Shown piece by piece: positions 1 to 48,954 of a stretch of DNA of 48,954 nt (within the stretch, counting starts at the first letter, position 1; the number at the start of each line of letters is the position of its first letter). The position numbers were made by a program, and so were the translations under genes. The notes under the pieces were generated by a model. The model was not told where the DNA came from and made no database searches. It saw only the letters and a program-made list of their open reading frames with translations. Where the stretch lies: NCBI RefSeq assembly GCF_902805515.1, contig NZ_CADCTE010000061.1, forward strand, positions 1-48,954. Reading direction: 5' to 3'. Origin of the DNA: an uncultured Arthrobacter sp. GTDB lineage: Bacteria > Actinomycetota > Actinomycetes > Actinomycetales > Micrococcaceae.

Positions 1-1
1 C

Positions 2-544
2 GGCTCGGGCATCGGCCCGACCCGCATCACGCGGGCCGTGGGCATCATCAAGGCCTACACCACGCGCGTGGGCGCCGGACCGTTCCCCACCGAGCTCTTC
101 GACGACATGGGCCTCTACCTGCAGAAGACCGGCGGGGAGTTCGGCGTGAACACCGGGCGTCCGCGCCGCACCGGCTGGTACGACGCCGTGCTGGCGCGCC
201 ACGCGGCCCGCGTCAACGGCTTCACCGACTACTTTGTGACGAAACTTGACGTGCTCACGGGGATCGAGCGCATCCCCGTCTGTGTCGCCTACGACGTCGA
301 CGGCGTACGCCACGACGAGATGCCCATGACTCAGACCGAGTTCCACCACGCGAAGCCGATCTTCGAATACTTCGAGGGATGGACCGAGGACATCACCGGT
401 GCGCGCAGCATCGAGGACCTGCCGGACAACGCACAGGTCTACGTGCGGGCGCTCGAGAAGATGTCGGGGACCCGGTTCTCGGCCATCGGCGTCGGCCCGG
501 ACCGCGATCAGACCATCGTGGTGAACGACCTCATCACCGGCTGA
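2..544 (+). CDS. purA: Adenylosuccinate synthetase, C-terminal part (cut by window edge)
   Basis: Catalyses the GTP-dependent condensation of IMP with aspartate to adenylosuccinate, the first committed step to AMP, in the cytosol. The visible 180 residues are the C-terminal portion. They open with [19 protein letters not shown], continue with [13 protein letters not shown], and include the guanine-recognition segment TKLDVLTG and the late [10 protein letters not shown] motif. The reading frame is open from base 2 with no start visible, so the N-terminal half, including the GTP-binding P-loop, lies outside the window. The TGA stop at 542-544 is followed by a GC hairpin. The next gene converges from the other strand. 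Identity is clear from family motifs. Confidence 0.96.
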
Positions 545-552
545 CCCGGCAC

Positions 553-571
553 CCCGGGCCCCCGGCCCGGG
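553..571. terminator. GC-rich hairpin between convergent purA and DUF427 gene
   Basis: Perfect 8-bp stem CCCGGGCC/GGCCCGGG with a CCC loop, nine bases after the purA stop. No T-run follows on either strand, so it would be an atypical terminator. Two direct copies of ACCAGCCCCGGG follow at about 576 and 593. Confidence 0.45.
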
Positions 572-590
572 CGTCACCAGCCCCGGGGCG

Positions 591-1085
591 CTACCAGCCC
601 CGGGTTCCCGGCCCGCCCTTGAACGGCCCGACGATCCGCGCGGTGACCCAGCCGCCGTAGAAGTCACCGGCCTGCGCGGTGACCTGTTCACCGTCCACGG
701 TGCAAAGATCCATCGCCCCTGGATACACGGCCACGCGGCCGGCCAGTTCCTCATAGCCGGCCGCGGGGGAGGGATAGGTCCAGGCCGCCCGCGACGCGCG
801 CCTCCCGCCGCCGACGACGTCGAAGTAGCCCGCGGTGCCCTTGAACTCGCAGAAGGAACTCCCCTCCGCGGCCTCAAGCGCCCCGGGCGCGAAGTCCGCG
901 GCCGGCAGGTAGTACACCGGCGGATGGCTCGTCTCGAGCACCCGCAGGGCCGAGGAGGTCCGCAGGATCTCCTCGCCGCCGAACCGCACGACGATCTGCT
1001 CGGTGCTCGCTTCCACCCGTGGTGGCCTCGGATAGTCCCAGACGGATTCCTGGCCGGGACCGGGGACTGCGCGTCGAATGCTCAT
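591..1085 (-). CDS. DUF427 domain-containing protein
   Basis: A 164-residue cytosolic protein of the DUF427 family, small beta-rich proteins of unknown biochemical role common in actinobacteria. Family features visible are the N-terminal ESVWDYPRPPRVE, the VLETSHPPVYYLP segment, the FCEFKGTAGYFDV segment and the C-terminal YPGAMD...DFYGGW. One domain fills the whole length, with no signal peptide or membrane segment. The start is ATG at 1083-1085. There is no Shine-Dalgarno, but TAGCGT lies exactly six bases upstream (1092-1097), which suggests a leaderless mRNA. It converges with purA and is divergent from the amidohydrolase gene. Family is confident; function is unknown. Confidence 0.85.
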   Translation of the reverse strand: MSIRRAVPGPGQESVWDYPRPPRVEASTEQIVVRFGGEEILRTSSALRVLETSHPPVYYLPAADFAPGALEAAEGSSFCEFKGTAGYFDVVGGGRRASRAAWTYPSPAAGYEELAGRVAVYPGAMDLCTVDGEQVTAQAGDFYGGWVTARIVGPFKGGPGTRGW

Positions 1086-1091
1086 GGCCCA

Positions 1092-1097
1092 ACGCTA
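1092..1097 (-). promoter_or_regulatory. -10 element TAGCGT of a probable leaderless promoter (DUF427 gene)
   Basis: On the minus strand TAGCGT is followed by six bases (TGGGCC) and the ATG, so transcription would start at or beside the start codon. The same arrangement recurs at 3401, 37529 and 44596. No convincing -35 is seen. Confidence 0.5.
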
Positions 1098-1165
1098 GCC
1101 TTTAGCAACCCGCCGCGCAGTCTGTAGGCTGGTGCGCAGGGGACAGCGACGCGGAGGCGGGGAAT

Positions 1166-1972
1166 ATGAAAGTCAGCGTAGGACAGTTCCGGCCTGGCGG
1201 GGACGTGCGGGCGAACCTGTTGGTGATGCGGAAGCTGGCCCGGAAGGCAAAGTCCGACGGCGCCGAGCTCATCGTGTTCCCGGAAGAGTCGATGTTCACC
1301 ATCGGCAAGGTCACCGGCCCGCTGCAGGCCGCCGTCGAGGGCAGTTGGAGCACCTTCGTGCAGCAGCTCTCCTTCCTGGCCGCGGAGCTCGATCTGGCGA
1401 TCGTTGCGGGCGGCTATGAGTCAAGCGGGGAGGAACGCCCCTACAACACACTCGTGCTGATCGACCGGAACGGCCGGATCACCGACACCTACCGGAAGCT
1501 TCACCTCTACGACGCGTTCAGCTACCAGGAGTCGAAGCGGATCAAACCCGGCGACGGCGGCCTCACCGTCGTGCCGCTCGGGGAGATGTCCGTGGGGCTG
1601 ATGACCTGCTACGACGTCCGCTTCCCGGAGCAGGCCCGGGCGCTCGCCGACGCCGGCGCCGATCTGATCTGCGTGCCCGCGGCCTGGTTTCAGGGCGAGC
1701 ACAAGATCGAGCACTGGGAGACCCTCCTCAAGGCCCGCGCCATTGAGAACACGGTCTGGATCGCCGCGGCCGGCACCTCGAGCGATCACACCATCGGCCA
1801 CTCGGCCATCCTTGACCCTATGGGCGTCGCGCACGCCTTCCTCGAACATGAGTCCGAGGCCGTCGTGACGACTGAGGTCACCCGGCACCGGGTCGACGAC
1901 GTCCGCGAGTTCCTCCCCGTGCTGCGCAACCGCCGCTTCGGGCCCAACGAGGAGATCGTCGACGCGCACTAG
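1166..1972 (+). CDS. Nitrilase-superfamily carbon-nitrogen hydrolase
   Basis: A 268-residue single-domain cytosolic amidase of the nitrilase superfamily, which hydrolyses non-peptide C-N bonds through a Glu-Lys-Cys triad. The triad is visible as E40 (VFPEE), K111 (YRKLHLYD) and C148 (MTCYDVRFPE). The later RAIENTVWIAAAG block is also typical. Length matches stand-alone members such as omega-amidases and predicted deaminated-glutathione amidases. The substrate cannot be assigned from sequence. ATG at 1166 has a good ribosome site (GCGGAGGCGGGG) just upstream. TAGGCT at 1124-1129 is a plausible -10. It is transcribed divergently from the DUF427 gene and converges with the alditol oxidase. Confidence 0.9.
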   Translation: MKVSVGQFRPGGDVRANLLVMRKLARKAKSDGAELIVFPEESMFTIGKVTGPLQAAVEGSWSTFVQQLSFLAAELDLAIVAGGYESSGEERPYNTLVLIDRNGRITDTYRKLHLYDAFSYQESKRIKPGDGGLTVVPLGEMSVGLMTCYDVRFPEQARALADAGADLICVPAAWFQGEHKIEHWETLLKARAIENTVWIAAAGTSSDHTIGHSAILDPMGVAHAFLEHESEAVVTTEVTRHRVDDVREFLPVLRNRRFGPNEEIVDAH

Positions 1973-1987
1973 GATCGGAGCTTCCGC

Positions 1988-3268
1988 TCAGGACGCCGGG
2001 GAGGCGGCCGGCGCGAACACCGTCCGCTCAAGGAAGCCGTTGCGGAACTTGCCCTCGGGATCCCAGGCGTCGGCCAGGGCCCGGAAATCCCGGAGGCGCG
2101 GGTACAGGCACTCGAGCGGGCCGGCCTGCCCGGTGAACAGCTTGCCCCAGTGCGGCCGGGCCGCGAAGGGGGCAAGGCTGGACTCGAGCTCGGGAAGGAA
2201 CGCCTCGACCTCGGCCTGCAGGGGTTTCCAGGTGAAGTGCAGGCCGATCCCCGAACGGCCGTAGTTGCTGCTCAGCCACAGGCGGTCGGCCGCCATCGTG
2301 CGGATCTCCGAGATCTGGAGCAGCGGTGCGAGCTTCGGTGCGAGGGAGCGGACCGCGTCGATGGCCGCCAGGGCGTGCTCGGAGCCGACCAGGTATTCGG
2401 ACTGCAGCTCCGCTCCACTGCTGGGGGTGAAGGCGAGCCGGAAGTGGGCGAGGCGGTCCGACCAGGGCCCGGGCACGCCGAGCTGCTGCGTGCAGTTCAC
2501 CGGTGACATGCCGGGGACCGGGTGCAGCGGCTCCTCGGCCCTCGTTCCGCCGAAGAAGGCCGATGCGGCCGGGCCGTCGTCGTCCGCCGAGGTCCGCGAC
2601 TTCAGCCAGGCCTGGCTGACGGTGTCACCGGCCCAGTCGGTGAAGAGGCTGACGCTGTAGGCGGCGCCGGTGATCTCCTCGAAGTTTCCGAGGACCCGGT
2701 CCCACGGCAGGCCGGTGTAGGCGTCCTGGCGCACCGTAAAGGACGGCTCGATGTCGAGGGTGAGCCGGGTCATGATCCCGAGCGCCCCAAGGTTCACCAC
2801 CATGCCCTCGAAATCCGGGTCCTCGCCCCGCCGCACGGTGCGCAGGTCACCGGACGCTGTGACGAACTCGATGGCCGCCGCGGCGGTGGCGAGGTTTCCG
2901 TTGCCGTTCCCCGAGCCGTGGGTGGCCGTGGCGACCGCTCCGGCCACGGAGATGTGGGGCAGGGAGGCGAGGTTGGCGATTGCGAAACCCTGCCGCTGGA
3001 GTTCAGCGGCGAGTTCCCCGTAGCGGGTGGCCGCGCCGACGCTCACGGTTCGTCCGGCGCCGTCGACGCTGATGGTGGAGGGCAGGTTCTCAAGGGATAC
3101 CAGCGTGCCGGTGGTGTCCGCGATGTCGCTGAAGGAATGGCGGCTGCCGAGCGCACGCACCGAGGACGCCGCGGCGACGATCTCCTGGAGGGCGCGCACC
3201 TCAGTGGGGCGTTCAAGGCGTTCCTGCCGGTAGCCCAGGTTGCCTGCCCAGTTGAATTCGGTCGTCAT
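1988..3268 (-). CDS. Alditol (xylitol/sorbitol) oxidase, FAD-dependent
   Basis: A 426-residue flavoprotein that closely resembles Streptomyces alditol oxidase, which oxidises the C1 hydroxyl of xylitol, sorbitol and related alditols to the aldose with release of H2O2. The N-terminal half is the PCMH-type FAD domain. GSRHSF carries the His (H44) expected to bind FAD covalently, and SLPHISVAGAVATATHGSG is the FAD-binding loop. The C-terminal half carries NCTQQLGVPGPW, the SEIR motif (Glu and Arg of the alditol oxidase active site) and RPHWGKLF with the active-site Lys. No signal peptide. It is divergent from the LacI gene, with the palindrome GTCACCGGGTGAC in the 136-bp gap, so the same regulator might control it. 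D-arabinono-lactone oxidases are related, but the C-terminal motifs favour AldO. Confidence 0.88.
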   Translation of the reverse strand: MTTEFNWAGNLGYRQERLERPTEVRALQEIVAAASSVRALGSRHSFSDIADTTGTLVSLENLPSTISVDGAGRTVSVGAATRYGELAAELQRQGFAIANLASLPHISVAGAVATATHGSGNGNGNLATAAAAIEFVTASGDLRTVRRGEDPDFEGMVVNLGALGIMTRLTLDIEPSFTVRQDAYTGLPWDRVLGNFEEITGAAYSVSLFTDWAGDTVSQAWLKSRTSADDDGPAASAFFGGTRAEEPLHPVPGMSPVNCTQQLGVPGPWSDRLAHFRLAFTPSSGAELQSEYLVGSEHALAAIDAVRSLAPKLAPLLQISEIRTMAADRLWLSSNYGRSGIGLHFTWKPLQAEVEAFLPELESSLAPFAARPHWGKLFTGQAGPLECLYPRLRDFRALADAWDPEGKFRNGFLERTVFAPAASPAS

Positions 3269-3315
3269 CGGTCACCATTCCTTCTTCATCGCCACGTTTC
3301 ACCGGCAACCGTGCC

Positions 3316-3328
3316 GTCACCGGGTGAC
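3316..3328. promoter_or_regulatory. Candidate operator palindrome between alditol oxidase and lacI genes
   Basis: GTCACC-G-GGTGAC is a perfect 13-base palindrome, 48 bp upstream of the alditol oxidase start and 73 bp before the -10 of the LacI gene. Its arms differ from the ATGTGA/TCACAT site at araB, so the binding protein is uncertain. Confidence 0.35.
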
Positions 3329-3400
3329 AGCACCACCAAGACCACTCTAGGGACATTCGCGGGGAGGTTCGCACGGGCGGCCGGGGCCGGCGCAGTGCAG

Positions 3401-3406
3401 TAGCGT
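3401..3406 (+). promoter_or_regulatory. -10 element TAGCGT of a probable leaderless promoter (lacI-type gene)
   Basis: TAGCGT is followed by seven bases and ATG at 3414. There is no Shine-Dalgarno before either the ATG or the in-frame GTG at 3405. This spacing puts the transcription start at the ATG. Confidence 0.5.
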
Positions 3407-3413
3407 GTCCGCC

Positions 3414-4448
3414 ATGACGGACAACAATTCCGGAAAAACGGCGCGGCCGGAACGTGCCGCAAATATCCGGGACGTCGCCCGCGCCGCGGGGGTGTCCCAC
3501 CAGACGGTCTCGCGGGTGATCAATGATCACCCCAGCCTGCGGGAGGGAACGCGGAGGCGCGTCCTTGAGGCGATGGAGCAACTTTCATTCCGGCCAAACC
3601 GGGCCGCACGCGCCCTCGTCACCAGCAGGTCGGGCATCCTGGGGGTGCTCGTCTCACACGGCGTCGAGTACGGTCCCGCGGCAAGCCTGCAGGCCATCCA
3701 CGAGGCGGCCGCCAACGCGGGTTATTGGATCGATGTCGCCAACCTTGAACGCACCGACCACGGCTCGATCGTTGCGGCGCTGGACCGGCTGATGGACCAT
3801 GCGGTGGAGGGACTGGTCATCCTCGCACCCCAGTCCCGGTCCCTCAAGGTGATAGAGGATCTCGCAATCCGGTTGCCCTTCGTCACGGTGCATTCAACGG
3901 GCCGTTTCTCCGACCACCGGCTCTCCGTCGACCAGCTGTCCGGTGCACGACTCGCGACCAGGCACCTGCTGGAGCTTGGACACCGCCGTGTCCTGCATCT
4001 GGCCGGACCGGAAGGCTGGGTGGAATCGGCGGCGAGGCTTCAGGGCTACCGGGAAGAGATGGCGGCGTGGAATGTCCCGCCCCTTGACGCGCCGGACGGC
4101 GATTGGACAGCCGAGTCGGGGTACCGCGCCGGGAAGGCCGCGATGCGGGCCGGCGGCTTCAGTGCGGTGTTCTCGTCGAACGACCAGATGGCGCTGGGGC
4201 TCATCCACGCGTTTGCGGAGGCCGGACTGCGGGTCCCGCGCGATGTCAGCGTCGTTGGGTTCGATGACGTCCCGGAGGCCGCCCACTACCTTCCGCCGCT
4301 CACGACGGTGCGCCAGGATTTTCCTGAGCTTGGGCGGCGCTGTGTGGCCGCCCTGCTGGGGATGCTCGGCCATGGGCCCTCCCTGCCGCAGGGAGACATC
4401 GCGCCGGAATTGATCGTGCGCCGATCCACTACCGCGCCACCCCCCTGA
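3414..4448 (+). CDS. LacI-family transcriptional regulator of the arabinose locus
   Basis: A 344-residue LacI/GalR repressor. Residues about 15-70 form the helix-turn-helix and hinge helix (NIRDVARAAGVSHQTVSRVI, then PNRAARALVT). The rest is a periplasmic-binding-protein-like effector domain, ending in the typical VSVVGFDDVPEAAHYLPPLTTVRQDF block. It sits directly upstream of araB in the same direction, with an inverted repeat at the araB promoter that suits a LacI dimer. It therefore probably represses araBDA and the transporter and responds to arabinose or a derivative. The GTG at 3405 is an alternative start adding three residues. ATG 3414 was chosen because of the -10 spacing. Effector and target are inferred from neighbours. 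Confidence 0.86.
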   Translation: MTDNNSGKTARPERAANIRDVARAAGVSHQTVSRVINDHPSLREGTRRRVLEAMEQLSFRPNRAARALVTSRSGILGVLVSHGVEYGPAASLQAIHEAAANAGYWIDVANLERTDHGSIVAALDRLMDHAVEGLVILAPQSRSLKVIEDLAIRLPFVTVHSTGRFSDHRLSVDQLSGARLATRHLLELGHRRVLHLAGPEGWVESAARLQGYREEMAAWNVPPLDAPDGDWTAESGYRAGKAAMRAGGFSAVFSSNDQMALGLIHAFAEAGLRVPRDVSVVGFDDVPEAAHYLPPLTTVRQDFPELGRRCVAALLGMLGHGPSLPQGDIAPELIVRRSTTAPPP

Positions 4449-4524
4449 CCCCTGCCTCACCCTGCGGGCAGCCTGGTCCGACTCCCGTTATGGAAGCGTT
4501 ACCGAAATCTTCGAACCCGAGCCG

Positions 4525-4554
4525 GTGCCAAGCGTGTATCGTGGCATCCACAAT
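4525..4554 (+). promoter_or_regulatory. Candidate araB promoter
   Basis: A -35-like GTGCCA (4525-4530) and -10-like CACAAT (4549-4554) are separated by 18 bp and lie immediately before the operator palindrome. An inverted pair TGCCA/TGGCA flanks the spacer (4526-4530, 4542-4546). Both hexamers are imperfect, so this is tentative. Confidence 0.35.
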
Positions 4555-4555
4555 A

Positions 4556-4573
4556 AATGTGACCGTTCACATT
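4556..4573. promoter_or_regulatory. LacI-type operator at the araB promoter
   Basis: AATGTGA-CCGT-TCACATT has 7-bp inverted arms around a CG-centred core, the usual form of a LacI-family operator. It lies 65 bp before the araB start and just after the candidate -10, where a bound repressor would block initiation. The arms resemble CRP half sites, but the 4-bp spacing is not the 6 bp of CRP/GlxR sites. Confidence 0.65.
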
Positions 4574-4637
4574 GCGGGTCGGTGGCGAAGGTGTCCGTTG
4601 CCCGCAGGCATCACCCGAAAGACAATGAGGTTTTTTC

Positions 4638-6395
4638 GTGAGCGAAGCTTCCCCCACCCTTCCGGCCGCAGCGCGCAAAACGCCCGGCTCACCGGCGGCC
4701 CGGCCCGGGTCCCCTGCCGGCCCGAAATACGTGATCGGTATCGACTTCGGCACGCTCTCGGGCCGCGCCGTCGTGGTGCGCGTAAGCGATGGCGCCGAGG
4801 TCGGCTCGGCAGTCACCGAATACCCCCACGCCGTCATGGACACGGTCCTTGCCGCCACCGGCGCACCGCTTCCCCCCGACTGGGCGCTGCAGGTGCCCGC
4901 GGACTACGTCGAGGTGCTCCGCACCGCCGTCCCCGCAGCGGTGCGCGACGCCGGCATCTCACCCCAGGACGTCGTCGGCGTGGGAACGGACTTCACTGCC
5001 TGCACGATGATTCCGACCACCGCCGACGGGACGCCGCTCAACGAACTGCCCGGCTACGCCTCCCGCCCCCATGCCTACGTCAAGCTCTGGAAGCACCACG
5101 CCGCACAGGGGCAGGCCGACCGCATCAACGAACTCGCCCGGCAGCGCGGTGAAACCTGGCTGCCCCGGTACGGCGGGCTGATCTCCAGCGAATGGGAGTT
5201 CGCCAAGGGGCTGCAGCTCCTCGAGGAGGACCCCGAGCTCTACTCCCGCATGGACCACTGGGTCGAGGCGGCCGACTGGATCGTCTGGCAGCTGACCGGC
5301 CGCTACGTCCGCAACGCCTGCACCGCCGGCTACAAGGGCATCCTGCAGGACGGCGCCTACCCCACCCGGGAGTTCCTCGCGGCGCTGAACCCGGACTTCG
5401 CTTCCTTCGCCGAGGACAAGGTGGAGCACCCCATCGGTGCACTCGCCTCCGCCGCCGGCACCCTCTCCGCGGAGGCCGCCGGCTGGACCGGGCTGCCTGA
5501 GGGTATCGCGGTCGCCGTCGGCAATGTGGACGCCCACGTCACGGCGCCCGCGGCGCAGGCCACCGACCCCGGGCAGATGGTCGCCATCATGGGAACCTCG
5601 ACCTGCCACGTGATGAACTCCGAGGCGCTGCGGGAGGTGCCCGGGATGTGCGGCGTCGTCGACGGTGGGATCGTCGAGGGACTGTACGGCTACGAGGCCG
5701 GACAGTCAGGGGTGGGAGACATCTTCGCCTGGTTCGTCGCGAACCAGGTTCCCGCCGACATCTCCGCGGAGGCGGCACGGATCGGGCTCAGCGTGCACGA
5801 GTACCTGACCGAGCAGGCCCGGCACGACCCCGTCGGCGCCTCGGGCCTGATCGCCCTCGACTGGCACTCCGGCAATCGGTCGGTCCTCGTTGACCACGAG
5901 CTCTCCGGCCTGGTCGTGGGGCTGACCCTCGCCACCGCACCGCACGAGGTGTACCGGGCGCTCCTCGAGGCGACGGCTTTCGGAACCCGGAGGATCGTCG
6001 AGGCTTTCAACGACTCAGGCGTCCCGGTGACCGAATTCGTGGCGGCGGGTGGGCTCATCCGGAACTCCTTCCTGATGCAGACCTACGCGGACGTGCTGAA
6101 TCTGCCCATCTCCGTCATTGGAAGCGCCCAGGGGCCGGCACTCGGCTCCGCCATCCATGCCGCCGTCGCCGCGGGAGAGTACCCGGACATCTCCGCAGCC
6201 GCCCGGGCGATGGGCCGTCTGCAGCGCGCCGCGTACACCCCCGATCCCGGCAGGGCCGAGGCCTACACCGCGCTGTACGCCGAATACCGGGAGCTTCACG
6301 ACTACTTCGGCCGCGGCGGCAACAATGTGATGCGCCGGCTCAAGGCGATGCGGCGCTCCGCCCTTTCGGCTCCGGTGCAGGCGGTGTCGGCATGA
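4638..6395 (+). CDS. araB: Ribulokinase
   Basis: Phosphorylates L-ribulose to L-ribulose-5-phosphate with ATP, the second step of L-arabinose catabolism in the cytosol. This is a 585-residue FGGY-family kinase. The phosphate-1 motif GIDFGTLSGRAVVV is near residue 34, followed by the AraB-type sequence GTDFTACTMIPTTADGTPL. The C-terminal FGGY segment includes GGLIRNSFLMQTYADVLNLP and GPALGSAIHAAVAAG. GTG 4638 is the start. A Pro/Ala-rich stretch of about 28 residues precedes the catalytic fold and may be disordered, or the true start may be downstream. It is first in an araB-araD-araA operon, and its stop overlaps araD by four bases (ATGA), implying coupled translation. Confidence 0.95.
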   Translation: MSEASPTLPAAARKTPGSPAARPGSPAGPKYVIGIDFGTLSGRAVVVRVSDGAEVGSAVTEYPHAVMDTVLAATGAPLPPDWALQVPADYVEVLRTAVPAAVRDAGISPQDVVGVGTDFTACTMIPTTADGTPLNELPGYASRPHAYVKLWKHHAAQGQADRINELARQRGETWLPRYGGLISSEWEFAKGLQLLEEDPELYSRMDHWVEAADWIVWQLTGRYVRNACTAGYKGILQDGAYPTREFLAALNPDFASFAEDKVEHPIGALASAAGTLSAEAAGWTGLPEGIAVAVGNVDAHVTAPAAQATDPGQMVAIMGTSTCHVMNSEALREVPGMCGVVDGGIVEGLYGYEAGQSGVGDIFAWFVANQVPADISAEAARIGLSVHEYLTEQARHDPVGASGLIALDWHSGNRSVLVDHELSGLVVGLTLATAPHEVYRALLEATAFGTRRIVEAFNDSGVPVTEFVAAGGLIRNSFLMQTYADVLNLPISVIGSAQGPALGSAIHAAVAAGEYPDISAAARAMGRLQRAAYTPDPGRAEAYTALYAEYRELHDYFGRGGNNVMRRLKAMRRSALSAPVQAVSA

Positions 6396-7120
6396 GCGGC
6401 AACAGTGCCGCCCTTCAGGAGGCGATCGCACGCACCCGCCAGGAGGTCGCCGACCTGCACGCCGAACTCGTGCGCTACGGGCTGGTCGTGTGGACCGGCG
6501 GAAACGTCTCGGGCCGCGTGCCCGGGGCGGACCTGTTCGTCATCAAGCCCAGCGGCGTCGGCTACGAGGACCTGTGCGCCGAAAACCAGATCCTGTGCAC
6601 CCTCGACGGCTCCGTCGTCGCGGGCACCGCGGGATGTGAACGTTCACCCTCGAGCGACACCGCGGCCCACGCCTATGTCTACCGGCATCTTCCGGAGGTC
6701 GGTGGGGTGGTCCACACCCACTCGCCCTACGCCACCGCCTGGGCGGCCCGCGGCGAGGCGATTCCCTGCGTCCTCACGGCAATGGCCGACGAGTTCGGCG
6801 GAGAGGTGCCGGTCGGCCCCTTCGCCGTCATCGGCGATGACTCCATCGGCAGGGGCATCGTCGACACCCTGGCGGGGCACCGCTCCCGGGCCGTGCTGAT
6901 GAAGAACCACGGCCCTTTCACCATCGGCAAGGACGCCCGCGACGCCGTCAAGGCCGCCGTCATGACCGAGGACGTCGCCCGCACCGTGCACCTCTCCCGC
7001 CAGCTGGGGGAGCCCGCAGCCATCGCCGACGCCCACGTCGATTCGCTCTTCGAGCGCTACCAGAACGTCTACGGTCAGCCCGCCGCGCAGGCCCCAACCC
7101 AGGCAGGAGCCACCCGATGA
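6392..7120 (+). CDS. araD: L-ribulose-5-phosphate 4-epimerase
   Basis: Interconverts L-ribulose-5-phosphate and D-xylulose-5-phosphate, delivering arabinose carbon to the pentose phosphate pathway. This is a 242-residue class II aldolase/epimerase with the zinc site [16 protein letters not shown] and the preceding [13 protein letters not shown] segment. Also present are the N-terminal [11 protein letters not shown] phosphate-binding loop and [10 protein letters not shown]. Length matches bacterial AraD. It overlaps araB and araA by four bases on each side, so the three enzymes are translated as a coupled set. The codons for CERS at 6634-6647 contain a perfect palindrome nearly identical to the araB operator. 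Confidence 0.95.
6634..6647. promoter_or_regulatory. Second operator-like palindrome inside araD
   Basis: ATGTGAACGTTCAC matches the araB operator ATGTGACCGTTCAC at 13 of 14 positions and contains the perfect 12-base palindrome GTGAACGTTCAC. It lies about 2.08 kb downstream of the promoter site, inside coding sequence. It could be an auxiliary repressor site (looping or roadblock) or chance. Confidence 0.45.
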
Positions 7121-8631
7121 CCTCCCTTCGCACCACCCTCGACAGCTACGAAATCTGGTTCCTCACCGGCAGCCAGGACCTCTACGGGGAGGAGACCCTT
7201 GCCCAGGTGGAGGTGCAGTCCCAGGAGATCGTCAAGATCCTCAACGACTCCGGGCTGCCCGTGAACATCGTCTGGAAGCCGACCCTCAAGGACTCGGATT
7301 CGATCCGCAGGATGGCCCTTGAGGCCAACGCGGCCGACAACGCCATCGGCGTCGTTGCCTGGATGCACACCTTCAGCCCCGCCAAGATGTGGATCACGGG
7401 CCTGGACGCGCTGCGCAAGCCGCTGCTCCACCTCCACACCCAGATCAATGTCGCCCTGCCCTGGGCGGAGATCGACTTCGACTTCATGAACCTCAACCAG
7501 GCCGCGCACGGCGACCGGGAGTTCGGATACATCCAGTCACGGCTCGGCGTTCCCCGCAAGACCGTCGTCGGGCACGTCACCAATCCATCGGTCACCGGCC
7601 AGGTCTCCAGCTGGCAGCGCGCCTGCGCCGGCTGGGCCGCGGTGCACGGGCTGAAGGTGGCCCGCTTCGGTGACAACATGCGCTACGTCGCCGTCACCGA
7701 GGGGGACAAGACCGAGGCTGAGCTGCGCTTCGGCGTCTCGGTCAACACGTGGGGCGTCAACGACCTCGTGGACGTGGTCGACGCCCAGCCTGAACACCTC
7801 ATCGACGAGCTCGTTGCCGAGTACGAGGAAAGCTACGACGTGGCACCGGAACTGCGGCGCGGCGGCGACCGCCACGAGTCGCTGCGCTACGGCGCCCGCC
7901 TCGAGCTGGGCCTTCTCTCCTTCCTCGAGGCCGGCGGATTCGGTGCGTTCACGACAAGTTTCGAGGACCTCGGGGGGCTGCGGCAGCTCCCCGGCCTCGC
8001 GGTCCAGCGGCTCATGGCCAAGGGCTACGGCTTCGGCGCCGAAGGCGACTGGAAGACCGCGGTCCTGGTGCGCGCCGCGAAGGTCATGGGTGCGGGCCTG
8101 CCCGGCGGCGCTTCGCTGATGGAGGACTACACCTACCACCTCGTTCCGGGGGAGGAGAAGATCCTCGGCGCCCACATGCTCGAGATCTGCCCCACCCTGA
8201 CGACGGCGCGTCCCTCCCTTGAAGTGCACCCCCTGGGCATCGGCGGCCGGGAGGACCCGGTGCGGCTCGTGTTCGACACGGACCCCGGGCCCGGCGTCGT
8301 CGTTGCCCTCTCCGACATGCGCGACCGCTTCCGGCTCACCGCCAACGCCGTCGACGTCGTACCCCCGGACGCGCCGCTGCCGAACCTTCCGGTAGCCCGC
8401 GCGGTCTGGAAGCCGGCACCGGACCTCGCGACCTCGGCCGCGGCCTGGCTCAGCGCCGGCGCCGCCCACCACACGGTGCTCAGCACGGCGGTGGGCCTGG
8501 AGGTCTTCGAGGACTTCGCCGTGATCGCCGAGACCGAACTCCTGCGCATCGACGACTCGACGATCCTGCGGGATTTCCAGCGTGAACTGCGCTGGAACTC
8601 GGCCTACTACCGGCTCGCCTCAAAACTGTAA
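7117..8631 (+). CDS. araA: L-arabinose isomerase
   Basis: Converts L-arabinose to L-ribulose, the first catabolic step; the enzyme is manganese-dependent and cytosolic. The 504-residue length is typical. Family sequence runs from the start ([18 protein letters not shown]) through [25 protein letters not shown] and [15 protein letters not shown] to the late [17 protein letters not shown] block carrying a metal-ligand His. It overlaps araD by ATGA at 7117-7120. The order araB-araD-araA, followed by a sugar ABC transporter, defines a complete L-arabinose uptake and entry pathway. No araC-type regulator is present; control appears to be by the LacI protein upstream. Confidence 0.97.
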
Positions 8632-8644
8632 ATCCACGCAGCAA

Positions 8645-8664
8645 CCCGGGCGATGGCGCCCGGG
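8645..8664 (+). other. Intercistronic stem-loop before the sugar-binding-protein gene
   Basis: Perfect 8-bp stem CCCGGGCG/CGCCCGGG with an ATGG loop between araA and the binding-protein gene, without a T-run. Hairpins here often stabilise or separately process the abundant binding-protein message; partial termination is the alternative. Confidence 0.5.
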
Positions 8665-8683
8665 CCGACGAAAGGGAACCCCT

Positions 8684-9802
8684 ATGAACAAGAACTTCCT
8701 CAAGGGCATCGCCGCAGCCGGCGTGCTCGCTCTCAGCCTGAGCGCCTGCGGCGGCAGCCGTGGCGCGGACGCCGGAGCAGAAGGCGGCGAAGGCTCGAAC
8801 GAAGGTGCCAAGATCGGCGTCGCGATGCCCACTCAGCAGTCAGAACGCTGGATCGCCGACGGCGAGAACGTCAAGAGCCAGCTCGAGGAACTCGGCTACG
8901 AGGTCGACCTCCAGTACGCGAACGACGACATTCCCACTCAGGTCTCCCAGATCGAAAACATGATCAACGGCGGGGCGAAGGCCCTCGTTATCGCCTCGAT
9001 CGACGGCACCACCCTCACCAGCGTCCTCGACACCGCCGAATCCCAGGACATCCCCGTCATCGCCTACGACCGCCTGATCAACGGTTCGGACACGGTCGAC
9101 TACTACACGACGTTCGACAACTTCGAGGTCGGCGTCCAGCAGGCGACCTCCCTGCTGACCGGGCTCGGCGTCCTCGACGAAAACGGCGAGGAAACCGGCG
9201 AAAAGGGGCCCTTCAACGTCGAACTCTTCGCCGGAAGCCCCGATGACAACAACGCCACCTTCTTCTGGGACGGCGCGATGGAAGTCCTGCAGCCCCACCT
9301 CGACAGCGGCGTGCTGAGCGTTCCCAGCGGCCAGACCGACTTCGAGCAGGCCGCGATCCTGCGCTGGCTCCCCGACACCGCCCAGGACCGCATGGAGGAC
9401 CTGCTCACCGTCGGCGAAGGCAAGCGCCTCGACGGCGTCCTCTCGCCCTACGACGGCCTCTCAATCGGCATCATCTCCGCCCTGACCTCCGGCGGGTACT
9501 CCAAGGACGACCTCCCCGTGGTCACAGGCCAGGACGCCGAGGTCGGATCGGTGAAGTCCATCATGGCCGGCGAGCAGTACTCGACGATCTTCAAAGACGT
9601 CCGGGAGCTCGGCAAGCGCGCCGTCACCATGGTGGATTCGCTGATGAAGGGCGACGAGCCGGAGGTCAACGACGAGGAGACCTACGACAACGGCGAGAAA
9701 ATCGTGCCCTCCTACCTGCTCGAATCGGAGATCGTCACCAAGGACAACTACGAAAAGAGCCTGATCGAAACGGGCTACTACACCGAAGACGACCTGAAGT
9801 AG
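8684..9802 (+). CDS. ChvE-type multiple-monosaccharide ABC transporter substrate-binding lipoprotein
   Basis: Captures sugars outside the membrane and delivers them to the permease. By context the ligand is L-arabinose, although ChvE relatives also bind galactose, glucose and xylose. The 372-residue protein starts with a lipoprotein signal peptide ([22 protein letters not shown]) ending in an LSAC lipobox, followed by a short acidic Gly-rich linker and then the two-lobed type I binding fold. Family segments include [39 protein letters not shown] and [18 protein letters not shown] 8684 was chosen because the ribosome site GAAAGGGAA precedes it and the signal peptide begins there; the frame stays open further upstream. 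Four 16-bp repeats begin in its last codons. Confidence 0.93.
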
Positions 9803-9854
9803 GCACGACCTGAAGTAGGCGCGGCCTGAAGTAGGCGCGGCCTGAAGTAAGCAC
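9791..9854 (+). repeat. Four tandem 16-bp repeats spanning the binding-protein stop codon
   Basis: Units begin at 9791, 9807, 9823 and 9839, with consensus GRCCTGAAGTAGGCRC. The first unit is the end of the gene itself (D-L-K-stop). The other three repeat this end, including the TAG (TAA in the last copy), in shifted frames. Copies differ by one to three bases. Confidence 0.9.
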
Positions 9855-9857
9855 AGC

Positions 9858-9883
9858 GCCGGGCGGCGGTACTGCCGCCCGGC
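9858..9883 (+). terminator. Stem-loop after the binding-protein gene
   Basis: Perfect 10-bp stem GCCGGGCGGC/GCCGCCCGGC with a six-base loop, lacking a good T-run. It sits 45 bp before the ATPase gene. It may reduce transcription into gguA/gguB relative to the binding protein, or protect the 3' end of the upstream message. Confidence 0.55.
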
Positions 9884-9928
9884 CTGCTGTACAGCACATC
9901 GATTACTCCAACTTCCAAAGGACGCTCA

Positions 9929-11458
9929 ATGACCGAGCACATTCTTGAGATGCGTGGGATCAGCAAGACCTTCCCCGGGGTCAAGGCCCTCTCCGACGTG
10001 AACCTGGCGGTGTCGCGGGGCGAGGTCCATGCGATCTGCGGTGAGAACGGCGCCGGCAAGTCGACCCTCATGAAGGTGCTGTCCGGCGTCTACCCGCACG
10101 GCACCTACGACGGTGACATCAGCTTCGACGGTGAAGCGGTCTCCTTCAAGGACATCAAGGACAGCGAGCACAGCGGCATCGTGATCATTCACCAGGAGCT
10201 GGCGCTGTCGCCGTACCTCTCCGTAGCCGAAAACATCTTCCTCGGCAATGAGCGCTCAAGCCGGGGTTTCATCGACTGGAATGAAACCAATGTCGAGGCG
10301 GCCAAGCTGCTCAAGCGCGTCGGGCTGACGCTCAATCCAGTGGTGCGGGCCGGTGATATCGGGGTCGGCAAGCAGCAGCTCGTGGAGATCGCCAAGGCGC
10401 TCTCGAAAAACGTGAAGCTGCTCATCCTCGATGAACCGACCGCGGCGCTCAACGACGAGGACTCGGCACACCTGCTGGGTCTGGTGAAGGGGCTGCGTGA
10501 TGAAGGGGTCACCTCCATCATCATCAGCCACAAGCTCAATGAAATCCGCGCCATTGCCGACTCCGTGACGATCCTGCGCGACGGCAGGACCATCGAGACG
10601 CTGAGCCTGCATGACGGTTCGGTCACCGAGGACCGCATCATCAAGGGCATGGTCGGCCGCGAGCTGAAGAACCGCTACCCGGAGCGCACGCCCTCGATCG
10701 GGGCCGAGATCCTTCGGGTCGAAGACTGGACCGTACACCACCCGCAGGAGCACTCACGGGTCGTCGTGGACCGCGCCAACCTCAGCGTGCGGGCCGGCGA
10801 GATCGTCGGCATCGCAGGCCTCATGGGCGCCGGGCGAACCGAACTTGCGATGAGCATCTTCGGGCGCAGCTACGGTTCGAACATCACCGGGAAGCTGTAC
10901 AAGGGCGGGAAGGAGATCTCCGTCCGCACGGTCAGCGAGGCCATCCGCCACGGCATCGCCTACGCCACCGAGGACCGCAAGCGCTACGGGCTGAACCTCC
11001 TCGACGACATCAAGCGCAATATCTCCGGCGCCGCGCTGGGCAAGCTCGCCCGCCGCGGCTGGGTGGACAGCGGACGCGAAGCGGTCGTGGCCGGGGGATA
11101 CCGGACCTCGATGAACATCAAGGCACCCTCGGTCACCTCCGTGACGGGGAAGCTCTCGGGAGGGAACCAGCAGAAAGTGGTGCTCTCCAAGTGGATGTTC
11201 GCCGATCCGGATGTGCTCATTCTCGATGAGCCCACGCGCGGGATCGACGTCGGCGCCAAGTACGAGATCTACACGATCATCAATTCGCTCGCGGCCCAGG
11301 GCAAGGCGGTGGTCGTCATTTCCTCGGAGCTGCCGGAACTGCTTGGCATCTGCGACCGCATCTACACCCTCGCTGAGGGCTCAATCACCGCCGAGGTACC
11401 GATCGGCGAGGCGACACCCGAGCTCCTCATGCAGCACATGACAAAGGAAAAGGACTGA
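9929..11458 (+). CDS. Sugar ABC transporter ATPase, two-domain (MmsA/GguA/XylG type)
   Basis: Energises sugar import from the cytosolic side. The 509-residue protein carries two fused ABC domains. The first has Walker [10 protein letters not shown] (residues 38-46), the signature-like [14 protein letters not shown] and Walker [12 protein letters not shown]. The second has the degenerate P-loop [11 protein letters not shown], the signature [15 protein letters not shown] and Walker [16 protein letters not shown] weak P-loop in the second half is normal for this carbohydrate-uptake class. ATG 9929 follows the ribosome site AAAGGA. The gene is five bases from the permease gene. Pairing with a ChvE-type binding protein indicates the GguA subgroup. 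Confidence 0.94.
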
Positions 11459-11463
11459 ACCCC

Positions 11464-12699
11464 ATGGCTTCGACCCTTACCGACGCCGCTCTCAAACCCG
11501 CGGCGCCCACTCTGACCGATGCCGGAAGGTTCCTTGCGAGCAGGCTCCGTCAGATCGGCATCTTCGTAGCGCTCCTGGTGATCGTCACGCTGTTCCAGCT
11601 GCTGACCGCCGGCAAGCTGCTGCAGCCTGACAACGTCTCCAACATCATCGTGCAGAACAGCTACATCCTGCTGCTCGCGATCGGCATGGTGATGATTATC
11701 GTCGCCGGGCATATCGACCTCTCCGTGGGTTCGGTCGCCGCATTCGTGGGGGCCATGTCCGGGATCATGATCCAGGACTGGAACATGCCCTGGTGGCTCG
11801 CCTTCACCGCCTCGCTCGTCATCGGCGGCCTCGTCGGGGCGTGGCAGGGTTTCTGGGTCGCCTATATGGGGATCCCCGCGTTCATCGTGACCCTCGCGGG
11901 GATGCTCGTTTTCCGCGGTCTCACGCAGATCACCCTCGAGAACCGGCGGATCACGGGGTTCCCCGCGGAGTACCGGCAGCTGGGCGGCGGGTTCCTCTTC
12001 CCCGGACTCTTCCCGGCCGACACGAACATCCTCGACTGGACCACCGTGGGCCTCGGTCTCCTCGCCGCGGGGCTGCTCATCGGCAGCCAACTGCGCGGAA
12101 GGGCGACGCGTGCCAAGCTGAAGCTCGATGACGAGCCGATGGCCTGGTTCGCGACGAAGCTGGCCTTCGGCGCCGTCGTCATCCTCGGACTGACCTACCT
12201 GCTGGCCAGCTCCCGCAGCGGAACCCCCATCGTCCTCGTGGTGCTGGGACTCCTGGTGGTCACCTACAGCGCAGTGATGGGCAACAGCGTCTTCGGCCGC
12301 CACATCTACGCCCGGGGCGGCAACCTCCAGGCAGCACAGCTCTCGGGGGTCAACACCAAGAAGATCGACTTCTACCTCTTCGTGAACATGGGAGTGCTTG
12401 CCGCGCTGGCGGGGCTGATCTTCACGGGCCGCCTCAACTCGGCGGGTCCCGGTGCCGGAAACCTCTTCGAGCTCGACGCGATCGCCGCAGCTTTCATCGG
12501 CGGGGCGGCGGTCACCGGAGGGGTGGGAACGGTGATCGGCGCCATCACGGGCGGGCTGATCATGGGCGTGCTCAATAACGGCATGTCCCTGCTCGGGGTG
12601 GGAAGTGACTACCAGCAGTTCATCAAGGGAATGGTGCTCCTGCTGGCCGTTGGCTTCGACGTCTTCAACAAGCGGCGGGCATCGAGCGCACTCAAATAA
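11464..12699 (+). CDS. Sugar ABC transporter permease (MmsB/GguB/XylH type)
   Basis: Forms the membrane channel for monosaccharide uptake, as a homodimer. The 411-residue polytopic protein of the RbsC/XylH family has an N-terminal cytosolic stretch of about 35 residues and then roughly ten hydrophobic segments. These begin with IGIFVALLVIVTLFQLLTAG and ILLLAIGMVMIIVAGHIDLSVGS, the family signature. Later conserved pieces are GMLVFRGL, GGNLQAAQLSGVNTKKIDFYLF and AAAFIGGAAVTGGVGTVIGAI. It lies five bases after the ATPase gene and is last in the arabinose cluster. Two hairpins follow. Confidence 0.94.
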   Translation: MASTLTDAALKPAAPTLTDAGRFLASRLRQIGIFVALLVIVTLFQLLTAGKLLQPDNVSNIIVQNSYILLLAIGMVMIIVAGHIDLSVGSVAAFVGAMSGIMIQDWNMPWWLAFTASLVIGGLVGAWQGFWVAYMGIPAFIVTLAGMLVFRGLTQITLENRRITGFPAEYRQLGGGFLFPGLFPADTNILDWTTVGLGLLAAGLLIGSQLRGRATRAKLKLDDEPMAWFATKLAFGAVVILGLTYLLASSRSGTPIVLVVLGLLVVTYSAVMGNSVFGRHIYARGGNLQAAQLSGVNTKKIDFYLFVNMGVLAALAGLIFTGRLNSAGPGAGNLFELDAIAAAFIGGAAVTGGVGTVIGAITGGLIMGVLNNGMSLLGVGSDYQQFIKGMVLLLAVGFDVFNKRRASSALK

Positions 12700-12703
12700 A
12701 AAA

Positions 12704-12738
12704 GCCGGCGGACCGCGTAACCTTTCCGGTCCCGCCGA
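12704..12738. terminator. Imperfect hairpin directly after the permease gene
   Basis: Inverted arms GCCGGCGGACCG and CCGGTCCCGCCGAC with a bulge, just after the permease stop. The A-run on its left (12696-12703) becomes a T-run on the minus strand, so it has the form of an intrinsic terminator for minus-strand transcription. Confidence 0.5.
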
Positions 12739-12757
12739 CGATTACCCGTGTGTAAGT

Positions 12758-12806
12758 GCCGCACCGAGGCTTATCCCCCATTGGGTCTCGGTGCGGCCTT
12801 TCTCTT
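12758..12806 (+). terminator. Rho-independent terminator of the arabinose/transport cluster
   Basis: Perfect 11-bp stem GCCGCACCGAG/CTCGGTGCGGC with an 18-base loop, followed by CTTTCTCTT. It is the first good plus-strand terminator after araB and therefore marks the likely end of the transcription unit. Confidence 0.75.
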
Positions 12807-12835
12807 GGGGGCCACCGCCGCCCCGCCTGTTCGGC

Positions 12836-12899
12836 AGCCCGGACGACACAGCCCGGACGACACAGCCCGGACGACACAGCCCGGACGACTCAGCCCGGC
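12836..12899 (+). repeat. Tandem 14-bp repeats, about 4.5 copies
   Basis: Unit AGCCCGGACGACAC, with copies starting at 12836, 12850, 12864 and 12878 (the last changed to GACTC) and a partial fifth copy. It lies in the 379-bp gap between the permease and sigma-factor genes. The rest of that gap (12900-13070) holds no gene I can support. Confidence 0.9.
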
Positions 12900-13078
12900 A
12901 GGTACAACCCCCCCAGCGCGGACCGGCAGATGCCTCTGAGCCCGCCCAGGCCAACCAATGCGGAACGTTCTTCCTTCCGCGCAGCGCGACGCGCCCGCCG
13001 AAGCGCGGCAGGCCTTCCACCCCCTGCCGTACCCAGCGGATAAGCTGACCTCTCCACCCACCTTTCGCGAGGAAATCC

Positions 13079-13633
13079 ATGGTTCGCATGCTGCCCGACG
13101 AAGCGCTCGCACGCGCTCAGAAGGGGGACCCGGCAGCCTTTGAATGGATCTACTCGCAGCTCAGCCCGCTGGTGCTCGGCTACTTCTCGGGCCGGGGTGC
13201 CGAGGATCCCGAAGGCCTGACCCAGGAGGTCTTCCTCACGGTCTTCACCAAGCTCACGTCGCTTCAGGGCGGGCCGGGGGCGCTGCGGACGTTCGTCTTC
13301 TCGGTCGCCCATGCCCGGTGGGTCGATGAGGTCCGCAGGAGGGCGCGCAGCCCCCTGCTGACCGGGTACGAGCCCGACGCCGATTCCCGCACCAGCGCGT
13401 CGGCCGAATCTGTGGCACTCGACCGGTTCGGTGAAGGCAATATCGAGGAACTCCTGACGGCGCTCAAGGACGAGCACAGGGAGGTCCTGCTGCTGCGCAT
13501 CGTTGCCGGGCTTTCGCTTGAGCAGGTCGGGGACGTGATGGGCAGGTCGACAGGCTCGATCAAGCAGCTACAGCGGCGGGGACTGCTCCGTCTGAAGGAA
13601 CTTGTGGAACTCAACCAGAAAGAGGCGTCATGA
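13079..13633 (+). CDS. ECF-type RNA polymerase sigma factor
   Basis: A 184-residue sigma-70-family protein with only regions 2 and 4. Region 2 spans about residues 15-95 (AFEWIYSQLSPLVLGYF, GLTQEVFLTVFTKL, RTFVFSVAHARWVDEVRRR). After a Ser/Asp linker, region 4 spans about 118-176 (HREVLLLRIVAGLSLEQVGDVMGRSTGSIKQLQRRGLLRLKE) and includes a helix-turn-helix. ATG 13079 has a GAGGAAA ribosome site. Its stop overlaps the ATG of the next gene (ATGA). That next gene, with a short cytosolic N-terminus and one membrane segment, is the likely anti-sigma or sensor partner. The regulon is unknown. Confidence 0.9.
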   Translation: MVRMLPDEALARAQKGDPAAFEWIYSQLSPLVLGYFSGRGAEDPEGLTQEVFLTVFTKLTSLQGGPGALRTFVFSVAHARWVDEVRRRARSPLLTGYEPDADSRTSASAESVALDRFGEGNIEELLTALKDEHREVLLLRIVAGLSLEQVGDVMGRSTGSIKQLQRRGLLRLKELVELNQKEAS

Positions 13634-15108
13634 CGGCGGGCAAGCCACCGGCCGATGACGAGCGCCTTTCGCAGCTGTTCGATGAGGCAGCGCTGCCCGT
13701 GGCCCCGGAACTCCTCGGCGTGCTGGGGTGCGTGAAGAGCCTGGGGGACCGGCCGGTTCCCGCTCCGGGAGCGGACCTTCTTGCCTTTTTTGCTCCAGCG
13801 GATGCGCCGGACCGCGGACGCCGGAAGCGGCTGCGGGGTCCAATCATCGGCGGCACCCTCGCGGTGTCGATGGGCCTGGGCATGTCCGGCGTGGCCGCCG
13901 GGCCGGGCACCTTCGCGGACGACCTCGGCAGCGCGGTCCATTCCGTTCTGGGCGGGCAGGGCGGAACGGCGGCGGGCCCCGCAACCATTGACCCCGCGCA
14001 GCCGCCGTCTCCATCGGACCTGCAGGGCATCGCCGGGCCTCAGGGCGGCACGGCGTCCCAGGACGCTGCCGATCGAAGCGGATATGCCGGTGCGGCGGGG
14101 CAGACCGGGACGGAGGCGGCGGGAGTCATCGGGCAGACCGGCGCGGAAGCCGCAGGCACCGCGGGAGTGACTGGAGCCGCCGAACCAGAGGTTAAGTCGA
14201 CACGCCCCTCCTCCGGTGGAGCCGGTGGAACGGGCGCCGACCGGGAAGTCACCACCCCTGCAGCGGCGCCAGGCCGCCGGTCAGCGCCCGCGGCGGGGCA
14301 CCAGGGCAATTCCACCCCGGGGCCGAGACCAGCGAAATCCGGGCCGGCGAAGTCCGGGCCTGCGAAATCTGTGCCTGCGGAATCCGAGTCGGAATCCCGG
14401 CCTGCGGTTTCCCAGCCTGCGGAATCCACGCCGGCGGACCTGTTACCACCCGGGACGAAGCCGGCGGGAGGGAGCCCGTCGAAGCCCAAGCCGGCGAAGT
14501 CGAAGCCGGCCAAACCGCGGCCAGGTGTGCCCGAGAACGGACAAGGAGCCGGACGAGAAGCCGGAGTGGAGCCCGAGGCGCCCGGGGAGGCGCCGGAGTG
14601 GGTGCGGAAACGTCCGGCGCCGCCCGCGTCGAAGGAACCCGAGGCCGAAGTAGACCCGGGCGTCGATTACCAGGCGGTTCCGCAGACGCCGGCAGGACCG
14701 GAAAGCGGGAACGGGCCCGACATGGATACCGGGGCCCCGGACCCCGATTCACCGGAACCGTCAGAACCGGAGCCATCGGGCCGGGAAGTTCCGGGCTCGG
14801 ATACTTCGAGCACTGAAACTTTAGTCCCAAATACGTCAGGCCCGGAGCCGTCTACCGACGGGGTTTCAGCCCCCGCCGTTCTCGGAGGACCCTTGCCCCC
14901 GGCCGGGGATCCAGCAGAGCCGGAGCTGCCGCCGGATCCAGCGCTGCAGCCCCCGTCGCAGTCGCCGTCACCGCCCTCGCCCTCGCCGCTGTCAGGCGAG
15001 GACCTGCCGCTTCGAGGAGAGGACGCCGGTGTTGAACCCGGCGAGGTTCAGTCCACCGTGGAAGCGGGCGTGCTCGATCTTCAGGCAGCGGTCCATCACC
15101 ACCGATAG
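13630..15108 (+). CDS. One-TM protein with very long Pro/Gly/Ser-rich extracytoplasmic region, probable sigma-factor partner
   Basis: No domain family is recognised. The 492-residue protein has a cytosolic N-terminus of about 65 residues (DDERLSQLFDEAALPVAP), a basic stop RGRRKRLR, and one hydrophobic span (about 70-91). Some 400 residues of low-complexity sequence follow. These are Thr/Gly-rich first (QTGTEAAGVIGQTGAEAAG), then short KSGPAKSGPAKS and KPKPAKSKPAKPRP repeats, then an acidic Pro/Glu-rich tail. The coupled ATGA overlap with the ECF sigma gene and the inside-out topology suggest an anti-sigma or surface-sensing role, as inference only. Its last 117 bp run antisense through the CoA-binding protein gene, so the true C-terminus needs support. 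Confidence 0.6.
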   Translation: MTAGKPPADDERLSQLFDEAALPVAPELLGVLGCVKSLGDRPVPAPGADLLAFFAPADAPDRGRRKRLRGPIIGGTLAVSMGLGMSGVAAGPGTFADDLGSAVHSVLGGQGGTAAGPATIDPAQPPSPSDLQGIAGPQGGTASQDAADRSGYAGAAGQTGTEAAGVIGQTGAEAAGTAGVTGAAEPEVKSTRPSSGGAGGTGADREVTTPAAAPGRRSAPAAGHQGNSTPGPRPAKSGPAKSGPAKSVPAESESESRPAVSQPAESTPADLLPPGTKPAGGSPSKPKPAKSKPAKPRPGVPENGQGAGREAGVEPEAPGEAPEWVRKRPAPPASKEPEAEVDPGVDYQAVPQTPAGPESGNGPDMDTGAPDPDSPEPSEPEPSGREVPGSDTSSTETLVPNTSGPEPSTDGVSAPAVLGGPLPPAGDPAEPELPPDPALQPPSQSPSPPSPSPLSGEDLPLRGEDAGVEPGEVQSTVEAGVLDLQAAVHHHR

Positions 15109-15486
15109 GCCAGCGCCCTCGGCCCGCCGGGCCACGTCCTCATGCCAGGACCCCAACTGCAGCCACAGCGTTTGAGCTCCGACGTCGAGGGTTTCCTCGA
15201 GCACGGAGGGGAGGTCGTCGTGCTTGCGGAAGACGTCGACCACATCGGGAACCTCCGGCAGGTCGGCAAGCGAGGCATACGCCGGCTGGCCGAGGATCTG
15301 CGTGGCCACGGGATTGACGAAGTACAGCCGGTAGGGCGACGAGGACTGAAGGTAGGCCGCCACAAAGTACGAGGCGCGCGAGGGCTTGTCCGAGGCCCCG
15401 ACGATCGCCACCGACTTCGTGCCGCGCAGCAGGGCCAGCCGCTCCGGTGCGGAGGGGCCTTCCCACGTCCGCTCTGCCGCGCTCAT
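14992..15486 (-). CDS. CoA-binding domain protein (YccU-like), partner of metY
   Basis: A 164-residue protein with a Rossmann-type CoA_binding_2 domain: SVAIVGASDKPSRASYFVAAYL at the nucleotide loop, FVNPVATQILGQPAYASLADLP, and ALSVVMDRCLKIEH-type sequence near the end. Relatives bind CoA, but their reaction is not established. Its ATG overlaps the metY stop (ATGA on the minus strand), so the two are translationally coupled. It is the last gene under the SAM-I-type leader at 18030-18129. A paralogue lies at 24779, divergent from the other SAM-controlled operon. The longer frame reading back to 15621 was rejected because it runs through metY coding sequence. Confidence 0.85.
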   Translation of the reverse strand: MSAAERTWEGPSAPERLALLRGTKSVAIVGASDKPSRASYFVAAYLQSSSPYRLYFVNPVATQILGQPAYASLADLPEVPDVVDVFRKHDDLPSVLEETLDVGAQTLWLQLGSWHEDVARRAEGAGLSVVMDRCLKIEHARFHGGLNLAGFNTGVLSSKRQVLA

Positions 15487-16868
15487 GCCCCGACTCCCAC
15501 TGCGCACGTCGGGGCCTGCCCGTCGGCGGAGTTCCCGGCGCCGCCCTCCGGAGGTACCTGCGGCAGGGTCACGGAGCCATCGCGCTCGACGGCTTCGGTC
15601 AGTGCCTGGTCGAGGTCCCACAGGATGTCCTCGAGGTCCTCAAGGCCCACCGAAATGCGGACCAGGTCCTCCGGGATGCCCGCCGCGGCGAGCTGCTCGG
15701 GCGAGAGCTGCTGGTGGGTCGTCGACCCGGGGTGGATCACGAGCGTGCGCGAGTCCCCAACGTTCGCCAGGTGCGAGGCGAGCTGCAGCGCCTCGATGAA
15801 CCGCTGGCCGGCTTCGCGGCCGCCGCGGATTCCGAAGCTGAACACCGATCCCGGCCCCTGGGGCAGGTACCTTCCCGCCCGCCCGTGGTGCGGGTGGCTG
15901 GGCAGCCCGGCGTAGTTGACGTAGGCGACGCGCGGGTCGGCCTGCAGCCATTCGGCGACGGCCTTGGCGTTCTTCAGGTGCTCATCGAGCCGCTGGGCAA
16001 GGGTTTCGACACCCTGCAGCAGCTGGAAGGCCGACTGCGGCGACAGCGACGGTCCGATGTCGCGCAGCTGCTCGGTGCGCAGCTTGGTGAGGAAGCCGTA
16101 TTCACCGAAGTTTGCCCACCACTGGATGTTCCCATAGGAGGGAACGGGCTCGGTCATGCCCGGGAACTTGCCGTTGCCCCAGTTGAACCTCCCGCTCTCG
16201 ACGACGACACCGCCAAGGGTCGTCCCGTGGCCGCCGATGAACTTGGTGGCCGAGTGGATCACGATGTCCGCGCCGTGCTCGATGGGCCGGATCAGGTAGG
16301 GGGTGCTGAGGGTGGAATCGATGATCAGCGGCACCCCTGCGTCGTGGGCCACCGCCGCGAGGCCCTCGAGGTCGGCTATTTCGCCGGAGGGGTTGGCGAT
16401 GACCTCCGCATAGACGGCCTTCGTGTTCGGCCGAATGGCGGCCGCATAGTCGGCCGGATCCGTCCCCGGAACGAAAGTGGTGTCGATACCGAAGCGCCGC
16501 AGCGTGACGTCGAGCTGGGTCACGGTTCCGCCGTACAGCTGGGAGGCGGCGACGATGTGGTCACCGGCCTGGCACAGCGCGGCGAAGGTGATGAACTCGG
16601 CGCTCATGCCCGACGCCGTCGCCACCGCGCCGATGCCGCCCTCGAGGGAGGCGATGCGCTCCTCGAACGCCGCAACCGTGGGGTTGCCGATCCGGGAGTA
16701 GATATTGCCGTACTTCTGCAGCGCGAAGAGGCTGGCGGCGTCGTTGGTGTCCTTGAAGACGAACGACGTCGTCTGGTAGATGGGGACGGCGCGGGCGCCG
16801 TGCGCCGCGTCGGGGGTCCCGCCGGCGTGGAGCGCCCGGGTCCGGAATCCAAAAGTTCGCTCGGCCAT
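15483..16868 (-). CDS. metY: O-acetylhomoserine sulfhydrylase (aminocarboxypropyltransferase)
   Basis: A PLP enzyme that joins O-acetylhomoserine with sulfide (or methanethiol) to give homocysteine (or methionine). The 461-residue protein of the Cys/Met-metabolism transsulfuration family carries [34 protein letters not shown], the PLP-contacting [11 protein letters not shown], and [12 protein letters not shown] with the Schiff-base Lys K209. The usual DNTFATP is DSTLSTP here. ATG 16868 shares its A with the sfnG stop (TGATG), so translation is coupled; an in-frame extension to 17144 was discarded because it overlaps sfnG. It is second in the riboswitch-led operon sfnG-metY-CoA-binding protein, which suits control by SAM supply. 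Confidence 0.94.
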
Positions 16869-18022
16869 CAGAGCCCTGCTTTCACGGTTGAGGGGGTGGG
16901 GAGGTGGAAGTCGACGCCGGCCCGGTCCGCGAGGTCCGCCTCGAGGGAGCGGACGATCGGCAGGACATCCCGGCCGAACGCCTCGACCTCCTCCTGGAAG
17001 TGCAGGTAGCAGGTGAGCATCAGGTTCACGCCCAGCTTTTTGTATTCGATGATCCGCTCGGCGATCTGCTCGGGCGTGCCGATCAGCTGGGTGCGGAAGC
17101 CGTCGTTGTACTGGATGAGGTCCTCGAAGCTGGAGTCCGCCCACATGCCCTTGCCGTCCCGGGTGGCCGGTCCGGCCTCCTGGACCGCGTCCCGGAACCC
17201 TTCAACGGCCGGCCGGTGCGCCTTGGCGACGATTTCGCGGAGGGTCTCGCGGGCCTCCTTCTCGGAGTCCCGGGCGATCACAAACCCGTTGAGGCCGAAG
17301 CGCGGGTGCCGCCCGGCGGACGAGGCCGAGGCCCGCACGCCGGCGATGTTCTCCCGGAAGCCCTCGAGGTCCTTGCCGTTGGAGAAGTACCAGTCGGCCA
17401 CCCGGCCGGCGGTGGCCTGCGCCGCCGTCGAGTTTCCGCCGAAGAAGATCTCGGGGTGCGCCCGTCCGGGCACCTCGACCGGCGGCGGGCTCAGCGTGAA
17501 GTCGGTGATGTTGTAGTACTTTCCGGCCTGGCTGTAGCGCTCCTGGGTCCACAGGCCGCGCAGCACGCGGATGAACTCCTCCGTCCGCACGTACCGTTCA
17601 TCGTGCTCCAGCCAGGGGAGTCCGAAGCCGGTGAACTCGCTCTTCAGCCAGCCCGAGACGATATTGACCGCAGCCCTGCCGTTGGAGATGACGTCGGCGG
17701 TGATGATGAACTTCGCGAGCACCCCCGGATGCCACATGCCCGGGTGGACGGCCGCAATGACCTTGAGCTTCTCCGTCGCCGCGAGCAGGGCCAGGGAGAA
17801 GGCCGTGGCCTCGTGCTGCTTGTCGGCACCGTAGGACGCCGCATACCGGGTCTGGGACAGCGCGTACTCGAATCCGGCGTCCTCGGCGATGCGCGCAAGT
17901 TTCCGGTTGTACTCAAAGTCCCAGCCGGTGCGCTGTTCGATCGTTGAGACGACAAGCCCGCCGCTCACGTTCGGCACCCAGTAGGCGAACTTCAGGGGTT
18001 GCGAAAAATCGGCAGTGCTCAC
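16868..18022 (-). CDS. sfnG: Dimethylsulfone monooxygenase, FMNH2-dependent (SfnG)
   Basis: Cleaves dimethylsulfone using FMNH2 and O2, giving methanesulfinate and formaldehyde, so methylated sulfones can feed sulfur assimilation. The 384-residue LLM-class flavin monooxygenase matches SfnG closely. It starts with KFAYWVPNVSGGLVVSTIEQ and continues with AVHPGMWHP, NIVSGWLKSEF, PWLEHDERYVRTEEFIR, FFGGNSTAAQA and SSFEDLIQYNDGFRTQLIGT. GTG 18022 follows the ribosome site GGAGGAAT, which abuts the P1 helix of the SAM-I-type leader. Such enzymes need a separate NADH:FMN reductase, not found in this window. The neighbours metY and CoA-binding protein support a sulfur role. Confidence 0.9.
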   Translation of the reverse strand: MSTADFSQPLKFAYWVPNVSGGLVVSTIEQRTGWDFEYNRKLARIAEDAGFEYALSQTRYAASYGADKQHEATAFSLALLAATEKLKVIAAVHPGMWHPGVLAKFIITADVISNGRAAVNIVSGWLKSEFTGFGLPWLEHDERYVRTEEFIRVLRGLWTQERYSQAGKYYNITDFTLSPPPVEVPGRAHPEIFFGGNSTAAQATAGRVADWYFSNGKDLEGFRENIAGVRASASSAGRHPRFGLNGFVIARDSEKEARETLREIVAKAHRPAVEGFRDAVQEAGPATRDGKGMWADSSFEDLIQYNDGFRTQLIGTPEQIAERIIEYKKLGVNLMLTCYLHFQEEVEAFGRDVLPIVRSLEADLADRAGVDFHLPTPSTVKAGL

Positions 18023-18029
18023 TATTCCT

Positions 18030-18129
18030 CCATCGATTCTGGCGGTAGCACCCTACTGTCAGCGCTGGAGGCGCTGGCCAGGGTTGCTGCGGCGTCATAG
18101 AGCCAGATCTCTCGGCCGCTCGGGATGGT
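18030..18129 (-). ncRNA. SAM-I-type (S-box) riboswitch upstream of sfnG-metY
   Basis: On the minus strand the conserved order is P1 CCATC, GAGCGGCCGAGAGATCTGG (P2 with kink-turn), TATGACGCCGCAGCAACCC, a short P3, then AGGGTGCTA, CCGCCAGA and P1' GATGG. The GCAACC...GGTGC core and the GAG...GA...TGA kink-turn are S-box hallmarks; SAM-IV lacks the kink-turn. P1' GATGG runs straight into the ribosome site (GATGGAGGAAT), seven bases before GTG 18022. No terminator hairpin fits between aptamer and start, so SAM binding should hide the ribosome site and repress translation. Confidence 0.88.
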
Positions 18130-18137
18130 TCCCCCCG

Positions 18138-18167
18138 AGTGTGACAGGGACGCGGCGTAGGAACCAA
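18138..18167 (-). promoter_or_regulatory. Candidate promoter of the sfnG riboswitch transcript
   Basis: On the minus strand TTGGTT (18167-18162) and CACACT (18143-18138) have an 18-bp spacer, and would start transcription around 18131, at the first base of the riboswitch fold. Confidence 0.4.
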
Positions 18168-18238
18168 GAAATGTGTCGTTGCGGGTCGCGGCATTGCAGG
18201 TAAGGTTTGCTCACGCGGACGATTCGAAGGAGCTGCCG

Positions 18239-19333
18239 GTGGAATTACGCAGGCTGGGGCTCGTGGTGCACGGGGGCAAGCGACGGGCCATCGAGGCGGC
18301 TCAAGGGCTGACGGCTTGGGCCGGCGAGCACGGCATCGACGTCGCCGAGATCGACGTCTGGTCCCCGGACGAACACGGACACTTACGGATTGAGCACTCC
18401 CCGCCCGGCACGTTCGACCTCGTCGTCACGATCGGCGGCGACGGGACGTTCCTGCGCGGGGTCGCGGTGGCTCAGGCCTCGAACTCCCCGATCCTCGGCG
18501 TCAACGTGGGCCGGGTGGGCTTCCTCACCGAGGTGGAACCGGAACACCTGATCGAAGCCCTGAACGCGGTCATGGCGAACGAGGCACTCGAAGAGCATCG
18601 CCTCACCCTCACCATGCGCTCAAGCCGGCCGCTGCGGATCCCCAAGGAACTCGGGGCGCTGCTCCACTATGAGCGGGGGCCGACGACGGAGCCGCCCGAG
18701 GTCCGCGCCGACGCCGCCCAGGAGACCGGCTGGGGCATCGGCATGGACGTCACCGCACTCAATGACGTCGTGTTCGAAAAACTGACCCGCGACCGGCAGG
18801 CGAGCGTGGCGGTCTACGTCGGGTCCCGCCATTTCGTCTCCTACTCGGCCGATGCGCTCATCATCGCCACGCCCACCGGTTCGACCGCCTATTCCTTCGC
18901 GGCGGGAGGCCCGGTGGTGTCGCCCCGGGCCCAGGTCCTGGTGTTCACCCCGGTCGCCGCGCACATGGTCTTCGACCGGAGCCTGATCGTCGCCGCCGAT
19001 GAGCTGGTCTCGGTGCGGGTGCTCGAGCGCAGCGGACAGGTCTCGATGTCCATCGACGGCCGGATCGTCGGAGTCCTCGACCCGGGGGACTGGGTGTCGG
19101 TCTACGCCCGGCCCACGGAGGTGCGGATGCTCCGGCTTCAGGAACCCGACTTTTTCGGCCGGGTCCGGGACCGGTTCGGCCTCGTCGACGCAGCCGCCGC
19201 GGCCGCCGACGGCGATTCGCCCGTGGCGCACATCCCCAGCACGCCCAAACCCGACGACATGAAACACGTGCACATCCCCACCCCGGCCCTTGAGGCGTGG
19301 ACGTGGCCGCGGGCGGAGCCGCTGGACCGCTAG
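18239..19333 (+). CDS. nadK: NAD kinase
   Basis: Phosphorylates NAD to NADP in the cytosol. The 364-residue length is on the long side; the extra length is a C-terminal Ala/Pro-rich tail after residue 325 or so. Visible motifs are the ATP-binding TIGGDGTFLR (GGDGT at 66-70), NVGRVGFLTEVEP, ALNDVVFEK and PTGSTAYSFAAGGPVVSP, all diagnostic of ATP-NAD kinases. GTG 18239 was chosen because GAAGGAG sits six bases before it; upstream frame to 18173 lacks family sequence. It is divergent from sfnG. In many actinobacteria this gene neighbours tlyA and recN, but neither is present here. Confidence 0.92.
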   Translation: MELRRLGLVVHGGKRRAIEAAQGLTAWAGEHGIDVAEIDVWSPDEHGHLRIEHSPPGTFDLVVTIGGDGTFLRGVAVAQASNSPILGVNVGRVGFLTEVEPEHLIEALNAVMANEALEEHRLTLTMRSSRPLRIPKELGALLHYERGPTTEPPEVRADAAQETGWGIGMDVTALNDVVFEKLTRDRQASVAVYVGSRHFVSYSADALIIATPTGSTAYSFAAGGPVVSPRAQVLVFTPVAAHMVFDRSLIVAADELVSVRVLERSGQVSMSIDGRIVGVLDPGDWVSVYARPTEVRMLRLQEPDFFGRVRDRFGLVDAAAAAADGDSPVAHIPSTPKPDDMKHVHIPTPALEAWTWPRAEPLDR

Positions 19334-19381
19334 GTCCTCCGCCCGGGCTGCGCTGGTCCACCCCGCCTGCCCGGCCGAAAC

Positions 19382-19426
19382 TGCAGCTCACCACGCTTTC
19401 CGGACGTCACAAGGGGGTGAGCTGCA
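19382..19426. repeat. Inverted repeat, degenerate copy of the 19478 element
   Basis: Arms TGCAGCTCACC (19382-19392) and GGTGAGCTGCA (19416-19426) are a perfect 11-bp match. The flanks (CGAAAC on the left, CACTCG on the right) resemble the larger element 96 bp away. Together the two occupy most of the 289-bp gap between the convergent nadK and acs genes, which holds no gene. Confidence 0.75.
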
Positions 19427-19476
19427 CACTCGTTGGCGATCCTCCTATAGACGACCTCCGGTAGTCCTCTCCGTCC

Positions 19477-19539
19477 CGCCGAGACTGCAGTTCACCACGC
19501 TTCGGCGCCGGCAGAGCGTGGTGAGCTGCAGTCTCGGCG
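19477..19539. repeat. Long near-perfect inverted repeat (REP-like), possible bidirectional terminator
   Basis: 25-bp arms (19477-19501 and 19515-19539) with a single mismatch, which would be a G-U pair in RNA on one strand, around a 13-base loop. The core is GACTGCAGYTCACCACGCT. It lies between convergent genes and could end transcription both ways, though no T-run follows. The related copy at 19382 suggests a dispersed family. Confidence 0.85.
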
Positions 19540-19622
19540 TAAGGGATCGCCGGAGCGGGCGGGTTCATGGGGGAGTGCCGCCGGGGCGGGAGGGGTCGCC
19601 GGGGGAGTGCTCACCGGGGCGC

Positions 19623-21608
19623 TTAGCGGCGGGCGGCGAGTGCCGCGGCAATGCCGGGCAGGCACTCCTCGTTCTGCAGGGACGTGGTGTCCCCCAGCGA
19701 ACTGCCCTCGTACAGCTCGGACAGCACGCGGCGCAGGATCTTTCCCGAGCGCGTCTTGGGCACGTCCTTCACCACGACGACGGCGGCGGGCCGGGCGACC
19801 GGGCCGATCCGGGCCGCGACGTGCCGGCGCAGCGTTTCCTCGATGCCGGCCGTGCCGGCCGCGCCCGGCGCGGGCACCACGAAGGCGGCGATGGCATGGC
19901 CGGTGATCGGGTCGGCCACGGGGCAGACCCCGGCCTCGCTGACCAGCGGGTGGGCGACGAGGGCCGACTCGATCTCGATCGTCGAGAGCCGGTGCCCGGA
20001 GACGTTGATGACGTCATCGACCCGGCCCAGGATCCAGGTGTCGCCGTCGTCGTCGTAGCGGGCGCCGTCGCCGGAAAGGAACCAGCCCTGGCGGGCGAAT
20101 CTGCGCCAGTACGAGTCCAGGTAGCGGCGCGGGTCGCCCCACACCGTGCGGGCCATCGCCGGGCCGGGACGGTCGACCACCAGGAGCCCCGGCACGCCGG
20201 GGGGCACGGTGGCGCCCTCCTCGTCGACGATGCGGGTTCCGACTCCGGGAAGGGACCGGGCAGCGCACCCGGGCTTGAAGGCGGAGTCCGACGGGCTCGG
20301 GGAGAGGAGCGCGGCACCGGTCTCGGACTGCCACCAGGTGTCGACCACCGGCACCGTGCCCCGGCCGAGCTGGTCCCGGAACCAGTGCCACGCCGCCGGG
20401 TTGACCGCCTCACCGACCGTGCCGAGCACGCGGATGCTCGAGAGGTCAGAGGAGTCCGGGACGCCTTCGGGGAACCAGGAGCGAAGCGCGCGCACGAGCG
20501 TGGGCGCGGTGTAGTAGCTGGTGACCCGGTAGCGTTCGATGATTTCAAAGTGCCGGCCCGGGTGCGGGGTGTCCGGAGTCCCTTCGAAGAGGACCTGCGT
20601 GGCACCGTTGGACAGCGGCCCGTACAGCACGTAGGTGTGGGCCGTCACCCAGGCGAGGTCCGCGGTGCACCAGTGGACCTCGCCGCCCCGCCGCTCGCCC
20701 TCCGGCGGGCCGAAGAGGTGCTGGAAGCTCCACGACGCCTGGGTCAGGTAGCCGCCCGAGGTGTGGAGGAGTCCCTTGGGCCGGCCGGTGGTTCCCGAGG
20801 TGTACAGAATGAACAGCGGGGTTTCGGCGTCGAACGCCTCGGGGAAATGCTCCGGCGAGGCTGCCGCGAGGGCCTCGTGCCAGTCGACGTCGCGGCCTGC
20901 GGTCCAGGCGATGTCCGAGCCGGTGCGCCGGACCACGAGCACGGAGTCGAGGCCCGCGATTCCTTCAACTGCGGCATCGGCGATGTCCTTGACCGGGACG
21001 GCGGTTCCGCGGCGGAACTGGCCATCGCTGGTGATGAGCAGTTTCGCCCCGGTGTCCTGCACCCGGAAGCGCAGGGCTTCAGCGGAGAACCCGCCGAAGA
21101 CGAGGGAGTGGACCGCGCCGATCCGGGCGCAGGCGAGGGCGGCGACGACCGTCTCCACGAGCACCGGAAGGTAGATCACCACCCGGTCCCCTTTGCCGAT
21201 ACCCAGGGCCAGCAGGGCGTTGGCCGCCCGGCTCACCTCCTCGAGCAGTTCGGCATAGGAGACGCTCCGGCGGTCCCCCGGCTCGCCCTCGAAGTGAAGG
21301 GCCGTCCGGGCGCCGTGGCCGGCGGCGACATGCCGGTCGACGCAGTTGGCGGCGACATTGAGGCGGCCGCCGGCGAACCACTCGATCCGCGGTACCGAGA
21401 GCTCGCCGTCCGGGCCTGGCCGGGCCGGCTCGAAGGTGTGGGCCGTGTGCCAGCCCGCCTCCCAGTCCAGGCGCCGGGCCTGCTCCTCCCAGAACCGGAT
21501 GCGGTCGGTGTCGGAATCCAGGTCCAGGTCCAGATCCACATTCAGATCCACATTCAGATCCGGGTCCGGGTCCGCCGCCGGGACGGCGTAGGGGTCGATC
21601 GCGCTCAC
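19623..21608 (-). CDS. acs: Acetyl-CoA synthetase-like acyl-CoA ligase, coupled to sulfonate transporter
   Basis: AMP-forming ligase that activates acetate (or a small related acid) to its CoA thioester. The 661-residue protein carries the Acs layout: the N-terminal domain with YTSGTTGRPKG (P-loop), WCTADLAWVTAHTYVLYGPL, the active-site DTWWQSETGA (usual T is S), then GDGARYDDDGDTWILGRVDDVINVSGHR and the catalytic/acetylation Lys in PKTRSGKILRR. GTG 21608 overlaps the ssuC stop (GTGA). The first 35 or so residues include an odd LDLDLDLD-type stretch from a DNA repeat. Its place in a sulfonate operon is unusual; the substrate may be a sulfonated acid rather than acetate, as inference. Confidence 0.86.
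   Translation of the reverse strand: MSAIDPYAVPAADPDPDLNVDLNVDLDLDLDSDTDRIRFWEEQARRLDWEAGWHTAHTFEPARPGPDGELSVPRIEWFAGGRLNVAANCVDRHVAAGHGARTALHFEGEPGDRRSVSYAELLEEVSRAANALLALGIGKGDRVVIYLPVLVETVVAALACARIGAVHSLVFGGFSAEALRFRVQDTGAKLLITSDGQFRRGTAVPVKDIADAAVEGIAGLDSVLVVRRTGSDIAWTAGRDVDWHEALAAASPEHFPEAFDAETPLFILYTSGTTGRPKGLLHTSGGYLTQASWSFQHLFGPPEGERRGGEVHWCTADLAWVTAHTYVLYGPLSNGATQVLFEGTPDTPHPGRHFEIIERYRVTSYYTAPTLVRALRSWFPEGVPDSSDLSSIRVLGTVGEAVNPAAWHWFRDQLGRGTVPVVDTWWQSETGAALLSPSPSDSAFKPGCAARSLPGVGTRIVDEEGATVPPGVPGLLVVDRPGPAMARTVWGDPRRYLDSYWRRFARQGWFLSGDGARYDDDGDTWILGRVDDVINVSGHRLSTIEIESALVAHPLVSEAGVCPVADPITGHAIAAFVVPAPGAAGTAGIEETLRRHVAARIGPVARPAAVVVVKDVPKTRSGKILRRVLSELYEGSSLGDTTSLQNEECLPGIAAALAARR
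21514..21573. repeat. 6/12-bp tandem repeat in the 5' end of acs
   Basis: Plus-strand units (CAGGTC, CAGATC, CACATTCAGATC, CGGGTC) repeat about ten times in frame, encoding on the minus strand alternating Asp with Leu, Val or Pro before the conserved fold. It adds an acidic, probably disordered N-terminal extension. Confidence 0.75.
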
Positions 21609-22423
21609 GCCCACCGCCGCACCGCCCAGCGCTGGGCGAGGCCCAGAAGCGCGTCGGTGGTTTTGCCGAGGACGGCGAGGAGCACAATGGCCAGGAAGAT
21701 CCGGTCGACCCTGCCGTTGTTCTGCGAATCGCTCAGCAGCCAGCCCAGGCCCATCGAGGCCGCGATAAGTTCGGCGGCGACGAGGAACAGCCAGGACTGG
21801 GCCAGGGCAAGGCGCAGTCCGGAGAACACCGCCGGGATAATGGCGGGCAGTTGGACGGTGGTGAGGAGCCGGAACCCGGTGAGTCCGAAGGCCCGACCGG
21901 CCTCGACGAGGTTCCGGTCGACGTGGCGCAGCGCGAGGGACACCGTCGTGAAGACCGGGAAGAACGCTCCGATCAGGATCAGGGTGACCTTCGAGTCCTC
22001 GTTGATGCCGATCCAGAGGATCAGCAGGGGAACCCATGCCAGCGACGGGACGGCGCGCACGGCGCCGATCGTGGGGCCGAGGAGGGCGTCCGCCGTGCGG
22101 GAGAGCCCAAGCACCGCCCCCGCGGTCAGGCCGAGCGCGGCTCCGGCGGCGAAGCCCAGCAGGACGCGCTGGGTGCTGATGCCGAGGTGGACGCCGAGTT
22201 CGCCGCGCTCGAGAAGTTCGGCCCCGGCGGCCGCGACCGCGCCAGGCGGGGGCAGCTGGACGGCGCTGAAGGTCCCCGTGGCCGAGCTCAGCTGCCAGGT
22301 GCCAAGCAGCAGCGCTGGGACAATCAGCCCCAGCAGGGCACCCCGCACCCGCCGGGCGCTGCCGGAGCCGCGGTTCCTTGACCGCGGCGGCGCCGCCACC
22401 GCCGGCGTGGAGGGCGCTGTCAT
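21605..22423 (-). CDS. ssuC: Aliphatic sulfonate-type ABC transporter permease
   Basis: Membrane channel for import of sulfonates or related anions. The 272-residue protein of the BPD_transp_1 family has an N-terminal basic, Pro-rich stretch, a first TM (ALLGLIVPALLLGTWQL), and about five further TMs. It carries the SsuC/TauC-type sequence AVRAVPSLAWVPLLILWIGINEDSKVTLI and the EAA loop EAGRAFGLTGFRLLTTVQLPAIIP. It overlaps ssuA by ATGA and acs by GTGA, so it is translated within a tightly coupled run. The family also includes nitrate and taurine permeases, but SAM-type control favours a sulfur compound. Confidence 0.9.
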   Translation of the reverse strand: MTAPSTPAVAAPPRSRNRGSGSARRVRGALLGLIVPALLLGTWQLSSATGTFSAVQLPPPGAVAAAGAELLERGELGVHLGISTQRVLLGFAAGAALGLTAGAVLGLSRTADALLGPTIGAVRAVPSLAWVPLLILWIGINEDSKVTLILIGAFFPVFTTVSLALRHVDRNLVEAGRAFGLTGFRLLTTVQLPAIIPAVFSGLRLALAQSWLFLVAAELIAASMGLGWLLSDSQNNGRVDRIFLAIVLLAVLGKTTDALLGLAQRWAVRRWA

Positions 22424-23457
22424 GAGGAGGCCCCGACGGCGCCGGCGTCGGCCTTCTTCACCAGGGAGTCATCGAACAGGGAGTCCAGGGCCGTATCGAC
22501 CTGCTCCTGGGAGCTGACATCCCCGGACTCCACGAAGACCGGGCCAATCTTTTCGAGGACCTCCCGCTGCGCGTCACCGGGTACGGGATCCACGTCGAGG
22601 TTGGTGCGTTCAAGGATCACAGAGTTTGCGACCGCCGGGTCGATCGCGGCGACCTCCGCGAGGATCGCCGCAGTGTCCTCGGGGTTCTCCGAGGCCCACT
22701 CGCGGGCCTTTTCATAGGCGTTCACCACGGTCTGTGCGACGTCGGGCTTTTCCTCGAGGAAGCTCTCGGTGGCGTTGAGGAACCCGTAGCTGTTGAAGTC
22801 GATGTTCCGGTAGAACAGTTCGGCGCCGTCCTGTTCGGCCGCCGCCATGATGGGGTCGAGTCCCGACCACGCGTCCACGGCACCGTTGGCGAGGGCCGCC
22901 CGGCCATCGGCGTGCTGAAGGTTCTGCACCGTCACCTCGGCGGGATCGACTCCCGCGGACTCGAGGGCCTGGAGCAGGAAGAAGTAGGGGTCGGTGCCCT
23001 TGGTGGCCGCGACCGACTTGCCGCGAAGGTCCTCCACCGCGGTGATTCCCGAATCGGCGGAGGCGACGAGCGCCGCCCACTCCGGCTGCGAGTAGATCTC
23101 GATGGTCTTGATCGGCGAACCGTTGGAGCGTGCGAGCAGCGCCGCCGACCCTGCGGTGGATCCGACGTCAATGGCCCCGGCCCGCAGGGCCTCGTTGGCC
23201 TTGTTTGAGCCCAAAGACTGGACCCAGTTCACCGTGATGTCCTGGTCGGCGAGTTCCTCCTCAAGCCAGCCCTGTTCCTTGATCACGAGGCTCAGGGGGT
23301 TGTAGGTGGCGAAGTCGATGTTCAGCGTGCCGCCTGTCGTGGCGGCCTCCGCTGCGTTGCCGCCGGTGGCGGTGTTCTCCCCGGCCATGCACCCGCTCAG
23401 GCCCAGGGAAAGGGCTGCGGCAACGGAGGCGGTGCGGAGAAGGGTGAGACGGGTCAT
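22420..23457 (-). CDS. ssuA: Sulfonate-type ABC transporter substrate-binding lipoprotein
   Basis: Extracytoplasmic binding protein of the SsuA/TauA/NMT1-like family, 345 residues. The signal peptide ends in the lipobox LSGC (C23), then a Gly/Ala/Thr linker leads into a type II binding fold with LVIKEQGWLEEELADQDITVNWVQ, GAIDVGSTAGSAALLARSNGSPI and DLRGKSVAATKGTDPYFFLLQALESAGV. ATG 23457 follows AAGGAA. There is a 198-bp gap to ssuB upstream, which is G- and repeat-rich (TCAGCCCCTG occurs twice) and holds no gene. The ligand is inferred from gene order (ssuB-ssuA-ssuC) and the upstream SAM-I-type leader. Confidence 0.9.
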   Translation of the reverse strand: MTRLTLLRTASVAAALSLGLSGCMAGENTATGGNAAEAATTGGTLNIDFATYNPLSLVIKEQGWLEEELADQDITVNWVQSLGSNKANEALRAGAIDVGSTAGSAALLARSNGSPIKTIEIYSQPEWAALVASADSGITAVEDLRGKSVAATKGTDPYFFLLQALESAGVDPAEVTVQNLQHADGRAALANGAVDAWSGLDPIMAAAEQDGAELFYRNIDFNSYGFLNATESFLEEKPDVAQTVVNAYEKAREWASENPEDTAAILAEVAAIDPAVANSVILERTNLDVDPVPGDAQREVLEKIGPVFVESGDVSSQEQVDTALDSLFDDSLVKKADAGAVGASS

Positions 23458-23655
23458 GGGGTTCCTTCGTTTGGTGCGGAATTAGGGTGCGGAGTAGTGC
23501 GGCGCAGAGCCGCAGGGGTACGGCCTGAGGAGAGCGGGGCAGGGGGAGGGTATGGCGGAGCGGGAGTGCGGGAGGAACCGGAGGGGAGCCTGAGGCGGGC
23601 GGGTCGGCCCTGCAGGTCAGCCCCTGTCGATCAGCCCCTGCCGGTCAGCCGGCAG

Positions 23656-24468
23656 TCAGTGCGCGGCGACGCCGAGCAGGGTGAGCAGGTGCCGGCGCAG
23701 CTCCGCCAGTTCGCGGGAGCTGCGGTCGCGGGGCCGCGCCCCGGGGACGGGGATCAGGTCCTTAACCGTTGACCCCGGCCCATCGCCGCTGCTGCCGAGC
23801 ACGAGGATGCGGTCGGCGAGCTGGAGCGCCTCGTCGACGTCGTGGGTCACCAGCAGCACCGTGGTGGGCTGCGCCGCGTGGATCTCCAGGAGCAGGTCCT
23901 GCATCTTGAGGCGGGTCAGCGCGTCGAGGGCGCCGAAGGGTTCATCGAGCAGCAGGACGCCGGGGGTGCGGGCCAGGGCGCGAGCGAGAGAGGCCCGCTG
24001 GGCCATTCCCCCGGAGACCTCGCGGGGACGGTGCTTGGCGAAGCGGTCGAGGCCCACAAGTTTCAGCAGTTCGGCGACCTTGGCCTTGCCGGCGCTCGCA
24101 CTCGAGGACTTGGGCAGGCCAATGGCGACATTGGCCTGCAGCGTATGCCAGGGCAGCAGGCGGGGTTCCTGGAAGGCAACGGCGCAGCGCTCGTCGATGC
24201 CGCGGACTTCGGTGCCATCGATCAGCACGCTGCCCGCGTCGGGGGTGTCGAGGCCCGCAGCGGCACGCAGGAGCGTTGATTTCCCGCAGCCGCTGGTGCC
24301 GAGGATGGCGAGGACTTCACCGGGCCGGATGTCCACGGTGACGTCCCGCAGCACCACCCGCCGGTCGCTTGAGGTGCCGAAACTGCGCCCCAGGCGGCTG
24401 AAGCTCACCTGAAGGGGCGGCCTGCGGCGCGGGTCGGCGGTTGTCGAAGATGCCAGAACAGCAGTCAT
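23656..24468 (-). CDS. ssuB: Sulfonate-type ABC transporter ATPase
   Basis: Energises uptake by SsuC. The 270-residue single ABC domain carries Walker A GTSGCGKST, Q-loop AVAFQEPRLLPW, signature VSGGMAQR, Walker B LLLDEPFGALD and the switch His in LLVTHDVDEAL, all characteristic of the nitrate/sulfonate/taurine group. ATG 24468 was chosen; an in-frame ATG at 24480 lies inside the riboswitch P1 stem, and the ribosome site GGAGA (24478-24474) fits 24468. It is the first gene behind the second SAM-I-type leader, ahead of ssuA, ssuC and acs. Confidence 0.92.
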   Translation of the reverse strand: MTAVLASSTTADPRRRPPLQVSFSRLGRSFGTSSDRRVVLRDVTVDIRPGEVLAILGTSGCGKSTLLRAAAGLDTPDAGSVLIDGTEVRGIDERCAVAFQEPRLLPWHTLQANVAIGLPKSSSASAGKAKVAELLKLVGLDRFAKHRPREVSGGMAQRASLARALARTPGVLLLDEPFGALDALTRLKMQDLLLEIHAAQPTTVLLVTHDVDEALQLADRILVLGSSGDGPGSTVKDLIPVPGARPRDRSSRELAELRRHLLTLLGVAAH

Positions 24469-24476
24469 AGAGGTCT

Positions 24477-24642
24477 CCATCGATCCTGGCAGTAGCACCC
24501 TACGGAACACGCCTTAGCCCGGCGCCTTTCGGCGCCCGGCACCCGCGGCCTGCTCCTCGTTATTGCCCGGTATCAGGGGGATACGGACAACCAGGGTTGC
24601 TGCGGCTTCATCGATCCAGGTCTCTCAGCCGCTCGGGATGGT
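24477..24642 (-). ncRNA. SAM-I-type (S-box) riboswitch upstream of ssuBAC-acs
   Basis: Same order as the 18030 copy: P1 CCATC, GAGCGGCTGAGAGACCTGG, GATGAAGCCGCAGCAACCC, a P3 region enlarged by an extra GC hairpin (CCGGGCGCC/GGCGCCGGG), then AGGGTGCTA, CTGCCAGGA and P1' GATGG. P1' merges with the ribosome site (GATGGAGA) nine bases before ATG 24468. There is no room for a separate terminator, so control is probably at translation. Confidence 0.88.
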
Positions 24643-24650
24643 CAAGCACC

Positions 24651-24680
24651 ACTAAACGCCCATCCCCGCGGAAGCGGCAA
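24651..24680 (-). promoter_or_regulatory. Candidate promoter of the ssuB riboswitch transcript
   Basis: Minus-strand TTGCCG (24680-24675) and TTTAGT (24656-24651) with an 18-bp spacer place the start near 24644, beside the first base of the riboswitch fold. Confidence 0.45.
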
Positions 24681-24778
24681 ATTCCCCCCGTAATAAACAG
24701 ACACGCGCCGGCCCCCTTGACGGCTCCCGCACGCTGGGGGTTCGCATAGGCTTGAGGCCACGGAAGGGAAGGGCAACG

Positions 24779-25195
24779 GTGAAGCACTCCAATGATCCTG
24801 CAGTGATCCGGCGGCTCCTGAGCGAGCCGGGCCGGTGGGCCGTCGTCGGCCTCTCGAACAACCCGCGGCGGGTGGCGCTGGGGGTCTCCCGGTTCCTGAT
24901 GGACCGGTTGGGCAAGGAGATCGTGCCGGTGAGCCTCAAGGGCGACGACGTGCACGGCCAGAAGGGTTATCGCACCCTGGGCGAGATCCCGGGCCCGATC
25001 GACGTCGTCGACTGCTTCGTAAACTCGTCCCGGGTGGGCGACGTGGTGGATCAGGCGATCGCCGCCGGCGCCAAGGCGGTATGGCTGCAGCAGGGCGTCA
25101 TCGACGAGGCGGCCGCGCAGCGCGCCAAGGACGCCGGGCTCGACGTCGTGATGGACACCTGCCCGGTCACCGAAAGTCCCCGCTTCGGACTCTGA
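24779..25195 (+). CDS. CoA-binding domain protein (YccU-like), second copy
   Basis: A 138-residue Rossmann-type CoA_binding_2 protein: RWAVVGLSNNPRRVALGVSRFL at the nucleotide loop, EIVPVSLKGDDVHGQKGYRTLGEIP, IDVVDCFVNSS, AKAVWLQQGVIDEAAA and DVVMDTCPVTE. It is a distant paralogue of the protein at 14992; both share the DVVD.F and VWLQ..VVMD pattern. GTG 24779 has a strong ribosome site (GGAAGGGAAGGG); the frame is open to TTG 24752. TAGGCT at 24747 may be its -10. It is divergent from the SAM-controlled ssu operon. The biochemical role of the family is unknown. Confidence 0.87.
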   Translation: MKHSNDPAVIRRLLSEPGRWAVVGLSNNPRRVALGVSRFLMDRLGKEIVPVSLKGDDVHGQKGYRTLGEIPGPIDVVDCFVNSSRVGDVVDQAIAAGAKAVWLQQGVIDEAAAQRAKDAGLDVVMDTCPVTESPRFGL

Positions 25196-25204
25196 CGCGG
25201 TCGC

Positions 25205-26032
25205 TCACATGCGCTGGTAGCGCGAGCGGACCATCAGGAAGAGCCCGTAACAGATCAGCCCGACGGCGACAGCGCCAAGGATCCAGATACCGAACGGCTG
25301 CCCGGCGAGGGTCTTTAGGGCTCCGTCGAGTCCCGTTGACTCCTCCGGGTTGTTCCGGACGGTCGCGAGGATGAGCAGGAAACCGAGAACCGCGAGGGCG
25401 ACGCCCTTGGCGATATAGCCCACCCGGCCCAGGCTGACGACCGCCGAACCGGCCTGCCCCGAGGGAAGCCGGGAGAGATTGTCTTTGAACTTCTTGGTGG
25501 CCCCGCTGTAGACGAAGTAGCCGGCGGTAATGAGCAGGCCCAGCCCAATGGCGATCAACAGGGCCGCCCCGGCGGGGGAGGACATCAGGGAAGCTGTGGT
25601 CGACTGCGTCGACTGGCCGCTGTCACTCGTCCCGCCGAGGGCATAGCGCCCGAAGCCCGCGCCGATCGCCGCGTAGACAACGGCCTGTCCGCCGAACTTC
25701 AGCCGCTCCTTGGTCTGTTCCTTTCCGCTGGCGTGCTTCACGCCGAAGAAAACCTGGCTCAGCAGGAACAGCGCAAGGGCGATGCAGCCCAGGAAGCACG
25801 CCCACAGGAGGATCCGGCCTCCGGGCCCGCCGGCAAGCTGCTGCAGCGCCCCGCTCTGGTCCGCCTTGCCCGAACCGCCGGTGGCGATCCGCAGGGCGAT
25901 GATGCCGATCAGCAGGTGAAGCAGCCCCGCCGCGATGTAACCGGCGCGCGCGGCCAGCTGGAAGCCCTTCGAGTCTGCAACGTCCTCGGCGGCGTCGGCC
26001 GCCTTCGTTGCCTGGCGTTTTGCCTCGCCCAT
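25205..26032 (-). CDS. DUF1206 membrane protein
   Basis: A 275-residue integral membrane protein made of three repeats, each a pair of TM helices, the DUF1206 arrangement. Repeat starts are recognisable as ARAGYIAAGLLHLLIGIIALRIA, GGQAVVYAAIGAGFGRYAL and LGRVGYIAKGVALAVLGFLLILA, each followed by a second helix. The N-terminus is a charged amphipathic stretch (MGEAKRQATKAADAAEDVADS) and lacks a cleavable signal. The family has no established function. It ends nine bases from the end of the convergent CoA-binding gene. The start is ATG 26032 with AGGAAA upstream. Confidence 0.88.
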   Translation of the reverse strand: MGEAKRQATKAADAAEDVADSKGFQLAARAGYIAAGLLHLLIGIIALRIATGGSGKADQSGALQQLAGGPGGRILLWACFLGCIALALFLLSQVFFGVKHASGKEQTKERLKFGGQAVVYAAIGAGFGRYALGGTSDSGQSTQSTTASLMSSPAGAALLIAIGLGLLITAGYFVYSGATKKFKDNLSRLPSGQAGSAVVSLGRVGYIAKGVALAVLGFLLILATVRNNPEESTGLDGALKTLAGQPFGIWILGAVAVGLICYGLFLMVRSRYQRM

Positions 26033-26199
26033 GATTTCCTCCTGCAGGTGTGTGGCACCATCCTCCCACCTTTGCCGGCCTCCGGCGGTGCCGGTGAGGG
26101 AGGACTTGGAAGCGGCTACGCTCGAAGCGGCGGCTCCCTCCGGTGGGGCCGGATGGTGGCGCGAAACGGTGGCAGGAAATGGCGGCGGGAGACGGGCGG

Positions 26200-26766
26200 A
26201 TGAACGGGTTGAGCTACGCGGAGCAGGGCGGCACGGACCGCCCCTTCCCGGAGCCGATGAAGGGCGGCTGGCCGGAGGGCTATCGGGTGGCGGTGAGGGA
26301 GTACCCGCTGGAGGCGGGGGACCCTTCCGCGGCCTTCGAGGCCCTGGCCGAGGGAATTCTTACCTGGCAGCTGCACCGCGGCGCGGGCCTGCGGGTCGAC
26401 ACCGTCGCCCCGCGCGCCGTTCCCGGAGCCGAGGTCAGCACCGCGCTCGGGGTCGGTCCCTTCCGGCTGCCTGCCCCGAGCACAGTGCTGTGGTCCCGGG
26501 AGGTGCTGCGGGACGGCTCGGGCCGGCCGGTGGCGGGCCAGCGGGCGGGGTTCGGCTACGGCACGCGGAAGGGCCACCCGGTGCGCGGCGAGGAGGGGTT
26601 CTATGCCGAACTCACCCCGGAGGGGAAGCTGGTCTTCCGGGTGAGCGCCTACAGCGTCCCGGCTTCACCGTTCTACCGGCTCGGGGCTCCGGCGCTGCGG
26701 CTCGTGCAGCGGTACGTCACCGCCCGGTACGTCCGGGCGGCCCGGAGGCTTGCACTCGGGGGTTAA
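26200..26766 (+). CDS. DUF1990 family protein
   Basis: A 188-residue soluble protein of DUF1990, uncharacterised but widespread in actinobacteria. Family features are LTWQLHRGAGLRV near residue 65, STALGVGPFRLPAPSTVLW, AGFGYGTRKGHPVRGEEGFYAEL and FRVSAYSVPASPFYRLGAP. ATG 26200 was chosen because GGGAGA lies seven bases before it; the upstream in-frame ATG 26179 and GTG 26143 have poor ribosome sites. It converges on purL, with a strong shared hairpin in between. Confidence 0.82.
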   Translation: MNGLSYAEQGGTDRPFPEPMKGGWPEGYRVAVREYPLEAGDPSAAFEALAEGILTWQLHRGAGLRVDTVAPRAVPGAEVSTALGVGPFRLPAPSTVLWSREVLRDGSGRPVAGQRAGFGYGTRKGHPVRGEEGFYAELTPEGKLVFRVSAYSVPASPFYRLGAPALRLVQRYVTARYVRAARRLALGG

Positions 26767-26773
26767 TCAGGGC

Positions 26774-26811
26774 GGGCCGGGACCGAGGCGTTTCCGCCCC
26801 GGTCCCGGCCC
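26774..26811. terminator. Bidirectional hairpin between DUF1990 gene and purL
   Basis: 17-base arms with one mismatch, GGGCCGGGACCG pairing with CGGTCCCGGCCC, then an inner GGCG/CGCC and loop TTTC. It sits between two converging genes and is symmetric. No strong T-run is seen on either side. Confidence 0.65.
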
Positions 26812-26852
26812 TCGTCCTGTTTAGGAAGCCCTGTCCTATAAAGCGCCTGTCC

Positions 26853-29138
26853 TTAGGCGAAGTGCTTCGGCAGGGTTCCCTCGTGGGCTTCCTTCAGCTC
26901 GGCCAGCGGCAGGGTGAAGTGCCCCTGCACGTCGAGAGCTGAGTTTTCGGTGTCCACGACGCCGATCCGGAGCGTCGGATAGTTCCGGGCGGTGCACATG
27001 TCGTTGAAGCGCACCTCTTCGGAACGGGGGACGCTGACAATCGCACGGCCCTGGCTTTCGCTGAACAGCGCGGTGAACGCGTTGATGCCGTCGCGCTCGC
27101 ACAGTTCGTCGATGCCGATGCGCGCCCCCACGCCGAACCGCAGTGCCGCCTCGGACAGGGCGGCGGCGAGGCCGCCTTCGGAGAGGTCGTGGGCGGCGTC
27201 GATCATGCCGTCACGCGAGGAGTTAACCAGCACCGCGGCAAGGGTCTTCTCCGCCGCAAGGTCCACCACGGGCGGCGTGCCGCCGAGGTGGCCGCGCAGG
27301 TTGGCCCATTCGGATCCATCGAGTTCGTTCCGCGTGGTGCCGAGCAGGTAGATGGCCTGCCCGTCCTCGCGCCAGCCGGAGGGGGTCCGGCGGGCGACGT
27401 CGTCGAACACGCCCAGCACGCCCACCACGGGCGTCGGGTGGATCGCCACGCCCCCGGTCTGGTTGTAGAGCGAGACGTTGCCGCCGGTGACCGGCACGCC
27501 GAGCTCCTGGCAGGCATCGGCGAGTCCGCGGACGGTCTCGGCGAACTGCCACATCACCTCAGGGTCCTCAGGGGAACCGAAGTTGAGGCAGTCGGTGACG
27601 GCCAGCGGCTTGGCGCCGGAGGTGGCGACGTTGCGGTACGCCTCCGCCAGGGCAAGGCGGGCGCCCTCGTACGGGTTCAGGTAGGAGTAGCGGCCGTTGG
27701 CGTCGGTCGAGAGGGCGACGCCGAGGCCGGTCTCCTCGTCGACGCGGATCACGCCGGCGTCGTCGGGCATGGCCAGCGCGGTGTTGCCCTGCACGTAACG
27801 GTCGAACTGGTTGGTGACCCAGTCCTTCGAGCACATATTGGGGGAGGACATCAGTTCGAGCACCGCGGCCCGCAGATCCGGTGCGGAGCCCTTGAAGGAA
27901 TCCGCCTGGACGCCGTCGAGCCAGACCGGGCGGTGGTAGGGCCGCTCGTAGACGGGTCCGTCATGGGCGACGGTGCGCGGGTCGACGTCGACGATGGTCT
28001 CACCGTCCCACTCGATGACCAGCCGGCCGGTGTCGGTGACCTCGCCGAGCCACGAGTACTCGACGTTCCACTTGTCCATAATGGCTTCGAACGCCGCGGC
28101 ATTGGCCGGGGTGACGACGGCCATCATCCGCTCCTGGGACTCCGACATCAGGATTTCGCCGGGGGTCAGGGTCGGGTCGCGCAGGAGGACCTTCGTGAGT
28201 TCGACGTGCATGCCGCCGTCACCGTTCGAGGCGAGCTCGGAGGTGGCGCAGGAAATACCGGCCGCCCCGAGGTCCTGGATGCCCTCGACGACCGAGGCCT
28301 TGAACAGTTCGAGGCAGCACTCGATGAGCACCTTTTCAGCGAAGGGGTCGCCCACCTGCACGGCGGGGCGTTTGGAGGGCTTGGCGTCGTCGAAGGATTC
28401 GGAGGCGAGGACCGATGCCCCGCCGATCCCGTCGCCCCCGGTGCGCGCACCGAAGAGGACGACTCGATTGCCGACGCCCGAGGCGTTGGCGAGGCGGATG
28501 TCCTCGTGGCGCAGGACGCCGACGGCGAGCGCGTTGACCAGCGGGTTGCCCTGGTAGGAGGAGTCAAAGACGACCTCACCGCCGATGTTGGGCAGGCCCA
28601 GGGAGTTGCCGTAGCCGCCGATGCCCGCCACGATGCCGTGGACCAGGCGCGCGGTGTCGGGGTGGTCGATCGCGCCGAAGCGCAGCGGGTCCATGACGGC
28701 GACCGGGCGGGCGCCCATGGAGATGATGTCGCGGACGATCCCGCCGACGCCGGTCGCTGCGCCCTGGTAGGGCTCGACGAATGAGGGGTGGTTGTGGGAT
28801 TCGACCTTGAAGGTCACGGCCCAGCCGTCGCCGATGTCCACGACGCCGGCGTTCTCGCCGATGCCCACGAGCAGGTGTTCCTTCATGGCGTCGGTGACCT
28901 TGTCGCCGAACTGGCGCAGGTGGACCTTGGAGGACTTGTAGGAGCAGTGCTCGCTCCACATCACCGAGTACATCGCCAGTTCGGCACCGGTGGGGCGGCG
29001 GCCGAGGATCTCGACGACGCGGTCGTACTCGTTCTGCTTCAGCCCGAGTTCGGCCCAGGGCAGCGCCTGGCCGGGCGTTGCCTCGGCGTTGGCGACGGTG
29101 TCGATATTGAACTTCTTGGACATTGTCTCTGCAGTCAC
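26853..29138 (-). CDS. purL: Phosphoribosylformylglycinamidine synthase subunit PurL
   Basis: The ATP-dependent catalytic subunit converting FGAR to FGAM in purine synthesis, working with PurQ (glutaminase) and PurS. The 761-residue length is that of the small PurL form. Motifs include [31 protein letters not shown], the [21 protein letters not shown] region, [22 protein letters not shown] and [19 protein letters not shown] 29138 directly abuts the purQ stop; ATG 29123 (MSKKF) is an alternative start. It is the third gene of purS-purQ-purL. Confidence 0.96.
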
Positions 29139-29927
29139 TTAGCCAACCAGTTTCTTGAGTACCGAGGTGAAGATGCCGAGGCCGTCGGTGCCGCCGCGGA
29201 GGTCGACCTCGCCGCGTGCCGAGGAGTCGGGGCCGAAGCCGGGCTCGACGGCGTGTTCGGGGTGCGGCATGAGCCCGACGACGTTGCCTGCCGCGTTTGA
29301 GATTCCGGCGATGTCGCGGCGCGAGCCGTTCGGGTTCTCTCCCACATAGCGGAACACGACGCGGCCCTCGCCTTCGAGCTCGTCGAGGGTGTGCTCGTCG
29401 GCGACGAACTGCCCGTCCTGGTTCTTCAGCGGCACCACGATCTCCTCGCCGGCCGCGTAGTCGGAGGTCCACAGGGTGTCGGCGTTCTCGACGCGCAGGC
29501 GCTGGTCGCGGCACAGGAAGTGGAGGGAGTTGTTCTTGATCATGGAGCCCGGCAGCAGGTGTGCCTCGGTGAGGACCTGGAAGCCGTTGCAGATGCCGAG
29601 GACGGGCAGCGCGCCCGGTCCGCCGGTGGCCGCCGCGGTAATCTGTTCCATCAGGGGCGCGAAGCGGGAGATGGCCCCGGCGCGGAGGTAGTCGCCGTAG
29701 GAGAAACCGCCGGGGATGATGACGGCGTCGACTCCCCGGAGGTCGTGGTCGCCGTGCCAGAGGGAGATGGCGGTCCCGCCGGCCAGGCGCACGGCCCGCA
29801 TTGCGTCCCGGTCATCGAGGGTGCCCGGGAAGGTGACGACGCCGACCCGTATTCCGGCGAGGCTTCCCTCGGTCGAGGCCGAGGGGAACGGCTGGAAGTC
29901 GCCGATCAGGGGGGTTTCGACGCTCAC
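29139..29927 (-). CDS. purQ: Phosphoribosylformylglycinamidine synthase subunit PurQ
   Basis: Class I glutamine amidotransferase that supplies ammonia to PurL. The 262-residue protein shows [31 protein letters not shown], the nucleophile in LGICNGFQ (C113) and the catalytic His/Glu in [11 protein letters not shown] near the C-terminus. An N-terminal stretch of about 25 residues precedes the conserved fold and is longer than in many PurQ proteins. It overlaps purS by four bases (ATGA) and its TAA abuts the purL GTG, indicating coupled synthesis of the complex subunits. Confidence 0.96.
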
Positions 29928-30184
29928 TCGGCGTCCTCCTGGATGACCTCCACGCGGGTCACATCTTCGATCACCGGGTTCGACAGCAGCGTGCTGGCCG
30001 CGCTGCGGGCCTGCTCGAGCAGTTCGGGGGTGACTTCCCCGGCGACTTCGAGTTCGAACCGCTTGCCCTGGCGGACACCGGCGAAACCGGTAAGGCCAAG
30101 CCGGGGGAGCGCGCCTGCAATGGCTTTGCCCTGCGGGTCGAGGATTTCGGGTTTGGGCATGACGTCAACAACGATCCGGGGCAT
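29924..30184 (-). CDS. purS: Phosphoribosylformylglycinamidine synthase subunit PurS
   Basis: Small subunit that bridges PurL and PurQ. It has 86 residues, the usual size, with [21 protein letters not shown] and FEL-V-GE-type sequence ([20 protein letters not shown]), and an acidic end. ATG 30184 has the ribosome site AGGAG. First gene of the operon. A TAGACT -10 candidate lies about 130 bp upstream. Confidence 0.93.
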
Positions 30185-30314
30185 CCGGCAACTCCTGTGA
30201 GTGAAGCGGCAAGTGCTGGGGGTGCCAGCATTAAATGCAGGGGCCCGGAAGTGCCGTCTCACGCCGGGTGGACCAGGGGTCGACAGGTCCGGCGCTCCGC
30301 GAGCTTGCCCCTTC

Positions 30315-30320
30315 AGTCTA
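30315..30320 (-). promoter_or_regulatory. Candidate -10 (TAGACT) of the purSQL promoter
   Basis: Minus-strand TAGACT, identical to the -10 candidates of the SRP RNA (45691) and lysC (37427). It would give a leader of about 125 bases before purS. No riboswitch motif was recognised in the leader. Confidence 0.35.
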
Positions 30321-30321
30321 C

Positions 30322-30342
30322 CGGGCCGGGGTGCCCGGCCCG
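30322..30342. terminator. GC hairpin after the inhibitor-domain lipoprotein gene
   Basis: Perfect 9-bp stem CGGGCCGGG/CCCGGCCCG with a three-base loop, 36 bp beyond the stop of the lipoprotein gene and just upstream of the purS promoter candidate. It lacks a T-run. Confidence 0.4.
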
Positions 30343-30377
30343 AACCGCGTCCGGGGCGCCGAAGCAGCGGGCGGGCC

Positions 30378-31001
30378 CTAGAACGCCCCGCCGGTGCCGA
30401 GGATCTCCTTGACGGCGTCCCAGCGGGAGATTTCACACCCGTTGGTGCGGGCGAAGCGCGCCCGGACGGGCTTGCCGTCGACGGTGCCCGTGATCGAGGC
30501 GGTCTGCGGTCCGCCGTAGATTTCCGTGCACACGATGTTCTTGTCCGGGATGGCCGTGAAGAATTTCACCCCGAGCCGGGACACGACCGTGCAGGCGGCC
30601 TCGGCGTTGGGCAGGGACGTGCCGGGGCCGGGCCGGCCCTCGACGCACTCGAGGATGTACTCGACCGGTTCGGCGTCGGCGGACTCCTGGATGGTGACGG
30701 CAAGGCGGGTTCCATCCGCCGATGGCGGCGGTACTGGGGTTTTCGGCGTCATTGTCGGTGCCTCCGTGGGAGTCGGGCTCGGGCTTGCGGACGGCTGGGC
30801 GGGCGCAGACGGCCCGGGCGGAGTGGGCGCAGCGGAGCCGGGGGCGGGCGACGCCGGTGCAGTGGCCGCCGGTGCAGTGGCCGAGGGTGCAGTGGTCGAC
30901 GGAGCAGTGGTGGTTTCGTCGCCGGTTCCACCGCCGGTGCAGCCGGTGAGTGCGGCAAGGAGCAGGGCCATGGCTGCCGCGGCCGTCAGATGCGGCCTCA
31001 C
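30378..31001 (-). CDS. Lipoprotein with Streptomyces subtilisin inhibitor (SSI)-like domain
   Basis: A 207-residue predicted lipoprotein. The signal peptide ends in the lipobox LTGC (C21). A Thr/Pro/Ala-rich tether of about 75 residues follows, then about 110 residues resembling the SSI family of serine-protease inhibitors. These match as LAVTIQES...ILEC, a second Cys in EAACTVV, the reactive-loop Cys in NIVCTEIYGGP, DGKPVRARFARTNGCE, and the terminal GGAF. The four cysteines (119, 137, 158, 189) match the two SSI disulfides. Aligned to SSI (C-P-M-V-Y), the P1 residue is Glu160 instead of Met. It overlaps the next gene upstream by ATGA, and that gene is divergent from a subtilase gene, a possible target or partner. 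Confidence 0.8.
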   Translation of the reverse strand: MRPHLTAAAAMALLLAALTGCTGGGTGDETTTAPSTTAPSATAPAATAPASPAPGSAAPTPPGPSAPAQPSASPSPTPTEAPTMTPKTPVPPPSADGTRLAVTIQESADAEPVEYILECVEGRPGPGTSLPNAEAACTVVSRLGVKFFTAIPDKNIVCTEIYGGPQTASITGTVDGKPVRARFARTNGCEISRWDAVKEILGTGGAF

Positions 31002-31918
31002 GGGGTGCCTCCGTTCCGGGTGGTGACCCGGCGGGTGACGGCTTCGGCGGCGTCGAGGTGCTCAAGGAGCCGGGAGCGCAGCTGCTGGGATTCGGAGGAG
31101 AACCGGCGCTGCTCCCGGACGTAGGCGGCCCTGCCCTCGGGCGTCTCAATGCGGACCGGCGGGTAACCCCAGCCGCTGAGGTCGTACGGCGAGGCCTGCA
31201 TATCGAGGATCCGGATGCGCCAGGACAGCTCGAAACAGTCGAGGATCAGGGTGCTGGGCAGGAGGGGACTGAGCTTGTAGGCCCACTTATAAAGATCCAT
31301 ATTGGCATGGAGGCAGCCGGGCTGCTCCAGGTGGCGCTGATTCTCCCGGGTGGGGGCCAGCTCGTTGAGCGGGACGGCCTGCGGGGTGTAGAAGCGGAAG
31401 GCGTCGAAGTGGGAGCAGCGGATCCGGGCGTCCTCGACGACGGCGTCGGTGCCGTCCGCGCCGAGGCGCAGGCCGAGGTAGTCGTGGCGGACGCCGTTGA
31501 GCTCCGACTTGTACGCCATGGCCCACTCGTGCAGTCCGAAACAGCCGAACTGGCCCGGCCGGCGCAGGGTCCCCGCGAGGATGACACGCACGAAAGCCAG
31601 GGTCTCGGCCCGCTCCGAGAGGAAGGCATCGAGGTCGACGGTGACGGCGCCGTCGGGAAGGGGCGCGTAGTACTTCCAGTTCCGCCGCTCCCCGGCGAGC
31701 GGGCCCCGCAGGGCGGTGCCGGCTCCCGGGTGCCAGCGCAGCAGCTGGCCGGGTTTGTGGTTGTAGTAGGTGAAGAGGAAGTCCTCCACCGGGTGCTTTT
31801 CCCCGGCGGACCGGCGCTGAAGGTAGGGCTCGGTGAAGCGCCGGACGCGCGCCGAATACTCCTCCTGCAGGGGGAGCCATTCCTCCTGCTCGAGAACTTG
31901 TTGGGGTACCGGCGCCAT
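30998..31918 (-). CDS. Conserved actinobacterial protein, often labelled 3-methyladenine DNA glycosylase
   Basis: A 306-residue soluble protein. The distinctive stretch KHPVEDFLFTYYNHKPGQLLRWHPG, with WKYYAPLPDG and FGCFGLHEWAMAYK, is shared by a conserved actinobacterial family that I recall being labelled 3-methyladenine DNA glycosylase. I know of no visible glycosylase motif that supports this, so the activity is doubtful. ATG 31918 was chosen; the frame stays open to 32080 but without family sequence. Its last bases overlap the lipoprotein gene start (ATGA), so the two form an operon. It is divergent from the subtilase gene. Confidence 0.65.
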   Translation of the reverse strand: MAPVPQQVLEQEEWLPLQEEYSARVRRFTEPYLQRRSAGEKHPVEDFLFTYYNHKPGQLLRWHPGAGTALRGPLAGERRNWKYYAPLPDGAVTVDLDAFLSERAETLAFVRVILAGTLRRPGQFGCFGLHEWAMAYKSELNGVRHDYLGLRLGADGTDAVVEDARIRCSHFDAFRFYTPQAVPLNELAPTRENQRHLEQPGCLHANMDLYKWAYKLSPLLPSTLILDCFELSWRIRILDMQASPYDLSGWGYPPVRIETPEGRAAYVREQRRFSSESQQLRSRLLEHLDAAEAVTRRVTTRNGGTP

Positions 31919-32141
31919 GGTTCTATTATCAGCCTTAGCAACGGCGTCGGGCGTCCTGTCAAGCCACGCCGGGAAAGTGATTTCTTTTGCTATCCAAGCG
32001 AGTGTTGCCTCGGGTAAATTAATACTGCTGTGGCGTTTGTGACTCCTGTCACAGATGGGGATCCGGTGGCGGAAGCCCACAGCATGAGGGGCACCCGGTT
32101 ACTCCCGCCGAGCCCGCATTGAATGAAAGGCTCTTCTCCTA

Positions 32142-35100
32142 ATGATCCAACGAGGACAAGCCGGACTGCGGAGCCCACGGCTCCGCCGCGTTACGGCGAT
32201 CGCGCTGGGGGTGCCGCTCCTGATGTCATCTGCGGCAGTGACCCCCGCCGTCTTCGCGGCCCAGGTGCCCGCGCAGACTTCAACGCAGCTCTCAGGCGTT
32301 TCCCCATCGAACTTCACAGATGGCCGCTACATCGTGGTCCTCAAGGAACACCCCCTTGCCATGTACGAGGGCGGCGCCGACGGTATCCCGGCAACGAAGC
32401 CGGGCAAGGGCGAAAAGCTCACGAAGGAGTCCCCGAACGCCCGCGCCTACGAGGCCCGGCTGAAGAAGAGCCAGACGGATGTTGCGGCCGCGGTCAATGC
32501 GGAGGTCGGCAAGTCCTTCACCACGGCCCTCAACGGGTTCACCTCGAACCTCACCGCCGAGCAGGCGGCACTGCTTTCCAAGAACCCGAACGTCTACGTG
32601 GTCGCCCCGGACACCCAGAACAGCCCCGACTACTCAAGCGCCGACTTCCTCGGCCTGACCGGCGAGGACGGACTCTGGGCCACCCAGCTCGGTGGAGCCG
32701 CCAACGCGGGCAAGGGAACGGTCGTCGGCGTCATCGACACCGGGTACCGCCCGGAGAACGCCTTCCTGACCGGCCCTGAGGTCAAGCCGCTCCAGGGGGA
32801 TCCCGTGGTGGGCGAGCCCTACCTCACCCCCGACGGCAAGATCGCCATGCTGAAGGCCGACGGCAGCACCTTCCTGGGCGAGTGCCAGACCGGGCAGGAC
32901 TTCGACGGCAGCGCCTGCAACTCCAAGGTCCTCAGCGCCCGCTACTTCGCGGACGATTTCCTCGGCTCCGTGCCCGAGAAGGACCGTTCGCCCGATGAGC
33001 TGATTTCCCCCATCGACATCGATTCCCACGGCACCCATACCGCCTCGACTGCGGCGGGCAACGCCGACGTCGAGGCCACTGTCGACGGCAGGAGCTTCGG
33101 CAAGGGCGCCGGTGTGGCCCCCGCCGCCGCGGTGTCCGTGTACAAGATCTGCTGGGAGGACAACGACCCCGGCTCGGGAGGCTGCTACAGCTCCTCCGCG
33201 GTGGAGGCGATCGAGCAGTCGATCCTTGATGGGGTGGACGTCCTTAACTACTCCATCTCCGGCAACAACAACTCGACCACCGACCCGGTGGCGCTCGCGT
33301 TCCTCTCGGCCGCCTCGGCGGGGATCTTCGTCTCCACCTCGGCAGGCAACTCCGGGCCGACCGTCAGCACCGTGAACCACAGCTCCCCGTGGCTCACCAC
33401 GGTGGCCGCAAGCACGTTCTCCCATGAGCTGCAGGGCACCGTTGAACTCTCCGACGGCAGCAAGTACCGCGGCACGTCGGTGATGAACCGCGAGGTCCCG
33501 CAGACCGCCGTCGTCCTCGCGGCCGATGCCGCAGCTGCCGGAGTTTCAGCGGCCGACGCGGCCCTGTGCAAGAAAGACAGCCTCGATGCCGCCAAGGTGA
33601 CGGGCAAGATCGTCGTCTGCGACCGCGGCGTGGTCGACCGGGTGCTCAAGAGCGCAACCGTCGAGAAGGCAGGCGGCGTGGGCATGATCCTCGTCAACGT
33701 GGTGCCCGGGTCACTCGACCTTGACCTCCACGCAGTGCCGACCGTCCACATCGACGGCGTCGAAGTCAAGGAGAAGCTCAAGGCCAACCCGGCGCTCACC
33801 GCGGCTCTCGTCGACGAGGACACCACCGGCCTTCCCACTCCCAAGGACCCGCAGATCGCTGCGTTCTCTTCGCGTGGACCGTCGCTGGCAGTGAACTCGG
33901 ACTTCCTGAAGCCCGACATCACGGCTCCCGGCGTCAACGTCCTGGCCGGTGTCTCACCGGTCGGGACCGGTGAGAACTTCGGATTCCTCTCCGGTACGTC
34001 CATGGCTGCCCCGCAGGTCGCCGGCCTCGGCGCCCTGGTCCTGGCGAAGAACCCCGCCTGGTCCCCGGCCGCCGTGAAGTCGGCGCTGATGACCACCGCC
34101 GGTGATGTGCTGACCGAGGAGGGCGCGGCCAACAACGACGTCTTCGCCGTCGGTGCCGGCCATGTGAACCCCGCCGCGATGCTGAGCCCCGGGCTCGTGT
34201 ATGACGCGGATGCCGCCCACTGGAACGGCTTCCTGCAGAGCCTCGGCGCACCCCTGGGGCTCCGGAAGCCGCAGGTTGTCGGAGCAAAGGACGTCAACGT
34301 TCCCTCGATCGCCGTCGGCAAGCTGACCGGGAAGGTCACGGTGACCCGCACGGTCACCGCCACCGCACCGGGAAGCTACACCGCCACGGTGGACCTCCCC
34401 GGCATCGCCACCAAGGTGTCGCCCGCCCGGCTCGACTTCGCCGCGGCAGGCGAGTCCAAGAGCTTCAAGGTGACCTTCGAGAACAAGTCGGCGGCGCTTG
34501 ACGCCTTCGCAATGGGCTCGCTGACCTGGACCGAAGCGAAGGGCGCCACGGTGACCTCACCGATCGCCGTTCGTCCGGTCACCGCCGTGATGCCCGCTGC
34601 GGTGTCCTTCACATCGGCGGCAGGAACCGGAACCGGGACCTTCAACGTCACGGCGGGGACGACGGGCACCGTCGACCTCTCCGTCAAGGGGCTGACCAAG
34701 GCCGACAGCACCGCCGTCGAACTGGTTCCGGGCCCTGCCAACGGGACCGCCGACGCGAGCAACAGCGTGACCGAGGTCGAGGTTCCCGCAGGTACCTCGC
34801 TGGCCCGGTTCGCTGTGAACTCGGCCGACGCGAATGCCGACTTCGACCTGTTCGTCATCACTCCTTCGAATGGGGAAATCGCCGCAGCGACGGCGTCGGC
34901 AAGCGAGTCCGTGCTGCTGAACAACCCGGCCCCGGGAACCTACACGATCGTCGCCAACCTCTACAGCAGCCCCGACAACCGGCCCACCAAGGCCACCGTC
35001 GATGCTGTCGTGCTGGGCGGCGACGAGGGGAACCTCAAGGTCTCCCCGGACCCGATCCAGTTCAAGAACGGCAAGGAATCCACGGTGAGCCTGTCCTGGA

Positions 35101-35276
35101 CCGGCCTCGAGCCGGGCAGCTACGTGGGACGGGTGTTCTTCGGAGACGCCGGTTCGACGGCGGTGAGCCTCGAGGTGGGCGCCAATGGTGCCACCACGGT
35201 GACGCCGACCGGGTCACCGGTCCTCGTTGAGGACGCCGCGGGCGCTCCGGCCGCGGGAGGTTCGACCCTCCGCTGA
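32142..35276 (+). CDS. Secreted subtilisin-like serine protease (S8) with PA domain
   Basis: A 1044-residue exported peptidase. A basic signal peptide (cleavage near residue 40, VFAA-Q) precedes an I9-type propeptide (about 60-157, GRYIVVLKEHPL). The S8 catalytic domain has D199 (VIDTGY), H296 (DSHGTHTAS), oxyanion N403 (SAGNSG) and S620 (SGTSMAAP). A PA domain (about 455-560, GKIVVCDRG...GGVGMILVN) is inserted before Ser, the cucumisin/C5a-peptidase-like layout. A fibronectin-like region and a PPC-like C-terminal domain (about 860-1040) follow. There is no LPXTG or TM at the C-terminus, so release or non-covalent wall binding is expected. ATG 32142 was taken although its ribosome site (GAAAGG) is 13 bases away. 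The nearby SSI-like lipoprotein may inhibit it. Confidence 0.93.
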   Translation: MIQRGQAGLRSPRLRRVTAIALGVPLLMSSAAVTPAVFAAQVPAQTSTQLSGVSPSNFTDGRYIVVLKEHPLAMYEGGADGIPATKPGKGEKLTKESPNARAYEARLKKSQTDVAAAVNAEVGKSFTTALNGFTSNLTAEQAALLSKNPNVYVVAPDTQNSPDYSSADFLGLTGEDGLWATQLGGAANAGKGTVVGVIDTGYRPENAFLTGPEVKPLQGDPVVGEPYLTPDGKIAMLKADGSTFLGECQTGQDFDGSACNSKVLSARYFADDFLGSVPEKDRSPDELISPIDIDSHGTHTASTAAGNADVEATVDGRSFGKGAGVAPAAAVSVYKICWEDNDPGSGGCYSSSAVEAIEQSILDGVDVLNYSISGNNNSTTDPVALAFLSAASAGIFVSTSAGNSGPTVSTVNHSSPWLTTVAASTFSHELQGTVELSDGSKYRGTSVMNREVPQTAVVLAADAAAAGVSAADAALCKKDSLDAAKVTGKIVVCDRGVVDRVLKSATVEKAGGVGMILVNVVPGSLDLDLHAVPTVHIDGVEVKEKLKANPALTAALVDEDTTGLPTPKDPQIAAFSSRGPSLAVNSDFLKPDITAPGVNVLAGVSPVGTGENFGFLSGTSMAAPQVAGLGALVLAKNPAWSPAAVKSALMTTAGDVLTEEGAANNDVFAVGAGHVNPAAMLSPGLVYDADAAHWNGFLQSLGAPLGLRKPQVVGAKDVNVPSIAVGKLTGKVTVTRTVTATAPGSYTATVDLPGIATKVSPARLDFAAAGESKSFKVTFENKSAALDAFAMGSLTWTEAKGATVTSPIAVRPVTAVMPAAVSFTSAAGTGTGTFNVTAGTTGTVDLSVKGLTKADSTAVELVPGPANGTADASNSVTEVEVPAGTSLARFAVNSADANADFDLFVITPSNGEIAAATASASESVLLNNPAPGTYTIVANLYSSPDNRPTKATVDAVVLGGDEGNLKVSPDPIQFKNGKESTVSLSWTGLEPGSYVGRVFFGDAGSTAVSLEVGANGATTVTPTGSPVLVEDAAGAPAAGGSTLR

Positions 35277-35298
35277 CCGCGGGTAGTACCGAACCACC

Positions 35299-35346
35299 GG
35301 CGGGTGGGGACGGCGGCTTCGGCCGCCGGCCCCGCCCGCCTTTTTC
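35299..35346 (+). terminator. Rho-independent terminator of the subtilase gene
   Basis: 19-base arms (35299-35317, 35322-35340) with a TTCG loop, a few mismatches, and TTTTT immediately after. It is the strongest terminator in the window. Confidence 0.9.
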
Positions 35347-35395
35347 TGGGCCGTGGGAAAATACCGGAGACAGCAGAGATGCAGGAGGGACGGGC

Positions 35396-35608
35396 ATGCC
35401 GAATCGAGAAGGCTTCATCGAGCGCTTCATGCGCCTCACCGGCCGGGCGCGGGCCTTCTTCGGCCCGGCGCAGTCAAGCTCCCTCGACCATCCAATGACT
35501 GCCGAAAACCAGGAGCTGCTGAAGCAAAGGCAGTCCGAGGCGGATCAGTGGGAGACGATCACCCGGGCCGACGGCTCGACCTACATCGTTCCCCGCCGGC
35601 CGTCCTGA
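35396..35608 (+). CDS. Small hypothetical protein, first of a paralogous pair
   Basis: A 70-residue soluble protein with no recognised domain. The N-terminal half is basic and amphipathic (GFIERFMRLTGRARAFFGPA), the middle is polar, and the end reads TRADGSTYIVPRRPS. The downstream gene encodes a protein with the same plan (FVRLFLGPADRTG...HHYAVRRP), so the two look like an old duplication. ATG 35396 has a clear ribosome site (GGAGGGA). It follows the subtilase terminator, so it is probably transcribed on its own. Function unknown. Confidence 0.7.
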   Translation: MPNREGFIERFMRLTGRARAFFGPAQSSSLDHPMTAENQELLKQRQSEADQWETITRADGSTYIVPRRPS

Positions 35609-35667
35609 CCGGCGCTTTCCGCACCCACCCGGCGTAAAATGAGATGTACCTCAGAAGAAGGTGCATC

Positions 35668-35907
35668 ATGGAAAATCTTCCGGAACCAGAGAAGCGACGC
35701 CGGGTCCGGCGCCCCCCTTACAGCCGCCTCGACTCGTTCGTCCGGCTGTTCCTCGGCCCCGCCGACCGCACCGGATCGGAAACCCCGGTGGTCCATCGAC
35801 ACGACGCAGCCGAGGACCAAAGCGAAAAGCAGCTGGCCGGCATCGAGATGATGGAGGACTCGGAAGGCCACCACTACGCGGTGCGGAGGCCGACCGAGGA
35901 AACGTGA
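35668..35907 (+). CDS. Small hypothetical protein, second of a paralogous pair
   Basis: A 79-residue soluble protein, basic at the N-terminus (EKRRRVRRPPYSRLDSFVRLF), acidic in the middle and ending HHYAVRRPTEET. It shares the F-x-R-L-F-x-GPA and Y-x-V-x-RRP features with the neighbour upstream. ATG 35668 was preferred over ATG 35644 because GAAGG lies six bases before it. TAAAAT at 35635-35640 may be a -10. Its ACG-TGA end is the first part of a 14-bp tandem repeat. Confidence 0.65.
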   Translation: MENLPEPEKRRRVRRPPYSRLDSFVRLFLGPADRTGSETPVVHRHDAAEDQSEKQLAGIEMMEDSEGHHYAVRRPTEET

Positions 35908-35958
35908 CCGACGAGGCGTGACCGACGAGGCGTGACCGACGAGACGTGACCGACGAGA
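35903..35958 (+). repeat. Four tandem 14-bp repeats spanning the stop codon
   Basis: Units CGTGACCGACGAGR start at 35903, 35917, 35931 and 35945. The stop TGA of the small gene lies in the first unit and is repeated in each further unit, in shifting frames because 14 is not a multiple of three. A separate 17-bp direct repeat (GCCCCGCTCAGGACAGT) follows at 35985 and 36008. Confidence 0.9.
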
Positions 35959-36037
35959 CGTAGGGCCGCGGCAGAAAACCCAGCGCCCCGCTCAGGACAG
36001 TGCGGATGCCCCGCTCAGGACAGTCCGGTTCGGGCCG

Positions 36038-37324
<1,287 letters not shown>

Positions 37325-37426
37325 GCACTCGCTCACTGACATCGTCGGAATCTGCTGCAGTGCGGCGCTTCGGTGCACGGCACATCGGCCGGGCCGGCCC
37401 TCGCCCGCGGAGTGCCACACGCTGCC

Positions 37427-37432
37427 AGTCTA
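37427..37432 (-). promoter_or_regulatory. Candidate -10 (TAGACT) of lysC
   Basis: Minus-strand TAGACT about 100 bp before the lysC start, the same hexamer as the SRP RNA and purS candidates. The -35 is not convincing. Confidence 0.35.
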
Positions 37433-37528
37433 GCGGCGGGCCGAAGCGGCTCCCCAATTGCATGACCGAATATGGACGGCCCGTCAAAATAACTCGGCGA
37501 ACCTCCACCGATTCAGCGCCGGGTGGCA

Positions 37529-37534
37529 TAGGGT
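37529..37534 (+). promoter_or_regulatory. -10 element TAGGGT of a probable leaderless promoter (ABC ATPase gene)
   Basis: TAGGGT is followed by six bases and ATG 37541, with no Shine-Dalgarno. It marks transcription divergent from lysC. Confidence 0.5.
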
Positions 37535-37540
37535 CACGGG

Positions 37541-38473
37541 ATGACCAACGAATTTGGGGGAATCGTTGTGCACGCCGCCGCACGGAGCTTTGGCTCGGTG
37601 CAGGCCGTCCGGCACATCGATTTCGAGGCCCCACCCGGTGAAGTAACCGCCCTGATCGGACCCAACGGCTCCGGCAAGACAACCCTCCTGCTGATCCTCG
37701 CATCACTCCTTGCCGTCGACTCCGGCTCGGTGCGCGTGGGCGGGATCGACCCGGTGGCCGACCCGCAGGGGGTGCGCAGGCTTGTCGGCTGGATGCCCGA
37801 TTCCCTCGGCAGGTGGGACTCCCTCTCGGCGCTCGAGGTGCTCACCACCACCGGTGCGCTCTACGGGATGTCTCCGGAGGAACGGACCGCCCGCGCCCAC
37901 GAACTGCTTGAAACGGTGAGCCTCACCGAGTACACCCGCCAGCCGGCACGGGTGCTCTCCCGAGGCCAGCAGCAGCGGCTCAGCCTGGCCCGCGCCCTGA
38001 TCCATGACCCGCAGGTCCTCCTGCTCGACGAACCGGCGTCGGGCCTCGACCCCGGATCCCGGGTGGACCTGCGGACCCTGCTGCGGACCCTGGCCGCCGC
38101 GGGCAAGACGGTTGTTGTCTCAAGCCACGTGCTATCGGAACTCGACGAGATCGCCGACCGCGCCGTCTTCGTCAGCAGGGGCGAATCGGTCCGCAGCCAG
38201 ACCCTTGACGAGGCCGGACACCAGGTGCGGCGCTACAACATCCAGGCTGAGCCGATGGATGCCCTCGCCGCGGAGCTCTCCGGCCATGGGATGCGGTTCG
38301 AGGAGCGCGGGGACTCCCGGCGGGTCGAGTACCAGGTGATGCTCGACAGCACCCAGCAGGCGGCGTGGCTCCTGCGCACCCTCGTGCTTGCCGACGTCGC
38401 CGTCACCGCCTTCGCGCCTGCCGGTGGCGCGCTCGAAGAAACCTACATGAGCCTGGATACGGACAGACGATGA
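37541..38473 (+). CDS. ABC transporter ATPase (export type)
   Basis: A 310-residue ATPase that would drive the permease encoded next. Walker A is GPNGSGKTT, the signature is the LSRGQQQRLSLARAL variant (LSGGQ changed to LSRGQ), Walker B is LLLDEPASGLDPGSR, and VVVSSHVLSELDEI carries the switch His. A C-terminal domain of about 90 residues after the ABC core resembles the extra domain of DrrA/CcmA-type exporters. It overlaps the permease gene by ATGA. The substrate is unknown. Location between lysC and recR, on the opposite strand, interrupts the usual recR-lysC neighbourhood. Confidence 0.88.
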   Translation: MTNEFGGIVVHAAARSFGSVQAVRHIDFEAPPGEVTALIGPNGSGKTTLLLILASLLAVDSGSVRVGGIDPVADPQGVRRLVGWMPDSLGRWDSLSALEVLTTTGALYGMSPEERTARAHELLETVSLTEYTRQPARVLSRGQQQRLSLARALIHDPQVLLLDEPASGLDPGSRVDLRTLLRTLAAAGKTVVVSSHVLSELDEIADRAVFVSRGESVRSQTLDEAGHQVRRYNIQAEPMDALAAELSGHGMRFEERGDSRRVEYQVMLDSTQQAAWLLRTLVLADVAVTAFAPAGGALEETYMSLDTDRR

Positions 38474-39603
38474 GCGTGAAGATGCAGCAGCCGCCGCAGA
38501 CGGCGGACGAACGAACCCTGTCCACCCGGTCCGCCGTCGGGACGGTGTTTGGCCTTGAGATGCGCCAGCGCCTCCGAGGCCGGGCCTGGTACATCATGCT
38601 CGCCGTGTGGTTTGTGGTGATCGGGGCGGTCTTCCTCCTCGCCCTGGCCACGATGGGCTCGTATATGGACATCGGCGCGATGCTCTTCGACCTGGTGGTC
38701 GGGTTCGTGCTGTTCTTCGGACTGCTCGTGGCGCCCGGACTCTCCGCCAATGCGGTCAACGGTGACCGGGCGGCCGGGACGCTGGCGGTCCTGCAGGTCA
38801 CCCTGCTGACCCCGGGCCAGTTGCTCGCCGGGAAGTGGCTGGCCTCCTGGGTCGGTTCCCTGGCGTTCCTCGTGCTCAGCGCGCCGTTCATCTTCTGGGC
38901 GCTGGCCCTGGGCGGGGTGCCCGCCTCCGAGGCGTTCATTTCGCTGGGCATGCTCGCCCTTGAGCTGGGTCTCGTCTGTGCCATCGGCGTCGGGGTTTCC
39001 GCTATCGCGAACCGGCCGCTCTTCTCCATTGTGGCCACCTACATGCTGGTGGCGCTGCTGTCCCTGGGGACGCTCATCACCTTTGGGCTGAGCACCGCGC
39101 TGGTGATGGAGGAGGCCGAGGTAACCTCCTCCTACTACAGCTACCCCATGCAGAATGAAGAGTTCAACGACCAGAGTCCGGAGCCGCAGCCCGGGGACCC
39201 GGAATGCATCACCGAAACCTTCGTGCAGCCGGTGGCCCACACCGAACGGATTACGTGGATGCTTGCCGCCAACCCCTTCGTGGTGGTGGCCGACGCGGTT
39301 CCCTACTCGCGCAGCACCCCGGATGCCGGTCAGTCCGGTGACTTCGGCTACGTCGAAAACTACCGTCCTCCCGGTGTGATGGAGGGAATCAGCCAGCAGG
39401 TCCGGGATTTCCAGGCGGGCCCCGACTACAACGTCACCTGTGCGGAGTCGCAGGGACTGGCCCGCGACGTCGACGACAAGTTCCCGATCTGGCCGCTGGG
39501 GCTCCTGCTGCAGTCGCTGCTGGCCGGGGGCCTGCTGGGGCTGGGGTACCGTCGTCTGCGGACGCCGGTACGGAGACTGGCGCAGGGCACCCGGATCGCC
39601 TGA
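38470..39603 (+). CDS. ABC transporter permease (ABC-2 type)
   Basis: A 377-residue membrane protein, partner of the ATPase just upstream (4-base overlap). A cytosolic N-terminus leads to a first TM (WYIMLAVWFVVIGAVFLLALATM) and about four more helices including VLFFGLLVAPGLSANAVNGDRAAGTL, the ABC-2 signature region. A large extracytoplasmic domain of about 130 residues follows (YYSYPMQNEEF to NYRPPGVMEG), containing two Cys that may bond, and a final TM (LLLQSLLAGGLLGLGY). This layout occurs in Micrococcales exporters of unknown cargo. ATG 38470 was chosen; the longer frame from 38365 overlaps the ATPase. Confidence 0.85.
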   Translation: MSVKMQQPPQTADERTLSTRSAVGTVFGLEMRQRLRGRAWYIMLAVWFVVIGAVFLLALATMGSYMDIGAMLFDLVVGFVLFFGLLVAPGLSANAVNGDRAAGTLAVLQVTLLTPGQLLAGKWLASWVGSLAFLVLSAPFIFWALALGGVPASEAFISLGMLALELGLVCAIGVGVSAIANRPLFSIVATYMLVALLSLGTLITFGLSTALVMEEAEVTSSYYSYPMQNEEFNDQSPEPQPGDPECITETFVQPVAHTERITWMLAANPFVVVADAVPYSRSTPDAGQSGDFGYVENYRPPGVMEGISQQVRDFQAGPDYNVTCAESQGLARDVDDKFPIWPLGLLLQSLLAGGLLGLGYRRLRTPVRRLAQGTRIA

Positions 39604-39661
39604 CGATTCTGGCGGTCCCTCCCGCAGGGACCGCCGGAACCCGGACGCTCCCTGGTTCTGG

Positions 39662-40258
39662 CTAGGACATGGAGCGGCGGCCCTCGAAGGCGCGCCCGAG
39701 GGTCACTTCGTCCGCGTATTCGAGGTCTCCGCCGACCGGCAGGCCGGAGGCGAGCCGGGTCACCGGGATGCCGATGGTCTTGAGCATCCGCACCAGGTAG
39801 GTCGCCGTCGCCTCCCCCTCAAGGTTGGGGTCAGTGGCGATGATGATTTCCTTGATCTGCTCGTCCGTCAGTCGGTTGAGGAGCTCCCGGATGCGCAGCT
39901 GATCGGGTCCGACTCCCGCGATGGGATTGATGGCGCCGCCGAGCACATGGTAGCGGCCGCGGAAGGAGCGGGTCCGCTCCACCGCGATGACGTCCTTGGA
40001 CTCTTCAACGACGCAGATCATCGACGGGTCGCGGCGGGTATCCCTGCAGATTCCGCAGGTTTCCTGCTCGGCGACGTTTCCGCAGATTGCGCAGAACTTC
40101 ACGCGCTCCTTGACGGTGGTGATGGCGTTGACGAGCCGCTTCATGTCGTCTCCGTCGGCCTCAAGGATGTGGAAGGCGAGCCGCTGGGCGGACTTCGGTC
40201 CTACACCGGGGAGGCGACCGAGCTCATCGATAAGCTCTTGAACCGCGCCTTCGTACAC
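39662..40258 (-). CDS. recR: Recombination protein RecR
   Basis: Loads RecA on gapped DNA with RecO (and RecF). The 198-residue protein shows the N-terminal helix-hairpin-helix ([18 protein letters not shown]), a four-Cys zinc finger ([16 protein letters not shown]), and the Toprim domain ([17 protein letters not shown] through [18 protein letters not shown]). GTG 40258 follows GAAGAAGG. It lies 80 bp after dnaX; the ebfC/ybaB gene that usually sits between them is absent. Confidence 0.96.
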
Positions 40259-40338
40259 GTGACCTTCTTCATTGTTGGATGTTGCGGGTGGGCGAACGAT
40301 GCATTGTTACGCCCCGAATCTTCTGGGTGCGGCGCCCG

Positions 40339-43300
40339 CTACTGGGCGTCGATTCTACGCTCCTCGACGAGCCGGCCGTTCAGGATCCGTTCGATCGCCG
40401 ACCGCCCCACCAGACCGGTTTCCTCGATCGTCTCATCGTCGGCGCTGGGTACATCTTCGACGTACCTCAAGTCTACGGTTCCGGACCCGGCCGCGGCCTC
40501 CTCGGCCCGCTTCCGGGCCGCTTCATCGAGCAACCGCTGGTACCGGCTGATGGGTTTGGCCGAGGATGCACCGGCCGAGGCGGGGGCGTCCTGGGAACCA
40601 CGCGAAGCGGCGCCCGGCGACTGTGGCTGGGCCTGTACCGGCGCTGGTGTCTGTGGCTGTTGCTGTGCCGGTGGCTGGGCCTGTGCCGGGGCTGGTGATT
40701 GTGGCTGGGCCGGAGCCTGAGGCTGGACGAGTGCCTGCGGCTGGACCGGTGCCGGTGCCTGCGGTTGGGCCGATGTCTGGAGTTGGACTGCCCCCTGCGC
40801 TGGTTCGTGCGGCCGGCCGTGGCCTGGTCCAGAGAAGGAGGTTGCTGTTGAAGCCGAAGCCGGTGCCTCTGATGGCGCACCTGCCTGAGTCCGCGCCGGG
40901 GCGCCGGCATGAGCCTGGGCCGACACGGCTGGCTGTGGCCGATTCGGTGTCTGGTATCCCTGCATTTGGTGGCCCTGAGCCTGAGCCTGAGCCTGAGCCT
41001 GATGGCCCTGCGCCTGCGGCGGTACCCCTTGTGCCTGGGGCGCTGCCTGCGGCGTTACCTGCGTCCTCACCCGCGCCTGATCCTTTGGCTGGGCGGGTGA
41101 CTGCGACCGTGCCGGGGTGCCGGAGAATCCCTGCGCCGGAGCGTGGGCTGAGGCATGCGCACCAGCGGTCTGCGCCTGGGCCTGTGATCCTGCCGGTGCA
41201 CGGCGGGCTGACGATGGTTCCTGAGACAGCGACGGCGAGGCGGGAGCACCAGGAGCACCAGGGGTTCCGTAGTGTCCGGGACCCGGATCGTAAGCATCCT
41301 CGGGGGGTTCGATCAAAGCCCAGGAGTCGTCATCGGGGTCAGCGTTCTGCCAGTACGGAGGCGGCTCAGGACTCGATGACGGGGCGCTGTCATCCCGTGC
41401 GCTCTGGGGTGCGGAAGGTCCGCTGGCGGAATTCCCCTGCTGTCCCGCGCCCGGACCTGCGGCCGGTCTTCCCTGGCCGGTCGGCGCAACAGCGCGGCCG
41501 CCGGTTGGACCCGTGCGGTCGCCGGCCGGAACCGCAGGGGCTCCAGACGACGGACGTGTTCCCCGGGAAGGCATGTCGCTGGTTCGGGGTGAGCCGTGTG
41601 TGGGTGAACTGGGAGCGGGCGGACCAGGCATGCGTGAATCGGGCATGTGCGAACCGGGCGCAGGCGCACCAGGCACGGGCGAACCGGGCGTAGGCGCACC
41701 AGGCACGGGCGAACCGGGCGTAGGCGCACCAGGCACGGGCGAACCGGGCACAGGCGCACCAGGCATGGGCGAATCTGGCATGGGCGAATCTGGCATGCGT
41801 GAATCGGGCGTCTGCGCACCTGGCGTGGGCGAACCCGGCGCGGGTGAAGCAGGCATGCGCGAACCGGGTGCTGGCGAGTCCGACATGCGCGTACCCGGCT
41901 CGGCCGAGCCTGGCGTGGGTGATTCCGGTGAGGGTGAGCCCTGCTTAGGCGAGCCCTGCATAGGTGAACCAGCCACGGGTGAACCAGGCATGGGTGAACT
42001 GGGCGCGGGTGGGGGCGGCGTGGGCGAACCAGGCGCGATTGAGTCCGGTGCACGTGAAACAGGCGGGCGTGAACCCGGTGCAGATGAGTCCGATGTCTGT
42101 AGTCGAGGGCCGGGGCCGGCTGCGCCACCGGCAGGGCCTGCGGGGTTGGCAACCGGACTCGCTTGCTCCCGTGGCTGCTGGGGGCGCGCAGAGGCTTCCG
42201 GCGAACTAGGCGCGGCGGGACCCGCCGATGGGGCTGCCGGGCGCGGAGCGCTGCTCGTTGGCGCGACTTGCTCAGGCGACTGCGCAGGAGGCTGTGCCTC
42301 GGAGCGGTTGGGCGCGGCTGCAGGGCCGGCCGGCGATGTTACGGGCGCGCCCGAACTCTGGGGGAGTGGTGCTGCGGCCAAAGGCGACCCAACCCCGGGG
42401 TTCGACCCGGGACTCGATGGGGGGGCCGGAGTGCCCTTAGCCGGCGTTGGCCGGCTGGCCGGTACTTTTGGGTCCGACTCACCCCGGCCCGGACCGTCGA
42501 GGATGGCCTCGATCATGCAGTCGAGCCCCAGGACCTTCTGGATGGCCTGGCGCACGTTGTCCATATGCGGCCCCCGTTGGAAGGCTATGGCATTCCCCGG
42601 AGTGGTGAAGGCGAGGATGAGCTTATTGCCCTCCATCGACCGCGGCTTCGCATCAACATTCACATTGAGCCAGGTGATCCGCTTGATCTTCGCGAGCTCG
42701 TCCATGATTTCCGGCCAGGCGCGGCGGACCATCTCAATCTGTCCTGAACCGCCCGGGGCGGAAGGCGCCTCGGCTGGCGCGCCCTGGGCTGGCTGCCCCG
42801 GAGCTCCAGGAGGAGTCCCGGTGCCCGGAGCGACGGCGGGGGCCGGACCGTGGGCGGCGGGGTCTGCAGCGGAGCGATTCGCCGGTGCGCGGTCAGCGGA
42901 GGGTGCAGCCGCGGGTGCCGCGGGAGAAGTTGCGGGCGCTGCTGGCGCGGGTGGTTCGCTGCCCCAGCTGTTGCCCCAGTCAGCCGACGCGGCGGCCGGT
43001 GCAGGCGAAGCAGCCGCAGGGGCGGTTCCGGTGGGCGTCGCGTCGGGCGCGGCGTCATTGTCCTGCCCGCGCCGTGGCTCGGGCGCGGAACCGGCTCGGG
43101 CTGCATCTCCGTGCGCTGCCGCCGGTGACGCCGTGTCCGGCGTCGGGGCGGCCGGCGCCGCAGCGGCATTCCGGCTGTCCGAAGGGCGGTCACCCGGTGT
43201 CGTACTGCCCGGTGCGGGAGAGCCTGGCGCTGAGGTATGTGATGCCGGGACGGGCGGCGAACCGGCTGCCGGGCGGGTTGCAGCCCCGGTCGGGGCCGAC

Positions 43301-44589
43301 GGCGCACCGGCCGACACGCGCGCGGCACTCTGTGCGCCATCCGCGGCGGGCTCAGCGGGACGGCCCGAGCCCTGACCAGCTGGACGTGCCGGCGGGGCTG
43401 CCGTTGCCGGCGCCGGTTCGGTTCCTGCGTAGGCGAGCCGGCGCTCGATCCGGTCGACCCGGGCAAGGGTTCCGCGGACCGACTCATCGGCGGCGGGCAG
43501 CAGAATCCGCGCGCACAGCAGCTCAAGGTGCAGCCGCGGCGACGTGGCTCCGGTCATCTCGGTGAGCGCGGTGTTGGTGATGTCGGCGGCACGGGACAAC
43601 TCCCCGGCGCCAAGCTGGTTCGCCTGCGTCCGCATGCGGTGCAGCTGGTCCTCGGGGATACCCCGCAGGACGGAGGCCGCCCCCTCGGGAACGGCGTTGA
43701 TGACGATCAGGTCGCGGAAACGCTCGAGGAGATCCTCAACGAACCGCCGCGGGTCGTGACCGGTCTGGATCACCCGATCCACTGCGGTGAAGACGGTCGC
43801 AGCGTCCCCGGCAGCGACGGCGTCGACGACGTCGTCAAGCAGGGTCGCGTGGGTGTAGCCGAGCAGGGAGACGGCCAGCTCATAGTCGACGCCGGACTCA
43901 CCGGCACCCGCCATCAGCTGGTCGAGCACGGAGAGGGAGTCGCGGACTGAACCGCCGCCGGCCCGCACCACCAGGGAGAGCACGCCCGGAGCGACGGGCA
44001 CGTTCTCCTGCCGGCACAGCAGCTCAAGGTAGGCCATCAGCGGTTCCTGCGGCACCAGCCGGAAGGGGTAGTGGTGGGTCCGCGAGCGGATCGTCCCGAT
44101 CACCTTGTCAGGCTCGGTCGTCGCGAAGATGAAGAGGATATGCTCCGGTGGCTCCTCGACGATCTTGAGCAGGGCATTGAAGCCGGCCGAGGTCACCATG
44201 TGGGCCTCGTCAATGATGAAGATCTTGTAGCGGTCGCGCACCGGGGCGAAAGTAGCGCGCTCGCGGAGGTCGCGGGCGTCGTCGACGCCGCCGTGGCTCG
44301 CGGCGTCGATCTCGATGACATCGAGGCTGCCGGAGCCGTTGCGGGCCAGTTCGACGCAGCTGTCGCACACACCGCAGGGCGTCGGCGTCGGGCCCTGCGC
44401 GCAGTTCAGGCAGCGGGCGAGGATGCGTGCCGAGGTGGTCTTGCCGCAGCCGCGGGGACCGGAGAACAGGTAGGCGTGATTGACCCGGCCCTTTTCGATG
44501 GCGGCCATCAGCGGGTCGGTGACGTGCTCCTGGCCGATCACGTCCGCGAAGGTCTCGGGGCGGTACCGACGGTAAAGGGCTGTACTCAC
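40339..44589 (-). CDS. dnaX: DNA polymerase III gamma/tau subunit with very large repeat-rich tail
   Basis: Clamp-loader ATPase of the replisome. The 1416-residue protein is far longer than typical bacterial tau. Residues 1-380 are conserved: FSGPRGCGKTTSARIL (Walker A), the zinc module CLNCAQ...CGVCDSC, FIIDEAHM (Walker B) and sensor LFIFATTEPDKV, then the clamp-loader domain III. A Pro/Ala-rich linker leads to a tau-like domain (about 640-710, RRAWPEIMDELAKIKRITWL). Then about 600 low-complexity residues include P-G-S-P/P-G-A-P 5-residue repeats and a Gln/Ala/Pro tract. A conserved-looking end (ISRYQRLLDEAARKRAEEAA) closes it. No frame break is visible. GTG 44589 has a -10-like TAAGGT six bases upstream (overlapping the gluQ stop) and no ribosome site. 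Confidence 0.94.
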   Translation of the reverse strand: MSTALYRRYRPETFADVIGQEHVTDPLMAAIEKGRVNHAYLFSGPRGCGKTTSARILARCLNCAQGPTPTPCGVCDSCVELARNGSGSLDVIEIDAASHGGVDDARDLRERATFAPVRDRYKIFIIDEAHMVTSAGFNALLKIVEEPPEHILFIFATTEPDKVIGTIRSRTHHYPFRLVPQEPLMAYLELLCRQENVPVAPGVLSLVVRAGGGSVRDSLSVLDQLMAGAGESGVDYELAVSLLGYTHATLLDDVVDAVAAGDAATVFTAVDRVIQTGHDPRRFVEDLLERFRDLIVINAVPEGAASVLRGIPEDQLHRMRTQANQLGAGELSRAADITNTALTEMTGATSPRLHLELLCARILLPAADESVRGTLARVDRIERRLAYAGTEPAPATAAPPARPAGQGSGRPAEPAADGAQSAARVSAGAPSAPTGAATRPAAGSPPVPASHTSAPGSPAPGSTTPGDRPSDSRNAAAAPAAPTPDTASPAAAHGDAARAGSAPEPRRGQDNDAAPDATPTGTAPAAASPAPAAASADWGNSWGSEPPAPAAPATSPAAPAAAPSADRAPANRSAADPAAHGPAPAVAPGTGTPPGAPGQPAQGAPAEAPSAPGGSGQIEMVRRAWPEIMDELAKIKRITWLNVNVDAKPRSMEGNKLILAFTTPGNAIAFQRGPHMDNVRQAIQKVLGLDCMIEAILDGPGRGESDPKVPASRPTPAKGTPAPPSSPGSNPGVGSPLAAAPLPQSSGAPVTSPAGPAAAPNRSEAQPPAQSPEQVAPTSSAPRPAAPSAGPAAPSSPEASARPQQPREQASPVANPAGPAGGAAGPGPRLQTSDSSAPGSRPPVSRAPDSIAPGSPTPPPPAPSSPMPGSPVAGSPMQGSPKQGSPSPESPTPGSAEPGTRMSDSPAPGSRMPASPAPGSPTPGAQTPDSRMPDSPMPDSPMPGAPVPGSPVPGAPTPGSPVPGAPTPGSPVPGAPAPGSHMPDSRMPGPPAPSSPTHGSPRTSDMPSRGTRPSSGAPAVPAGDRTGPTGGRAVAPTGQGRPAAGPGAGQQGNSASGPSAPQSARDDSAPSSSPEPPPYWQNADPDDDSWALIEPPEDAYDPGPGHYGTPGAPGAPASPSLSQEPSSARRAPAGSQAQAQTAGAHASAHAPAQGFSGTPARSQSPAQPKDQARVRTQVTPQAAPQAQGVPPQAQGHQAQAQAQAQGHQMQGYQTPNRPQPAVSAQAHAGAPARTQAGAPSEAPASASTATSFSGPGHGRPHEPAQGAVQLQTSAQPQAPAPVQPQALVQPQAPAQPQSPAPAQAQPPAQQQPQTPAPVQAQPQSPGAASRGSQDAPASAGASSAKPISRYQRLLDEAARKRAEEAAAGSGTVDLRYVEDVPSADDETIEETGLVGRSAIERILNGRLVEERRIDAQ
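41600..42110. repeat. 15/30-bp degenerate tandem repeats in dnaX
   Basis: About 34 in-frame 15-bp units of the form GARCCNGGCRYRGGY (plus strand), with near-identical 30-bp copies at 41651, 41681 and 41711. On the coding strand they give P-x-P-G-[ASD] repeats. Being multiples of three, changes in copy number keep the frame. Confidence 0.88.
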
Positions 44590-44595
44590 AGATGA

Positions 44596-44601
44596 ACCTT
44601 A
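44596..44601 (-). promoter_or_regulatory. -10 element TAAGGT of a probable leaderless promoter (dnaX)
   Basis: Minus-strand TAAGGT, whose TAA is the gluQ stop, is followed by TCATCT and GTG 44589. dnaX may thus be transcribed from its own leaderless start in addition to read-through from gluQ. Confidence 0.4.
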
Positions 44602-45531
44602 TCGGTTGGGGGTGACGGAACGCATTCCGGTGGAGGAGAAGAGGGAAGGCTCGACGACCCACGGATCGCGCGGGAGCAGGTCCGGGTCGAATTCCTCAAG
44701 GACGGAACTCAGCGGACCGGGCGGCAGGTCCAACGATTTCATGATGACGGCGCGGACGGCCTCGACCGGGAGCCCCTCCGCACCGAGCGCTTCAAGGGTC
44801 ACCGACCCGTCCCGCTTGGCCAACCTGCGCCCGTCCTTGCCCAGCGCGAGCGGCACGTGCGCATACAGGGGGACCGGAACTCCGAGCAGGCCCGCGAGGT
44901 ACGCCTGGCGCGGGGCCGAGCTGAGAAGGTCCCCGCCGCGCACCACCTGGTCGATTCCCTGCGCGGCGTCGTCGACGACGACCGCGAGGTTATAGGCGGG
45001 CACGCCATCGTTCCGCCGCACCACGAAGTCGTCCACAGGGCCGGTGTATTCGCCATGCAGCCGGTCCTGAATGGTGAGGGCTTCGACGCCGGCGCGCAGC
45101 CGGAGCGCGGGCGGCCGCTCACGGCGGCGAAGCTCACGCTGGGCGTCGGTGAGGTTCCGGCAGGTTCCGGGGTAGACGCCGGGTAATGCGTGGGGAGCGG
45201 TGGCCGCCTCTGCGATGTCCCGGCGGGTGCAGAAGCACTCGTACAGCAGGCCTGCCTGTCCCAGAGACGCGATGCTTGCTTCGTACCGCGGCAGATGCTC
45301 GCTCTGTCGGATGGGGGGTGAGTCCCAATCCAGACCCAAGTCCGAGAGTTCCCTGATCTGGGCTTCCTCGGCGCCGGCGCGGGCAGTGTCGAGATCCTCG
45401 ATGCGGAGCAGGAAACCGCGTCCGGTGGACCGGGCGAATAGCCAAGCGAGGATCGCCGTCCGGAGGTTGCCGAGGTGCAGTTCGCCGGAAGGGCTGGGCG
45501 CGAATCGTCCCGCCCCTGAGATCGTATCCAT
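44599..45531 (-). CDS. gluQ: Glutamyl-Q tRNA(Asp) synthetase
   Basis: Attaches glutamate to queuosine in the anticodon of tRNA(Asp). This is a 310-residue truncated class I glutamyl-tRNA synthetase without the anticodon-binding domain. It has RFAPSPSGELHLGNLRTA (HLGN at 19-22), LRIEDLDTARA, the zinc-site cysteines in ECFCTRRD and YPGTCR, and the KMSKS-like LAKRDGSVTLEAL. ATG 45531 has GGGAG upstream. It lies downstream of the SRP RNA gene and just upstream of dnaX. Queuosine synthesis genes are not in the window. Confidence 0.92.
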   Translation of the reverse strand: MDTISGAGRFAPSPSGELHLGNLRTAILAWLFARSTGRGFLLRIEDLDTARAGAEEAQIRELSDLGLDWDSPPIRQSEHLPRYEASIASLGQAGLLYECFCTRRDIAEAATAPHALPGVYPGTCRNLTDAQRELRRRERPPALRLRAGVEALTIQDRLHGEYTGPVDDFVVRRNDGVPAYNLAVVVDDAAQGIDQVVRGGDLLSSAPRQAYLAGLLGVPVPLYAHVPLALGKDGRRLAKRDGSVTLEALGAEGLPVEAVRAVIMKSLDLPPGPLSSVLEEFDPDLLPRDPWVVEPSLFSSTGMRSVTPNR

Positions 45532-45596
45532 GGTCTAGCTCCCTCGCCGCATTCCCTGCCAAGGGGTCGGCCCATCCAGCCGACGGTTAAAGTAAA

Positions 45597-45683
45597 GACC
45601 CCCCATGCACCTGCCAGAGCCCGCTTACCCTTGCTACCTTCCGGTCCTGGGGGAGTTCACAGGATGACACCACATGAGGGGCC
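45597..45683 (-). ncRNA. ffs: Small signal recognition particle RNA (4.5S type)
   Basis: On the minus strand the SRP domain IV is clear: TGTGAACTCCCCCAGG, CCGGAAGGTAGCAAGGGTAA (the GGAA tetraloop and Ffh-binding internal loop), then GGCTCTGGCAGGTGC. The ends pair over 11 bp (GGCCCCTCATG with CATGGGGGGTC). The length, about 87 nt, is that of the short bacterial form without the Alu domain. A -10-like TAGACT lies seven bases before the 5' end, at 45691-45696. TTTACTTT follows the 3' end. Exact ends may shift by a few bases. Confidence 0.95.
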
Positions 45684-45690
45684 GGGAAAT

Positions 45691-45696
45691 AGTCTA
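45691..45696 (-). promoter_or_regulatory. Candidate -10 (TAGACT) of the SRP RNA gene
   Basis: Minus-strand TAGACT ends seven bases before the predicted first base of the RNA, the spacing expected for a start. No clear -35 is visible. Confidence 0.45.
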
Positions 45697-45818
45697 CAGG
45701 AACTTCAGGACTGCTCCTGAGCCCCGGGTTGGCCCGCGTTGCGATTCAATCCGGACACCTCAATGGGCAACGCGGACGCCGGCATGGACGCGCGTTTTTA
45801 TTCTTCCACCGGGAGCGA

Positions 45819-46104
45819 GAACCAAGACGGTGACGGGCGTCAGCCGACGGTGACCGCGGGTCGGGTGTTCATGTGCTTCGGAATGGCACGAAGACACGAA
45901 CTGTGGCGGGCGTCAGACTGCGGTGACCGCCAGGCCGGGCGTCCATGCGCTTCCGGGGGGCACGGACACACGAACTGTGGCGGGCGTCAGTCGGCGGTGA
46001 CCGCCAGGCCGGGCGTCCGTACGCTTCCGGAGGGTGACGAGGCTAGAACGGCGGCGGATCGTCAGCCGACGGCGGTGGCCGCCAGGCCGGCCCGGGCGTC
46101 CGCC
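45819..46104. repeat. Four degenerate copies of a 74-bp unit, the last inside the HNH gene end
   Basis: Copies start at 45819 (about 79 bp, diverged), 45898 (74 bp), 45972 (74 bp) and 46046. The 45898 and 45972 copies are nearly identical. The 46046 copy is the 3' coding end of the DUF222-HNH gene (minus strand), so the others look like decayed duplicates of that end. They fill most of the 358-bp gap between the SRP RNA and the HNH gene. No other gene is seen there. Confidence 0.85.
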
Positions 46105-47509
46105 CCGAGGCCCACGCTGATACCCGTGCTTGCGCGGCATTGGACGGCACTGCGGCAGGGGGATCCTCCGGTCGTGTCGAGTAGTTCCTCCCGGTCGGCG
46201 ACGTCCAGGCGAGCACCCCTCCGGGATGCTGCCGCACCGACCACCCGGCCTCGTGTTTCATGCGGTGGTGTTTGGGGCAGAGGCAGGCGAGATTCCCGTG
46301 CCGGGTGCTTCCGCCGTGTTCCCAGGGGATCGTGTGGTCGAGGTCCGCCGTGGCCGCTGACCGGTTACATCCCGGATACCTGCAGGTCTTGTCGCGAACG
46401 CGCAGATAGGTTTTCAGATCCGTCGGTACCCGGTACCGGCGCCGGCCGACGTCGAGCACCGCCGAATCCACCGGATCGGTGAGCAGCCGCAGCAGGGAAG
46501 GCGCATTCGCCGCGAGCCTCCGGGCGATACTTGCCGGAATCGGGCCGTACCCCTCGAGGTCGCCGGGCGTTCCGCTCTCTCCCAGCAGGGACAGCACCGG
46601 AACCGTTACGAGCACCTGGGGCCGAATGCCACTCAGGATCCCGTCCTCCTGCAGCGAGGGGTTGTCCTGGATCACCAGGCCCGCCAGCGCATCCGCACGC
46701 AGTTGGGCCAAGGTCCGCGCCTCGTTCGGCCCCTGTGCGGCGCGTGCGGCACGGGTCAGCCGGTCGAACATGGCGACGGCGTTTTCGGCACCCAGGAACG
46801 CGCCGAGGTAGGCCATGCCGTCCGGAGCCGGTTCCAGCCAGACGGCCCGATCGGCCTCGGCCTTCGTGCGTCGCTCGGCGGCTGCCCCGGGGCACATTTT
46901 CTCGCGCAGCCGCCGGGCCCGGACCGCGAGCTGCGGACGGGTCAGGTCCGGGGCCACCTTCAGCAGCGATTCCTCGTACCCGGCCCGCTCGTCAGCAGGA
47001 ACGCCGGTGCTTTCGCGGATGATCACCTGCGCGTGCTGGTAGTTGATCGTCCCTGAATTCAACGCCTCAAGTGACTGCGGGAAGTCATTGACCAGGGCGG
47101 TGGATTCATTAAGGAGGCATCCGGCAGTACCTTCAGGAATGTTGAGAACGCACGCGGTCTCACTGACCGCGTTCATCGACGCCAGGCTGTGCTCGACTCC
47201 GGAGCGTGCGCGCTCGGTCATCGAGGTGCCGACGCGGTGAACGATCCGGGCCTTCAGGGCGGAAAGCCACCTCTCCAACCGTGCAACCTTCTCAAGGGTG
47301 TCCACAGTTTCACCGGCATTCAGTGCAGCGATGGCGGCAGGGTCGAGAGCCGTCAGCTCGTGCGCGAGCCACAGCGGCTCGTTTTCGAGGTGCGAGAACA
47401 AGCCGTCCTCGAGAGAGGAAAACAAGCCGTCGCCGAGGGCTGAATCGGGCGCCGTCCACTCGGGATCAAAGGCTTCTTCGGCCTTGGTTTCCGGTGCTGG
47501 CTGGACCAT
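46043..47509 (-). CDS. DUF222 and HNH endonuclease domain protein
   Basis: A 488-residue protein of the large actinobacterial DUF222-HNH family, present in many copies in Micrococcales genomes; the function is debated (possible intein- or mobile-element-like nuclease, or host DNA processing). DUF222 covers about residues 45-370. The HNH finger is near 395-440: CRYPGCNRSAATADLDHTIPWEHGGSTRHGNLACLCPKHHRMKH, written here only as a location marker for C-x4-C, the D-H pair and the H-x2-K region. A short duplication (GDGLFSSLEDGLFSHLE) lies at the N-terminus and a Pro-rich end at the C-terminus. The last 60 bases recur as tandem copies downstream. Confidence 0.9.
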   Translation of the reverse strand: MVQPAPETKAEEAFDPEWTAPDSALGDGLFSSLEDGLFSHLENEPLWLAHELTALDPAAIAALNAGETVDTLEKVARLERWLSALKARIVHRVGTSMTERARSGVEHSLASMNAVSETACVLNIPEGTAGCLLNESTALVNDFPQSLEALNSGTINYQHAQVIIRESTGVPADERAGYEESLLKVAPDLTRPQLAVRARRLREKMCPGAAAERRTKAEADRAVWLEPAPDGMAYLGAFLGAENAVAMFDRLTRAARAAQGPNEARTLAQLRADALAGLVIQDNPSLQEDGILSGIRPQVLVTVPVLSLLGESGTPGDLEGYGPIPASIARRLAANAPSLLRLLTDPVDSAVLDVGRRRYRVPTDLKTYLRVRDKTCRYPGCNRSAATADLDHTIPWEHGGSTRHGNLACLCPKHHRMKHEAGWSVRQHPGGVLAWTSPTGRNYSTRPEDPPAAVPSNAAQARVSAWASGRTPGPAWRPPPSADDPPPF

Positions 47510-47605
47510 GGCTATAGTCCATCACCTCCCTCTGACAAAACAGGCGGAGGGCGCCGATTCGGAACCTGACCCATGTTTAGGTATTCTGGTATCTGCTCCA
47601 AATTA

Positions 47606-47690
47606 GGAGGATTCGCCTAGCGGCCTATGGCGCACGCCTGGAACGCGTGTTGGGTTAACGCCCTCGGGGGTTCAAATCCCCCATCCTCCG
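47606..47690 (+). tRNA. tRNA-Ser (anticodon GGA)
   Basis: 85-nt class II tRNA. The acceptor stem is GGAGGAT/ATCCTCC with discriminator G; the anticodon stem is CACGC/GCGTG around CTGGAAC, giving anticodon GGA at 47640-47642 (serine UCC/UCU). A long variable arm follows, and the T arm is GGGGG-TTCAAAT-CCCCC. The 3' CCA is not encoded. Confidence 0.96.
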
Positions 47691-47700
47691 CAGAAAATAA

Positions 47701-47730
47701 GCCCCGGTCTTCAACGGCCGGGGCTTTTTT
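47701..47730 (+). terminator. Rho-independent terminator of tRNA-Ser
   Basis: 7-bp stem GCCCCGG/CCGGGGC with a 10-base loop, followed by TTTTTT, ten bases after the tRNA. The A-rich left flank could make it work in both directions. Confidence 0.9.
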
Positions 47731-47753
47731 CATGCCCTCGGGAGAAGATCCTT

Positions 47754-47834
47754 GGGAGCTGGGAGCTGGGAGCTGGGAGCTGGGAGCTGGGAGCCGGGAA
47801 GCCGGGAAGCTGGGAAGCCGGGAGCCGGGAAGCT
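47754..47834 (+). repeat. 7/8-bp tandem repeat array
   Basis: Eleven units: five GGGAGCT copies, then mixed GGGAGCC, GGGAAGCC and GGGAAGCT. It lies in the 204-bp gap between the tRNA terminator and the end of the MpaB-family gene; the remaining bases hold no supported gene. Mixed unit length and transitions point to slippage followed by drift. Confidence 0.9.
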
Positions 47835-47934
47835 GGAGTCTTGCTCCCGAACCTGCGATCGTGGCCTGCGTCCGGGACTGAAGGCCTCGGCCCGGTGTCC
47901 GGCCCGGTTCTGAAGCCGTCATCACGAGTCTCGG

Positions 47935-48861
47935 TCACGCCGTTCGTCGGCTGGATCCCGCTGCCCGTACCCGCGCGATCCGCCGGCGGGCGGCGGCCTC
48001 GCTTGGCCCCTCCGGCCCCAGCCCGAGACGCACCACCTTCAGGACAAGATGGGTTGCCGCCTTGACCGGAAGCGGGATCGGCCCGAGGGCAGGCACCCGC
48101 AACCCGAGCATCTCCCGGTGGTGCGGCTCAAGGGTCGCGACCGCCGCAGCGAACAGCACCCGATAGCCGAGCCGCTGCGAGGCCGGCAGGGGAGGGCGCC
48201 TGATGTACGCGAGGGCCTCCTGGACCTGGTCGCTGTTCGTCAGCTCAGGGTCGAAAGCGCTCAGCTGTGCTGTCAGCTCCGCTTCCGAACGCGGTGGCGA
48301 CTCGACCCCCATGAGCTCACCGGCCTGCGCCCATTCGGCGACGTACTGGTCGCCGCCGCCGGGAATGGGCCCCCCGTAGGCCTTGTGCGCGGCGAGGAAC
48401 GCATCGGTGAAGGCGAGGTGGACCCAGCGAACGAGCGCAGGATCAGCAGCGGAATACTCGCGGATGGTGCCGTGACTGTCGACGTACGTCCCCCGGACCC
48501 GTTGGTGCAGCCGCTGGACGAAGGCGGATCCCTCCTGCGCTGTGCGCCGGGATCCGTAGGTGACGGTGAAGATCCACCGGATGGTGTTCGCCAGCCGCCC
48601 CAGCGGGTCCTCGCGGAAGGATGAGTGCGCATGGACCCCTGCCATGGCGCCGGGATGTAGGGCCTGGAGCAGCAGTGCGCGGATCCCCGCGACCAGCGGT
48701 GTCATTGACCCGTTCACCGCCCACACGGCGGATCCGGGAACGAAGTAGCCGACGTCGTCGCCCTCTTCCAGATCCAACTGCCACTGCGGAATTGCAGGAT
48801 CACCCGCGGTGAACGTGGTGCGCAGCTGAGTGCGCCATGCCGCAACAAGATCCATCAGCAT
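47935..48861 (-). CDS. MpaB-family (DUF2236) oxygenase-like protein
   Basis: A 308-residue soluble protein of the DUF2236/MpaB' family, histidine-rich helical proteins related to the latex-clearing oxygenase, which is a b-type haem protein. Family pieces are LLLQALHPGAMAGVHAHSSFREDPLGRLANTIRWI, VTYGSRRTA, VRGTYVDSHGTIREYSAADP and LVRWVHLAFTDAFL, which carry the conserved His residues. Substrate unknown. ATG 48861 was chosen as it follows a strong ribosome site (AGGGAG, five bases away); ATG 48855 and an upstream GTG at 48921 are also in frame. Confidence 0.82.
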   Translation of the reverse strand: MLMDLVAAWRTQLRTTFTAGDPAIPQWQLDLEEGDDVGYFVPGSAVWAVNGSMTPLVAGIRALLLQALHPGAMAGVHAHSSFREDPLGRLANTIRWIFTVTYGSRRTAQEGSAFVQRLHQRVRGTYVDSHGTIREYSAADPALVRWVHLAFTDAFLAAHKAYGGPIPGGGDQYVAEWAQAGELMGVESPPRSEAELTAQLSAFDPELTNSDQVQEALAYIRRPPLPASQRLGYRVLFAAAVATLEPHHREMLGLRVPALGPIPLPVKAATHLVLKVVRLGLGPEGPSEAAARRRIARVRAAGSSRRTA

Positions 48862-48954
48862 AGGTCTCCCTGAAAAACCGGCGCGGGCAGGAATGCCGCT
48901 GACCTCTTTCACGAAGGCCACGGCCGCAGAGTTCCCAGCCCTGCCTTCCCGCCC

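Follow-up and report, generated by a model that had tools for sequence, protein, structure and literature searches.

A compact P4-less SAM-I-type riboswitch that probably locks the ribosome site of the dimethylsulfone monooxygenase gene sfnG in Arthrobacter

We suggest that a compact SAM-I-type riboswitch without the P4 helix, serving as its own expression platform, directly locks the ribosome site of the sfnG gene in an uncultured soil Arthrobacter sp., a reading that the arrangement of the sequence makes highly probable. The window, i.e., the whole stretch of DNA analyzed, has 48,954 nucleotides. On its minus strand sfnG (16868-18022, GTG start), encoding dimethylsulfone monooxygenase (NCBIfam TIGR04021, 621 bits against a cut-off of 383), is followed by the gene for a metY-type O-acetylhomoserine sulfhydrylase (15483-16868; TIGR01326, 599 bits against a cut-off of 495) and by a gene for a CoA-binding domain protein (14992-15486; PF13380), the likely start of which was assigned by reading. 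The metY start overlaps the sfnG stop as TGATG, and the likely start of the third gene overlaps the metY stop as ATGA. The overlap of the sfnG stop and the metY start was detected in 22 of 23 loci of the genus, the exception being L084, where the metY motif was not found. In pseudomonads SfnG converts dimethyl sulfone to methanesulfinate, according to the accessible part of PMC8234197, whose reference list includes a dimethylsulfone-growing Arthrobacter.

The Rfam SAM-I model (RF00162) matched positions 18131-18027 of the minus strand (cmscan of the window, 48.7 bits against the gathering threshold of 44.4, E 3.2e-8). No second Rfam family was found at the aptamer at E up to 1, with the best match per clan kept. 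The sequence-only reading had proposed an S-box aptamer on this strand with P1, a kink-turn P2, GCAACC and GGTGC, to be checked with Infernal and RF00162; all of these parts were found, and the match lies at the site. The aptamer extends over 99 nt from CCATC, the 5' arm of P1 (18128-18124), to GATGG, its 3' arm (18034-18030). P1 is 5 bp long, since the flanking A18129 and A18029 form no standard pair, and two of its pairs, U-A in the Rfam consensus, are C-G here. P2 has a kink-turn-like internal loop, as judged by eye in the Rfam alignment, and the P2 loop carries CTGG (18106-18103), one side of PK-1. The other side, CCAG (18042-18039), lies in the linker from P3 to P1, where by alignment and spacing a P4 hairpin would not fit. 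The SAM-binding core includes GCAACC on the 5' side of P3 (18087-18082) and GGTGC on its 3' side (18052-18048), assigned from the sequence and the Rfam alignment. The core bases (A6/U7 of P1, G11, GCAAC and GGUGC of P3) are present, and their columns are invariant in 50 chosen elements of the family. By inspection, with the numbering mapped by us, the highly conserved SAM-I residues listed in the accessible part of PMC3764141 are all here except U4, which is replaced by C. On these sequence grounds the element is a SAM-I-type aptamer, and SAM binding itself is predicted.

The 3' arm of P1 runs directly into the Shine-Dalgarno sequence GGAGG (18031-18027), so that GG at 18031-18030 is common to both. 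AGGAATA (18029-18023) follows GATGG and leads to the GTG start (18022-18020). The distance from the end of P1 to the start is exactly seven bases, inside the limit of 15 nt for direct translational SAM-I switches. Both the sharing of the first two Shine-Dalgarno bases with P1 and the seven-base spacing had been read correctly from the sequence beforehand.

The arrangement is conserved in the genus. With a presence threshold of E at most 1e-120, sfnG was detected in 23 of 38 genus genomes and in 111 of 395 genomes of the family, the family set being a sample of a larger group. The aptamer stands directly 5' of sfnG in all 23 genus loci, and GATGGAGGA, which spans the shared bases, is kept in each of them. 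The spacing from GATGG to the start is 7 nt in 4 loci, 8 nt in 16 and 9 nt in 3; one of the 8-nt loci also has an ATG at 5 nt. Because 23 of 23 loci keep both the aptamer and the start, the arrangement is not due to chance. Four genus genomes with no sfnG match (L061, L062, L065, L122) have the aptamer directly before metY. A consensus scan of 17900-18260 found no terminator-like (intrinsic) site. This result, together with the geometry in 23/23 loci, supports the direct hiding of the ribosome site that the sequence-only reading had drawn from the geometry.

We propose that at high SAM level P1 would close, GGAGG would become unusable by the ribosome and sfnG translation would drop, while metY and the third gene would fall with sfnG through translational coupling. 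At low SAM level the weak P1 would open and the ribosome would enter. The cell would then use dimethyl sulfone sulfur and make homocysteine only if SAM, the downstream product of sulfur assimilation, is short. From the position of the aptamer we infer that sfnG would be under SAM control; SAM binding, ribosome exclusion and translational coupling are likewise predicted steps.

Energy modelling was used to evaluate this scheme. The modelled gain of P1 closing on the folded aptamer is -3.4 kcal/mol and the duplex of the Shine-Dalgarno with the anti-Shine-Dalgarno is worth -9.5 kcal/mol, both being nearest-neighbour values that leave out PK-1 and the ligand; P1 should therefore need help from the ligand. 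In ligand-free folds of the 23 leaders the P1 probability is 0-0.34. The simplest reading of the modelled values would be a weak P1 held shut by SAM. The same ligand-free folds pair the Shine-Dalgarno elsewhere in many of the 23 leaders, so the energy model does not reproduce an open ON state. A conserved antisequestor was considered and rejected, as the Shine-Dalgarno has no common partner in the ligand-free folds of these leaders.

The aptamer could also act mainly at the transcript level, where SAM closes P1, ribosomes no longer load, and Rho or RNases end the message. We regard this as possible, although rather unlikely. The direct geometry of P1 and ribosome site fits it too, the leader is without an intrinsic terminator, and the overlap of sfnG, metY and the third gene makes polarity plausible. 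Its first step is, however, the same as in the ribosome-site lock that we prefer, and the later steps alone differ.

In 22 of the 23 sfnG leaders a TGTCA[CG]ACT block (window 18138-18146, minus strand) lies upstream of the aptamer, its end 8-9 nt from P1; the L071 leader has TGCCACACT in its place. A TTGG-containing block is located further upstream in most of the 23 leaders. By eye, the TGTCA[CG]ACT block might be a -10 region, the two blocks possibly forming the promoter, with the transcript start adjoining P1, a suggestion that we hold weakly. A consensus scan of 17900-18260 found no sigma-70-type promoter. Divergent from sfnG, an NAD-kinase-like gene (window 18173-19333, plus strand) is predicted to begin about 40 nt from the aptamer; its best NCBIfam NAD kinase score is 181 bits, below the curated cut-off of 299. 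For the use of dimethyl sulfone, pseudomonads have the SfnR activator. The accessible part of PMC8234197 places sfnR near msu genes and cites a sigma54-dependent regulator.

RF00162 matches at E up to 1e-3 were found in 311 of 395 family genomes and in 35 of 38 genus genomes. A motif scan demanding ATC and GATGG gave 154 distinct elements from loci L001-L236, a sample that mixes two collections in which only identical cores were merged. An ATG or GTG opening a frame of at least 80 codons lies within 12 nt in 99 of the 154 (the direct elements), and in 95 of these 99 the start is at 7-10 nt. GGAG across the P1 end together with a start within 12 nt was found in 94/154 elements (94/99 direct). 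A further 38/154 have GATGGAG with no qualifying start, and at least three of these (L098, L106, L127) have an ATG nearby and were excluded only by the end of the retrieved sequence. The retention of GATGGAG in related aptamers with no close start codon was absent from the sequence-only reading, and in view of the 38 elements it may be the aptamer that requires this sequence.

These counts bear on a reading in which P1 and the Shine-Dalgarno overlap incidentally: the aptamer ends in GATGGAG anyway, a nearby start is chance, and control is elsewhere or the element is a relic. The 38 elements with GATGGAG and no qualifying start, some of which have sequence ending early, agree with it, as does a P1 that is identical whatever the gene distance. 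The narrow start spacing of the direct elements speaks against it. So do GGAGG in 23/23 sfnG leaders, as against the GGAGA common in distal elements, and the position of the element before different first genes (sfnG, metY, ssuB-like). We therefore consider an incidental overlap improbable.

Other arrangements were detected in the same sample. In six elements AAAGGA or AAAGGC lies just outside P1, with the start at 13-15 nt. The aptamers L183:15066-15175, L215:903-1021 and L217:972-1090 precede a gene whose product begins MS.NTDHIRVTHAGSLPR; here AAAGGA lies just outside P1 and the start 14 nt on, and the ribosome site adjoins P1 with no overlap. In L009, L010, L025, L049, L212, L215 and similar elements, the aptamer has GATGGAGA and the start codon is tens of bases or more away. 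In some elements of this type the aptamer is followed by a GTTGGT-like stretch, a possible competitor for the 5' arm of P1. These observations suggest a different expression platform for this type.

The loss of P4, which the sequence-only reading did not contain, extends over the family. The gap from GGTGCTA to GATGG is 10-12 nt in 153 of the 154 elements, the exception being L034. Measured with no motif filter, GGTGC and the match end are 20-22 nt apart in 28 of 30 family loci and in 29 of 29 genus loci, whereas they are 32-81 nt apart in 25 of the 26 measurable phylum loci (of 30). Since these distances differ, the P4-less form appears confined to this family in comparison with the other SAM-I elements of the phylum sample. 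The element is filed as a P4-less variant and not as a canonical SAM-I, because its linker has no P4 helix. The same loss could be taken to mean that the aptamer no longer senses SAM or has another ligand, P4 being gone and the outer P1 pairs being off consensus (the two C-G pairs above). This is very unlikely. P3 and J1/2 retain their core bases, the targets seen are sulfur and methionine genes, and SAM-IV, which is also without P4, was solved with SAM bound, according to the accessible part of PMC6890682.

An alignment of 50 sequences, a hand choice among the 154 elements and all of the shorter kind, shows pairing in 97.4% of cells. P2a covaries at two pairs, and PK-1 pairs in 50/50 and hardly varies. 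Three pairs changed on both sides; further pair types are not above shuffles, and the covariation score of 0.033 compares with higher scores of 0.055 and 0.042 in the controls slid by -3 and +2. As the covariation is weak, the fold is supported mainly by the Rfam model and less by this alignment. P1 is invariant in this alignment and in the 36-sequence alignment described below, and the scan itself demanded ATC and GATGG, so that P1 covariation within the family is uninformative. The lone P1 variation within the family is CCATT/AATGG in L033, which shows that the motif scan loses true members. In the phylum sample, 145 of 296 genomes match RF00162 at E up to 1e-4, and by inspection of the best 30 loci P1 varies yet stays complementary. 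The listed open frame in the phylum loci is mostly tens of bases from the aptamer. A frame listed within 15 nt was found in 4 of 27 readable rows (L239, L248, L249, L250), and these were judged spurious because no Shine-Dalgarno overlaps P1.

A second SAM-I aptamer, also absent from the sequence-only reading, was detected in the window at 24644-24474 (minus strand; 42.5 bits, below the RF00162 gathering threshold) and carries a long structured insert in P3. No other Rfam family matched it at E up to 1. Its P1 and PK-1 are the same as in the sfnG aptamer, and an ATG follows 8 nt after GATGG, opening an ssuB-like ABC transporter ATPase gene (23656-24468, minus strand; best NCBIfam matches below cut-offs). 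Other insert-bearing members precede an ssuB-like gene too, as judged from N-termini alone. Of the 52 elements of at least 125 nt, 36 were aligned, drawn from Arthrobacter and further genera of the family; the other 16, namely two near-duplicates and 14 elements whose P3 insert is of another kind, were dropped before counting. The two helices of the P3 insert pair in 91.8% of cells across the 36 members, and both sides have changed in 59 cells, compared with 20.3 in shuffles and no more than 24 in slid controls. L155 and L156, members from another genus of the family, have no Rfam match at gathering level. The covarying P3 insert may be more unusual than the sfnG finding itself. Elsewhere in the window, a bacterial small SRP RNA was detected at 45591-45686 on the minus strand (RF00169, 69.1 bits).

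The relationship to known SAM riboswitches was analyzed. The SAM-I switches with direct P1 sequestration (Barrick and Breaker 2007, PMC2258182, in its accessible part) share with the sfnG element the core, the kink-turn and PK-1, as well as the ribosome site in the 3' side of P1, a start at most 15 nt from P1 and an actinobacterial host; in contrast to that class, the element here has no P4 and a 5-bp P1 of one sequence family-wide. The same part of the paper sets the precedent in SAM-I for this geometry, and sfnG was not found there as a target. The accessible part of a 2005 survey (PMC1262725) names the overlap of base stems with the start site as a trait of actinobacteria and describes no conserved RNA structure upstream of methionine operons there. 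With the direct mechanism already in print in these two papers, it is not new. The sequence-only reading had presented ribosome-site hiding as a departure from the termination for which S-box switches are best known; the hiding is supported, while its novelty does not hold in view of the accessible text of PMC2258182. The Xanthomonas SAM-I switch (PMC7270179, accessible part) likewise acts mainly on translation, which for sfnG is the predicted mode. It has a downstream hairpin with an anti-SD and responds to uncharged initiator tRNA; such a separate expression platform was not seen here.

SAM-IV (RF00634) and the present element are both without P4 and both have the SAM core, but SAM-IV PK-2 has no conserved counterpart here. 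Membership in SAM-IV was rejected: RF00634 gave no match at the site in a scan of the whole own genome, and pairing between the P3 loop and the Shine-Dalgarno is not conserved. The SAM-IV comparison proposed by the sequence-only reading left RF00162 as the matching class. The SAM-I/IV class (RF01725) shares the SAM clan core; its P2 has no internal loop (accessible part of PMC2864571), whereas the kink-turn loop of P2 is present here. SAM-I/IV membership was rejected as well, given this loop and no RF01725 match in the whole own genome at E up to 10. One strong RF00634 match (115 bits) was obtained elsewhere in the own genome, on a different contig. This SAM-IV riboswitch, L004:1501-1615 on contig C28, lies upstream of a metY-like gene, as assigned by reading. 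One genome thus appears to employ two classes of switch, SAM-IV and SAM-I, for two sulfhydrylase genes.

It is conceivable that the ribosome site is hidden by a second, SAM-IV-like pseudoknot between the P3 loop CCTCCA and TGGAGG. Six contiguous Watson-Crick pairs are available in the window and in L080, and five in L085. Six pairs occur in 0.6% of shuffled loops, so 2 of 23 exceeds expectation, and SAM-IV PK-2 joins a P3-side strand and the 3' end (accessible part of PMC6890682). On the other hand, no more than three contiguous pairs are available in 18 of 23 sfnG leaders, among them the two nearest relatives L068 (three) and L069 (two), the mean is 3.30 contiguous pairs against 2.83 in shuffles, and neither RF00634 nor RF01725 matched the site. 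We consider this pseudoknot very improbable as the lock in the window. As a general mechanism it was rejected, since it is not conserved among the 23 leaders.

A riboswitch on sfnG was not found in the literature searched, and neither was a P4-less SAM-I, most subscription papers being outside the reach of this search. The sole co-occurrence in the literature searched was in a long review (PMC11446756), where riboswitch and sfnG appear once each. As far as the literature was searched, three points are new: sfnG as a target, the absence of P4 throughout the family and the varied distances between aptamer and sfnG.

These distances were compared in the named sfnG loci, i.e., the best 80 of a longer list, by a motif scan that overlooks diverged aptamers. 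Among the contigs of named relatives in these best 80, the closest SfnG is that of Arthrobacter crusticola (97%), and A. agilis, A. bussei and A. ruber are among the strains that have other close ones. The nearest upstream aptamer core is at most 40 nt from sfnG in 11 of the best 80 and 79-168 nt upstream in 14 (Sinomonas, Tersicoccus, Specibacter, Zafaria, A. mangrovi and others). In 25 of the 80 the core is about 2-5 kb upstream, a distance that does not imply a shared operon. The motif scan found no upstream core in 30 of the 80, in five of which the sequence upstream is shorter than 5.5 kb. SAM-I aptamers occur at three different distances from sfnG among the relatives.

Taken together, these data lead to a hypothesis for the Micrococcaceae, which we offer tentatively and with less than even confidence. 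The family would have a reduced SAM-I branch in which P4 was lost and a fixed 5-bp P1 ending in GATGGAG provides a ready-made ribosome site, the aptamer being the whole switch. Such an element could be placed before any head of an organosulfur or methionine operon (sfnG, metY, ssuB-like), with a longer sfnG leader in sister genera, and the conserved, covarying P3 domain of the ssuB-like copies could serve as a second element for sensing or tuning. Because the basic mechanism is already in print, the surprise is modest. The sfnG gene is seen with a direct lock of P1 and ribosome site, with an aptamer and a longer leader, and with no nearby aptamer, and this series would allow a test of the loss or gain of the expression platform with the sensor held constant. 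For the physiology of Arthrobacter, the arrangement suggests that the SAM level sets the use of dimethyl sulfone.
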